64,000 nucleotides of DNA, taken from contig JBBELK010000399.1 of the NCBI GenBank assembly GCA_037783545.1, positions 248,001 through 312,000 of the forward strand. Direction: 5' to 3'. The notes beneath the pieces are model-generated. The model saw only the letters and a list, made by a program, of their open reading frames with translations. It ran no database searches and was not told the DNA's origin. Below are positions 1-64,000 of this stretch, piece by piece. The position numbers and the translations under genes were made by a program. Positions within the stretch are counted from its first letter, which is position 1. Each line of letters opens with the position of its first letter. This DNA comes from Henricia sp. BOLD:AAB3569 (lineage: Eukaryota; Echinodermata; Asteroidea; Spinulosida; Echinasteridae).

Positions 1-3000
1 CGACATCTTCACTTTATTAACTTCGAAGAGTAAGTACTGTATTAATCACTATTTTTAATGAGAAAAATTGAAGCATATAAGTGATGAAAATTTATCACCC
101 GTGCACAAATTTTCTTCAAGCAATTTTCCTTACATCTTAAAGGGCCCCTTATTTAGGATTTTTATCAATGAAATCTATGCTTTAAAACCACTTTACTCAG
201 TTAAAGTCATAAAAATCCTATTTGGAGCTTGCTTTGGGGGTTAAAACAAAGGTTTTTAGTTTTTGCAAATATGCATATTCATGACCAAGGTCACGACGTC
301 ACAAGAGGCAAACACAGGAAAATCACACTGAACTGTGCACAAAAGATTCCACTTTTTTTCTCAATTTTCCTGAAGCTTTTGTAATCCATGGCTGTTTGAG
401 TTTGTTTTACATGTTGCCTGCTGTAAGCCATGACAAAACTGGGGGTAGTAACTGCAGCAATTTGCCACAAGTCCAACTTGAAGTCTTATGTTTTTTCTTA
501 ACTTTTCCCTTCTGTCTTCCTTATGTGATGCACTCAAAACAGCGCCCTCTGTCTGTGATTTATTGCAATGAAATCTTCAAAGTTATAAAAAATGCCACCT
601 TTTATTGATTTTACATCCAAACAAATAATAGTATGTCTTGCTGAACAAGTAATCTGTCATTATGAAGCAAAGCTTAGGCACAAAGTTGTTTAGGATGTCA
701 CAGCCCTTTAAAGATGCAACATGAAGAACATTGGTTTGTTTTTTCCATCTTCTTGGCAAAATCTTAACTACATGTTTTCCTAAAAAACATTTTCATTACA
801 CAAAATGGACGGTAAAACATGTTTTGTTTTCTTTTTATTTACCATTTCATAACCAGCTTCAATTTAAGCCAGCCACTTTACATCAACATCATCAGAGATC
901 CCCTAAACCGCTTTGTATCGAATTATTATTTCAAGCGCTTCGGGGACGGGAAAAGTTCCCGCAACTTCCAGGGACCAGTTGAGGCTAAAAACAGGGTGAG
1001 AATTTTTTTTCTGCGTTGATCACTGGAGGCAGTCAAAATAGACCTTTATCAATGTACAGCCATCTTGGTTCCTCCCAGCCCTATTAATATCAATGTCACC
1101 AAATTGAGACGTGAAAATTGAGACGTGCAAATTGAGACGCGCAAATCGAGACATGAACACATCTGGTATGGTGCCTAAACGCCACTGAAATGAAATAACC
1201 AAACTTAGGATAAGGGTCTTTCTATAAATTAGGGGTCCAATATTGGTGTCCCCCGTTACATTTTACATCTTGTTTTTGTAAATTCAGGACACATTCTTTA
1301 AATACTTTCCATCTCAAAGTACATAAAGTACAATTCATACAAAATGGTTTAAAGGCCATTTTAATGATTTTTGTACGAAAAATAACACGTCAGGTGTAAC
1401 GGGGGACACTAAATGTCACACTTACGGACCCCTAATTTATAGAAAGACCCATATAAGAAAAAAAAATCACAAGCGTCTGCCCGTTGAGTCAGAGGTCTCC
1501 GGTCCTAATCCCGATAGGACCTTACGATTTTTCTGTCATACCAAGCTAAATTGAGACAGGCAAATTGAAACATGCAAATTGAATCACATTATTTAATCTA
1601 CTACACCGAGCGAAGCTGATGTGTCATTAATGCGTTTTACGCATTAAATCTCATTCCAGTCCGTCACAGATTGTATTCTACAAGGATATAAAGAATGCGT
1701 GATTGGTGGCGCGATGTACATCATTCCGTTCTTTTGCGGTCAACAGAAAGCTTGCAGGTACGATTTTGTGATTTTTAGATTTGTCCACACATCGATGCAA
1801 CTCATTTCAACCTATTAAATGCCCAAAACGTTTTCCGGGTCTTAATGTTATGAAAATAATTGGCAGGAATTACTCCGGCCTTGATTTTGTCCGAACTTCA
1901 AAGGACACTAAGGCCAACTGGAGGGGCATCATGGCCAACTTTGTTCCAAATGTGTACTGGTTTTTTTGTGTATTCATGAAATTTAAGAGGATAGAGCATG
2001 CTTGCCAGGTTGGCCTCAGAAAGTGTGTAAATGTATCTTGAAGGGCCAACTCGGCAGGACATGAGGCCATTGGCCTTAGTGGCCTCAAGTAATGTCAAGG
2101 CCTGGGATAGGGCATGCTGGCCAAGTTGGCCTCAGAAAGTGTATATCTTGAAGGGGCATCAGGGCATTGGCCTCGGTTAAATATCAAAGCTCGATAGTCT
2201 TTTGAAGTAACATTTTTCCAGGTTGAAAGTTCAAGTACAAGCAGCAGTCTAATTTAGTCGTTAATAACTCATATTTTTTAAAAACAATTCAGAAAATTTA
2301 ATCCAATTCTTACCCAACTTTAGAGCCTTTCAAACCCCAGCATTAAAGGTAAAAGATAACTAACCTCCCAAGTCTTATTATGGAATCCACCCTGGAAAAT
2401 TATTTATTGTTCGTCACCACGTTTTCGCAACCATTATAAACTAAAGATACGTTTTTGAGACAATTAATCACTGGTCAGATTTGAGCTTCATCAATGGTCA
2501 CATTACAGAAACTTAAGGAGGGGATGTCTGGTTTCGGTTGCAAAACCTCGGCCCAGCCTGTGCACTCATTCCTCCAGAATTCAGGGTTGTTGAGTTCGTC
2601 ACAAGTCCACCACAAGTCCCTGGGTCTTAATTCAAGTCACAAGCTATTCAAATGAACTCCAACAAAGGCATTATTTTGTGCGTGTTCATGCTTTGCTTCT
2701 TGTTACTGGACTTGTGATGGACTCGACTACAACCCTTCCAGAACCTGTCACACATGCATCCAATACTCCCATTTCAAACCCAGGAAACCCAGCCAATGGG
2801 CCTTAGATCAAGCTAAAAAGAACGCTGAGAAGTACTTCATAGTCGTAGGCATCCTGGAAGAGTTGGAGAACACGTTTCGACTCTTTGAGAAGCTTTTGCC
2901 AAGATACTTCAAGAAAGCCGTGGAAGTTTACAAGACAAATCGTGAGTTTCAGAAAGTTTGGCCTTTATAAAGAATTCAGTACACTAGACCACTAGGAATC

Positions 3001-3333
3001 AAGCCCACATTCCAGCTACTTGGCATAGGAACTTGAGTTCAGTGCACTAGCCACTAGACCATAACACCCCAGGAATCAAACCCACATTCCAGCTACTTGG
3101 CATAGGAACTTGAATTTGCTGCACTAGACTACTAGGCTATAATCCCCAGTTGATGAGAAAGAACCGTTATTATTTGTACAGAAAAAGACGAGAAAAGCAT
3201 CACGAAGAAGAAAGAAAAACCCTCAGTTAAAGCAACGGCCGTCATGAAACATTTGATGCGCTACGAATATGACTTCTACGACTGGGTGAAAGAGAGATTT
3301 ATACAGATGAAAAAGCAATATGGGATTGCTTAG
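1..3333 (+). CDS. UST: Uronyl 2-O-sulfotransferase-like, 3' exons (partial gene)
   Basis: Golgi enzymes of this family transfer sulfate from PAPS to the 2-O position of uronic acids in dermatan/chondroitin sulfate. Exons read: 1-29 (partial, starts RHLHFINFE), 857-995, 2784-2941 and 3182-3333 (TAG at 3331-3333). The second contains [20 protein letters not shown] followed by KRFGD, the PAPS-binding region; NRFxSNYxFxRFGD fits UST better than heparan 2-O-sulfotransferase. The third has [12 protein letters not shown], then [19 protein letters not shown] and [13 protein letters not shown]. The last has [15 protein letters not shown]. The first two and the last two exons join in phase. Between 995 (phase 0) and 2784 (one leading base) the phases disagree, and the segment that should carry DEC and FCG-type cysteines was not found, so at least one exon is missing from this model or lost. 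The 5' part lies left of the window. Family assignment is firm; intactness is not. Confidence 0.88.
1099..1165. repeat. Short tandem repeat, AAATTGAGACGTG-like
   Basis: Four imperfect 13-14 bp units of AAATTGAGACGTGC type. A diverged cluster of the same motif lies near 1549-1587. Both are within the UST intron. Confidence 0.7.
1214..1450. mobile_element. MITE with ~25-bp terminal inverted repeats
   Basis: The ends are inverted copies starting GGGTCTTTCTATAAATTAGG. An inner inverted pair (GTGTCCCCCGTTAC) extends the stem to about 55 bp. There is no ORF. It sits in the UST intron. Confidence 0.75.
1989..2190. repeat. Tandem duplication of about 120 bp
   Basis: The block AGAGCATGCTTGCCAGGTTG, followed by CCTCAGAAAGTGT and ATCTTGAAGGG, occurs twice (near 1993 and 2110) with small differences. 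It is intronic. Confidence 0.65.
2983..3150. repeat. Tandem duplication in last UST intron
   Basis: Two ~85-bp units share AATCAAGCCCACATTCCAGC and CTTGGCATAGGAACTTGA. The intron 2942-3181 consists mostly of these units. Confidence 0.7.
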
Positions 3334-4160
3334 GGAAAGTACCAAAATATAGACTATCGAATTCGGAGTGTGACGTCAATTTCCGCGTGGACGCGCTCAC
3401 TTCTTTGACAACGGTTCATGCTACTTGCATGGCAATGCGCTTCTCCATGCATTTTGCACAGGAGCCACAAAGGGAACATTTTCTGTTGAGTTTTTCTGTT
3501 AGAAACATCACAAAATAAGGCGGTATCGTAGCGTATCGCTATGAGAGTTGGTATAAGCAAACCAAGTCATTGTGGTCCTTGTTTTTTAATATTTTCTTCT
3601 TAAAGAATAATGTAAAACGTGAGCGTGAACCAGTAACCGTAGTTACGGTCCAGCGCCCGCAATGTGATGTCACGACTCTGCTAACGAATAATAATTATTA
3701 TGCTGCATAATTATTTGCAACCATCATGCAATTTGGCGTGATGTCACATGTTTTATGCTTGCCTGTAGACATTTGTACTTAATGTTATAGCTTAAAAATG
3801 CATTATTTTTTTATACAAAATTTTAACCGTTTTCTTTGCAATTTTTCGGAACTTTTGCCAATTGTTTCAGAAAATTGTGATTTGGTCAGTACATTTTGAG
3901 CACTTTGAGATTTTAATATTCGACACCGTGTAAAATACATTTTGTGGTGCTAAATCCAGCAGGCATAACACCACTTTATGGTGTGTGAAAGTTTCTTGCC
4001 AAACTCAGTGCATGGTTCTTGCCAAACTCCGTACATTGATCAATCAGGCAATGTTTTGCGTGTGAAATGTACAGGTGCTCCCTAATATCCTTGAGAAATA
4101 AAATGTTGATGACAAATGTCATCTGTTGCATGTCAAAATGCACAAATACTGTTTCTAAAG
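3334..4160. other. UST downstream region, no gene recognised
   Basis: Presumed 3' UTR and intergenic DNA, AT-rich. I see no conserved ORF or RNA gene. Confidence 0.5.
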
Positions 4161-4437
4161 TGCCCATTGAACTGTCACTCGCAAGCGTGAGGAAACCCAT
4201 GAAGAATTCATCCCCCCTGCTCTTCACGAAAGAATGATCTGGGATCTTTAAAGTGCGTTACCGTTACCTAACACACTGGACCAACGGCTTTACATCCCTT
4301 CCGAAGGATGGAGCAAGTGTGGTTGAGTGCCTTGCCCAAGGGCACAGGTACCGCAGCCAGGGGGAGGTTTGAACCCGCAACCCCAGGTTTTCACCTATGA
4401 TTGCGAGTCAATGACCCAAACATCTCGGCCACAGTAC
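4161..4437 (-). mobile_element. tRNA-derived SINE, family 1
   Basis: Read on the minus strand it has a tRNA-like head followed by a body containing the complement of CCAACGGCTTTACATCCCTT and GTGCCTTGCCCAAGGGCAC. Other copies are at 5381-5687, 47486-47757 and 53128-53470, with a partial copy at 22976-23155. Confidence 0.75.
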
Positions 4438-5272
4438 CCCACGATGAAGAGTCCACAATAAGATACTGTGTTTAGACATCTTTGAATTAAATGCTGAATT
4501 TCCTAAATGTGCCAGGTCTGCCAGAATTCTGCTGGGGTTAGTCACACTTCTGGTCATACGAACTTTTGTTCCTCCTCAGCCTTGCCTTCTTCACTTTCTA
4601 AAAAAATTACTTTTGCATGTATTTTTTTCTTTATCCCATATATTTTTTAAATATATTTTTATGAATTTATATTTTTAAGTGGAGTGAAAGAAAATAATAT
4701 TTCAAGGCTGAAAACTTAAATAAAGAGGTCAAATTATAGACCGAGCCAGAGGCATTTATGCCCCGCCCCCTTAAATTCAATTGACCAATCATTTTGATGG
4801 ACAATGGTGATTGGATTAGCCTATTCACCATCGTATGCGCATTACCCTTATTTCAGTTAACAATTTTATTCTTCATTTTTTTCATGAAACACATTTATCC
4901 TCATTCATTCTATCCGTAAACATGTCTGCGTTCCGAAAACAGTCGTCGGGCGCTTATCATGTATCAAACCAATAAAGAACAAAGGTCATGAACCTAAACT
5001 TGTCATAAGCAGAACTTAATGTCTAGGTTCAACTTTGTATCTATTAATCTACTTTTTTAACGGCTTATGCAAAGTGAAACCATGCTTAAGGATTTTCCCG
5101 TTGCCGAAGCAAAACTAGTATTTAGGAAATGGCCAGTTAATGGCAGAATATTGCAGATAAAGGTGCTAATGGAGAAGTTTACCAGGTCAGCAAAAATTGA
5201 GGAAGCGCCTCGTAAAACTCGTCTTTCGCAGGTAAACCGGAGACTGCCGCCAGGTGGTGCAATATGACCACC
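4438..5272. other. Intergenic, no gene recognised
   Basis: AT-rich sequence with a short CCGCCCCC/CCAAT-like patch near 4765-4790. No ORF here resembles a known family. Confidence 0.4.
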
Positions 5273-5977
5273 TTAAAGGAGCGTGTCCAGATCACATTTT
5301 TTAGCCCCCTTTTTTCCCACGGGTGTTATTATTATTATTATTATTTCTTTCTGGTATTCATACCAAGGATTCCTCAATAGTGCTCATTGCACTGTCACTC
5401 GTAAGCGTGAGGAAACCCATGAAGAATTAGAATTAGAAATGGCCAGAGACACCAGGGAATCCCCTTGCTCTTTACGAAAGAATGCTCTGCGGTCTTTAGA
5501 GTGCGTTACCAATTACCTAACACACTGGACCAACGGCTTTACATCCCTTCCGAAGGATGGAGCAAGTGTGGTTGAGTGCCTTGCCCAAGGGCACAGGTAC
5601 CGCAGCCGGATTCGAACCCGCAACCCCAAGTTTTCACCCATGATTGCTAGTTGATGGCTCTAACCACTCGGCCACGGTTGAGAGTTTAATACCATATCAT
5701 TTGCCAATTTTCTCATTACCATTCTGAAATTTCGCGTTCTCAATCCGTATATTTTCAAGGATATCGTCAAAAAAATTCCGATGTTTTATAGACCAATTTA
5801 TTCGTTCCAAAAAGCAGTGCAGTGATCGCACCAACCTTTTTGCTTCCACATCCAAATTGGAGATTGCAAATTTCCTGTTTTCTTCCCATGGATAGTATTT
5901 TGGGGAGGTATTTTATATGATTGTTAGGTTAGAAAGAAATCCATTTTCTGGAAAATAAATCTTAATAGCTCCTTTAA
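5273..5977. mobile_element. ~370-bp MITE family B, split by a SINE
   Basis: The ends are TTAAAGGAGCGTGTCCAGAT on the left and GCTCCTTTA on the right, matching copies at 20358-20727, 22314-22669, 56365-57146 and 58408-58741. The copy is interrupted near 5330-5690 by an (ATT)n tract and SINE family 1. The MITE resumes with ATACCATATCATTTGCC. Confidence 0.8.
5381..5687 (-). mobile_element. tRNA-derived SINE, family 1 (nested)
   Basis: Its minus strand reads GGCCGAGTGGTTAGAGCCAT and GGGTTCGAATCC, which are box A and box B of a tRNA head of Leu/Ser type. The body matches the copy at 4161-4437. It sits inside MITE family B and is therefore the younger insertion. Confidence 0.8.
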
Positions 5978-6124
5978 TAAAAACATAATCTTAAGCCTTC
6001 TGCGAATGGATATAAGTGGCTTGGCCCTCGGCCAGTATTTGTGAGGAGACCGATAAGCACGCACGGCCATTTTAACAACCCTAATATATTCACTGAAGGA
6101 ACTTTGACATTTTAGCACCTGTGT

Positions 6125-6250
6125 TATAGACAGCCGAAGTGTGAAGTTGTTGCCATGGCAATTGGCTCTAAGCTATCATGGCCGTCGAAAAAAGTACCAT
6201 TGCAAAGCGTAGGGACATGGTTGAGTGGATTTTAGTTTAGAGCCAGTCTA
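6125..6250. mobile_element. Short MITE family I copy (diverged)
   Basis: Shares GTTGCCATGGCAATTGG and the outer TAGAC/GTCTA ends with copies at 9098-9259 and 49685-49853. Confidence 0.55.
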
Positions 6251-7009
6251 TGCCAGTGAAGTTAGGCCAACGTTTCTAATGGCTGCGTTCGCGCGGTGTA
6301 CTCGTGTTAACACAAACCAGGGTTGTTCTCGAGTCCACAAGTCCAGAGCCGGTAAAATCACAAAATTTAGGAATGGAATAAGTGTACTGTTTGCAAAACC
6401 TGTCTTGCCTGCTGGCAAAAAATCGGGTATTCGTTTACAAAAAAGAAGTGACCGTCACGTGTCGTATAAATTTGGCCAATGAGGGCACAAATAGATCAGC
6501 CCGTACCAGGCAGTGGGTACGAGCCAAGCCCCCTGTGGTAGTTCTACGCATGCGTGCACTCGCAGCCCCAAAGGTGTGAACCTGTGCAACAAGTGTTCTA
6601 TTTATATCTCGGGCTTTGATCACGTGGCTTCCTCGTTTAGTGCCTAACCCTTAATTGCTTTTGACTGCTGGTTCCGATTTGTCAAATCCCAAATCAGTAC
6701 TGGTTATACACAAAATGACTTAGGTGGGCATTGGACTGTTCGTTTTGAAAGCCTCGCAATAACAGGACGTGCATGATGCACCAGATTCAAACGGAGGTCA
6801 TGAAAAACAGCAGTAGACAAGACAATAACTTGTATATGGTGGCCGATGGCTGTTCTGTGCACAAATAATGAGCGATTTTTGTTTTCTTCAATTTCATTTT
6901 TTTTTTTAACGAGAATCGTTTGAAATCAAAGTCCCCAATTATATAGTTTTCAATAATGAACCCAATTATTCCCGATTTGGCACTGAACAATTTACCAACT
7001 ACCAACTAC

Positions 7010-7161
7010 TATAGACCGTATCGAATAGCCGCCATTTTGTAGGGCAGTTTTTTGTTGTTCTTGAAGACATGCATGGTTGCACATATTGTGCTTGCATTGT
7101 TGAACGGTTTAAGTAACAAAAGTTGCCCCACGAAACGGCGGATGTTCGATACGGTCTCTAT
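7010..7161. mobile_element. 150-bp MITE family A
   Basis: The terminal inverted repeat begins TATAGACCGTATCGAATAGC, with GATACGGTCTCTA at the far end and TA at both edges, as in Tc1/mariner-type MITEs. Copies: 29773-29909 (truncated), 29999-30148 and 62225-62376. Confidence 0.85.
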
Positions 7162-9097
7162 ACTCGGTGTCAAGAACCATCACACCGTTCACAAGCTAGA
7201 CGTTGCACTTTGGATTTCTATTGCCCGACCGTATAGTTCGGCGAACGCAATATTTTGTGCCTCATCACAATTGACTAACCACAACAAATGTATTTTAGCA
7301 AAAGAACTGTCGGTTTTGCATAATCTTAACGACCTGCATTTGGAAATTGGTCCACGTCTTTCACCGCGCCTCTCTGCAGCGTCCCTGCCGATTGACCCGT
7401 GCTTATCTCCCGACGGTTTCACGCACACTGGGCGTGATCCTGGCGAAACAGGAAGTCACCATTTACACAATTTACAAAGACACTTTCTCTTTTCAATTCC
7501 CTTTGCGTCTTCAAGATTGCAGAGAGGCACATTTTGATTTCCTCAAGATGGCTGAAATATACAATGCTTCCTGTCTTTCATGAGTTTTAAGACACGCCCG
7601 TGTATTGGCTCTGGTGTTGATTAATGTAGAACAGATGGAACAGCAGTAGGGAGGGCCCCCTACTCGTCCCTCTGAGAGTCGAGTAGGTTTGGTCCCTTGA
7701 TCTTTGATTGGAGTTTAATTCAATGCCGAAGGGTTGCGGATGACTCAAATTGCCCGAAGTTTCCGGCAAGCATGTGGTGTTCTCACGGATATCGCCAAAA
7801 TCTTACTCAAGGCGAGTTGTATCCAGTTTGACAGATTGAACGGGGATATCTCGCATAGGCATGAAATAAGGGAATCTTCGGAAACGTCGAAAGGGGGCAG
7901 GAAAAACAGAATTTCCTATTTACCTCAAGGATGTATCATCATTTCACATCTTAAGTCCGTGTATCTTCTGGTGAAATCTTAAGACATTAAAGGCTAGTGC
8001 TGACTATAGTATAATTCGCAGTGACTCGCAATTTTGGTTAACGATGTCCGGAAAACCGCAAAGCGATAAGAAAATGGTACCAAATACAATACATTGTGTG
8101 AATTGTTCAGCCTGAGATGTATCGCAGATAATGAATTGGGAAGGCCAATGTTGGTTCTTACTTGGGCAATCCGTAATTGGTCCGAATGTGTCACAAAATG
8201 ACCAACCAAAATGTCTCATACAAAAACATACATGGATTTTTGATCGATAGAGGTTAATTTCTGCAAGTTAGTGTGTACTGAAATCCGTCTATAGATATCT
8301 GTATAATAGTGGTGGTGTTCCGCGGAAATTGGTCAAATCATTTGGAAAATGGTTGAATTTTAAGTACATGTATTACGCCGTTCGTTTGTTTTGGTGTAGG
8401 CCTACATAAATGATGTATGCTCATTCATTGTGTCATTTATAATTAAGATTGCAATGCACGACGTGTATAGAATTGCCTGGAGCCCCCTGTACGTACTTCC
8501 AGTTTCTTTAAATCCAGTGACAGTTTCAAGCATGGCCCAGGGGAAAGGAAATTAGCCCCGTGTAGTCTTCAAAACGTACATTTTGAAACATCTGTCGCGC
8601 CAAATCGGAAACGGACTCGAGAACCAATTTGTGCGCGCACGTGACCTGTCAACACTATTTGCGTCAGAAGTCGCTAGGACTGTTGCCTAATCTTCGTCAA
8701 TTGAATAATACGCCGATGTAGACGTTGAAATAACGGTCAGAAATAACTTTCCTGCAATTTAGAAAGAAAAGAAATGCATATATTTTCTGAAAGTGACTCA
8801 CATTTCACTGCACGAATAATATGGGGCGGGCTTCATAGTTTGCCGTCCAGTACCGTCCATACTATATATAATAAGCTACATGATCCTTAGGGGCCCCTAC
8901 GACCTTGCACTTAATTATTGTACATGCATTAATATACACTTTGCAACAGCAACCATGTTTATAAACACGTTTTCGTATTTAAATGATGTGACAATGGACA
9001 CAGTGAGTTCCCATGTAAAACATTAAAAAATTAAAAAATAAATTATGTTTTCGTAAGATGGCTGCTATTTGCAATCAATCTATATATCATAAATAAT
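7162..9097. other. Intergenic, no gene recognised
   Basis: Contains several ORFs of 60-160 codons on both strands, none with recognisable domains or splice-flanked structure. I see no repeat that I can delimit. Confidence 0.4.
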
Positions 9098-9259
9098 AGA
9101 CTACTAAAGTGTGACGTCAGTTGCCATGGTAATTGGGTCTAAACATTCGCTGGTAATCTGAAACGTCCAATGCTAAAGCGCAGGGAAACTGGCGCACGGG
9201 TTTTAGTGTAGACCCAGAAACCTTGGCAACATACAATGGGTGACGTTTTCACTGTCTAT
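9098..9259. mobile_element. MITE family I
   Basis: The left end TAGACTACTAAAGTGTGACG and the right end TGACGTTTTCACTGTCTA are inverted. GTTGCCATGGTAATTGGGTC is shared with 49685-49853 (opposite orientation). Confidence 0.7.
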
Positions 9260-9265
9260 TGGGAT

Positions 9266-9520
9266 ATTCGAAATCGACTTGGTGAGATTTTTTTTTTTTC
9301 CAAGTCGCCTTCTAAATCTACTATTAAAAGTCGAAGTAGCAACAAATTATCTCACCAAGTCGACATAGTAGATCGTTAAATCGACTTGGCAACATGAAGT
9401 ACCTCGTCAAGTCGACGTACTGATTTCAGGAAGGCGACTTGGCGACATAAAAATGTCGCCAAGTTGACTTTTTAAATCTAGGACGTCGACTTCGCGTCTC
9501 GCAAAGTCGACATAATCCAC
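9266..9520. repeat. GTCGAC-rich cluster
   Basis: About ten occurrences of AAGTCGAC/GTCGACTT-like words in both orientations within 250 bp, with irregular spacing and CTCACCAAGTCGACAT-type extensions. It is not a simple tandem array. Confidence 0.7.
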
Positions 9521-11509
9521 GTTATAAGTAAACTTTGCTTGGTAAATTATCTCAGCATCTAAACAAGTATAGGATGGCACCCACAGGCGCTGTAGTACGA
9601 ATTTGGGTGCGTGTGTTTTGTTGGTTACGCAGTTTTGTATCCATGCCTTTGCTACGGAGCTGCGTATTTCGTGGCACGAATTTGGCGCGCGAGCATTGCT
9701 GACGAGCCTGTGCCTTTAACGGTAAGCCAAACAAAAACACACACCACGAACTATATATCGTTATGTAAGTAACCATTTGCAGACTTGAATGACTCTTGAA
9801 TTGGTTAGATTATTTCCGTCTGGGTTTCCTCCAAATTCCCACCAGAAATCCTCGGACGGTGTTTTGTCTCATCGGAAAAATTCCCCAGTGAAAACAGCTG
9901 CCAATCACCCTATTGTACGCCACATGGGATACGTTTTTTGTGACCGAAAAAAGAAGAAACGTCGATAAAAGAAAACTAGAAGACACCTGTGTTGAATGAT
10001 GCCATGCCACCTGTCAGGCATTCAGGAAACTTCCGAAATTTCTCGTCATTGACGTGGGGGAACCGTGAATTACGATTGATTCGTGCCCAATCTCCAGCTA
10101 AGGCTCTAGAGACTGCACCAGTCGGTTGCTCAAAATTAAAGGTGCACTCCCTTGATTCAAAACATCAAAGATCGCAACCTGATACCTGGCCAGGGTAACC
10201 AATTGAACACAACCAGTTCAATGTGTGTCATAACCGCGCCTTTGTAAACCACGCGCAATCCATTTACACAGGAACGTTCCCCACCCAAAATCCTATGCAA
10301 CATGAATGTTCCCAAGAGTACACCACCTGACTGTCACGTGACGTCTCCTGAGTGCCAGACCTTCCTGAAATCGAGCCCCAGTTGTAGACTCTCGTCATAT
10401 TAAATTTCCTGAGCAGGGATGTGGTCGGTTTCGTGAGGGGAGAAGATACAAGTTTTGGTGGAAGTTGGGTGGATTGGGTACGCCATACGGTCTGCCTCTT
10501 GGGAGAAATCGAGTGCCCGTTCGGCTCGTGTGATATGCCACCTTCGGTTTTGTAACCTTTGCAGAATCGGGTCATTAAGCAAACCCACAAAAGTACACGT
10601 TAATTGTTTTGTCCTCTTTATTTTCCAAGTTCAAATTAGCTACGAACACACAGAAAAAAATATATATAACAGAATTGTACCTTTAAAGAAAGACTTTTTT
10701 TGTGAATTATGCTTTGTTTTGTGAATTATGTACCAGCCATCTTTTCAGATTGTGGGTACTCATGAAGAGCACCACTCGCTCTATTTTTCTCTAAAACTCC
10801 CCTAGGTCATGTTTAGTCTATTGGCACCCTGCCAAATCGTACCCCTATACCGCGATAATTCCCGATGATCCCCAACCACATTGGCAAGGAAACTACATTC
10901 AAACTCCATGGGAGTATGATATAAAGATAGCGCTGTGCTACCTGAGCAAAAATTAAATTTCCTATTGCAAGAACCGCTAACAGCTGAAATGCTGCCATGG
11001 CGGTCCAATCTGCCAATAAAGCGATATTTAGGTGCAGGAAATGTGCTATGAATGCATGAGGAGGGGTGGCTTTGGTTAGTGTATAGATCTCGTTTTCCAC
11101 GCGGAAGCCATTTTTAACCCCAAAATCGGTTCTGTGAAATGTAACTTGGTGATTGGAAAAGTGCCAGAGTATTCATGCGCGTACGTATAGTCTGGCACCT
11201 TTACAATCGGCCGTATACATTTTATACAACTGAGTCAGGAGACACGGTTAAGAATTTACGTGTATTACACCGACCTGTATAGACGATGTGCCCTCTGACG
11301 TCACAACAAAACAAAACATACCCGACGTTAGGTGCATGCATCATGTTTTCTGTATTGGTTTCGGAATGAGGTTTGCATGCCAAGTGGTCTTTGAATTATG
11401 TTACCTGGCACCAAACAAAATTTATGCAAAACGGGATGTGCGCGCATAACGACAACCAATTTTTAACAGAGGGCGTTAAAATTAGGGTTTGTTTTGGATA
11501 TAATTACAA
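9521..11509. other. Intergenic, no gene recognised
   Basis: Only short ORFs without domains. No delimited repeat or RNA gene seen. Confidence 0.4.
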
Positions 11510-11552
11510 CATAGAGTTGTATAAGCCGCCTTACGGCTTATACAACTCTATG
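11510..11552. other. Perfect 19-bp stem, 5-nt loop hairpin
   Basis: Arms CATAGAGTTGTATAAGCCG and its exact complement surround the loop CCTTA. No larger element was delimited around it. Confidence 0.85.
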
Positions 11553-12966
11553 AATTACAACAACCTCGTATAACCTCGCATTTCAAACACTGCATTAACC
11601 TCGTACACCATAGCTAACTAGGGGGCAGCCCCCTTCGTGATCTCTAGATTTAGAAACGGAAACTGCACAAAGCAAGCCCCGAATTCGAGTACCGTTCTGG
11701 ATGATGAGTAACTGTCACGGGTTGACACTGTGCTCGCAACACGTTCACGAGAAACAAGTCACCCTAATGCGTAACCCGAGGCGCCGGCAACTTCCATCCA
11801 AAAGGAAAACACATTATTGGTTCGTTTCTTTTGTTCCTTCCTATACCACGTGACCATTACTCAGCGGTTCCGGGCGAATTAAACGCTTGACCTAGAATTT
11901 GCTGCGATTTTAAGTTTCTAACATGACTCGAGCTGTTCATTTTAAAGATCATAGGAGTTCGGAAAACGGCTGAAGTTACGGCTTGAAAATACGTACAAGT
12001 CAATGTTAGCCGGAGCACTCACTTCCCATATAGAGTCGTGCAGTTCTATAACCGTAGCCATTAAATCGGCTGCCGATAACGTTTGCAAAGAATGAAAATT
12101 GGTTTCCGGATATTCCGCATATTCGTGTTCATATGTAAAACATGTGGACTGGAAACCAGTCTAGGGAAAATGGTGTCTGCTGCCACCAAGCGTTCACTAG
12201 GTTACATAACACCGTTTGTACGGTTAGCTGCCATGTTTGTGAGCACATTTTTGTTTTCTTATTCAAAATGACGTGAAGATGGAACCAATGTGCCTACTAA
12301 TGCCTAATGTATGTGGATAAAGTAATCGCCCCTCAAGATGGCCGCCGTGAAAAGCTTCTATACAAAGGCAAGTGCCAAATTTTGAACTTACCAACAATGG
12401 CATGCATGTTTGTGTTGGGTTGATTATAGAGCTTGCCCATAACCCATGACCGTCTCTTTCACACTTCGTTCTTGATAACCTGTTTATTTTCAGATGTCCA
12501 ATTCATCTAGCACAATTTCCCATTTTTATGGAGACACGACACAGTGCCTCAGTACTGTCTGATTAAATAATTTAAACAAAATATGGATCCAATATTTATT
12601 TCAAAAATCGCCAGAAAGCACACGTGTTTTACATTCTCTCCTCTTCAGAAAAGTGTCATATTGCATCAAGTTTGTAATTGCGCCAGTTTAGCACGAAATA
12701 TCAGGTCATATAAAGGAAATTGGCTCTGTCAGTCGAGTACCAAAGGTTCTCTTTAATCAATTACTATATTACCTCGTTTTGAGCAGGAAACTGCACGTCA
12801 TGTGGGTGATGGGTACCAGACTAAGGTTTGTTCCTGGTCATGGCTGAAATATGTCAAGAGTTGGCGCATTTTGGCAAATAAATCGATGTGTGAGACCTTC
12901 CTTCCTTTTATTAGCGTTGATGTTATGTGTATAATTATTGAAAGATGAATTTAGAAACACGAGAAA
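11553..12966. other. Intergenic, no gene recognised
   Basis: No recognisable coding or RNA feature on either strand. Confidence 0.4.
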
Positions 12967-12971
12967 ATTGC

Positions 12972-13050
12972 AGTGCCCGGACTTCGATTCAAACCCAGGT
13001 CCTTTGCTTACATGGCCAATTGCTCTACCAACTGAGCTATCTGGGCATCC
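12972..13050 (-). repeat. tRNA-like sequence (SINE head or tRNA pseudogene)
   Basis: The minus strand has GCCCAGATAGCTCAGTTGGT, a good acceptor arm and D arm, and TCCGGGC at the 3' acceptor side. The anticodon stem does not pair and the T stem has two mismatches, so this is not a functional tRNA gene. Confidence 0.6.
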
Positions 13051-13059
13051 CGCCAGGGC

Positions 13060-15886
13060 ACCGCAACAATCTCGTGTTTGCCTCGTTTTTTGATTAAGTA
13101 CCGTCTTTCATGTAATTTATCAGGTTTTAAAAGTTTTGCCTGAGAAAAAGGTGGGTAGTGGACTCCTTTTCCGTCCCTTAAATTAACTAACCGGGTCTGT
13201 TAGTTATAGGCCTACATTTCAAGGGCAAAGCAATCATTTAACGAGGCCTAGAAATTAGTTATTTCCTATAATCTTAATGAAACCTCATAAAACGAGTTAT
13301 TATTTTAGCAAAACATCCGCAAGTTAAAATTTCACTGCAAAACAAAATCTGTCAACTGCTACCGTATTTAATTCATCTTTAAGGAAACGCGCTAGGCTCG
13401 TTTAGTCACGTCTTGTTTCAAAATAATCCACGTGTGTTGATTTACAGGTGAACAAAATGGCGTCGTTCGGACGAAACCAAAGTTATTAAAATCATTCGTA
13501 GAATACTATACGAAAAGTCGGAAAGAAAACAAGGTTTAAAGGTCTTATAGATGATCTGTTTTTGAGCGATTCTGGGAATAAAACCATTATAAATTAAAAG
13601 AAATACATCAACAAACTCATCCGAAGAAATTTCAGCTCTGTCAAATGTACCACATATGCGTTTTACCGGTCTTGGCTGGGTGTTTCAAATATTCGTTCTC
13701 AGTCGGTGGGGTACTCTGTGGCTCTACTGTGGCGCGCGTCATATACTGCGTGTGTGCGCGACCCATGCACGATCTTACAAAAATACTAAAACCATATCAA
13801 CCAGTTGCATCTTGCAAAGCATGTGACACTGAAACGCACGAAGGCGCACACTTTATTTCTATTTTTGCTCGCTATAATTGTCTCTGACCTAATAGCGTTA
13901 ATCCTCTGGCTGTTACATTCATTGAATTTAATCCCGTAATTGCAGGCATCCGCATCAATATAAAGTACCCCGCCATAATGTTTACTGCAGACTGACACTT
14001 ATTTAACCCGTTGTATACAATAAGACACTTATATGTTGATTTAACTTTAACATTGTTTTTATTTAGTTGTCTTGTATTAATTGGTAAAAAACGATGTTGA
14101 ATATTTTTTCTCTATATTGCATGCTTGAAACAGTCTGAGGCAGGATTCGAACCAGCGACCCGCCTGCTTTTTTAAGTCTGTCTGATGTAAATGGAAAGTC
14201 TATTAAAATGATCAATGGACACTAATTGATTGCATTGGTCAATGACGTAAGAGCATTTAATACATTTCCCGGCGTAATCTCCACTCTGCTGGAAATAGCC
14301 ACTCAATTGCACTACTCATTTAATAAAATATAGTTCCTCTGACCTTCAACTGTGTTGACGTTTTGTCGTTGTTTTTTACAGATAAAGTTCGCCTACTAGG
14401 CGTGGTCAAATATATGAAATATTATCAGGGATTAGCACGACTGTTTTAGCCAAATATTGAAGCAGGGTGACCGGTTGGGAGAAGGACAAATTATGACGTC
14501 ATCTCAACGCCGCTGGGCATTACTTAGGCTTATTCATATGACCTTAAAATAGCTCACCCTACTATTTTTGGTTCAGTTATAAGTCTAGAATATGTACACA
14601 GTATATTGTACAAGATTTACAAGCCAAATTATTCACGAAATACCTTTTTGACTGTATAATTTATTTTAAAAACTGCCATTTGACACTCGTCGTATACTCT
14701 TAAACAGCTAGAATCCCCCCTTCCACATTTTGTTTTGTTTTTCTGTTTATCATGGAGGTGTATGTGTCTACAACACCATCACAACTTGTTTTTCACAAAA
14801 AAATCGACAGACTTTTGCTTAAAACGTAAAGCAGTTCCGACCCTCTTCACCCAAATTCTGAAACGCTCGAGGTCACTTGGCTTGTTTATCAACAGGGTTT
14901 TGACGTCATCCTGAGAAACATACAGTGCAGTATTGAATGGAAAATACACGAAGTGAATGTTTATCATGCCTATTTTGTCCTTGTAATTCAAAATACAAAC
15001 GTTAAAAAACACTTCATGTAATATGACAGCAATCTACTATTACCTGTTTTGTGAAAAAACGATGAAATTGTGGCTCACAGTGAAGCTCTTTTGAAGTAAA
15101 TACGAACGGCATTCACAGCGGTCTGTGTACGGTCCACTGTGTACGGTCCACTGCGGCGTAGTTTCCACGTGTTTGGACAACGGCCGTACAAGTTATAAAA
15201 TGAGCGACTCATTTTTCTCTCTCTTGGTAATAGAAAAGAAAATCTTTCTGCTCTTTTTTTTTCATAGTGTCTGGTAAAACATGCAACCACGCAACTACTG
15301 GGCATATCTCTGGCTTTTTGGAACAACAAAATTCTTCAAAAAACACCATCTAAAAGAGACGGTTTTCCAAGTTTTTGCGTGTAAACGTATGGAGCTAACT
15401 ATCGTGTTGACTTCTCTTTCTCAGGATTGCGTCACGGGGTCACGCGCATTACATGAATACCTAATGAGCGTTTCAGAAATCGCGAAAATCTCATTTTCGA
15501 AAAGCGCACTTTTGCTTGCAATTTATCCACTTAAAACCGACAATTAAAAAAAAATAAAAATCCACGTCGGCAAGAGGGATGTTTGGACTATCGAAAAAAG
15601 CATAAATGCTGGATTTTCGTCAAGGGGGATTCTTCCTCTTTAATATACCTTTTTGCATCGGCGGCAATATTTGTGGTTTTCTCTTTTACACAACTAAACA
15701 ACGTACGATTTTTAACATTGGACAAGACTACGGCTTCAAACTTAAAATGTTTGTATCCAAATATACGCATCTCTTTAAAACCACAAACTTTTTGAATAAT
15801 GTCAACACACCGCAAGGTAAAATATACAATCATTGAAGAACATTTGGAAAAAAATATGTACACAAACACCTTTCTCGTGAAGCTAA
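13060..15886. other. Region 3' of the Ig gene, no gene recognised
   Basis: Small ORFs only. There is a tandem GTGTACGGTCCACT pair near 15124-15150 and a tRNA-like box B fragment near 14140. No convincing exon. Confidence 0.4.
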
Positions 15887-15950
15887 GAAGCACGTGACAA
15901 TTAATGTCACGTGGAAGTTGATGTCATATGAAAGTTAATGTCACGTGACG
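15887..15950. promoter_or_regulatory. Three CACGTG E-boxes, one a GTCACGTGAC
   Basis: CACGTG occurs at 15891, 15908 and 15942, with CATATG at 15925. Each lies in an AATGTCACGTG-like repeat, 15-75 bp beyond the stop codon of the Ig gene. The 15941 copy is a full GTCACGTGAC palindrome, a consensus for bHLH-Zip factors (MITF/TFEB, USF). Function is inferred only. Confidence 0.5.
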
Positions 15951-15962
15951 AAAATGATGTAG

Positions 15963-17786
15963 CTAAACCATGGTAACATATATCTCAGTTTCCGTTTTTC
16001 TCGTGCCCGTTTCCTCTTCGCCGTTTTCGGAATTCACCGAAGAAAACACCCAACTCCCCGTGGGTAGCAGCTGAGACTCCCGTAAGACCGTCTTATTGGC
16101 CCCGTCGACTCGCGTCTCCCGTCTCGCCACGATGACGTCCGGTGGTAGCGGAGGTTTCTTTGGTAAGTCTACGCTAACAGGGGTCGCGTTGCTGGTAGAT
16201 TTGTACGTCAGCAGCGTCGGTGTGGTGGACTTCTTGCCGAACGATGCAGTTGCCAAGTTGAGGTCCTTGTCACCTCGCACCGTGCCCTTGGTCTGATTGC
16301 GACAACAACACTGGCACAATATGGCGAACGCTATAATTAGGATGATGATGCTCATTCCAGCTTCACACAGAGCAACGATGATGAGCGGACTCAGAGACGA
16401 ACTCGGCTGGTCTGATACGGGAGATGTTTCAGAGACGGTTTCTCGAGGTGACGGTGAGGGTGTTGATGTTCCGTTAGCAATATCCAGGAGGCCGGTTACG
16501 GAACTTGGTGTCGTTGGCACCGGGGTCTCTCTCGGTGACCTCCCGATATTGCCAGGGCGTTGGATAGTTTCGGCGGCATGGCGCGGCCCGGCAGTCGGTG
16601 CTGGCTTAATCCTTCCGCTACTGTCATCAGATGATACACTCCATGCTGCCTGACCGATTACAGGTCTGGGCGCCACACGGTCTCCATTATCACCTGTCCG
16701 CACCGGCTGTCCACGGCGATCAGTCCTGCTGACTGATGAAACTTGACTCTTGACTCGGACTTCCATGTCCACCACATGACGTACACTACTCGGAGAAGAC
16801 ACGCTACAGGAAATCACTAAACCCTGATCCTGGGGTGTGATATGCAGAATAGTTATTCGGGTTCCATCAGGACTGAGGGAGTATCGAGAGGCCGGCAGGT
16901 CAGGTTTAAACGCCCAGGAAGGGCTCCCTAACGTGGCGTCGCCATGTCTCCTCATGCCCTTGCGTGCGGGGCAGGGAAGGTGAGCCTCCAATCCCGAGAC
17001 CAAGTCCACCGTGATACGAGTCCGGTTTTGGACAGGGGATACCTCGATGAAAGGCCCCATTGAACAGCTGCGAAGTGCCTCCCCTGTCGCGCTGTCCTGG
17101 TCCCTAAACTCAATCAAACACGTCACCCTTTCCGTCCTTAATTCCGCTACGTCCATCGGGAAATTCAAATCGTAAGGTTCGCCCTCGTCTGTTTTATTCT
17201 CAAGTAAAATACTTCCTTCAGAATTTTGTAATTTTACTATCGTACCTGGTTGATTGTTGAGTACCGTACACCCGACAGAGACTGGTTGGCCTTGGCTAGC
17301 CGCTAGTGACAACTGTCTTTCCGTAGGATGGATACATCGCAACGACGGTTTCAGGAAGTCCACAACCACTAATTTGGCCGCTTTGGACCGCGACCAACGT
17401 CGGTGGTTCAACTCCCAAAACTCGACGATGTAACAATGGTAAATTCCCGCGTCGTCGGCCTGCACATTGTGGATGAAAAGGTTGTAGTAGAGGTTTCCGT
17501 CGGCGATGCCGTTCTCGACTGTGATCCGGGATAGTTTATCAGGGTCTTTCGTGAGAACCGACTCGCCACTCGTCTGAAAGGTACTCTCTTTCATCCAAGC
17601 CACGGCCTGGTTCTCGGCTAAAGACGATACTTGGCATTCCAGCCGGGCTGTGCGTCCAGCTTGCACAATAGTGTCCTGGGGTTCCATGACAAAGCCTGGA
17701 AGTGGAAGACCATCTGATGTGGTCTGAGCCCACACACAGGTCGCAAAGACCGTCAGAAGTTCGACTGCAGATATCATGACGGACAT
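15963..17786 (-). CDS. Immunoglobulin-superfamily type I membrane protein, single exon, 607 aa
   Basis: Presumed cell-surface receptor or adhesion protein. Residues 1-20 form a signal peptide ending in VWA. Ig domain 1 covers about 33-142, with C51, W64 and ADDAGIYHC (C118). It is followed by two weaker Ig-like units, the second with SLRCIHP and VSVGC, the third with AHLPCP, SWAFKPD and ISCSV. A Ser/Thr/Pro-rich stalk precedes a membrane span at about 468-490, then CQCCC. The 109-residue tail has KKPPLPP (class I SH3-ligand pattern) at about 542-548 and ends EIYVTMV: YVTM (603-606) fits YxxM, and TMV at the terminus fits a class I PDZ ligand. Domain 1 looks closest to nephrin/Kirrel-type V-set domains, but I cannot assign an orthologue. 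No intron interrupts the frame. The start at 17786 gives a clean signal peptide; another ATG lies three codons in. Confidence 0.85.
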   Translation of the reverse strand: MSVMISAVELLTVFATCVWAQTTSDGLPLPGFVMEPQDTIVQAGRTARLECQVSSLAENQAVAWMKESTFQTSGESVLTKDPDKLSRITVENGIADGNLYYNLFIHNVQADDAGIYHCYIVEFWELNHRRWSRSKAAKLVVVDFLKPSLRCIHPTERQLSLAASQGQPVSVGCTVLNNQPGTIVKLQNSEGSILLENKTDEGEPYDLNFPMDVAELRTERVTCLIEFRDQDSATGEALRSCSMGPFIEVSPVQNRTRITVDLVSGLEAHLPCPARKGMRRHGDATLGSPSWAFKPDLPASRYSLSPDGTRITILHITPQDQGLVISCSVSSPSSVRHVVDMEVRVKSQVSSVSRTDRRGQPVRTGDNGDRVAPRPVIGQAAWSVSSDDSSGRIKPAPTAGPRHAAETIQRPGNIGRSPRETPVPTTPSSVTGLLDIANGTSTPSPSPRETVSETSPVSDQPSSSLSPLIIVALCEAGMSIIILIIAFAILCQCCCRNQTKGTVRGDKDLNLATASFGKKSTTPTLLTYKSTSNATPVSVDLPKKPPLPPDVIVARRETRVDGANKTVLRESQLLPTGSWVFSSVNSENGEEETGTRKTETEIYVTMV

Positions 17787-18400
17787 TCTGGCGTCGTTTG
17801 GCCTCAGGATGATGTGTCCATTTGCTAATGTCCGTCTGCTTCGTGTAGGCTATACGCACCAGTCCAATCGCGTTCACTCTATCCGTTGTGCATTTGCGAA
17901 GTTAAATCAGTTGACCATAAATCCGTCCAATAATTACAGCACTCAACAGCTGTCGTTCAATCGTTCAATCGTCAGCATTCGATGCTGTTCACGAGTCCAA
18001 GTTCACCGTGACGTTCAGCGCTTGTACTGTCCACGCCGTAAACGTTGAAGAGTGACCAAATTCCCCAGGTAACTTCTGTATGCATGGAGGAACTGCGTCC
18101 AAGAAATTCCCGGAAAATATGAACTTCTGCAGAACACTGCATGCGGTGGTACTGTGGGCTCTCATAAATACCGGGCCGAGATGTCAGGACGCTCCTTGTA
18201 TAATGACGAGTTACACCCGGGCTTCTTTCCACTATCGTCTCCGGGGACGGACAAATATTGATGAAAAATTTCCCGGTGACTCTACCCCCTTCCTCTCCCT
18301 CTTTCGCTGTGTTCCGTTTTGAGGCACCTCCCACTCTTACTTGACTTGAGAAGCAGTTGCTGTCCCGACGACTGTTTGATGTATGACTCAACGTTTCATT
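17787..18400 (-). promoter_or_regulatory. Presumed 5' leader and promoter of the Ig gene
   Basis: On the minus strand TATTTAT lies at 18170-18164, about 380 bp upstream of the start codon, in a more GC-rich stretch, and could be a TATA-like element. The leader holds out-of-frame ATGs, for example at 17877. An upstream non-coding exon cannot be excluded. Confidence 0.35.
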
Positions 18401-18720
18401 TTAGACAACTTTGTCATTATCCAACGGATTTTAACAAAGATTTCACATCATGCAAACAAGGCTTGACAAATCTTATTGAGTAAGTTTCATCAGTTTTGAC
18501 CTAGAAGGCGAGATTTTATAGCCATGCGAAAAAAAAGGTCAATTTTAGAATTCGCCACTTTCGTCTTGGCCTCCTCCAATGTCGATACACCGCTGGAGAC
18601 TGGTGGAATATGCATGCTGGAGCCAAAAGCCTCTGAAGAAAATGCAGGATCACCCCTAATATTATTGCAATCCATCTTCAAAGTTGATCGTTTTATTCCT
18701 CAATTGGAATAAATGCATTA

Positions 18721-18840
18721 TTGTTTACACCCTAGGTGTTAAAACTAATAGGTGTGGTGTTAAAACTTAACACCAGGTTTGGTATCTATATAAGACAACA
18801 CCACTGGTGTTAATTTAACACCACAGTTTCTGCAGTGTAC
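18721..18840. mobile_element. Small MITE rich in GGTGTTAA / TTAACACC
   Basis: Several inverted GGTGTTAA words, including the near-palindrome GGTGTTAAAACTTAACACC, lie between ACACC-type ends, with CTGCAGTGTAC at the right edge. Confidence 0.6.
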
Positions 18841-19338
18841 AATATGTCTACCGGCTATGACTTTGCAATGGAATTGTCTGGATGAGCCAATGTCATTTGT
18901 TTATTGTTCTATACTTGACCGTCTGATGACCGCCATTAATGAAGAGGAAATGACCAATAAGGTGTTTCGATATTTTCCGAGGACACGGTTGCCCTTTTCG
19001 CTGTGTTGGGAACATCGTTAAGTGGCACAAGAACAGAAGACAAAGCCCTACGTGTAATCCTCTGATTGGTTGATTTCCTGTTTTGCGACCAGAATGTGAC
19101 GAATCAGATCACGAGGATCGTGGTTGCTGCTCCAGAGAGATTGAGGTATTATCCAATTATCTCTCGCGATCTCAACGGTGAGATGTGTTATCTATACAAG
19201 TGGTCTGGTTCCACTTTTAATGCATTATACAGAGCATTAAAATTGTCACCGTAACCAAAAACGTGTTTCTGAGTAATTGCTGATTTAAACCTTGGTAAAT
19301 GTCTGAATTCGTCATTTCTTGGTTTTGATTTCTTTATA
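18841..19338. other. Intergenic, no gene recognised
   Basis: Nothing supported beyond short ORFs. Confidence 0.4.
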
Positions 19339-19955
19339 CACTCGACCAAAAATGTTCTGTCACCCGTAAGACATTTATAGGTATTTATTATTAAATTGGA
19401 TTTAATGTAGGAAAATAATATATCAAATTTTAGCTGAACATATCCCTCAAAAGAATAGAGCTCAAGAGAGATCATGATGGCAAGCTTCACGGAACAGGAA
19501 TGCAACAAAGGAGTGTGGGGTCAGAATGAAAAACACCCAAAAACAACGATGTAAACTTTATTGCACTCAAGCAAGGGGAGTTACAGTTCAGTATTTTGCT
19601 TCCACCATACCTAATGCAATGGCACGATTTAGATTGGACAATTTAACCATTTTGATTTGGATGTTTTTGACAAGACATTGATCAATCCAAACTCACTTTA
19701 AAATGTCCTAATTGTCTACACACAAATTGCCCAAATCACAAGTTGCATTGTTCTTTGGTGTTTTTCATTCTGACCCCACACTCCTTTGTTGCATTCCTGT
19801 TCAGTGAAGCTTGCCATTATGATCTCTCTTGAGCTCTATTCCTTTGAGGGATATGTTTAGCTAAAATTTGATATATTATTTTCCTATATTAAATCCAATT
19901 TCATAATAAATATCTACAAATGTCTTACTGGTGACGGAACCTTTTTGGTCGAGTG
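19339..19955. mobile_element. Foldback element with ~200-bp arms
   Basis: The arm 19339-19537 (from CACTCGACCAAAAATG) is the inverse of 19757-19955 (to TTTTTGGTCGAGTG), with scattered mismatches. The loop of about 220 bp has no ORF. No clear target duplication. Confidence 0.85.
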
Positions 19956-20357
19956 TTTGTTTTGGCAAAGTTTTAAACTGTGGTACAAAAGTCATGTACT
20001 ATGATCACATGCACCATTTTCCCTTCTCCACAAATTGAATGATTCAATCCTAATTCCGTTTCCTGGTTTGGTTTCCTGTTACAAAATGTCGCATATATAT
20101 AATCCTCTTTGGCAGACGTGTTAAATAAAACGTCCTTAATTAGGATATCCATGTTTGCATGTTTCTTTTGCACTTTGCTCGAGAAATCAAAAAGAGAGAT
20201 TTCCCCACAATCGCTCTAGAAGATCTGTTTTCAATAGAGCGTTTCCTGTAATCTGCAATGCCACTGGCAGATCCTAAACAAATTTCACGGGCAGCCCCTT
20301 TCGATTTCCGTCCTTCTAAATTCATTCGCAGAGATTCCCCATTCAGTTGATTTCGCT

Positions 20358-20727
20358 TTAAAGGAGTGTGACCAGATCACTTTTTTTTTACCCATAACTC
20401 CCCGGGTTTTACCTTATGGGTCATGAGATTTTTATATCATAACATCCGTTATATTTTTCTGATTAGGAAACTGAAACTCCCGCGCTTCTAGGCCGCATAT
20501 TTCCGAGGATATCGTCGAAAATCCACCGATTATTTGTAAACTGATTTTCCAGTATCAACGTTTATCCGCTGAAAGCCGACTCGATATAGTTTTGTTAATT
20601 TTTTTACTGGAAATTGCGAATGTTTTCGGGTTTTTGGGACAGGGGAGGTGTGTATGGGAGCTACTTGATAATATTGGTAAGTTACATCGAAAACTATTTT
20701 CCAGAAACTCTGGTCACGCTCCTTTAA
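20358..20727. mobile_element. MITE family B (diverged copy)
   Basis: Ends TTTAAAGGAGTGTGACCAGA and CACGCTCCTTTAA. The interior shares GAGGATATCGTCGAAAA with the other copies. Confidence 0.75.
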
Positions 20728-21737
20728 GCCTTGTTCTGGAAGAGTTTTGTTATGCATGTCATGTTCAAGCCTTCTCTCAAATTTAAGAGGTATTTTATTT
20801 CGACCCTGCATCACATTTCCCACGGTCCTCAAACGCCCTATATAGCAGTCCTCTCTGAGACAGTTTTAATTCAAGTCACAAGTAGCACTTCCGTCGCAAC
20901 TCGCAAGACCAAGAATTCTCATTGGAGAATTTTAGCATGTAAAGAGTATTGCTTAGGGACACAGTGGTCATCGGATTAAAGGAATATACGTGCAGCATAC
21001 GGGTACCACTATTCCCATTTCTAGTGCTTTAGTACTTTAATCACCAGGCATATTCGTCGACTAAAAGGCACATTCATCGAATAGCTGAAAGATATTTTGA
21101 CTACTTTTCGATTCTTGAACTTGTTATACTGCTATTTGGCAAATTATTGGCGTTTAATTGCCTGCCCCTGGCGGAAGCTCGCATTACTCCCTACGGATAG
21201 CCCCGGGCGTCGTTACAATGCGTGCATGTAAAAGGCACCGTCATCCGCTCCACTTTACGGGTCGGGTGTCTGGTCTGCGCGCTGAAAAGGTTATCGGACC
21301 GTACGCGTTGTTGTTACGGCTGGCTGGAAAGAACACGGTTGAGCTGAAGTGAGAATGTCTCAACGGATGTTTGGATTTGTGTTTAGGGATTACATGAAAT
21401 AATAGACCACGTATTCAAGTAATTATTTCAGTGTATAGCAATTAACGCCACGCCCGGGTTGGATAAGGCGTACGCCCTAAAGGAAATGTCTTCAGCCAGG
21501 TCGGACCTTAATCTTTTGTCTGCAGGAGCAAAATCGGAAGACGCTAAATCGCACTGTTTAGTATTCTATAAGTCACCTTTTAACTTTCCCTGTAATTTTA
21601 CAATGGGCGTTTCAGACAACTGCTCAATGTACGCAGCTATTTTATGACTCTAAACGATGACGTCACACGGTCACCGCCCTTTTGCGCAATCATTTTACCG
21701 AAACGAGACTAAATCTGCTAAAAACGACATCGACACG
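20728..21737. other. Intergenic, no gene recognised
   Basis: Short ORFs without domains; nothing delimited. Confidence 0.4.
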
Positions 21738-22255
21738 TGACTCAAATGCCCGACTCTATGGCTGCGTTCGGGCGTGCAGTTCTCGTTACTCGGGAGTATG
21801 TAATGCGTGCGCATTGCACTCGGGTCACATCACGCGAACGGCAAGTCCGCAGTCCGCGCGCGCGAATGGCAATTATCAGTGAAGATGGCCGTCTCTTGCC
21901 ATCACTGCACAAAAAATGACGTTTCATTGCTCACAAGAAACTGAGGAAATACAGGCCGTAAGTCGTGAGAACCTTTGATGCCGTCTAAAACAAACCTTAG
22001 TGAGTTATTGTTTCAGTTATTGAGTTGACACGTTGAGCAAATTCACCAAAAATCCCACCCATATTCCACCATCTTCGTACAAATCACATGACACTTGACA
22101 GGAGTAGGCCTATATACGAGCACACTCCCATTTGTTGGGGAGTAGTGAGAGCATACTCTCCTCGACCCGAGTGTCGTTAATCTTGCCGTTCACGCGCGCA
22201 GGAGTATAACTCGTGTTAACACGAGTACACGCCCGAACGCAGCCAAAAGGTGACT
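21738..22255. mobile_element. Foldback/MITE with GGCTGCGTTCGGGCGTG ends
   Basis: ATGGCTGCGTTCGGGCGTG at 21758 is inverted at 22228-22245 (CACGCCCGAACGCAGCC), with GTGACTCAAA outside both ends. A single diverged end is also seen at 6279. Confidence 0.7.
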
Positions 22256-22313
22256 CAAAATTGACACATTTCAAAATTATACATACAATTTTCGCAATAT
22301 TGGCCTACATTAA

Positions 22314-22669
22314 TTAAAGGTGGTATCCAGATCACATTTTTGAGTCCCCCATTTTTCCCCCATGGGTGTTGAGATTTTGATACCATATCATTTGTCATAT
22401 TTTTCTCATTACCGTTCTGAAAATTCGCGTTCTCAATCCGTATATTTTTAAGGATATCGTCAAAAACCACCGATGTTTTGTAAACTAATTTATCCGTTCC
22501 ATAAAGCAGTACAGTAATTACACCAACCTTTTTGCTTCAACATCCAAATTGGAGATTGCAAATTTCTTGTTTTCTTCCCATTTATAGTATTTTGGTGAGG
22601 CATTTTATATGTTCTTGAATAGGTTCAAACAAAATCCATTTTCTGGAAAATCTGAAGACGCTCCTTTAA
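22314..22669. mobile_element. MITE family B (good reference copy)
   Basis: About 356 bp, uninterrupted. Starts TTAAAGGTGGTATCCAGATC and ends GACGCTCCTTTAA. No ORF of transposase type. Confidence 0.8.
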
Positions 22670-22975
22670 AAGCCGACCTGTCAATGTTTAGAACTTTTGT
22701 AGGTCATACCTTTAGTGCATGTGTATCCGACGTGTGACTGTCTTGCGAGAGTCACCCAATCCGCTGGGAAAAGGTCAACGGGTTAACTTGGGACATCCTT
22801 AACATTATAGGCCACCTTAAACCACATAATGAATGAGCCAGTCGCCTGCGTAAAGTTCACAGAAAACTAAGTTCTTAATTTATCCTTTGCCACTTATAAA
22901 TTTATTTTCTTACTCAGCCCTCAATCATGTCTCTATTTTAAAAAAATATTTTGATTTATTTTTATTTATGGAACT

Positions 22976-23155
22976 TCTATTCGCAGCCCTTTGGCTAAAT
23001 TGTATGAAGCTCACAAGTGGCTTTTACCTAAACATCGAGATGTATATATTAGGTGGGCGGCGCCATTGGCAGCCGACGGGCCCCCCTCTTCACAAAAGAG
23101 TGCTCTGGGTTTTTATGTGCGTTTTATGTACGTTCTCTTTGCGGGGGGAGGGGGG
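22976..23155. mobile_element. SINE family 1, partial
   Basis: Shares CCTAAACATCGAGATG and GGCGCCATTGGCAG with the inverse of 53340-53470, then AAAGAGTGCTCTGGG. It is truncated before the tRNA head and followed by a G-rich patch near 23141-23161. Confidence 0.6.
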
Positions 23156-23459
23156 TGGGGGCGCATTAGCTTGTTATTAATATAAAAAAACTGTGAAAGA
23201 AGCGATTTGACAATTTGCTGGGGTATGTAAAATAACAATGAAATATATTGTTTAAATTTAATCATATATTATTTTTAGCTGTTTGTTGTTTTTATTTCGA
23301 AGCGGTTGTGAAAAAACGCACTGTCAATTCTATTGATCGATAAATAATATGCGCAAATTACGTCAGCATTTTTATGTCCAGCAAGAAAAATATGAATGGA
23401 ACAAGTGTAATGTCTTGCTATTTATAGAAAATTGTTGGTTTTAGCTTGTTTTTGGCACA

Positions 23460-23737
23460 GAGGGAATCCCGTTGTGCACGCGCGCGTGTCGCGCTTGCGT
23501 AATCCATGATGTCATTTGGGAATCCCTAATGGTACGCATGCGTCATAGGCTGTGAACTGTGCACTGTCCGTTTTGTTGATTGTTTACTAGCGCCTGTCAC
23601 GCCATTTTCTTTTACTGTCAACATAACAACGTCTACCAAAAACAAGCAAGTTTCGTCAATGCACTGATTCAGAGACGTGGCCAGAGTTGCTCCACGCGTC
23701 CAGGGGAATTTGAAGTCAGAAAACTGGAGAAAAGAAC
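23460..23737 (+). promoter_or_regulatory. Presumed RCAN promoter and 5' leader
   Basis: CpG-richer than its surroundings (CACGCGCGCGTGTCGCG at 23477). TACGCATGCGTCA near 23534 resembles an NRF1-type site, and TGATGTCAT near 23508 is CRE-like. No TATA box is obvious. Confidence 0.35.
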
Positions 23738-26700
23738 ATGAAATCGGAGGACGGAGAGAGGGACACAAGCGATTCTTTCGACAATATGGCGGCGGTCGTA
23801 GCTTCGCTCCAACGGGAACACATAGAGTACCGTAATGCTTCACGGACCAATACCGAGAGATCGCGCGTTGAGACGGTAGGACTGAGGCGGCAGTCGACCG
23901 GTGACATTCCGTATGAGGACTTGCCCAGGGCTCTCATGGCCACTAATATACCGGACGATATTTTTACAGATCCAGGAAAGAAGGTACATTTTCTGATACT
24001 AGCGATACCTCCATTTTCTGATAATTTTCTCTATGTTGAATCAATGAATGTTCATGCTGTGAGGCTTGGCCTAGTATATGAAGGGTTCCATTAAGTACCA
24101 TTTTTGCAATAATTTTACTAGACCCTGAGGCTCAATGATGTAGAAAATGTTGTGTAAAAATTTAAATATGGAAAGTAGTACTAGTTGGCCTATTGACCCT
24201 TTTCGAACACGTGCGAATATGCCATTTTTGGAGTCAAATAATGCTGAGTCATTGTGGAAGCGATGTGCGTGCACGTTGTGTGTCTCTCTGGTGGGCGTAA
24301 CGCGGTTTAGTTCACCAATGGGAGCCTCATCATAGCGCGTTACGCGTGTTATGGACACACACAACGCCACGCACATTGCTTCCACAACGACGCGGCATTG
24401 TTTTACTCCCAAAATTACGTCATTGGCACAATTAAGCTCAATACATCTCTTTGTCACTGACACCACCCAAGTGCACTTCTGTGGGGGACACAAATTTTCA
24501 TGAACTGGCATCCGAATGTGCGCGCGCACTCGGACACTGGACTCAAAACGCATGAATTTTTCGGTTTCCACGAACTGACACCCAAGAAAATGTTGAATTT
24601 ATTTGACATTTATACTTGTGGAATGTAGTAAAATGTGACTAAAACACTCCCCAATTTATTAATTTTCGATAGGTGTCAGTTTGCGAAAACGAAAATGTTG
24701 AGTGTCAGTTCATGAAAACACAATTGATGTGCGGACATCATTTTGTACCCGAGACGAGCACTGATGTGCCACTCTGTGTCAGTTTGTGGTGTCACCGACG
24801 ATTTGAGTGCAAGTAGCAAATAAGCCAATTGAAAGAGCGCCCTCTAGGGAATGACAAATATGAATGCGGCAAAGTTTAAAATGGAGCTTTATTTCATGCA
24901 GTGGAATCATTTTAAATAACTTTAGTATGTTTAATAAAGTTAAACCCTTTCACGGTTATCGACACCATCTTGTTCACGGGGCACTTCGAACATGCGTTGC
25001 CGTGTGCGTACGTGCGCGGATCGTAACTAATGCACAGTGACCTAACAATGCATTCGTATACGATCCACGCACGCAGACAGCAACGCGTGTTCCAACTGCC
25101 CCGTGAACAACATGGCGTCGATAACCGTGAAAGGGTTTATTACATAAAGAAAGTTGAGTGATCAATTGAACCACCATGAAAACTTCAACATCAGAACAGA
25201 TTGGCGGATTTTTGATTCAAGTTTTTGTTTTCTTCCACTTCTAGAAATCCTTCGAAGATCTCTTCTGTGCTTTTGGTGAGAACGTCCACTTTGTCTATCT
25301 TCCCAGTTTTCGGAGGGTACGAGTCGGGTACGAAACTCCGGAGCAAGTGGTGCGAGCACGAGTCGGCATGCACTGTCAGGAAATATGCGGACAGACCATC
25401 AAATTGTTCTTCTTACAGGTGCATAATCAGAAAGCCAGTATTTAATACTTATAAATATTCAATACTTATTCAAATGAGCAAATCCAAAACATTTAAGAAA
25501 AGTGTAATTTTTTTCTCGGCAAAACCTTGAAATAAACATTGGACAAGAAACAAATATTGGCCGTTTCTTTCAGTGATCGTGAAATCTACTACCCCTTGAT
25601 GATCTTGAAAAAATAGGCCTGCTATTTCCCCGAGCCCACAGGCCAAGGAGAAATAGGCCTAGCATCACAAGATCACCTTGGGACAATAGTTTGCAACATC
25701 ACTCTCATGAAGGTAACAGTCACTATTTTTAGTCTAATCAACTATGACGCAGACCCATTTCTTACAATAAAATCTTTTAGAGAAACCTGAAACGGGGTGT
25801 GAAATTAACACCATCAACTAAACAATCAGGTTGTCTGTGAGACAGTTTAGTTGCCCAAGTATTTGGAGTTAGATTTGCCGATAATTTTCTGTACTTCAAC
25901 ATGATTCTTCAGCCTGTCCATGCTGTAGAAATTCATTAAAAGAGAACACCATTTAACAAGGAATTTCTCATTTTTATTCTGCAGCCAGTGAAGTTCAGTA
26001 ACAGCACCCCGTTACTGGAACTACCAGAACCCAAACGGCAGCACCTCCTATCCCCACCAGCATCACCCCCTGTGGGATGGGAACCAGCGAAGGAATCAGA
26101 ACCAGTCATTGATTACGACGTTCTCGCAGCATTAGCAAACTTAGCACCTGGTAAGTGCTAAATCTAACTGTTATAGATATTATGTAGTTTGAATGCTTGT
26201 TTGGGTTCATTGTTGTACTACAGTACTTCCATTCCCAGCAAGTACAAGTTCAATGTGATGATGTGAAATCTATGTTAGATGCAATTCTTGTGACAAAAAT
26301 TGTCATCTAAAGTCCTCCCAAGTCCTTGCAAGTCTTCACAAGTCTTTGTCAATCCTCACAAATCTCTTCAAGTCCCTTCAAGTCCCCACAAGTCCCCACA
26401 AGTCCCCACAAATCATCACAAGTCCCCAAAAGTCCCCAAAAGTCCACACAAGTCCACACAAGTCCCCACAAGTCCCCACGAGTCCCCACGAGTCCCCACG
26501 AGTCCTCACAAGTCCCCACGAGTCCTCACAAGTCCCCACGAGTCCTCACAAGTCCCCACGAGTCCTCACAAGTCCCCACGAGTCCTCACAAGTCCCCACG
26601 AGTCCTCACAAGTCCCCACGAGTCCCCACGAGTCCTTACAAGTCCTCACAAGTCCTCACAAGTCCCCACGAGTCCTCACAAGTCCATGTAAGACCTCACA

Positions 26701-27139
26701 AGTACCCGCAAGTCCCCATAAATCCTCACAAGCCCCTACAAGCCCCCGCAAGTCCTCACAAGTCCCCACAAGTCGTGTTACTTGTGCCTTTGAGCAAGGC
26801 ATCTACCCACAATTGCTACATCCTTCTGAAGGGATTTCACAAGTCGCATCACAAGCTTCTCAAATTAAATCTTGGTCTCCTCAAAGAACTAAAGCAAATG
26901 CAGCTTGTAACTTTTTTAATCTGAAACTGTTTTCCCATCAATGAGCCAGGGAAACATTTCAATATTTAAGTATTTTCATCCCTAAATAAAATCTCTAAAT
27001 TTTGGCCACAGGTGAAGCTCACGAGCTACACGCTGCCAACGACAACAAACCTGGTATCTTTGTCCTGCCATGTCAAGATCCTCCGCCCAAAGGACCCAAA
27101 ATGAAGATTCAGCAAACACGCAGACCTGTATCGAGCTAG
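23738..27139 (+). CDS. RCAN: Regulator of calcineurin (calcipressin), complete, 4 exons
   Basis: RCAN proteins bind and modulate the Ca2+/calmodulin phosphatase calcineurin in the cytosol. Exons: 23738-23983, 25245-25418, 25985-26150, 27012-27139 (TAG at 27137). Phases are 0, 0 and 1 and the total is 237 codons. Exon 1 ends YEDLPRALMATNIPDDIFTD, the start of the RRM-like fold. Exon 2 supplies its core (KSFEDLF, LPSFRRVRVGYETPEQ, GQTIKLFFLQ). Exon 3 carries the signature LLSPPASPPVGW and VIDYDVLAALANLAPG. Exon 4 carries EAHELHAANDNKPGIFVL, a PxIxIT-type calcineurin site (PGIFVL), and QQTRRP at the C-terminus. Length and motif order match animal RCANs. Met17 (after SFDN) lies in a good start context and could be an alternative start. 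Donors and acceptors are canonical. Confidence 0.95.
24224..24414. mobile_element. Foldback MITE in RCAN intron 1
   Basis: TGTGGAAGCGATGTGCGTGC on the left is inverted as GCACATTGCTTCCACA on the right. The outer ends TTTTGGAGT and ACTCCCAAAA also pair. Confidence 0.75.
24941..25139. mobile_element. Foldback MITE in RCAN intron 1, TAAACCCTTTCACGG ends
   Basis: The terminal repeat TAAACCCTTTCACGGTTATC is inverted at 25117-25139. An inner CGATCCACGCACGCAG/CGCGGATCG pair adds to the stem. A half copy is at 34889-34970. Confidence 0.8.
26310..26780 (+). repeat. 10-bp minisatellite (AAGTCCCCAC) in RCAN intron 3
   Basis: About 45 units of AGTCCYCACR, in places alternating as a 20-bp dimer (AGTCCTCACAAGTCCCCACG). 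As 10 is not a multiple of 3, all three frames stay open and create false ORFs up to 214 codons rich in SPHKSPQ. It lies wholly inside the intron 26151-27011. Confidence 0.95.
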
Positions 27140-28204
27140 TCAGTCCGTGATCCTATAAAATCCCTCTTTTAATTGTAAGTCAAGTTAGGCCATTATTGCT
27201 AAACAAGGAACAATTGTTTATTTGGCAGGATTCAGGGTTAGTAAGTTATCCCTCTGCAGAAATTCTTGCAGATGTTTTGCACGACACGTGTCATACTTGC
27301 AACCATTTTAAAGGAAGACAAAACACTCGCAGAAGATTGCTTATTTCTCAAAAATATTGCCAACATAGCAAATATGAAGTGGCGCAAGAGAGTGTTTATT
27401 TTCATGCCGGATCCATTCTGACTATGGAAAAAATCACTTTTAATTGGCGTCTAAATAGGCATCATGTAAGCCGCCATGTTTTGCAATTTAGCACCCAGAC
27501 TCGAGGGGGCGTGATGTCACGCATTCAATGCTGTAGAGATCATACTGCATGTTAACTACTGTCCGTTACGCATACTTTTTCACATTTTCAAATTTGTTGG
27601 ATGCTCGAAGGAATTCTGTCTCTCTAGAAATATTTGTAGACAATACCCAAAGTTGTCCCCTGCATGCTCACACATTCCGCAACAATGCAACGAGGCATAA
27701 CACACGCTAAATCCGGCCAAACATTCAACTTCTTCAGCGGTCAAATAACGCAACCGCCATTTCATTCACATAAACATGCATCCTCCATCAAATACGCTCG
27801 AGTGCACAGTCAGGTCACTACAGAGTGTATATTAACAGCGTGTTGTGTCGGGAAACAAGACAAGTCATGATTCAACCATTGAAACTTATTGCATGGTTTA
27901 TGTCATCCTCACTCGCGAAAGAGCTGGGAAAGTTTAAATATGGTGCGACGCATAGGCAGATTTTTTGCAGAATTTATGATAAAAATTAATGATGTTGCCG
28001 ACATCGTAAACAAATTCCTAGGATTTCCGTAAACAGATATGCATAAGGAAATAGGTACATGTAGGTGGTATTTTTTATCAATTATCTCGATAATTTACAA
28101 GTGTTTTTCCTCTTTTTTTTTAAAGACTTTCCCAACCCCATATAAAGACTCTGACACAAGTTCGGTATATAATCACAGTGGGACTACTTTCACATGTAAG
28201 TATA
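27140..28204. other. RCAN downstream region, no further gene recognised
   Basis: Presumed 3' UTR then intergenic DNA with small ORFs; no RNA gene or delimited repeat. Confidence 0.4.
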
Positions 28205-28708
28205 CGTATTTATATACCTCATGCGTAGATTCCAGTCATCTGATTGGTTAAAAGTGGGGGCATTGAATCGGCTAGACCCGGCGCGTATATGCCCACCGGT
28301 CAATAGTCTTTGCCATGCCCCGGGCACAGTCATTTAGCGGGTTCCGGACGCGCGCATTACATGTGTTAGCATAGCTATAGCTGTGCACCAACTATGCAGC
28401 TGTGCGCTTCACGTAAACATTCATCAGGACGGTAATGGCGGAATCTCGACGTAATTTTGTCGTCTGTCGTAGATGATGAAGTCCTTAAGAAAGTAAGAGA
28501 AGTGGCCTACAGTGAAAACTGTGTCAGGTGAAATGTGCTACTAAAGTGCCAGGTGATTATGCTACAATGTTTGCTGTAAATATACAACTTTTCCGCCGTA
28601 GACCAGCTTCCGAAATCGAAACGCGAAGGACCACTGTCATGACTGTATGATGTCTCGTTACTTTTAACCAACCAGATGACAAAAATCTACACATTCGGTA
28701 TATAAAAC
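28205..28708. mobile_element. Foldback element with ~45-bp ends
   Basis: ATTTATATACCTCATGCG with TCATCTGATTGGTTAAAA at the left end is inverted at 28662-28708. The interior is CpG-rich and has no ORF. Confidence 0.65.
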
Positions 28709-28874
28709 AAATATTGACTGCTGTTTATTCGGGTCATGGTTAAGATTATAGGCCCTCGGTGATCTCGAAGCCATGACTATGCCCATCGGCTTCCGCCTCG
28801 GGGCATAGTCATGGCTTCGAGATCACCTTGGGCCTATAATCTTAACCATGCCCCTCATTGCAGTCAATATTTGT
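28707..28874. repeat. ~80-bp-arm hairpin
   Basis: ACAAATATTGACTGC through GCCATGACTATGCCC is mirrored by GGGCATAGTCATGGC through CAATATTTGT, with a loop of about 17 nt near 28774-28790. Nearly perfect by eye. It abuts the preceding foldback. Confidence 0.85.
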
Positions 28875-29368
28875 ATAATATTTAATAATTATGATTTTTA
28901 AAAAATATCTTTAAAGATCTTGACCAAAACTCTGCCTCTCGCACATTTGACTTTCAGGATTGTGCTGGTCACTACACTCGAAATATGTCAAATTCCATTT
29001 GCACAATATTATAAAGATAAAATTACATTGTTTTTTTCTAGAGTCGTTACACCACCGTAAATTCCAAAACCCTTGTAAAATATCTCTGAACTGTAATTAA
29101 CACGTGGATAAATTAATTCATGATTAAAGGTATTCAAAAAGTTATCCATTGAATGTCTGGTAAAAAAAAGAAATTTTTGTTCACAATTTTTTCTTTGTAT
29201 GCCAGCAAGGACAGAGCTGTATGCGTTATATTTGGTAATCTGCTAAAAATTAAATTTTCTCCCATGCGTTATTTACAGTTGTCATTTAGAAAATCAGAAA
29301 TAAATTCTGATTATAAAATTCCTTTTTTCATGTAACAGTACTTAATAACAGTTTAATGCCCAGTTTAA

Positions 29369-29773
29369 CACCGTGTTTACACTGGTCCCGAGTTCGGGAT
29401 CACGATTGATCCCCTGATAAGAATGCGTCAGTGTTAACCGCAATGATTCGGAGAGCCGTGTTTACATTCTGTAGTTGATCTCGGATGCAGCGCCAGATGT
29501 TACAGTCAAAGGTCATGCTGTATGTGTGCATGTACAAACAATGTGTACGTGTACGATGTGCAAGGCCGTTTAAATTTCGCGGGCTTTTCCCCCGCTACGG
29601 CTGTGGAGCGGATGCGGTAAGATTAATTGCTTATGTAAATGCAAACTGATCCCGGACCCGAGCTCGGGGTTCGATCCTCCGTCGACGTGAGACCAAAATC
29701 TCGGGGTTTGATCCGGGGCCAATTTTGTCCCGAGAGCGTTTACACTCAGTTTGTGATCCGGCGCTGATCCCGA
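29369..29773. mobile_element. MITE family E (right end lost)
   Basis: CGTGTTTACACTGGTCCCGA plus about 400 bp, closely matching 46636-47053. The far terminus is missing where MITE family A begins. Confidence 0.75.
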
Positions 29774-29909
29774 GCTGCCATCTTAATGTGGGGCACCCTT
29801 CGTTACTTAAACTGTTCAACAATGTGAGCACAATATGTGCAACCATGCATGTTCTCAAGGAACAAAGAAACTGCTCCACAAGATGGCGGTTATTCGATAC
29901 GGTTTATAC
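29773..29909. mobile_element. MITE family A, left end truncated
   Basis: Retains GTTACTTAAACTGTTCAACA and the right end TTCGATACGGTTTATA. The left terminal repeat is fused to MITE family E. Confidence 0.75.
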
Positions 29910-29998
29910 ATATAGTCTACACATGCAAATTTTCCAAACACAGTGTATGTATGTTAATTTATTGCATTTAGACACACCGCATTTCCACCCAGCGTGGG

Positions 29999-30148
29999 TA
30001 TAGACCGTATCGAATAGCCGCCATTTCGTGAGGCACCTTTTGTTACTTAAACCGTTCAACAATGGAAGCACAATATGTGCAACCATGCATGTCCTCAAGG
30101 AACAAAGAAACTGCCCCCCGAAATGGCGGCTATTCAATACGGTCTATA
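29999..30148. mobile_element. MITE family A, complete
   Basis: TATAGACCGTATCGAATAGC on the left and GGCTATTCAATACGGTCTAT on the right; 150 bp. Confidence 0.85.
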
Positions 30149-30543
30149 CAGTAGTTAAATTCTCATCTTTTTTATTTTGGTAATACATTCTGTATGTGAA
30201 TATTCTAACAGCAAATAATAGTAAGTAGAGTTGTATATATGTTGTTTTCCACCAAAGTGGTGCACATTTATTGTATTTGTCAATGAATACTTGTGTAGAT
30301 TACATGGTTAAAAAACTTTAAAAAACAGGAACAGCATTACATAACTAAAGAATAATGTTGATAAACTGCCTTGTAGAAATTTCAGCCACATAGATGCAGT
30401 AATACTTCAGAAAACCTGAAAAATCCATGCATGGTTTTGTGTTGAATTAATGGTAAAAAATGTCTTCAGACAGTTTTTCAGTTGGCAATTTCTCCCACAA
30501 AGGTATCATTTTACACGGGGAAAAGCGTGGTGTTTATAGGCAG

Positions 30544-30900
30544 TTTCTTATATAGCGCATTTCAGATAATCTCTCAATGCGCTTTCTGCATTATTACCCT
30601 GGTATTGGGCTCATTAATATCATTCCTTAATCCTTCTCAGCTCGATCCCTGGGGAGTATACAGCCCTGGCTGCCTATTAGGCGCTCAACAGCTAATCAAA
30701 CACATGAACTTTCGCTACTCTCGCAGTTAACCCATTTTGCTCCTGGGTGAAGAGAAGCAATGCATGGCAAAGTACCTTGCTCAAGGGTACACGCACCATG
30801 GATGGACCGGACCGGGATTAGAACCCACTACCTTAATTGGAACTAACCCAGGTTTTGAGTACGATCCACTAGACCGCTCCGCCACATCACTCCACACCAT
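30544..30900 (-). mobile_element. tRNA-derived SINE, family 3
   Basis: Contains GCTCGATCCCTGGGGAGTAT, a GGTGAAGAGAAGCAATG-like stretch and, at the right end, GGGATTAGAACCCACTA as a minus-strand box B. A related copy is at 40738-41010. Confidence 0.65.
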
Positions 30901-31064
30901 TGCTATCAACACTTTTAGTTGGTTTTTCTTGTCAACTTGTAAAGTATATTGTAATGCTTTGTTCGAATGACCACTATGAAAAACACTAAATGTTCATTAT
31001 AGCAACTTTGTACTGTATCACTGTGTATGACAGTACTCACAACACTGTAGAAGATATTTGGAAA

Positions 31065-31475
31065 AAACGGTATTTTTTCTGTATACATTGAACAAAGATT
31101 TCAAGGAAATTACCTCCTGGAATCAACAGATAATCTAATTTTAAGATATACTCCCCACTTGCACTTTTTTCGCAAATGTTGCTTTTCTGTAGAAAAATCA
31201 CATTTTCTCCTTCAAAAATAACACAAGGTAACCATTCACACGTACACAGCGCCGTCTGTTGTCGTGCTTACGCACGGACCGCTCGCGCTGTAATTTTGTG
31301 CATTTACTTTATGCAGTGATTTTATAATTTATCTCAGAAATGCAACATTTCCGACAGAAGTGCAAATGGGAAGTATATTTCCTAAAATTTGATAATCTGT
31401 TGATTTCAGGAGGTAATTTCTTTAAATCTTTGTTCAATGTATATACGGAAAAAATACCAAAAAACCCTCAAAATT
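31065..31475. mobile_element. Foldback MITE, GTATACATTGAACAAAG ends
   Basis: GTATACATTGAACAAAGATT through CCTCCTGGAATCAAC on the left is inverted at 31385-31445 (GATTTCAGGAGGTAA to CAATGTATAT). A second copy is at 35797-36185. Confidence 0.75.
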
Positions 31476-32199
31476 TCATCCCTCCTGTGCATTTTTGTTA
31501 CCAAAAAATATGTGTTATTGATATTTATATATACAATGTACAGTACCAGGTCTAAATAAACCATGTATTCATTTCAAACATTGTGTGTACGTGATTTTTA
31601 TTCAGTTTAAAAAAAGTGCAAAATTTATTTGGGTTTTTTGGGGCTTAGCATAAAGATGCCCATCATTTTTGTCCCAGAATGTTTTGCCCATAAACAAGCT
31701 TTATCCATATTTTGCCAAAGTATACAAAATATGGATAAAGCTAGATATATTGTGTTTGATTAATTTTTTGTAGACCCATTGATATTGGGGCACCATAGAG
31801 TTGTGTATGTACTGGAAACCAGTTTACTGTGCACAGAACATTATAGACTGGTTTCCGGACCTCATATTCCAGAAAACGCATACTAATATGTGGTCATGGA
31901 ACCAGTCTAGGAATATTATTGCCCTTTTAGTCAATAGAGGGCGATGTTGCTGGAAAATACGAATGCTTTTTTGCTGCACGTGTCATGCGTGTTGGAACTT
32001 GGAAGAACGGTAAAAGCATGGTAAGGTAAGTTTTTTACCAGATTTTGTTGCTATTTTATAAAAGAAGAAAGATTTATGGCTTTGCGAGATAAATTGGAAG
32101 GTGAAATAGCTTATTTAGAACATGGAGGAAGAATGAGAAAGGCCAAGGGAAAGAGTTGAGTGTAGTTGACATGGTTGACCATGTTGACTAAGTTTTATA

Positions 32200-34771
32200 T
32201 TAAGAGCCAGATTCTGTAACTATGGACCAATTTATACAAGGGGGTGATATATCACCGTTCAGTATTCCATCCAATTTTTTTTTGTGGGTAGATATATCAT
32301 CCAAACTGACAAAAATCACTTTTTTTTTCGGAGAAACTGCTTCGGTTGAAAAATACGGCCGTGTTTAGGGTAGGGGTCCGAAGGGCCTGATAGGTGCCAA
32401 AGTCAAAATCTGGACTTTGTCCTCTGAATATCTTGGTGCGCCCTCAAAAAGCCTCCTTGATCTTATGGTATATAAATATATGGGTGGAGTTGTTTCGAAA
32501 AACGGTGGCGCTTCAAATCGCAACTTTTTGCATTTTAGACCATGTTTGAGGCCCTCCCAGTTCCTGCGCCCTCATAAAGCCTTGCTTGTTCATGTTTATT
32601 TGGACACATGGGGACCTTTTCTTTCCAAAAAAACATAAATGGCAGAGGCTTAGTGAGGGCGCTTGTTAATAGAGGGCGCTTTTTGCCGTAAGAACGTGAT
32701 TTTTGGCAATTTTCGTCAGGCTATATCTCGGTGCGCCCTCTATGGAATTCAGTGAAACTTGTTTTATTGTGTTCCTCTATATCCCCACTATTCATAATAA
32801 AAATAACTAGGAGGCTTTTTGTCTCATTGACCCTTTATGTGCAAATTCATGCACACCAGATCACCACTTTTTGAAAAACAACACTTGGTTCTCGTGCACA
32901 CCTATAGGTGGCAACAATCATTTGGGAAATTTATTTGAGCATTTTCAGAGCATAAAAAGCATAACAATTTATTAAAATCAGCAACAATTTATTGAAATAT
33001 ACCCAAACTTTAAAGAAAATAATGAACAAGGCACCTTTGGTGCTGAAAAAAGGCCTGAATGGCCAGCAAATAAGTGAATTAATGACATGCTTGGTCAAAA
33101 GGTTCTCATGACGGCCCCTAAATTAGAGTTAGCACAGTATACATGTAGTTCATAACCAACTGAGAATGTGGACCGACTTTCAAAACTATAACTGAAGGTT
33201 ATACTTGTCCAAAAGTTCTTGCCAAGGCATTCTCACAACAAAAGGTGACAGTCAACGTGCTTATGCCTACAGAAGCTCCATGAAAAGTTCATGAATGGAG
33301 GTATTTTTAAATTTCTGACAGGCTCTTCTTAGAAAAGAAGTAATGTCCACATCTGCTTCCTGAAAGAAAGGTGCATCACTGAAAATGTTATCCTATTTTA
33401 CTCCAATAAAGATGTATGATTGGGCTGATGTATGATTGTGGCTGCAAAGATTACATTAAATGGGGATACATTGTATGCATTACAGGCTTAGGCTTGGGTT
33501 GGAATGCCACAGAATTCCCAATCATACATCTTTATTGGAGTAAAATAGGATAACATTTTCAGTGATGCACTTTTCTTTCAGGAAGCAGATGTGGACATTA
33601 CTTCTTTTCTAAGAAGAGCCTGTCAGAAATTTAAAAATACCTCCATTCATGAACTTTTCATGGAGAGCTTCTGTAGGCATAAACACGTTGACTGTCACCT
33701 TTTGTTGTGAGAATGCCTTGGCAAGGTCTTTTGGACAAGTATAACCTTCAGTTATAGTGTCTAAAGTCGGTCAACATTTTCAGTTGGTTATGAACTACAT
33801 GTACATGGATGTGCTAACTCTAATTTAGGGGCTGTCGTGAGAACCTTTTGACCAAGCATATCATTCACTTAGTTGCTGGCCATTCAGGCTTTTTTTTCAG
33901 CACCAAAGGTGCCTCGTTCATTGTTTTCTTGAAAGTTTGGGTATATTTCAATAAATTGTTGCTGATTTTAATAAATTGTTATGCTTTTTATGCTCTGAAA
34001 ATGCTCAAATAAATTTCCCAAATGATTGTTTCCACCTATAGGTGTGTACGAGAACCAAGTGTTGTTTTTAAAAAAGTGGTGATCTGGTGTGCATGAATTT
34101 GCACATAAAGGGTCAATGAGACAAAAAGCCTCCTAGTTATTTTTATTATGAATAGTGGGGATATAGAGGAACACAATAAAACAAGTTTCATTGAATTCCA
34201 TAGAGGGCGCACCGAGATATAGCCTGACGAAAATTGCCAAAAATCACGTTCTTACGGCAAAAAGCGCCCTCTATTAACAAGCGCCCTCACTAAGCCTCTG
34301 CCATTTATGTTTTTTTGGGAAGAAAAGGTCCCCATGTGTCCAAATAAACATGAACAAGCAAGGCTTTATGAGGGCGCAGGAACTGGGAGGGCCTCAAACA
34401 TGGTCTAAAATGCAAAAAGTTGCGATTTGAAGCGCCACCTATGGGTGGCGCCCTCAATTAGCCTCGAAAAAAATACCGTTTTTCAGAACAACTCCACCCA
34501 TATATTTATATACCATAAGATCAAGGAGGCTTTTTGAGGGCGCACCAAGATATTCAGAGGACAAAGTCCAGATTTTGACTTTGGCACCTATCAGGCCCTT
34601 CGGACCCCTACCCTAAACACGGCCGTATTTTTCAACCGAAGCAGTTTCTCCGAAAAAAAAAGTGATTTTTGTCAGTTTGGATGATATATCTACCCACAAA
34701 AAAAAATTTGATGGAATACTGAACGGTGATATATCACCCCCTGGTTGAATCTTACAGAATCTGGCTCTTAA
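32200..34771. mobile_element. 2.57-kb foldback element flanked by TTAA
   Basis: TTAA at 32200-32203 and 34768-34771 bracket a giant inverted repeat whose ends are GAGCCAGATTCTGTAA and TTACAGAATCTGGCTC. The arms run to about 33425 and from about 33517, leaving a loop of only ~90 bp. Mismatches are few; one visible indel of about 40 bp lies in the right arm near 34440-34480 (GGTGGCGCCCTCAATTAGCC). GCGCCCTC recurs many times in the arms. There is no transposase ORF. TTAA target preference is that of piggyBac-type elements, so it may be a non-autonomous relative. Confidence 0.9.
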
Positions 34772-34888
34772 TTAGAACTTAGAAGGCTAAAAAGACAAAA
34801 AAGGGATTTTCTGACGTTTACATTGGGAAGTTATCATTTTGTATGTTACACTTTTAGCCCTTTACCAATTTAACCCAATTCGCCGTGG

Positions 34889-34970
34889 TGGATCCGCACA
34901 CACAGACAGCAATGCGTGTTCGAACTGCCCCGTGAACAAAGTGGCGTCGATAACCGTGAAAGGGTTTATT
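34889..34970. mobile_element. Half copy of the TAAACCCTTTCACGG MITE
   Basis: Matches the right half of 24941-25139, ending GTCGATAACCGTGAAAGGGT. Confidence 0.7.
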
Positions 34971-34986
34971 CACACAAAAGCATCTC

Positions 34987-35643
34987 ATCTTGCACTAGCC
35001 CTAAAATTAGGGCTGTGAATTGCTCGCTTTTCAAATCTGACTTATTGAGTCACTAATTCACAGCCCTAATTGAGGGATGTACGACAATACTAAGTCTGAA
35101 ACTGCTCAAATCTGACAAAGTTCTACTAGAAATATCGTCCGAAGCACATCAGACCGAGCACTTTCACATACACAGTTCGATAACTAGCTGCACTGCGCGC
35201 GTGACGTACTTGCCAGCTGGGATAAACACACGGACGTCAATATGAATTATGCATATTGCACAGTTAGCCGGGCTCCTTGACGTCTCATTATCGAGAAGCG
35301 CCAGCATATCAGCTAAGATGGCGTCACCCAAGGAATGCGGCTCAGAACGTTGTCCGAAATTTGTCCAATGTTTCCAGACATCGTAGATGGCCAAATTGAC
35401 GATTCCGTAAGCGTTACTGTTATTTTATGAAACACTAGACTCTCAGGATTACAATGGTGTATGTGAAAGTGCTCGGTCTGATGTGCTTCGGACGATATTT
35501 CTAGTAGAACTTTGTCAGATTTGAGCAGTTTCAGACTTTGTATTGTCGTACATCCCTCAATTAGGGCTGTGAATTAGCGACTCAATAAGTCAGATTTGAA
35601 AAGCGAGCAATTCACAGCCCTAATTTTAGGGCTAATCTTGCAC
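34987..35643. mobile_element. Foldback element with 9-bp target duplication
   Basis: ATCTTGCAC occurs at 34987-34995 and 35635-35643. Between them the ~178-bp arms (34996-35173 and 35457-35634) are inverted, beginning TAGCCCTAAAATTAGGGCTG. The central 283 bp is unique and holds an uninterrupted minus-strand frame (35394-35164, 76 codons). Long terminal repeats with a 9-bp duplication fit Mutator-like elements. Confidence 0.85.
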
Positions 35644-35796
35644 CAACACTACAAAAATCCACTAAAATTAACATTGAAATCGTTCGTCCGGAAGGAAGGA
35701 ATGAAGGAAATAAGCAATTATAATGTTCCCAGTTAAAATTCAAGAACAAATTGGTAGAGTATAAACAGGTCTCTCCAGTTAGTACAAATGGTATTT

Positions 35797-36190
35797 TTTT
35801 CGTATACATTGAACAAAGATTTTAAGGAAATTACCTCCTGGAATCAACACATATGTAATTTTAAGATATACTTCCCACTTGCACTTTTGTCGCAAATGTT
35901 GCTTTTCTGTAGAAAAATCACGTTTTCTTCTTCAAAAATTGCCTTCAGTTAGTGCACAAGTTAACCATTCACGCGCACGCAGCGCCCTCTGTTGTCGCGC
36001 TTACGCACAGACCACTCGCCATGTCATTTTGTGCTTTACTTTATGCAGTAATTTTATCATTTATTTATCTCAATAATGCAACATTTGCGACGGAAGTGTC
36101 AGTGGGAAGTATATCTTAGAATTGAATAAGCTATCGATTCCAATATATAAATTCACCCAAATCCGTGTTCAATGTATATGAAAAAAAAAT
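35797..36190. mobile_element. Second copy of the GTATACATTGAACAAAG MITE
   Basis: The left half is nearly identical to 31080-31260. The right inverted end is diverged (CGTGTTCAATGTATATG). Confidence 0.7.
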
Positions 36191-36780
36191 CCAAATCAAG
36201 TAACAGGTCTCGCCAGTTAGTACAAATTGTCAACTAACCACTGAGACCTGGTCATGTATTTAGATCAAGTAACGGGTCTCGCCAGTTAGTACAAATTATC
36301 AACTAACCACTGAGACCTGGTCATGTATTTAAATAAAGTAACAGGTCTCGCCAGTTAGTACAAATTATCAACTAACCACTGAGACCTGGTCATGTATTTA
36401 AATCAAGTAACATGTCTCGCCAGTTAGTACAAATTGTCGACTAACCACCGAGACCTGGTCATGTATATATTTAAATCAAGTAACAGGTCTCACCAGTTAG
36501 TACAAATTGTCAACTAACCACTGAGCCCTGGTCATGCATTTAAATCAAGTAACAGGTCTCGCCAGTTACTGTAAAAGCCAATATTTTCGCGTACAAATAT
36601 TTTCGCGCATTTCAACATCACTGACATTTTCGCGAGTTGTTATTTTCGCGGGCTCTGTCTGGTGCGCGAAATGCGCGAAAATATAACCACCGCGAATATT
36701 TCAGCTTTTACAGTAGTACAAATTGTCAACTAACCACTGAGACCTGGTCATGTATTTAAATCAAGTAACAGGTCTTTTGG
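36191..36780. repeat. ~84-bp tandem array interrupted by a MITE
   Basis: About seven units of AAGTAACAGGTCTCGCCAGT, then TAGTACAAATTGTCAACTAA and CCACTGAGACCTGGTCATG. Each unit has an internal imperfect palindrome (AGGTCTC/GAGACCT). The seventh unit is split by the MITE at 36569-36713. Confidence 0.9.
36569..36713. mobile_element. MITE with TTTTCGCG motifs and TA target site
   Basis: Ends CTGTAAAAGC and GCTTTTACAG, with TA at 36567-36568 and 36714-36715. Deleting the element and one TA restores CCAGTTAGTACAAATT as in neighbouring array units, a clean Tc1/mariner-type insertion signature. Confidence 0.92.
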
Positions 36781-36887
36781 CACTTAAAAAGTGACAATCC
36801 CCATATCTTGGGTGGGGAAGCCTGGGGGAGGGGTGGGAGAAACAGTTTATGTGCTGTGTGAACATTTCTTTTGTTTCCATTCAACAG

Positions 36888-37002
36888 GACCAGTTTGTGA
36901 AGCTCCCTTTGCTGCCCATGCTTGGCCTCACCTGGACTATTGGACTCCACGTACATGTCTCTCTCCTGTTGGAATCTATTTGTCATCATGAGCAGCTTTC
37001 AG
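36888..37002 (+). other. Exon-like block, first copy of a duplicated segment
   Basis: Preceded by TTGTTTCCATTCAACAG and followed by GTATTG, so it is bounded like an exon. It is repeated at 39391-39509 with a 4-bp indel. On the plus strand frame 0 is open (DQFVKLPLLPMLGL). On the minus strand both copies read MMTNxFQQERDMYVESNSPG, a more protein-like frame. I do not recognise it. Confidence 0.35.
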
Positions 37003-37040
37003 GTATTGTAATGATCAGCTTGTTAACCTTTTCCCAATGT

Positions 37041-37531
37041 AATAAACTCCTCAAAAAAGTTTGGAAAGTCAAGTTTGACTGACGATTTCTCTCTTGTTGC
37101 AAAATAATTTCCTTGAATTTTATATCATTGGAAAGTCCTGTTATTCCTCTTTACGATGTGTCATTTGTTATAATTAAGCAATTGGGGGATGTGCAGCACA
37201 GCTGAATACGGGGGTGGGTGTAAAGTGAAATGTTACAAAATGCATTGCTATTGTCAAAAAGTGCATTGACACATTCCCATCCTCCAAGCAAAAGGGGAAT
37301 GCAGTGGCATGACAATAGCAGTGAATTTTGTGATATTTCACTTTCCACCCACCCCTGTATTCCGCTATACTGCACATCCCCCAATTGATTAATCATAACA
37401 AATGACACATCACTGTAAAGAGGAATAACAGGGCTTTCCAATGATACCAAATTCAAGGGAAATGATTTTGTAACAAGAGAGAAATCGTCAGTCAAACTTG
37501 ACTTTCCGAACTTTTTTTGAGGAGTTTATTT
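37041..37531. mobile_element. Foldback element with ~220-bp arms
   Basis: AATAAACTCCTCAAAAAAGT on the left is mirrored by CTTTTTTTGAGGAGTTTATT on the right; the arms meet near 37257-37285. It lies between the duplicated exon-like blocks. Confidence 0.88.
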
Positions 37532-37696
37532 ACCTAAGGACTGTTAAAAACCTGTGCTTGGGTGGGACTCGAACCCTCAACCTCCTACAACAGTGTTTTT
37601 TAAAACTTTTGACCACTCGCCAAAATGTAACACAAAAATATCAGATCAAACCTTTTGGCAGGATTTATGAATATTCATGAGTAGGGGTCCCTACAC

Positions 37697-39110
37697 CTCT
37701 GTACCAGTTTTGTTTCTTACGTGCAACATGATGGATATGGTTTCATGGTGCTGTGTTCAGTGTCCAAACAAGGTAAAATGGATTGACCAACTGCACATGT
37801 GCAGTGATTATGAATATTCATGAGTAGGTTTCCTCTACAGCTCTGTACCAGTTTTGTTTTTTACATGCAACATGATGGATATGGTTTCATGGTGCTGTGT
37901 TCAGTGTCCAAACAAGGTAAAATGGATTGACCAACTGCACATGTGCAGTGATTATGAATATTCATGAGTAGGTTTCCTCGTTGTTGTTGTTGTTGTTGTA
38001 TATTTTATGGCATCTTCGGCAACTAAGGCCCTTTATGCCATCAACTATACGGTTTTAGCTTTAACTATACTATATTATCAACTTGAGATGACGAAGAAGG
38101 AGTCGCAGTTTTAGAAGTGGGAGGAAAACCCCCAGAGAAATGCCCCAGGGGAAAACCCACGCGGTCAAGTAGGGACTGCAAACCCAATCCACATACATGC
38201 CCCGGATTCGAACCCGGGACGCCAGAGGTGAAAGGCGAGGAAAGAACCCGTACGCCAACCCGACCGGCTCTGTACCAGTTTTGTTTTTTACATGCAACAT
38301 GATGGATATGGTTTCATGGTGCTGTGTTCAGTGTCCAAACAAGGTAAAATGGATTGACCAACTGCACATGTGCAGTGATTATGAATATTCATGAGTAGGT
38401 TTCCTCTACAGCTCTGTACCAGTTTTGTTTTTTACATGCAACATGATGGATATGGTTTCATGGTGCTGTGTTCAGTGTCCAAACAAGGTAAAATGGATTG
38501 ACCAACTGCACATGTGCAGTGATTATGAATATTCATGAGTAGGTTTCCTCTACAGCTCTGTACCAGTTTTGTTTTTTACATGCAACATGATGGATATGGT
38601 TTCATGGTGCTGTGTTCAGTGTCCAAACAAGGTAAAATGGATTGACCAACTGCACATGTGCAGTGGCTTACGAATATTCATGAGCAGGGTTTCTTCACAC
38701 CTCTGTACCAGTTTTGTTTTTTTACATGCAACATGATGGATATGGTTTCATGGTGCTGTGTTCAGTGTCCAAACAAGGTAAAATGGATTGACCAACTGCA
38801 CATGTGCAGTGGCTTACGAATATTCATGAGCAGGGTTTCACTACACCTCTGTACCAGTTTTGTTTGTTACATACAACATGATGGATATGGTTTCATGGTG
38901 CTGTGTTCAGTATCCAAACACAGTAAAATTGATTGACCAACTGCACATGTGCAGTGGCTTATGAATATTCATGACAGGGTTTCCTTACACCTCTGTACCA
39001 GTTTGGTTTGTCAGATGCAACATGATGGATATGGTTTCATGGTGCTGAGCACAATTGCATTGTGGGTAAAATATCACTTTTGTAGTGGTTTATGAATATT
39101 CATAAGTTGG
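37697..39110. repeat. 144-bp satellite, eight units, split by a SINE
   Basis: Units start CTCTGTACCAGTTTTG at 37697, 37841, 38268, 38412, 38556, 38701, 38847 and 38991. Each contains ATGATGGATATGGTTTCATG and the 14-bp palindrome CTGCACATGTGCAG, which is degenerate in the last unit. The last three units diverge most. Confidence 0.93.
37979..38267 (-). mobile_element. tRNA-derived SINE, family 2, nested in the satellite
   Basis: On the minus strand: GGGTTCGAATCC box B, then GGATTGGGTTTGCAGTCCCT, CCGCGTGGGTTTTCC, and a (CAA)n tail (the GTTGTTGTT at 37979-37998). The satellite unit resumes right after its tRNA end. Fragments: 53891-54025, 61553-61732, 63186-63690. Confidence 0.85.
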
Positions 39111-40074
39111 ATTTCTTTTTTATATTCATAAGTTGGATGTACTTTTTGGATTAAAAACAATCCATGAAGGTGTATTTTCTTGAAAAATTAAAAGTGAAGT
39201 ATGCATAATTTTGCTGGTTTTGCAGACATCGGTAAAAATTCCACCAATGGGAACAAAAAGTGATAATAACTTGAACTGTTTGAAGCACACACTTTGAAAA
39301 ATAGTTCATGTATTTGCTTTATTTAATTATTTTAATGCATTTTGTCCCATTTATCATTTTGTAACAGCCTTTCTGATTTCCTTTCAACAGGACCAGTTTG
39401 TGAAGCTCCCTTGTGTTGCTGCCCATGCTTGGCCTCACCTGGACTATTGGACTCCACGTACATGTCTCTCTCCTGTTGGAATTCATTTGTCATCATGAGC
39501 AGCTTTCATGTATGTAAACAGTCTGATAAACTCATTACTAGTTCCTAGTACTTTCATACTTCAAGCTAATACTTCCTAAATTCAAGATGATTCCATGTGG
39601 CAATGATTTTCATGCTCTAAATAGGTGAAACCAATCGCAATTAAACTGTTGGACAAAACATTGTGCTGCAACAAAATCGGACTTTACGGGATTTGACTGA
39701 AATTGTTTAAGAGTCCCAATTTGCAGTGACTAAAAATTTTACTTCACGAGTTGACGAGATAAAACGACTAAAAGTGTTGATAGCAATGGTAACAAACACC
39801 ACATGATTTTTGTTCCCGTGTAAAATGGTGCTTCTTCACAGAATTTTGTATTTAACCATTAATTCAACACAAAAACTATGCATGGATTTTTCAGGTTTTC
39901 TGAAGTATTACTGCATCTATGTGGCTAAAATTTCTTTAATGCAGTTTATCAACATTCTTTACAATCTTTAGTTATGTAATCTGTCTTTGAAAGCAGTCGG
40001 TTTTTTAAAGAGAAATTTTAAATATACTTTTCCAAAAAAGAAATGGAATTTTTGTTAATGTCATTTCGTTATCA

Positions 40075-40480
40075 GAACAGAAGTCTGTTGAATACAGTAA
40101 ACTTGTGGATAACAAGGCACTGATCGACCAATCACTTCGGAATCGCTTTCATGACTGTTCTGCTTCAGTGATTTTGTCCAGATCCAAGAGGACCTGTTTG
40201 AACAAAGTGATTTCCACAGTAATGAATGTGACATTTTCTGTTTTTGGGAGAATCCTGCAGTTAAGGGCTCTCAGGAATAAAATGTTTGGTTTTCAACCTG
40301 ATTGAGCCTGCATGGGATGAGCTGACCTCTGGAGCTGTGCATCGCAAAAACAGCCCTAGTAGTACAGGAGCTCAGGGAGGTACTTTAGGCAGAGTGGCGC
40401 ACCCTGCCTTAGGGGCTCTTACAGAGGCTGGTGCAGTCAGCCTTGCCACAAGAGATGGTCATACACATTACTGACCGATA
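40075..40480. mobile_element. Dispersed ~400-bp repeat, family C
   Basis: Contains GTGGATAACAAGGCACTGAT and AGGAGCTCAGGGAGG. Inverse copy at 50600-51028; partial copies at 52420-52555 and 54026-54470. It creates a shared spurious 66-codon ORF (MDNKALIDQS), not a gene. Confidence 0.75.
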
Positions 40481-40737
40481 AAATGTTACATTTCGGTCAG
40501 ATTATAATTTGCATTTTATTTGTTAAATCGTATATTACTGTAATTATAGATCTACTGCAACTGATTGAAACAATGAATGACTTTCTTTCTTGCATTCACA
40601 GTCTGTTGCTACTAATCATGCCGACTGGTCACCCACCCTCCATCTTCAAATTCACTGTCAAGAAGACGTCTGGCCAGTTTTCACCTACGGTAAGTCATGA
40701 TCCATTGTTTTATTCATCTTTAATAATAATAATAATA

Positions 40738-41010
40738 TTGGATCTTATATATCCTGCGGGATACTCATGGTGCTTTACAACATTATTACCCCTGGTCATT
40801 GGGCACAACTCCCTGGGGAGTATGCAGCCCTGGCAGCCTGACACAAGCACTCAAAGGCTGCAACCCTTGCAGGTACCCATTTAGTCCTGGGTGGAGAGAG
40901 GCAACTTATGGCAAAGTGCCTTGGCCAAGGGCACACACACACACATCGTGTTCGGGCTGGAATCAAACCTACGACCGTATAATTAGGCACGCTCTTGCTG
41001 TCAAGTTTGA
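40738..41010 (-). mobile_element. SINE family 3, second copy
   Basis: Shares CCCTGGGGAGTAT and GGCAAAGTACCTTG-like segments with 30544-30900. Ends with a tRNA-like GGAATCAAACCTACGACC. Contains a short (CA)n. Confidence 0.65.
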
Positions 41011-41540
41011 TTGCACAAACCAATAACATCACTCATGGCCCCCATCAGTTTGTTTAATATAACCACCAAACAATTTTCATGGATCTAAGGATGTTCATTA
41101 CTGACAATTCTGGAGTTGTTTTTTTATAAACACCTGTCACCCTTGGCATATAAACAGAATATTGCATTGTGATCGAACAACACGCCAAAAACGATCTTCT
41201 AAATACAAGTGTGACATTTTGAAGATTTATTGAGAATTTGCTCATAATGTACAAATTCTGCAGTATGTTTTAATTTTATGTTTTGTTGATTTCCGACAGG
41301 GTTGCAAAGTAATGTCGACCAGGAGCAGAATTCTCTCGCAATCTGTTTGTGATGTGGGAACTCCAGTACATCACTTCATTTTGGGTAAGTTGAAATGATT
41401 TTATATCGGCCAATCGTCAAAAATAAATTCATGTGCACAACATTCAGAAATTGTGTCCAAGCATTTCATTTCCCTCCCAATAAAGTCTTCGGAGTACAAC
41501 AGTCACAATTTTGGACAAACTGAGTCTGAAAAAATTTCCA

Positions 41541-41789
41541 AGTATGCAGCCTTCCCAATGCACTATCTCCAAGTATGCAGCCTTCCCAATGCACTATCTC
41601 CAAGTATGCAGCCTTCCCAATGCACTATCTCCAAGTATGCAGCCTTCCCAATGCACTATCTCCAAGTATGCAGCCTTCCCAATGCACTATCTCCAAGTAT
41701 GCAGCCTTCCCAATGCACTATCTCCAAGTATGCAGCCTTCCCAATGCACTATCTCCAAGTATGCAGCCTTCCCAATGCACTATCTCCAG
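41541..41789 (+). repeat. 31-bp minisatellite, eight units
   Basis: Unit TCCAAGTATGCAGCCTTCCC followed by AATGCACTATC, near identical. A single diverged unit lies at 41871-41907. The 31-bp length keeps all three frames open, so the 77-114 codon ORFs here are artefacts. Confidence 0.95.
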
Positions 41790-42443
41790 TCTCATAAAGA
41801 ATGACTAAGCATTTCATTTCCCTTCCCTATACACCAGTCACAATTTTTCACAAACCGAGTCTGAAAAAATGTCCAAGTATGCAGCCTTCCCACCGCACTA
41901 TCTCCAGTCTCAAAAAGAATTACTTAGTATAAAGTCCTCTGTAGTTAATTTGTGCCAGCTATGTTGTTTGAAAATTTGTTCTTTTCCCTTCAGAGACATG
42001 TTGAAAGAATCAAGTCAACTGGACCTTCTGCTCAACCTCAAAAAAATGACTAAGTGTTTGTAAACAAACCAAAAGCTTTCCCTTTTGATATGTATCCTAA
42101 AAAGTCTTTCTCCAAAAACAAAAAAAATGACTAACAGTTTGTAAACAAACAATTTGTTCCAGCAGTCCTCTTTCCATTCAACAGTTTGTAAACATTGACT
42201 TGTACTTTAATTTAAACAATCTTATTTAAACAGTGTTACATATTAAAATTAACTTCCAAAGTCAAAATAAAAGTCATTGACAACAAAGGTTTTATTTGTA
42301 AACAAGTCTCATTTTATTCTGTACTCCAATTAAATAAACCAAGTAATAATATATGCAAACAAAATGTTCATTAAAGTAATTTATGCAAGGTCCAATTTCC
42401 TATTGTCTTTACAGATAGGTTTTGCCCTGGCGGCCAGAATTAT

Positions 42444-42479
42444 AAAAAAATCGAACAGGGGTTACCCTGTCCGATTTTT
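42444..42479. other. Hairpin AAAAATCG-ACAGGG / CCCTGT-CGATTTTT
   Basis: AAAAATCGAACAGGG and CCCTGTCCGATTTTT pair with one bulge around GTTA. Confidence 0.7.
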
Positions 42480-42599
42480 CTAATATATTGAAATGGAGGT
42501 TTCATACCTGTTACAGAAAAGATTAATAAAAATCCTGTACAAAGAAATACACTTCAAATGATTTGTATACAGTTACCAATCTTTAGGAAATACTGCAAA

Positions 42600-44567
42600 A
42601 TAAAATCTAGCCGATATTCTTCTCTTCAGCGACCATATCTGAAAATCAAACAAAAAGAGCACATTCGTTAAAATCTTAGAAGGCGATTTTCAATGGTTTA
42701 CGTAAAAATGGCACAAATTGTTAGTTTTACTTCAAGCGATGGAAAACAAGTTTTAAAATGACAATTTATCAGGGTTATATTCATACAAAAAATTTCATTT
42801 CAAACAAATTTTTCGTGAAAAGAGTTCAAGTATCAAGCTTTTGTTTCCGAGTCTGTGCAAAAGGTTTAGCAATTATACGCAAGAAGAAATGACTTCCATT
42901 TTTTTAACCACTTCAGTGAAGGAAAAACGTTGAAGTTTATTATTATGTCATGCAGAACAATTCTTCCACATACAAATCTTATGCTAAATTTCTGCATTGA
43001 TTTTTGTTCTGATTCAAATTGTAAAATGCAATGGTTTCCATGATACATCTGCCAAATTAAGTTGTGCAAGAAATTTGGTCAGTTCTCTTGAATTTTATAA
43101 AGAGGGTAAATTTGCTTACTTTTTAAATCTGCAATCTTCGTGGAAGATCGTCGCAGCTATTTGTCGATTATAGCCTGAAAAAAGAAAGCAAAAATTTCTT
43201 AATCATTTATATTTTGGGATAAATTTCAAAACATTAATTTAACCTGCCGTAATGTTTCTAAACTGGTCATAACCATGATTTTGAGGTTAACAGGGTATGT
43301 TAGTACCAATAATACCATACACGTTTGCCACTAATTTTAGCAGTGCGAAAAAAAATCTGCAAAAAGTGAGGTTTTCGAATACCATTGTAATCGTTTTTAC
43401 CTGTAAAATATATTTATATTAAATATAAAACAATTTTTTTTTTCTAAAGCCGTTATGTGTAATAATTTTCCCTCAAAAGTTACAATTAAAAAGATCCCAT
43501 TTGTAAATTTGTCTTTTCTTGGAATTCAATAATTGCCGGCATAAGGATTATTTAAAAGGAAAGAATTTAGTAGTTGACCAAGGCTGGTTGAAAGGTGTTT
43601 TCTAATAAGAGGAATTTTATTTTTCATCAATACAGATGGAATAAGGGATTTTCGCATTCCGCGGCAATCTTGAAAAAAATCGCTGGCAGCCAATGATTAG
43701 CGCCATTGTAAATGACGTCAGTCGGTGAGATATCTGCCATGAGCTTTTCATTGGCTGCCAGCAATTTTGTTCCCCTCTACTGGATTTTTAAATTTCAAGA
43801 TGGCCACGGAATGCAAAAATCTCTTATTACATAGATACGCCATCAATTTATTGACCCATTCTTGCAACAAGCATGTTTTCCCCCAAACTCATACATTTTG
43901 CATTACCAGCCCCGACAATTGTACAACCAACAGATTTTGATCTGAAACTCCACAAACATATATTACATCATAAATGGATTTTTTCCCTGATAATTTTGAT
44001 TTACCTTTTCCTTGGTGCTACAGTTACTCAGGAGATGACTTTACTCTGAAACTAGAAAGAGAAAAGAGCAAACAAATTAGTAGAAATGCATTAGGATGTT
44101 ACAACCAAATTCGGAAAGAATTTACAAGTCGGACGTCACATAAGCCCTCATGCACTAGCCTATGAAACAACTCAAAAATATTCTAAGTTTTTCCTAGTAA
44201 ATTCTTCATATTTTTCCCCATCCAAATTTTGGTTTCTTCATTAGATTTGCACTTATTGATGTATAATAAATGATTTTAAGGCAAAATTAGTGACGTCCGA
44301 GTACTAAATTCTTACCCATATTTCCTTTCCCGAATGAATACTATCAAAGTGAAAACCCAATACATTCATACCGACCAACCCAAAACTGAACCAAAAACAT
44401 ATTTTGATATATGAAAGTCACAAACTACATAACCATAAATACATTTAACTCTTTTATGTCAGAAAATAACATAAAACTGAATGCACAGTACAAGGTTTAA
44501 AGTACATGTAAGTTAACTTACCGTTTCTGCAAAGGTGCAGTGAATTTAATGCTGGTATTTTCACCAT
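42600..44567 (-). other. Candidate spliced micropeptide or lncRNA locus
   Basis: Minus-strand blocks with canonical splice sites: 44567-44522 (ATG in context TCAAGATGG; donor GTAAGT), 44051-44005 (after TTTTCTCTTTCTAG), 43174-43120 (after TTTTTTCAG; donor GTAAGC) and from 42638 (after GATTTTCAG). Skipping the second block, the frame runs MVKIPALNSLHLCRNG, YNRQIAATIFHEDCRFKK and YGR, then stops: 37 codons across three exons. Including it gives a stop after 18 codons. I do not recognise the peptide. A second frame in the last block reads MVAEEKNIG then stop, so the coding frame is uncertain. Confidence 0.3.
43640..43828. mobile_element. MITE, AATAAGGGATTTTCGCATTCC ends
   Basis: AATAAGGGATTTTCGCATTC is inverted at the right end as GGAATGCAAAAATCTCTTATT. 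An inner CTGGCAGCCAATGA / TCATTGGCTGCCAG pair lengthens the stem. Confidence 0.85.
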
Positions 44568-46086
44568 CTTGACTGACAGACCGCACACTTCCAGCAATGT
44601 CTCCAAAGAAAAAACCAGAATCTTGTCTTAAACTTCACTATTTATTCCAAACTGCTTCTACGGTTCACTGCTTTGTCCCACGTGATGACTAGTTAGTGCT
44701 ATTCAGATAAAGCCTGCTTTGTTGTATTTTGGGTGCATTTTGTAACGTTGAATATCTAGCACATTCCAGGCGCATCTGGGGTCAACTAAACTTAGAATGC
44801 ATTCAGTCTGTCAAAACGCAATCTGACGATCTCAATTCACCGTCAATTGTCTTCAAAGAGTCTTGGAAATTCTTTGAAATTTTGTTGGCCGGGACTTTGT
44901 CACATAAAAGATGAGTGCAGTCAGGGTAGAATGTTTTCTTTTCAATAAAACACCTGGAAACCCACTTGAATGCAATGCCTTTGTGGCCCATTACATAACA
45001 ACATAATGAAATGGCTGGGAAGCAAGATGCAAAAAACACAATACAACTATTATTTAAAGACGTCTTCATTGTCCCACGAATCTTGGAATTCCTTACCCTT
45101 TCTTTTCAATGTCCTTTAGGGTCACATATGCAGCACGATACGTGCATAGAGTACCCCTGCCCCTTCCTTTGTTCCTCCATTGTGTCTCAAACATCCAAAG
45201 ACTTTCAAAGGAATTCCTTTCTGCTTTCATGGGCAGCTGGTGTGTGTGCGTTAACAAAAGTGTGTCGAGGTACTGGTACCCCCTTGGATTTTATGGAACA
45301 GTCTTCTTTTGACCAAAAAATTACACAATTTGTCCCAAATTCGAGATATGTCAGTCCCTACATGTTCTCTTATGTAGACAAAGATAGAAGGTGATAAGTC
45401 TTAAGGGAACATTAATTGTAATTATGAAGCAGAAGACTTTTTATAAAATGTAAAACATATCTAAAAATTTAATACATGATCTCACTATTAATCTTACACA
45501 ATAGATTATGACAATTGTGGCAAATTACATGAAAATTTACAGACATAAAGAAAATAGACAAAATGCATTTTCATGTTTTTTTTTTATAACAAAACTTTAT
45601 TTCTCAAGGGCTCTTCAGACTTTAATTATCCATCATTATTTTCCTGCTCAAAATTGGAAAAGTGACAATAAAAAGCTGAGGTTTGAGAATATATGCCAAG
45701 CAGTCATTTTTACCAAAGAGGAAGGAAAGTTTGCCTTTACAAATTGTGGAGAAAATATATTTTTGACAAAATTTCAATAAAAATGCAATGCTCGGTTTAT
45801 AAAAATTCCTGTCTAGAATGCCCCCTTCCCACGAACAAATGTGAAATAATATGAAATATGACTAAATAGTGCTACTATTTTGGGTTAAAAAAAGATTTAT
45901 TCAAACATTATTTCTCAGATTTCTTTAACTGAACACCTTTCAATAAATATACATCCACGCTCTAAGTACCCACCAAAACCCTTTCCATATATAGTACTTT
46001 ATTCAATGTACTGTATTTAATTCCATTACACATTTTTTCAGTTAACAGTATAATTGCCACAAAAATACACCATATTAATAATAACT
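44568..46086. other. Intergenic, no gene recognised
   Basis: AT-rich sequence with ORFs of 60-130 codons lacking domains. Confidence 0.4.
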
Positions 46087-46402
46087 GTACTTTAAATAAC
46101 CCTGAATGCCGCAATAGGGCGACATTTCGGGAAGTCTCCCCCCCCGGGGACCACCGAAATTTCGGCAAGAGTCACCCAAAATGACACCTTATTTTTTTAC
46201 CCAAAGCTTCCAAAAATGCTTCCAGACCCAAGAGACACAGTTCCAGACCCAATAAAAATGGTTCTCGATTTAAAAAAAATGGTTTTTGACCTTAAAAAAA
46301 TGATTTTTTTTAACTCACAAATATTAGGGCGACACCAAAATGTCGCCCTATTGAGCACGTCGCCCTAATATACCTTTTTTACACACGATTTGTCGCCCTA
46401 TC
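46087..46402. mobile_element. MITE-like block with TAGGGCGACA ends
   Basis: AATAGGGCGACATTTCGG on the left; TTAGGGCGACACCAAAATGT then CGCCCTA and further TGTCGCCCTA copies on the right. The internal palindrome at 46325-46351 is strong. Confidence 0.6.
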
Positions 46403-46635
46403 CTACAATTCATAGTATTTTAGCACAGTAGGTTTTTTTTACAGAGTACATTTTTCGTTTCATTGAGACTTCGTGAACTGTACAAAAAGAGTCTAAAAGT
46501 GAATTATAAATTTTAAAATAAAACGTCTCCCATAATTGGCTAAAAAATAAAAGCAGTGATGTAGTTGAAGTCAGTCACCAAGGACAAGTAAATATACCAA
46601 AAAAAATTGACATGGTTTACGACTTGCAACATATA

Positions 46636-47053
46636 CACCATGTTTACACTGGTCCCGAGTTCGGGATCAAGATTGATCCCCGATAAGAATGCGTCAGTGT
46701 TAACCGCAATGATTCGGAGTGCCGCGTTTACATTCTGTAAGTGATCTCGAGCGCGGCACCGGAAGTTGCAGTCAAAGGTCATGCTACTATGTGTGCATGT
46801 ACAGTGTACAAGGCCGCTTGAATTACGCAGGTTTTTCCCCCGCAACGGCTGTGGAGCGGATGCGGTAAAGATGGTAACGATTAATTGCTTATCTAACCGC
46901 AAACTGATCATCGGGGTTCGACCCTCCGCCGACGCGAGACCAAAATCTCGGGGTCTGATCCGGGGCCAATTTGGTCCCGAGAGCTTTTATACTCAGTTTG
47001 TGATCCGGAGCTAGGTGTTCGACCCTGAGCTCGGGATCAAGTGTAAACAGGCC
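46636..47053. mobile_element. MITE family E, complete
   Basis: Starts TGTTTACACTGGTCCCGAGT and ends GAGCTCGGGATCAAGTGTAA then ACA, which are inverted termini. The interior is CpG-rich. The copy at 29369-29773 lacks the right end. Confidence 0.8.
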
Positions 47054-47485
47054 AATAGTGAAATAAGCACTGTAATAATACCAATTTTATTACAGTATTA
47101 CATATTTTGTATAAACATGACGGTTCAGGCAAAATTTGAAATTCCAAATATGACACAGGTGTTAATACTGAAGTAAAGAACAGATATTCAAAAGATGACT
47201 GACTTAGTACCTAGGCTTAAGTACCTGACGCAGTCCGGTCATGTCGGAGTTGCCAGACTAAATGCAGTGCAAAAGGTTACTCAGTGCGCTGAAAGATTCG
47301 TGTCTGAAGTTGCGACCCAACTGCGGCCTTGAATGGAGGCTAGTAACTAGTGGACAAAGTATTGCGTGCGCTCGGGTATGGTTTCAGAAAAAAATTCAAC
47401 AATAGGTCAGATTTCTGTGCAGTCTTTGACAACGCAACAAGTCTGTTTTTAAGTCGAGACAACACTATGTCCGACACGGTACGTC

Positions 47486-47757
47486 AAAACTACAGCCGAG
47501 CGGTCTAGTACGTCAAACTCAAGTTCCTGTACGTGGCAGTAATAGAATGTGGGTTCGATTCCGGGCCGTGACGGGTTGTGGCACTTGTGCTCTTGAGCAA
47601 GGCACTTAATCACACTTATTCCGTCTTTCAGAAGGGATGTAAAGCTGTTGGTCCAGTGTGTTAGGTTTCGGTAACGCACTTTAAAGATCCCAGAGCATTC
47701 TTTCGTGAAGAGCAAGGGTCTCCCGGTGTCTCTGGCCATTTCTAATTCAACTTAGAA
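47486..47757 (+). mobile_element. SINE family 1
   Basis: GGGTTCGATTCCGGGCC is box B. The body has TTGAGCAAGGCACTTAATC and AGCTGTTGGTCCAGTGTG. Confidence 0.75.
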
Positions 47758-48429
47758 GTTGATAGTTATTAGAATATCTATGTTAATTGATCCCATTCCT
47801 GTAATTGGCGGTCCTAATTTGGAGTTTTTATTAAGCACAATATAAAAATAATACCGGTAAAAAAAACTCCTGAGTACTTTTCAAAATAATATGATAAAAG
47901 TTGAAACCTCTTAAACAAATTTGGTATCAGAGATTATAACATATGATAAAAAATTGAACTTAACTAAAGTTAACTTGGAAGAAAGACTTCAAAACCTCAA
48001 GAAAAAGAAGAGAGTTATTGTAAACACTTTAAAACTCCAGAGGAAAATATTTTATCTTTATAAATGTTAAATATTTATTAGTCTCCCCGATCCCCGAAGT
48101 ACATCATGGCGTTAGTGTTAGTAGACACAGTATTTATCCCAAATTAGTTCAAAATAAAATATGCAGAATAGTTCTGTATTGGGAGTACTGTTTTCAATGT
48201 TTTGGAAGTTTTTGATGTTTTAGGAGTTGGAAGAATTGCCAATTTTGTTGGTAGTCTTTTATAAATTTTAGGACATTTTGTAGTTATCTTTGTGTCCTTG
48301 GCAAACTTGGAGCCAGTTTGATTAATGACTCGAGTTGACCAATGGTCAAATGTCATCCTGGCGACAAACATGCGCACTAACTTTTAAGTGCGAAGGCCTT
48401 CGGTTAGTCAACTGTTCCGCGCAAAACGC

Positions 48430-48560
48430 TGCATCAACTCCAGTGGCGGATCTAGCCTCATTAAAATACAGGAATACAATGGATTTCAGTGGGTCCGACC
48501 CCCTGAATTCCATTGTATTCCTGTATTTTAATAAGGCTGGATCCGTCTCTGAACTCAATA
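48430..48560. repeat. Hairpin with ~40-bp arms, 3' of BLTP1
   Basis: CTCATTAAAATACAGGAATA through CAATGG is mirrored by CCATTGTATTCCTGTATTTT through AATAAGG. The loop includes GGGTCCGACCCC. Confidence 0.85.
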
Positions 48561-48741
48561 CCTGGTGTGTACCAGTGTCCAGCGTGACTGTGCCCTGTGG
48601 GCTGGTTCTAAATGGTCGACCAGACACGACTAACCATCGTTGACTAGACTGCGTTCAGCTGGAAATAGTCAAACTATAGTCCGCAATCGAACTTGCCCAT
48701 ATTTGGCTTTGGGTACGGTTCAATTTCTCGCCCCTATTTCT

Positions 48742-51700
48742 TTAGTCGTTGTCTTTGATAAATTTGATGAGTTTTTCCATGAGCACGGCTAGTGTTTTGT
48801 CTAGCGGATCCATAGCTCCACGTTGCATCCATTTGGGGATGGTCACTCGAGCGTGGGAGAAGCCGAGTTTCTGTAAGATGTAATCGACTCCGAGGGGCTC
48901 GATTTGCTTACCGCCCCAAGACAATAACCTGCAAAGAAAAGGATGAAACAATCTCAAGTACAGCAAAATCTTGACTTCAATCAAATGTGACTGTCGGCAA
49001 AACCTAGACAAAGCCAAAATCTTTAAGTGTATTTTATGAATCTACACTTAATTCTGAACATATCCTCAAAATTTGATGAAGTTATCTCAAAATTTGACTA
49101 AGATATGACCTCCCATTTGATCTGGAATTTGGATCATCTACGCCAAGTCTTTTTTCTTACAAGATTTTTAAAAGATAGGCCTCACAAAAACACATTTTTG
49201 GACAAAAGAGCGACAACCTTTTTATGGACAGAAAAACACATTTTTGGACAAAAGAGCGACAACCTTTTTATGGACAGAAATTGTGTCAATAGGTACATGG
49301 GTGTGTGATGTTTAATTAGCTCACGGCAGAGATGCTAACATTGCAATTTGAAAAAGAGTAATTTGCCACAGGCCACCCACTTTGGACTGCCCCCTGTCAT
49401 GGCTGCTCGTGCAAAGGTTCTATACCTGATTGTGGGCTCAAGTTGCCACGTAATGCACTGGAATTCACGCCAATCGCTCGCACCGCTAGATGGCGTGATC
49501 TCACTGGTACCCGCTGTAGCTGGTTCCTGAAGACGTACTCCCTCATGCTCTGCTGTGGGCTGGAGTGTGGGTCGTCCGGATACAGAGTTGCGATGAAATT
49601 GCGTGGCTGTGAAAATAAACGAATAAATTCTTACTTGGTGGATTCTTGAAAAGCACACGTCTGTTCTGGTGGTGTTAACAAAATAAAGCACTAAAGTGAA
49701 AATGTCACCCTTTGTGCGTTGCCAAGGTTACTGGGACTACACTAATACCAGTGAACTGTTTCCCTGTGCTTTACCAATGGACGTTTCAGATTACCAGTGA
49801 TTGTTTAGACCCAGTTAGCTTGGCAATTGAAATCACACTTAAGAAGTCTATTATTGCTACCATCAGGAAATCACCAGAACCATTTCGCTTCAACTAGGTG
49901 GCTGCCTGGCCAAGGCGCACAACCCTATCAGCAGTTAGATTGTGGCATTCCCCCTACAGGGTACTCTTAGCACTGTTGCCATTATTACCACTGCCATCAG
50001 GGAATCACCAGAACCATTTCACTTCAACTAGGTGGCTGCCTGGCCAAGGCGCACAACCCTATCAGCACTTAGATTGTGGCATTCCCCCTACAGGGTACTC
50101 CTGGTGCTGTTGCCATTATTACCGCTGCCATCAGGGAATCACCAGAACCATTTCGCTGTGCCTCATAGCTCAGCTGGTAGAGCAACTGCTTGGAGAGTCA
50201 GAAGTCTCGGGTTCAAATCTAGACAAGGTACACATGATTTTTCTCTCATCTCAAAGTTTGGTTAGAAATATGTGTAAAACAGGCCAATAATGGTAGATTT
50301 GGGAAACGAAATTGGACGTACCTTTGTCTTTATGGCTAATGTAAGCCGTGGCAAATGCGTGAAGAAACAAGATGAGTTCAATATCCATAGCCACGTTGAT
50401 GTGATCCGTGAATTGGGTCACAAAACTGACGGTTACCGCCTGCGGAGGACCTGCAAAATTAAACAAATTTGTTTTTCTTAATCCCAGTGGAATTTGTAGG
50501 GAAAATGGCAATACTTTTATTTAGTATCTGGTAAAAAAAAAAAATAATAATAATAATTATACTCTGATAAAGAATGAGGTTGAGAGATGTAACATTTTAT
50601 CGGTCAGTGACATGTATGACCACGTCTTGTCGCAAGGCTGACTGCACCAGCCTCTGTCAGAGCCGCTGAGGCAGGGTGCGCCACTCTCCCTGAAGTGCCT
50701 TCCTGAGCTCCTGCACGTCTAAGGGGGATTCCTGAGCACGTCTTTGGGGGATTCACAGCTCCAAAGGTCTGCTCAACCCATGCAGGTTCAATCAGATTGA
50801 AAACCCAACAAACTTGGTTTTCTGAGAGCCTTTAACTGCAGGATTCTCCCAGAAACAGAAAATGCCACATTTCATTACTGTGGGAATCACTTTGTTCAAA
50901 CAGGTCCTCTTGGACCTGGAGGAAATCACTGAAGCAAAACAGTCTTGAAAGCGATTCCAAAGTGATTGGTCGATCAATGCCTCGTTATCCACAAGTTCAC
51001 TGCATTCTACAAACTTCTGTTCTGACCAAGAATTTTTTTAAAAAGAAAACTGCATTATTTTGAACTGTATAAATGACATGGCAATTCGTCATAATATTAA
51101 GGGGCATTGCAGATGATCATGTGGTCAGACTTTATCACAAGCCGTATGCTATAATCAGATCTAGTCCCCTGTCTCCCTCTACCTACCGTGGAGTGCAGGG
51201 CTATGAGTAGACTGCATGTGGTTAGACTTCATCACCATCTGTAGTTTGGGCAGTGCAAAGATTGGATCGGCAGTATGCCTGATGGTTTCCTTAGAGCTGA
51301 ACGCTGCCATTCGACTGGAAGTCAGTATGTGTTCGAACTCTGTCGACAAGTTAAAACAAGATTCAAACGTTAACAATTTGGCCGTTTAACACTGTTGAAA
51401 TTAGGCCCAAAAAGGGTTACAAATAGTGTGACAACATGCCTTTCGAAAAACCCTGTGTACAAATTTCAAATATACGCTCGTAACCAGGACGGCCTAAAAT
51501 GTAACACAAGTGTCTGTCCCGGTTACGCGCGTATATTGGAAGTTTGTACACAGTGTTTTTAAAAAGGCATGTGGTCACACTATTTGTAACCCTTTTTGGG
51601 CCCAAGTTATCTCTTCAGAACAACTGAAACTTATTTCTTTTATTTTGAGACCAGACAAAGGTATTTCCTGGAAAACATGGTCTGGGTTGCCAAAATGCCC

Positions 51701-54700
51701 CCTTTACCGTGGAAAGACGCATATACATTTAATAAAAATATTTACAAAATGAAGCAATTACTAAAAATTTAATAGAAAATCACAATACACGTAAATGAAT
51801 CCTAGAATATACACTCAACTAACCTTCGGGTGCTTTGATGGCACAGACATACTGGAAACACTGATCGATCGTGCCGTTAGTCGGGAAATGGTGGCGCTCC
51901 GTCCTAGTGACGCGGTAGATGACCCCCATTGACCCTTCACCTCGCTCTGTTTGGCAGTGACCCAGATTGAAGACTAAATCCTCGATGATGTTTGTCGCTC
52001 CTTGGCCTGGTAAAATATTTGAAGAAAAGTTGATTAATTTAGGGGCCGTCCACATTTTCACGGTTCTAAAAGAATATGAAGGGGGAGGGGGGTCGAGGGC
52101 TGCGTAGGACTTTACATGCACTGTAAAATGTTGACATTAGTGACGGGGGGAGGGAGGCGGTCTTGAAAAATACTAATCTCTGTATAACTGTGAAAATGTT
52201 GACAACTTTGGACGGCTCCTTAACAAAATCAACAGTATCGTCAAGAACGCCACGTAAACACTTTAATAGGATCCCTTTCACTGGCAGCCATGACAGGGGA
52301 CAGGTTTTCATGTTTAAATGATATGACAATATATTCATAAAGTGCTTACTCATGCATGGCACATGATAACAATGCGATTGTCCTTTAAGATGGCTGTTGT
52401 GTAATGGGTCTATTTAAAGTTCAGGAGCTCAGAAAGGCACTTCAGGCAGAGTGGCGCACCCTGCCTCAGTGGCTTATACGGAGGCTGGTGTAGTCAGCCT
52501 TGCCACAGGATGTGTTCATACACATACTGACTGATACAATAATGTTACATTTCTTAGCTTCCTCAATTATTTAGTCAGAGTGTAACTTGCATTTGTTTGC
52601 ATTCATAAAGCACATTTTTCTGCTATCAAACAACTTTATGAAATTGGGCCAAGTTGACAGACACATTGAAATCTTACCGTCGGTTTTACTCAATTATTTA
52701 GTCCGAGTGTAACTTGCATTTGTTTGCATTGAAATCTTACCATCAGTTCTACTTGGTTTGATCGGCACAGCTTCCGTCTCAAAGTGTATCTCTGGTTCTT
52801 GTAGCGTAAAGAGCGCCCACGAGCTAGCTCTGAAGTTAATACCATGGAAGCAGGCTAGCATGGCGCGATTGCCGCTCAGTCGGACGTGGCCTCCCAATGT
52901 CAGGTTGCCTGCGTGCCACTGCGGAGGCAGAAGCTTGCTGTTGGTACGGCAGCTCTGGAGCAACGCGAAGGCCGGCTGCCAGTGGCGATGGTAGTTTCTC
53001 TCGGCTAAATGGGATGTCAATTTATGGATCAAACGTTTTTAGGAAAAGATTGACTTACAGTAAAACTGACAAACTTAAATTGAAATACACACTAGACCGA
53101 GTCCAAATATTTAAATGTCAAGTACCCTGGCTGAGTGGTTTAGGTCACTGACTCGCAATACTCGGGTGAAAACTTGGGGTTGCGGGTTAGATACCTGGCC
53201 GTGGTAGCTGTGCCTTTGAGCAAGGCACTTAAACACACTTGCTCCATCCTGTATAGAAGGAATATAAAGCCGTTGGTCTAGTGTGTTGTGCAACGCGCTT
53301 AATAAATCCCAGAGCATTCTTTCGTGAAGAGTCAGGGGATTCCCCGGTGTCTCTGGTCGTCGCCTGCCAATGGCGCCACCCACCTATGTATCTCGATGTT
53401 TAGGTGGAAGACACTTCATGCAATTCAGCCTATGGACTGCAAATTGAAGTTCCATAAACCCATTAAAAAGTTTCTTTACATGTATGCTTATCTATGAGAG
53501 CCCGTTGGCAATACAAATAACTGTACATCGATAGGACAGTGCACCTGTAAATACAACTCTGGCAAAATTTAACAGACATTTTGAATTGGTTATTTTTTAA
53601 GAATTAAAAAACATGTCCCACCTTGAACGGTAAGCCTCTCCAAGCTACGAGTACTGCTGCTCTCACTCTCAGTATGCGTGCCTTCGCTGGACGGCTGACT
53701 AGAAGCGCTCCCTAGCTGCCAAGACGCCAACATACGCTTACTGCTCTGGAACTGTTGACTGAAGAATTCTTCAAGTCGGGACGTCATCTTGATTAGATCC
53801 GGGGTACTGGAACGCGACAGCATGAGTTGAAAGGTGTCCCATTCAAGCTGGCCGTGGAGGTAGACTGATGAGGACCTAGGAACAAAAAAAGAGGGGTTGG
53901 CGTAGTGGTTGTTTCCCTGCATTTTCACCTCTGGTGTCCCAGGTTCGATTCCTGGAGGTGTTTGTAGATTGGATTTGCAGTCCCTACTTGACCGCGTGGG
54001 TTTTCCCCGGGAGATTTCTGTGCCGATAATTGCAAGATTCTCCCAGAAACAGAGAATGCCAAATTTCATTAATATGGGAATCACTTTGTTCAAACAGGTC
54101 CTTTTGGATTTCGAAGAAATCACTAAGGCGCGAGGTCAAAATAGAAACGGTCTGTATACCGGGAAACGGTACATAAACGATACACTGTTGCATTATGCAA
54201 GGTTTTGAGTGAGCAAGCAAACGGTTCAGCTGGTCTGGCCAAACGGTAGATAATTGGCAGTGTTCAACCCACCCGTGTTCGCTGAACAAACGGTTTTCTG
54301 CCCACAGACAAACGGTTCCAAGAGGGATTAACTTGAACCATTTACCGGTATACAGACCGTTTGTATTTTGACCTCACGCCTAACATAGACTAGCCTTAAA
54401 AGTGATTCCAAAGTGATTGGTTGATTATCACTAAATTCACTGAATTCAGCAAATTTCTGTTCTGATCAAGAATCGATATTTTAATAAAATTGCATTTCTG
54501 TTTTTTGAACCGTATACGACGGAATCAACTTAAATAAAAAGAACACCTCCCTACCTGCTGTGGCTGATGTCAGCTCCGGTCATCTCGGCAAGTTTCCATT
54601 CGTCGTTCAGATTGACGTGGACTTTATCCAGCCTCTGGATCACGATACTAGATCCCATGTAGTCAATACGGACCGTCAACAAACCAAGATCGGACTGTAG

Positions 54701-54741
54701 CCGCTGGCTGGGGGCATGGGATGGTTGCTGGCAATGGCTTA
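48742..54741 (-). CDS. BLTP1: BLTP1 exons, C-terminal block (8 exons)
   Basis: Exons: 54741-54555 (LLTVRIDYMGSSIVIQRLDK), 53875-53622 (YLHGQLEWDTFQLMLSRSST, PDLIKM), 53004-52741 (RHWQPAFALLQSC through FHGINFRASSWALFTLQEPE), 52006-51824 (DLVFNLGHCQTERGEGS), 51339-51187 (DPIFALPKLQMVMKS), 50450-50322 (VTQFTDHINVAMDIELILFL), 49606-49426 (DWREFQCITWQLEPTIR) and 48928-48742 (LLSWGGKQIEPLGV, VMDPLDK-like AMDPLDKTLAVLMEKLIKF, stop at 48744). The 54741 start assumes acceptor CCATGTTCCCAG, the only nearby site in phase. Confidence 0.94.
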
Positions 54742-57700
54742 CTGGGAACATGGGATAATAAAAGGCATTCATAAATACCTTAGACAGTTTACGCATCCCT
54801 ATTGGTTGAAAGCACATCACGTGGGCAGTTTTAAACAAAGGATAAATGCCCAGTCAGTCTTGAACACTTTTGAGCCTGACTCACGGCCGTGCCCATACCC
54901 TGGTCAGCGCATATGGAACATGCACATGCACACACAAACTGCACGCCCCTGCAAGCAAACTATGCACTGTGACAAGTATCCGGTCGTGTGCATGCACGTA
55001 CAACACGCTTGCATTATGCGTAACTTGCGCGATCGAACAAAAACAACTCAACGCACAGTTAGCAGTTTATACGAACGCAATAGAAAGTTAATTCGTGCAA
55101 ACCATGCCTGGTGGCTCGGGCCATTATCAGCGTCCAGGACCCTAGCCAGTTTTAAACGTATGTCTAAGACTGGCCAAACTTACTTTTAATCCCTAAATAG
55201 AGGTCAACTAGAACTCATGTAGTTAATACGGACAGAGAAAGTCATTTTAAAGGCACAATTTTATAATTTGCAAGACAAACACTCAATGGCAAATTCCAAT
55301 AAGTAAAACAGTTTTTTGTGGGATATAACACAGTTTGCCAATAATACAAATGTATAGGACCACAAATCGAGAATGTACCGACAACATTATGGCGTTTATT
55401 GTAATGAAACTCTTCAAATTAAGACTTGTCCAAGTCCTTACATGTTCCGCCGAGCTGCTCGATAACCACTTGACCTCCGATGACCCCGCCCTTCGCTTCA
55501 AAGATACTTTTCTTCAAGCATGTACACATCTGCATCTCCTTACGTCCGACGCTGTCAATGGACACGTAGCCCTGAGTTCGCAGGTCTGTCGTGGACCAAC
55601 TGCGAGTTAAAAAAAAGTGTAAATTACGTAAATTTGTGGAGAAATTATATCAGTATCTCATCACTGTTATGTGGACACAAGTATACCAATTGTGAGATGG
55701 GCTGCAAAACAAACAACACACATACAGTTGTAGTCAGAAGTTTACATACAACTGTGTTAAAACTGGTGTGCTTAAACTTGCGTTGTCACCATTGTTGTAA
55801 CAGTCTTTACCAAAGTCGTGATTTTGTGGAATTCCTCACGTGCATGCAGTACTTAAAACATAGCTTGTACACCTTGCAATGGTCCGGGTAGTCCTGTTTT
55901 ACCATTTTGGGTGATGATGGTAGTGGTGTGCATGTATGTAAACTTCTGACTTCAACTGTACTTCCAAAACTTGTAATTTTTTACAAAAACATGTACATGT
56001 CAAATTTTCATTTACGTTCATCTAAATATCACATAATCCACATGGTCAAAGTTAAAGTCATCAAAAACAACAGCAAATTTTGTAGCTCAAGAAATGTAGT
56101 TAAAATAAAAAGTGCACTTACACCGTGCTTCCCATGACGTTACTCATATTCATATGGATATCCAGCTTGGTGAAGTTAACACCGACACGCACGCTAGTAT
56201 GCCAGCTAGGGCCCGCCTTGACCGTACCCCCGGCTGAGCTGCCGCTTCCGCTACTGCTGTGGGGACGCGAATCGGTCGGCAAGTTGGCTAAACCGTCGGA
56301 GTCAGTGTCGTACAAAGTGGACAATTGACGCTTCGGGTTTGAAACTGTGGAAAGAACATTACAGTTTAAGGAGCATGTACAAATTACGTTTTTAAACCCA
56401 CCCCCCCCCCCCCCCCCCCCCCTCCCTCAGCCGCCTTTTTTCCATGGGTGTTGAGATTTTGATACTATAGAGCGTGATCCAATTCCGTCCCTCATGCGTG
56501 AGAGATGCAAATCGAGAGACAAATGCCCTTCCTTAGTCAACAACAAATGAAAACTAAAGTGAACCTGTTTGTTTACCTTCTACTGATGTTAATACACACA
56601 CCCAGTTTATCACATGTTGAAATTGACTAGTTTTATGCGGAGGTTGTTTTTATGCGTGAGGGACAGATAATCAATAAAATCGACAAAAAAGTCAATTTTT
56701 TACATGCGTTTTCAACTATTTCTTGAAAATGTGATGGCACAGTGTGCCCAGTCAAATTCATTCTGTTAATTTTTGTAATATGATTGTAAAATATGGATAT
56801 TTCTTTACAGATCGAGGTATTATTTGGATTAATTTAAAAAATTTTGAAGTCTTCATCCAGTATTTATATCTATATCGTTTGTAACATTTTTCTTATTACC
56901 ATTTTTAAAATTTTGCATTTTCAATTTGCATATTTTCAAGGATATCATTGAAAAACTACCGATGTTTTGTAAACTAATTTATCTGGTTCCATAAAGCAGT
57001 GCAGTAATTACACATACCTTTTTGCTTCCACATCCAAAGTGGGGATTGCAAATTTCCCGTTTTCTTCTCATGGATAGTACTTTGGGGAGGCATTTTATAT
57101 GATTATTAGGTTAAAACAAAAAACATTTTTCTGAACAGAGTTTTAAGACCGTACCAGTTGGCGACGCAAGACCCTTGGACTCGGAAACAACAGGACTGGA
57201 GTGCTGCGATGATTGGACACCGAAGACACTTGGTGAAGGGGGAGGGAAGTCCCTCCTAGGGGGCTTCTTGGGGACGTAAGGCGTCTTCTGAGGGGAGTAG
57301 TATTCCTCCTCATAGTCGGAAGATGATGCGCTGCTGCTTAAGGAGGCTAGAAAGACAAATTAAAGAAAAATATTCGTTTAACAAGATGATGAAACTTGCG
57401 TCAGTTGGGGCAGCCTTTTTCAGACACCACACGCATAAATTTGATGTGTGTCACCTCAAGAAAATTCAGCATGGGGGGAATTTAAAATCACAGATTCACA
57501 AAAACTATTTAAATTCAAATTGATTTTGCAGTTTTCACTCCAAATTCCCTCTGTGGTGCGTTTTCCTGAAGCGACGCACGTCAAGTTTATGTACGTAACA
57601 CGTGAAAAATGTTCAGTCTGAATCCAGCCTTACGGATATTAACGGGCGTCGGAAGGATTTTCACAGTGGTATGGTCAAAAAAATATTTAGTACGCAAACC

Positions 57701-60700
57701 CATAAAATTGCTACGCTGTGCCGGCAGAGTACAGAGTTTCGCGGGCCTGGAATTGTTGAATTTGTTTTTTTACGAAAAGTGGTACGGTCAAGACCGTAGT
57801 CACCGTATAGCTTCCAGGATCAAATTCAGGATCAAATTCAGGATCAAATTCAGGATCAAATTCAGGATCAAATTCAGGATCAAATTCAGTCAAAAGGATC
57901 CTTGTAATTTTTGATAACTTAAGACATTTCTGAAGAAGCCTTTTCAAAATTACTCTCACGCATATGACAACTCATGAGTTACTCCGTTCTTTGGCCGTTC
58001 AGCCCGATATCAATGTGCGTGATTACTGACATGTATCCAGTCTGATCTTGCCATTCCTTATATTGATCCATGAGTCACACCTGATGACAGCTGGCTGTCG
58101 CTTTCTTGAGCCGTCTGTTCTTCCCCCAGGAACAGCCTCTTAACGATGCTCTTACGATACCATGCCTTGGGGAATGCCATCATCTCAGTCAAACGTCGCA
58201 TGTCGTATTTGAAAGCCGCTGTGCCAATGTCGCACAAAACTGGAGGTACGACAAAACGTGTTACAGAGATTGAATATTGACACCATTAATAGTGTATTAA
58301 CTTGTAAAGAGGTCTAGATCGCCTTTTGGGATCAAAATAATATTTTCCTACAAATGCCGTTATCTTCTTTCAAAATATATTAAAGTAATAATTTATTCAA
58401 AAAAGATAGCTTATAGGATTTTTTTTCTAACCTAACAGTCATATAAAAATACCTCCCCAAAATACTATCCATGGGAGGAAAACTGGAAATTTGCAATCTC
58501 CAATTTGGATGTGGAAGCAAAAAGGTTGGTGTAATCACTGCATTGCTTTATGGAACCAGATAAATTAGTTTACCAAACATTGGTGGTTTTTGGACGATAT
58601 CCTCGAAAATATACGGATTGAGAACGCGAAATTTCAGAATGGTAATAATGAGATAAATATGACAAATGATATGGTATCAAAATCTCAACACCCATGGAAA
58701 AAATGGGGGCGTCAAAAATGTGATCTAGTCATGCTCCTTTAGGCCCCCAAAAGGGTAGCAGATAGTCTGACAACATTTCTAAAAACTCCCTGAAACCTCC
58801 CTAGATTTCTTATTAAGTTACATAACAAGGAAGGACAATTTTTAGAATTTGGAACTTCGGAATTTTGTACTGTCCAGCATTTGATCAAACAGTTCTTTAT
58901 AGAACTAACATCTACTAGCAAAAATAGATAATCCATATGGTATTCCGCAAACTAAAAACAAAAACAACTTACTCGAAAACTGGTTGTTGTTCTGTGAGGT
59001 ACTCGGCGACACCGACAAAACTGGTGACTTTGGACGCTCGTCCCTAAAAAAGGGCGGAGACTGCTGATGAGTTTGTGTGCGTGGCATAGCCCACGGTTCA
59101 CCCTGCTGTCTTGCCTGTTGTGGGTCCTGCTGGGTACCGGCTAACGATTCTACACCTTGGCCTATGGAGGTTGCTGATGCTGAGGCCATGGATACCAGTT
59201 TGCGGGAACGCGACATGTTTATTTTGATGAATTCTACTTTGAGAGAGAGCGCGTCTTTTCTGGAGAGGTTTGGCCAGGGCGAAGTGCTGTCGTCTTCTGC
59301 TAAAAATATAAACAAAATGAAAAAAATATGTGACATCTCGATTGTCCAGCTTCACGAGGTGAACTTCTTAAAGTTATGAAATCCTAAAAGTAATTTTTTA
59401 ACATGGATATTTTTATGTCCTCTTCTATTTATCTGCCATTTTTCTCAGAGGAAAACGCAAGAAATATTTTCATTTCACCTGTTCGTCCTTCCACTTCTTC
59501 CATAACCCTGTCTCGTCGTTGCGTTCCGCCGTAAGGATGAAAGACGTAGAGAGAGAAATCGGACATGACAGCTGCGGCGCTTAGTCCGATGCGGTCCTGG
59601 CCTTCGCCCGATATTGCACTGCCTGGTAGAACGATAAATAATACAATATTCAAAGAACAAATTCTGACAATTTTATCTAATGGTTTTACATCAAACAGTT
59701 CTCAAAATGATCTTGTGACGGATATCTCATCTCGGAAATTAGGTCCTATAGATCTATGACTTGTGATAAGCCAGATAACTACGCCGGAAGATCTTTTGTT
59801 CTTGAAAATCATGAGATTGATTAACCCTAACTTCCTAGGATTGAGGGTTAGGGGCCGTCCAAAGTTGTCAAAATTTTCACGGTTCTATAAAGTGTAGGAA
59901 GAGGGGAGGGGAGGGGGAGGGGGAGGGGAGAGGGGAGAGGGAGGGGAGGGGGAGGGGGGGTTGAGGGCCACGTAGGACTTTACATGCACTGTAAAATGTT
60001 GACAAGTAGTATTTCGGGGGAGGGAGGGGATCTTGAAAAATACCACGCTCTGTAGAACTGTGAATATGTTAAAAATAAGTAAATTCTGAAAAGATTGTTA
60101 TACCCGATGTTGAATCCAGCGAAGCATTGCCATCCATAGTTAGCTGGTCTATCTGGGTGTTACCCCGGGATGAAAACGCAAACTCCACTGTGGGAAGTTT
60201 TAGAAGACATTCCACCTGGCAAAAAAAAAATTTTAACGAGGTCTCACAAGAACCAGTTTTGTTTTAAATATTTACCTCGTACAAATGTGGATAATATTAA
60301 AAAGAATCTAGGCACCATCGATCGTTGAAGATGGTGAAGCGAAAGCGGAGGGTAAAATCGTTTGTAGCCCACTGCTTGCCGCATCGCACCAGCCGCGCAC
60401 CGCACACGTGCACGCATCACGCAAAGATGGCGCTTGCTTAGGGATTATACACATCTGCTTCGCTACTCGTTGCAGTCTCGGTCTGCTCGCCGAGCGGCAC
60501 AGTACATACATGTACACAGCGCTCTAGGTCATGGCACTTGCATGGCGACTAGACTTGCACAAGTTTGCTTCACAAAATTACTAAATCAATTGAGGGCGCT
60601 CGTTAAAAAAATATAGCCCACTGGAAGGGCAAAAAAGCGGAAAATAAAATGTGGATCGCGGAGCACACAACAGAAAAGTGGACATCTGCTAAAAATCAAA

Positions 60701-63160
60701 GATTTTACAATGAAAAACAGAAAACTCTCAAATCCGGACGTGTTGGTAAAATTACGGAAATCCAGACAAATCACACCCCTGCACTTGACCAAACGAAAAT
60801 ACATTTTATTTATGGCTCAACACAATAAACAATTTCTAGATTAAATAGGAGTTGACTATTTAGCTGTCCATTTTATGTTACCTTTGAGACCGGCAGACAA
60901 CTGAGGCATATAACAGAAGGTTTCAGGCACACGTAGACCACCACATCGACAGGGAAGGTGCTAGAGTCCATGGTTGACGAAGACACGAGAGAGTTTGCCG
61001 ATACGCCGATGTCCTCAACGCTTTTTGTCAAATCTTGGGAAGGATAAAGAAGTGAGAATTTCACGTGAATTGAAGATAAAATTATAAAGCAAAATTTCAA
61101 AACTTGGGATGAGAGAAAAAAAGAAAAAAAATGCAAAATTTGAAATATATTATGCCACTTCGCCCCGAACCACGGCCTGTGCACGAAGTATTTTGGGGCG
61201 AATTAGCATTCTGACGAAGTGGTATAAGGACGAAGTGGTTTGGGGGCAAGGTGGCCCTTGGGGCAGGTGGTTCAGGGTGAAGTGGTGCAGGGCAAAATGG
61301 TTTTGGGGCGAAGTGAATTTACGTCTCATACGACGAAAAATCATTGTTTTACTCATTTCTCGAAAACTATAGCACTTTAGACAAAACCATTTCATGGGAA
61401 GTTTACTACCGTCATCATGTTTATATTGTGTAAGTTATGTGTAAATCTGTGAACATTTCTGATTTTCGAGATTACCAATGATGTGTTCTAACTTTAAGTC
61501 AATGCCCTAGTCACCTAGGAAGTTCTTCAGCACGGCCACGAAGTGCGAGAGGACAGGAAGAAATACTCGGTTTTAGAGGTGGGAGTCAACACTCCCGCAC
61601 ATGAACGTGTGGGGAACCCCACTGAATCAAGCAGGGACAGAGAACCCAATCCACATACTGACCCGGACGGGATTCGAACCAGAGCCACAGAGGTGGAAGG
61701 CAAGGAAAGTACCACTACACTTACCTGATTCCCCAAAATAGCAAAATGGACAGAATAAAATGAGAAGAATGGACTACTTGCATCAAGCACGGACTGTAAA
61801 AATAAGGCCCACGATGACCAGAAGGGATTCGAACCAGGGACAGAGAGGTCAAGATGGACAGAATAAAATGAGAAGAATTGTTTACCAGCGGCTTGCATGG
61901 TTATCGCTGAATCTGGCACAGTCTCAAGGGCTTCCTCCAAGAAATCAAGCAGGGACAGTGACACGACCACCTCCTGTCAAATAACCACAACAAACGATTT
62001 GAAATTGAACAACTACACTACTCACAATAAGTTAGGTATATTGGGTGTGTTCGCAGATATTTTTTTAAGGGTATGCATTCTGCTTGAATGATTTTGTATA
62101 TGATTAGACAATTGTATCTGCATGACAGACACACCTTGTCACAGGAATAGGTAAAAACAGTCATTTGAAGAAAAACAAATCCAAAATTTACAACATACCA
62201 ATATCCCTAACTTACTGTGAGTAGTATAGACCGTATCGAATAGCTGCCATTTCGTGGGGCAGTTTCTTTGTTCCTTGAGGACATGCATGGTTGCACATAT
62301 TGTGCTAATCCATTGTTGAACGGTTTAAGTAACAAAAGGTGCCCCACGAAATGGCGGCTATTCGATACGGTCTATAGAAGCTATTTCAACCAATTGATAC
62401 ACACTCATTGTGTCCAAAAAAAGTGCATAGAAATCTGATGCGTCTTGTTTGGAACTGTTTATGAAACCAAATCTTGACGAATGCAGCATTTTCTTCTCTT
62501 AATATTACCTCGTAGTTCAACGTTTTGGGACAAAGTGGTTTGCTCAAGGACACAAGTACCTCAGGTGGTTCTAAACCCAAAACCTTCAGCTGTTTCCATC
62601 TCAAGTTTAAAACAACTCCGACAATTGCTTGCTAAAAATTTCAGCTGAAAATCTACCAGACCACAGATATTTTTACTAAACCACATCAAGAAAAAAATTA
62701 AAACAAAATGGACATGAAACTAGACCCTATTTGGCTAGTGCAGCACGGAAAGCACCAGACCAACAAGAAAATTACTGGCTTTGGTCCAGTGGCAATTTCA
62801 CTTGGCAATTTTTCCCACAAAGGTACCATTTTACACGGAAAAAAATCATTGTTACCATTGCTATTAACACTTTTAGTTAGATTTTTCTTTGCAACTTGTG
62901 AAGTAAAATTTTGGGTAACTGCAAATTATAAGTCTTCTTCAAACACGGTTTTATTGACCAACCTTTGGGGGCGACGTGAGCATAAACCAGGTGTACAGCA
63001 CAGCCTGCTTGCTAGTATGCTGTGATTTCTTGTCGATACTACCGTCCGTGGATGAGGTATCGCCGGTCGTGCTAGAGGCGGTCTGTTGGGGTTCCCGATC
63101 TCGCTCGGACTCACTGGCGGAGCGACCTGATAAACTACTGCTTGACGATTCGTAGTGAAT
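48742..63160 (-). CDS. BLTP1: BLTP1 (KIAA1109/tweek/lpd-3), C-terminal 18 exons (partial)
   Basis: BLTP1 is a giant bridge-like lipid transfer protein of the repeating-beta-groove family, thought to channel phospholipids at ER contacts with other membranes. The window holds the C-terminal 1,096 residues plus stop. Eighteen minus-strand exons, listed in the next three entries, total 3,291 nt. All 17 junctions agree in phase with canonical GT-AG, and no frameshift or premature stop was seen. Identity rests on conserved blocks: DFSLYVFHPYG, YDMRRLTEMMAFPKAWYRKS, HMNMSNVMGSTV, SRSSTPDLIKM and DYILQKLGFSHARVTIPKW. The full protein is near 5,000 residues in other animals, so most of the gene lies beyond position 64000. 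Introns carry many MITEs and SINEs. Confidence 0.96.
49194..49285. repeat. 46-bp tandem duplication in last BLTP1 intron
   Basis: ACACATTTTTGGACAAAAGA then GCGACAACCTTTTTATGGAC occurs twice in a row. Confidence 0.85.
49685..49853. mobile_element. MITE family I (inverse copy)
   Basis: Inverse of 9098-9259: GTTGCCAAGGTTACTGGGAC on the left, AGCTTGGCAATTGAA and AAGTCTATTA on the right. Confidence 0.7.
49854..50157. repeat. 134-bp tandem repeat, ~2.3 units
   Basis: Units begin CATCAGGAAATCACCAGAAC (near 49862, 49996, 50130) and contain TAGGTGGCTGCCTGGCCAAG. The third unit breaks off into the tRNA-like sequence. Confidence 0.9.
50158..50231 (+). repeat. tRNA-like sequence (pseudo)
   Basis: CTCATAGCTCAGCTGGTAGA is a good D arm/box A and GGGTTCAAATC a box B. 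The acceptor ends do not pair and the T stem has a mismatch, so it is a tRNA-derived head and not an active tRNA. Confidence 0.55.
50600..51028. mobile_element. Dispersed repeat, family C (inverse copy)
   Basis: Inverse of 40075-40480, in the intron between BLTP1 exons 51339-51187 and 50450-50322. One internal segment near 50720-50750 is duplicated. Confidence 0.75.
51400..51606. mobile_element. Foldback with ~95-bp arms in a BLTP1 intron
   Basis: GGCCCAAAAAGGGTTACAAA is mirrored by TTTGTAACCCTTTTTGGGCC; arms meet near 51500-51510. Its outer end resembles GGCCCCCAAAAGGGTA at 58742. Confidence 0.85.
52042..52224. mobile_element. MITE, AGGGGCCGTCC ends
   Basis: GGGGCCGTCCACATTTTCAC on the left, GTTGACAACTTTGGACGGC on the right. 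It shares ACGTAGGACTTTACATGC-like sequence and G-rich tracts with 59851-60075. Confidence 0.75.
53128..53470 (+). mobile_element. SINE family 1 (longest copy)
   Basis: tRNA-like head CTGAGTGGTTTAGGTCACTG and GGGTTAGATACC, body with TTGAGCAAGGCACTTAAAC, and tail with CAATGGCGCCACCCACC and a CATCGAGATG-type motif. Confidence 0.78.
53891..54025 (+). mobile_element. SINE family 2 fragment
   Basis: GGCGTAGTGGTTGTTTCC and CAGGTTCGATTCCTGG form the tRNA head, followed by GATTTGCAGTCCCTACTTGA. It fuses to repeat family C at about 54026. Confidence 0.8.
54026..54470. mobile_element. Repeat family C split by a MITE
   Basis: AAGATTCTCCCAGAAACAGA through GAAATCACTAA, then (after 54377) AAAGTGATTCCAAAGTGATT. 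The interruption is the MITE at 54129-54377. Confidence 0.75.
54129..54377. mobile_element. MITE with GGCGYGAGGTCAAAATA ends, TAA target
   Basis: GGCGCGAGGTCAAAATAGAA on the left, TTTGTATTTTGACCTCACGC then C on the right. Adjacent TAA on both sides fits a 3-bp TWA duplication of PIF/Harbinger-type elements. An inner CGGTCTGTATACCGG pair extends the stem. Confidence 0.75.
55442..59299 (-). CDS. BLTP1: BLTP1 exons, middle block (5 exons)
   Basis: Exons: 59299-58973 (EDDSTSPWPNLSRKD, then LKVEFIKINMSRSRKL, Ser/Gln-rich end), 58239-58081 (CDIGTAAFKYDMRRLTEMMA), 57346-57155 (low-complexity SLSSSASSSDYEEEYYSPQK with a Pro-rich stretch), 56344-56122 (DTDSDGLANLPTDSR through NMSNVMGST) and 55599-55442 (WSTTDLRTQGYVSID through GGVIGGQVVIEQLGG). 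The donor of 56344-56122 is taken as GTAAGT after ACGGT, which keeps phase with the next exon. Confidence 0.93.
56365..57146. mobile_element. MITE family B filling a BLTP1 intron, with nested insert
   Basis: Ends near 56365 (TTTAAGGAGCATGTAC) and 57146 (CAGAGTTTTAAGA) inside the intron 56345-57154. About 56466-56870 is a second insertion (from TATAGAGCGTGATCC). It contains an uninterrupted run of 22 C at 56401-56422. Confidence 0.75.
57816..57889. repeat. 12-bp tandem repeat AGGATCAAATTC, ~6 units
   Basis: Perfect units within the BLTP1 intron 57347-58080. Twelve bp preserves frame, giving spurious RIKF/EFDP repeats in ORFs. Confidence 0.95.
58408..58741. mobile_element. MITE family B (inverse copy) in a BLTP1 intron
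   Basis: Inverse orientation, ending TCATGCTCCTTTA; internal GATATCCTCGAAAATATACG matches the other copies. Confidence 0.8.
59479..63160 (-). CDS. BLTP1: BLTP1 exons, upstream block (5 exons)
   Basis: Exons in transcript order: 63160-62963 (starts IHYESSSSSLSGRSASESER; ends YTWFMLTSPPK), 61973-61886 (EVVVSLSLLDFLEEALETVP), 61033-60882 (DLTKSVEDIGVSANSL through CLSCLPVSK), 60215-60104 (VECLLKLPTVEFAFSSRG) and 59622-59479 (MSDFSLYVFHPYGGTQRRD). The order and wording of FPVDVVVYVCLKPS, CLPVSKVECLLKLP and DFSLYVFHPYG parallel the vertebrate protein. Exon phases: 0, 0, 1, 0, 1 at entry. Confidence 0.93.
59851..60075. mobile_element. AGGGGCCGTCC MITE, right end degraded, with G-rich array
   Basis: Starts GGGGCCGTCCAAAGTTGTCA. 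A purine tract of GGGGAGGGG-type units spans about 59897-59960. Then ACGTAGGACTTTACATGCAC as at 52105. Confidence 0.75.
61150..61320. repeat. Degenerate ~18-bp repeat, GACGAAGTGGTTTGGGGC-like
   Basis: Eight or so imperfect units built on CGAAGTGG and TTGGGGC in the intron 61034-61885. Confidence 0.7.
61553..61732 (-). mobile_element. SINE family 2 fragment
   Basis: Contains AACCCAATCCACATACTGAC and GGGATTCGAACCAGAGCC. A second box-B fragment lies at 61825-61845. Confidence 0.7.
62225..62376. mobile_element. MITE family A
   Basis: TATAGACCGTATCGAATAGC on the left and its inverse GCTATTCGATACGGTCTATA on the right, in the intron 61974-62962. Confidence 0.88.
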
Positions 63161-63185
63161 CTAGGAGAGTTAACATGTAAAGAGA

Positions 63186-63690
63186 ATTGGCGTAGTGGTA
63201 CTCCCACCTCTGACAGTGACCAGTTGCAAATTGAAAAATTCTGCTAGACGCATTTGGAATTTCGTGCTAGATTGAAACAAAAATCTGCTAAATCGCCCAG
63301 AATCGCATAAAATACTATACAAATACAGAAAAATATGCTAATATTCTAAGACTTTATGGCAAAATTATGTGTCACACATGAGCAGATTTAAATCAAAACA
63401 ATTCTGCTAGATGTTTAAAAATTCTACTTTCAATTTTTTTGAAAAGAATTCTGCTAAAATTGGTCACGTTCCCGGGTTCGTTTCCTGCCTAGGTCAGTAT
63501 GTGGATTGGGTTCGCAGTCCCTGCTTGATTCTGTGGGTTTCCCCCTATAGAGAATTGTGTAGGGGTTTTCCTCCCACCTCTAAAACTGAGCATTTCTTCA
63601 TCGTCTTCTCTTCACAGGTTTCTTCAGGCTTACAAGCTACAGTGCATGAAGAGGAATCCTTGGTTTCTCAGAGAGAATTAATAATAATAA
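63186..63690 (+). mobile_element. SINE family 2, interrupted, in BLTP1 intron
   Basis: TTGGCGTAGTGGTACTCCC (head), then about 240 bp of unrelated AT-rich sequence with repeated TCTGCTA words, then CCGGGTTCG, GGATTGGGTTCGCAGTCCCT and CCTCCCACCTCTAAAACTGA. Confidence 0.65.
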
Positions 63691-63794
63691 TGAAATGAAG
63701 AGTTTCATCGCAATAAACGCCATATCTAAACAATTTTTTAGATAATGGCGTCAGTACATTCTTGATTGGTGTCCTATACATTTGTCAAATAGAT

Positions 63795-63860
63795 TATTGG
63801 CAAACTGTGTTATATCTCACAAAAAAACTGTTTTTCTTATTGGAATTTGCCATTGACTGT
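63795..63860. repeat. Inverse copy of 55284-55345
   Basis: TATTGGCAAACTGTGTTATA through TTGGAATTTGCCATTGA is the inverse of sequence in the intron upstream of BLTP1 exon 54741-54555. Identity is unknown. Confidence 0.7.
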
Positions 63861-64000
63861 AGTGCTTAGTTGTAATACAAAATGGCAGTTTTCTTCAAAT
63901 GCCCAAAATTGATATACAGCATTTTGCGATGAAACTCTTCAAATGGTTTCATATCGACTAACAGACAGATCCTGACTTTAATATAAGTGCCAAATTTATT

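Follow-up and report, generated by a model that had tools for sequence, protein, structure and literature searches.

What is a palindrome of more than 2.5 kb, bounded on both sides by TTAA, doing in the genome of the starfish Henricia, and how have its two arms come to be so much alike? It lies on contig 399 within the window, by which we mean the whole 64,000-nucleotide stretch of DNA that was analysed and to which all unlabelled coordinates refer (table 1). The analysis below leads us to regard it as very probably a foldback DNA transposon of the non-autonomous kind, active in recent times and targeting TTAA.

The foldback and its internal hairpin modules

An earlier note on this DNA, made from the sequence alone, described a 2.57-kb foldback whose arms measure about 1.2 kb, with a loop of about 90 bp and TTAA edges followed by an exact inverted terminal repeat, and all of this is borne out. 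Inverted repeats of ~1.22 and ~1.25 kb make up most of the 2,564 bp, with a spacer of 92 nt between them, and the 16-bp ends are exact inverted repeats with GAG...CTC termini. The term "near-perfect" was slightly generous: of the 1,270 columns in the arm-to-arm alignment 1,182 match, 30 are mismatched and 58 contain gaps, so that substitutions come to ~2.5% and there are one gap of 38 bp and smaller ones, and the subterminal stretches just inside the 16-bp ends, the left one longer and the right one shorter, are unlike each other. Arm length and identity, together with the 35 places in the genome at which such ends face each other (below), show that the foldback is not a product of chance.

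Table 1. Features of the foldback element and related repeats, in window coordinates
Feature	Positions	Strand	Basis
Target-site TTAA, left	32200-32203		sequence, copy comparison
Non-autonomous foldback transposon (very probable), 2,564 bp	32204-34767		arm alignment, copy comparison
16-bp terminal inverted repeat, left, GAGCCAGATTCTGTAA	32204-32219	+	inverted-repeat detection, terminus search
Left-specific subterminal stretch, beginning CTATGGACC	32220-32238	+	unlike right end; side-specific in 21/22 copies (20 at one column)
Left arm	32204-33424	+	inverted-repeat detection, arm alignment
GCGCCCTC word, base of hairpin module 1, left arm	32438-32445	+	partner word removed by 38-bp deletion
38-bp deletion junction, left arm	32503-32504	+	arm alignment, copy comparison
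Hairpin module 2, left arm, GCGCCCTC...GAGGGCGC	32566-32662	+	right-arm counterpart folded, z -6.2
Hairpin module 3, left arm, GAGGGCGC...GCGCCCTC	32672-32740	+	right-arm counterpart folded, z -2.4
92-nt spacer, foldback tip; served to orient copies	33425-33516		inverted-repeat detection
Right arm	33517-34767	-	inverted-repeat detection, arm alignment
Hairpin module 3, right arm	34203-34271	-	RNA folding, z -2.4
Hairpin module 2, right arm	34281-34377	-	RNA folding, z -6.2
Hairpin module 1, right arm, complete	34448-34543	-	RNA folding, z -4.7
16-bp terminal inverted repeat, right	34752-34767	-	inverted-repeat detection, terminus search
Target-site TTAA, right	34768-34771		sequence, copy comparison
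Repeats matching the joined flanks of copy L016	62226-62377, 29999-30147, 7011-7160, 29788-29907		

Two features that the earlier note had left unexplained can now be accounted for. The gap of about 40 bp between the arms is a 38-bp deletion from the left arm, found only in the window copy; the missing piece has GGT at either end, and the rest of the left arms compared have kept it with minor changes, save that of copy L010, which has a different deletion at the same site (gaps in L016 and L033 start at its right edge). The recurring GCGCCCTC words, of which the window copy has 11 in one or the other form (GCGCCCTC/GAGGGCGC), form the stem bases of hairpin modules, of which each arm has three: where an arm is complete, six such words make up three inverted pairs that span 96, 97 and 69 nt. 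Modules 1 and 2 are duplicates, since their alignment score of 28 was reached by none of 300 interior shuffles, and module 3 showed no relation to either by the same alignment-versus-shuffle test. The right-arm modules were folded as RNA (z scores in table 1), and the folding of module 3 was equalled by six of 200 shuffles.

The GCGCCCTC word is enriched outside the family as well, since it occurs six times in 86,559 flanking bases (mostly the window's own) against 0.57 expected from dinucleotides; of the seven listed occurrences of the word outside the family, five read CAGCGCCCTC on one strand. Conservation of the word was also considered: word columns stand at 99.1% versus 98.0% elsewhere, and CpGs at 98.6% in the words (six) versus 95.2% outside them (18), but 25–70% of all 8-mers equal or beat each word, and the signal is suggestive at most.

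Dispersed copies and the target site

The genome (740,731,340 bases in 2,104 contigs) yielded at least 43 matches to one arm (40 of 87 candidates scored) and at least 40 to the left 102 bp (40 of 95 scored). A search with terminal sequence, which the earlier note had proposed as a check, was made with the 20-mer TTAAGAGCCAGATTCTGTAA; with no more than one mismatch it found 90 termini against none for the reversed pattern, and with up to three mismatches 154 sites against 11. Among the 90 termini, 35 pairs face each other at distances below 8 kb, 26 of them enclosing 2.40–2.85 kb, and the other 20 termini are single. The 20-mer itself includes TTAA, so these termini are no test of the target; for that purpose there are 25 copies picked by arm similarity, independently of the 20-mer. 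Their flanks vary, and all 25, including an interrupted one, have the same ends and TTAA at both edges. These many copies, constant ends and duplicated target establish that the element transposes.

A palindromic TTAA cannot itself show a duplication, and the 4-bp target duplication is proven by two further copies in which a non-palindromic tetranucleotide is repeated on both sides: TTAT in the copy on C114 and ATAA in that at C611:119154 (both read at their ends only). A copy on C2014 has TTAT at its right side, the sole side known. The remaining exceptions (TCAA on C109, TTCA on C1440, and TTGT at the duplicated left end on C476) seem to reflect subsequent decay, or alteration of one side only, at ends that are diverged or single. 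Boundaries other than TTAA, which the earlier note had held would speak against its reading, thus do exist in a few copies, but they are either matching one-base variants on the two sides or belong to ends that have diverged or are unpaired. That note had also suggested looking for TTAA at empty sites; when the flanks of copy L016 are joined, the sequence runs unbroken across the junction with a single TTAA and matches four uninterrupted related repeats in the window.

Several copies depart from the standard form. L026 has a single arm, whose left end runs into the spacer at ATTCTGT, a string common to the terminal repeat and the spacer, as would be expected of a microhomology deletion. Shorter relatives have 514, 1,583 and 1,677 bp between their ends (L082, L083 and L062), and on contig 19 a 6.6-kb multimer (L034:1232-7861) has three units and spacers with a 2,003-bp period and its outer TTAA intact. 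Identity between its units 1 and 2 is 99.75%, and the array represents satellite-like growth out of the palindrome. In addition, L085, L084/L088 and L075 (C8:36922, C8:118930 and C842:647194) share a flank of 12 bases and the element's leftmost 167 bp, beyond which they differ from the arms, and one of them leads into a tandem array; segmental duplication of a single diverged relative probably gave rise to all three.

Two other foldbacks were encountered. One lies ~225 bp to the right of the element (34996-35635), has 178-nt arms that are 99% identical and TAGCCCTAAAATTAGGGCTGTGAATTG ends, and is flanked on each side by ATCTTGCAC, by eye a 9-bp repeat like those around Mutator-type elements. 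At least 43 matches to its end occur in the genome (40 of 1,112 candidates scored), and the spacing of the arm pairs varies. The other measures 2,616 bp, has 1.1-kb arms that are 90% identical and ends GGGTCATTCCGTGTGAAATCACC, and is nested in a copy of the family studied here (L021:1732-3601 on into L020:1-1747) with an apparent ATGT duplication, and its end has at least 40 matches (40 of 347 candidates scored).

Histories of the two arms

Arms were compared in 22 copies, namely 20 full-length copies plus L016 and L031, which both have deletions; the one-armed L026, the multimer L034 and the interrupted L020/L021 were left out. Mean identity between copies is 97.4% for left arms and 97.2% for right arms, with same-side values of up to 99.76%, and mean left-right identity is 96.9% within a copy and 96.5% between copies. 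The nearest relative is on the same side for 38 of the 44 arms. For the other six, namely L018_R, L023_R, L027_L, L033_R and the two of L031, it is on the opposite side, and twice (in L027 and L033) it is the arm's own partner. By majority 46 columns differ between the sides, of which 15 are subterminal (21 of the 22 copies agree there, 20 at one column) and the others are spread along the arms and at their cut inner ends. L031 appears reversed relative to its spacer, either genuinely or as an effect of its truncated 64-bp spacer match.

A maximum-likelihood tree of the 40 arms of the 20 full-length copies, trimmed by 60 bp at the outer and 20 bp at the inner end, gives a similar picture. Within a young subfamily of 28 arms, 13 right arms form a clade (support 91/92) and 14 left arms group with L018_R (87/85; an inner clade of 12 rows has 99/93), and the sides are mixed in the older copies L022, L023, L024, L027, L030 and L033. 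The side label requires seven changes on the tree, at least three of them forced by the starred branches. In young copies, then, left arms mostly descend from left arms and right arms from right arms, in two separate lines; the complete foldback moves as a unit and its arms then diverge. Homogenisation or exchange between arms did occur in the family, now and then along its lineage and not continuously in each copy.

These data bear on other explanations of the palindrome. One is that ongoing gene conversion within each copy holds the arms alike, and signs in its favour are the seven side changes, the clustering of the two L027 arms, the position of the L018 right arm among left arms, and the six arms whose nearest relative is on the other side. 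In the window copy, on the other hand, the arms are 97.3% identical (2.7% differing, gaps aside), while both have their nearest relatives in L011, at 99.75% for the left and 99.5% for the right; with the great majority of arms nearest a same-side arm and the left and right groups of the young subfamily running in parallel (at moderate support), continuous conversion is very improbable as a general account and is largely refuted for the window copy. Of the earlier suggestion of recent insertion or ongoing arm-to-arm correction, it is therefore the first part that stands.

Amplification and read processing are also known to generate spurious long palindromes. An assembly artefact is unlikely because the flanks of the copies differ; 25 copies with common ends and TTAA, and arms that differ in an inherited, side-specific manner, make this explanation virtually untenable. 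More credible, yet still improbable, is that the element is mainly a source of double-stranded RNA for siRNAs or piRNAs. Its ~1.2-kb inverted arms around a 92-nt spacer and its hairpin modules are what such a source might have; on the other hand, each arm has an inward AATAAA just before the spacer, which could stop transcripts short of the second arm.

Source of the transposase and relation to known systems

The earlier note stated that no transposase is encoded, and none is recognisable: the longest stop-to-stop frame overlapping the element has 89 amino acids, and a Pfam search of the arm translations (stops as X) gave nothing above the cut-offs (two hits below them, E 0.066 and 0.098). An Rfam search of 31500-35500 gave four weak matches, none at the gathering score, with one inside the element (33002-33066; 17.4 bits versus 70). 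Outside the element, matches to U5 and mir-5583 at 31687-31792 are also below the gathering score and possibly chance, and a 628-amino acid open frame on the minus strand at 15963-17849 has immunoglobulin-domain matches and is likely an exon of a cell-surface protein. With no recognisable coding sequence the element would depend on a transposase supplied in trans, and since the youngest arms are almost identical that transposase was probably active recently.

An autonomous partner was not found: the termini examined on their inner side (including most of the unpaired ones) all enter arm sequence, sometimes for 93–170 bp only, and genome searches at the mismatch limits used brought up none that combines such ends with a transposase. 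The source may share fewer end bases than those searches required. Candidates were set aside as follows. L088 (C8) has the 167 element-like bp, then tandem repeats, with no right end within 8 kb, and open frames ~6 kb in that presumably resemble a Polinton-type polymerase; L089 (C697) has a 422-bp match and no right end within 8 kb. Among the listed sites with two or three mismatches, TTAAGAGGCAGATTCTGCAA, which occurs four times, is the 3' end of a LINE: the frame in L090 reads by eye as a reverse-transcriptase protein, and its end sequence recurs at three further sites. The C181 and C46 sites are without arm sequence and were taken as chance, in line with the 11 reversed-pattern hits noted above. 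PF20700 has five matches, and the one locus read has neither TTAAGAG nor good TTAA inverted ends.

We picture the history of the element as follows. A transposase acting in trans would recognise the short ends, excise the element and paste it into TTAA, duplicating the four bases; it would most likely be of the Kolobok kind, with Sola3-like or piggyBac-like enzymes as possible alternatives. The palindrome may have arisen when repair within an ordinary short-TIR element switched templates, a precursor suggested by the differing stretches beside the two ends, after which the arms would occasionally have been homogenised in ancestral copies and each arm would then have drifted separately. A Galileo-like role in transposase binding is conceivable for the hairpin modules, as Galileo has, in the available text of PMC3688188, several transposase-binding sites inside its long-TIR repeats. 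A bolder and rather doubtful extension is that the GCGCCCTC-capped hairpins are multiple binding sites that let the transposase of an element with different ends move the foldback, and that the source palindrome is at times re-homogenised, renewing transposition.

The superfamily is unproven; on end rules we favour a Kolobok-like assignment, with Sola3-like or piggyBac-like ones possible. Sola3 elements have GAG ends and a TTAA target. By that general end rule the element would be like them; no Sola3 transposase was seen here, and the parts of the literature searched contained no text on the Sola3 end sequence. Kolobok elements (Xenopus T2-MITE and KolobokP) combine TTAA with 5'-RR/YY-3' ends in the accessible portion of PMC9587614, where this rule is set against piggyBac, and TTAA with RR ends also appears in that of PMC6004289; our element has both the TTAA duplication (with exceptions) and 5'-RR...YY-3' termini. 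KolobokP multimers, as far as the available accounts go, likewise keep their outer target sites intact, but KolobokP has long direct repeats where the present repeats are inverted, and a link to a Kolobok transposase was not found.

That the element is instead a non-autonomous derivative mobilised by a piggyBac transposase is unlikely, though it has several points in common with that group: the TTAA target duplication, at least 116 piggyBac-type matches in the genome (422 candidates), many of them open, and the occasional ATAA and TTAT targets, which speak somewhat for it, as ATAA is a minor site of a piggyBac-type element in the available part of PMC8634313. Against it are the RR/YY ends that PMC9587614, in the part available, contrasts with piggyBac, the absence of AGAGCCAG or its complement at three piggyBac-type loci (whose own ends were not identified), and the lack of a scored match within 10 kb of a listed terminus (lists compared by eye), so that no linked transposase was seen. 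As a separate observation, piggyBac-type frames of ~538 amino acids repeat along single contigs (C1249, C153, C296, C215 and C1014), often ~8–9 kb apart, and are possibly tandem arrays.

We conclude that the copies form a new family of long-TIR/foldback non-autonomous transposons with a less usual TTAA specificity; no TTAA foldback is described in the titles and abstract openings searched, although one may still be in print. A TTAA family with traceable arm lineages and with deletion and multimer forms lets one ask how kilobase palindromes arise, renew themselves and survive in an animal genome, and it would matter more with its transposase identified. Its closest structural parallels are the foldbacks, Drosophila FB, Tetris and Galileo and the sea-urchin elements cited in PMC4079207. 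According to the available text of that paper, its authors assign most foldbacks to the Mutator superfamily, and Tetris makes 8–10-bp duplications, as opposed to the 4 bp here (TTAA in all 25 copies picked by arm similarity, TTAT or ATAA in the two further ones), so the Mutator kind of duplication is not seen. In the other respects covered by the accessible parts of PMC4079207 and PMC3688188 the elements are alike: these foldbacks too have very long inverted repeats, Tetris is apparently without coding sequence, and foldback-type elements, like ours, contain internal repeat modules and give rise to tandem arrays grown from them.
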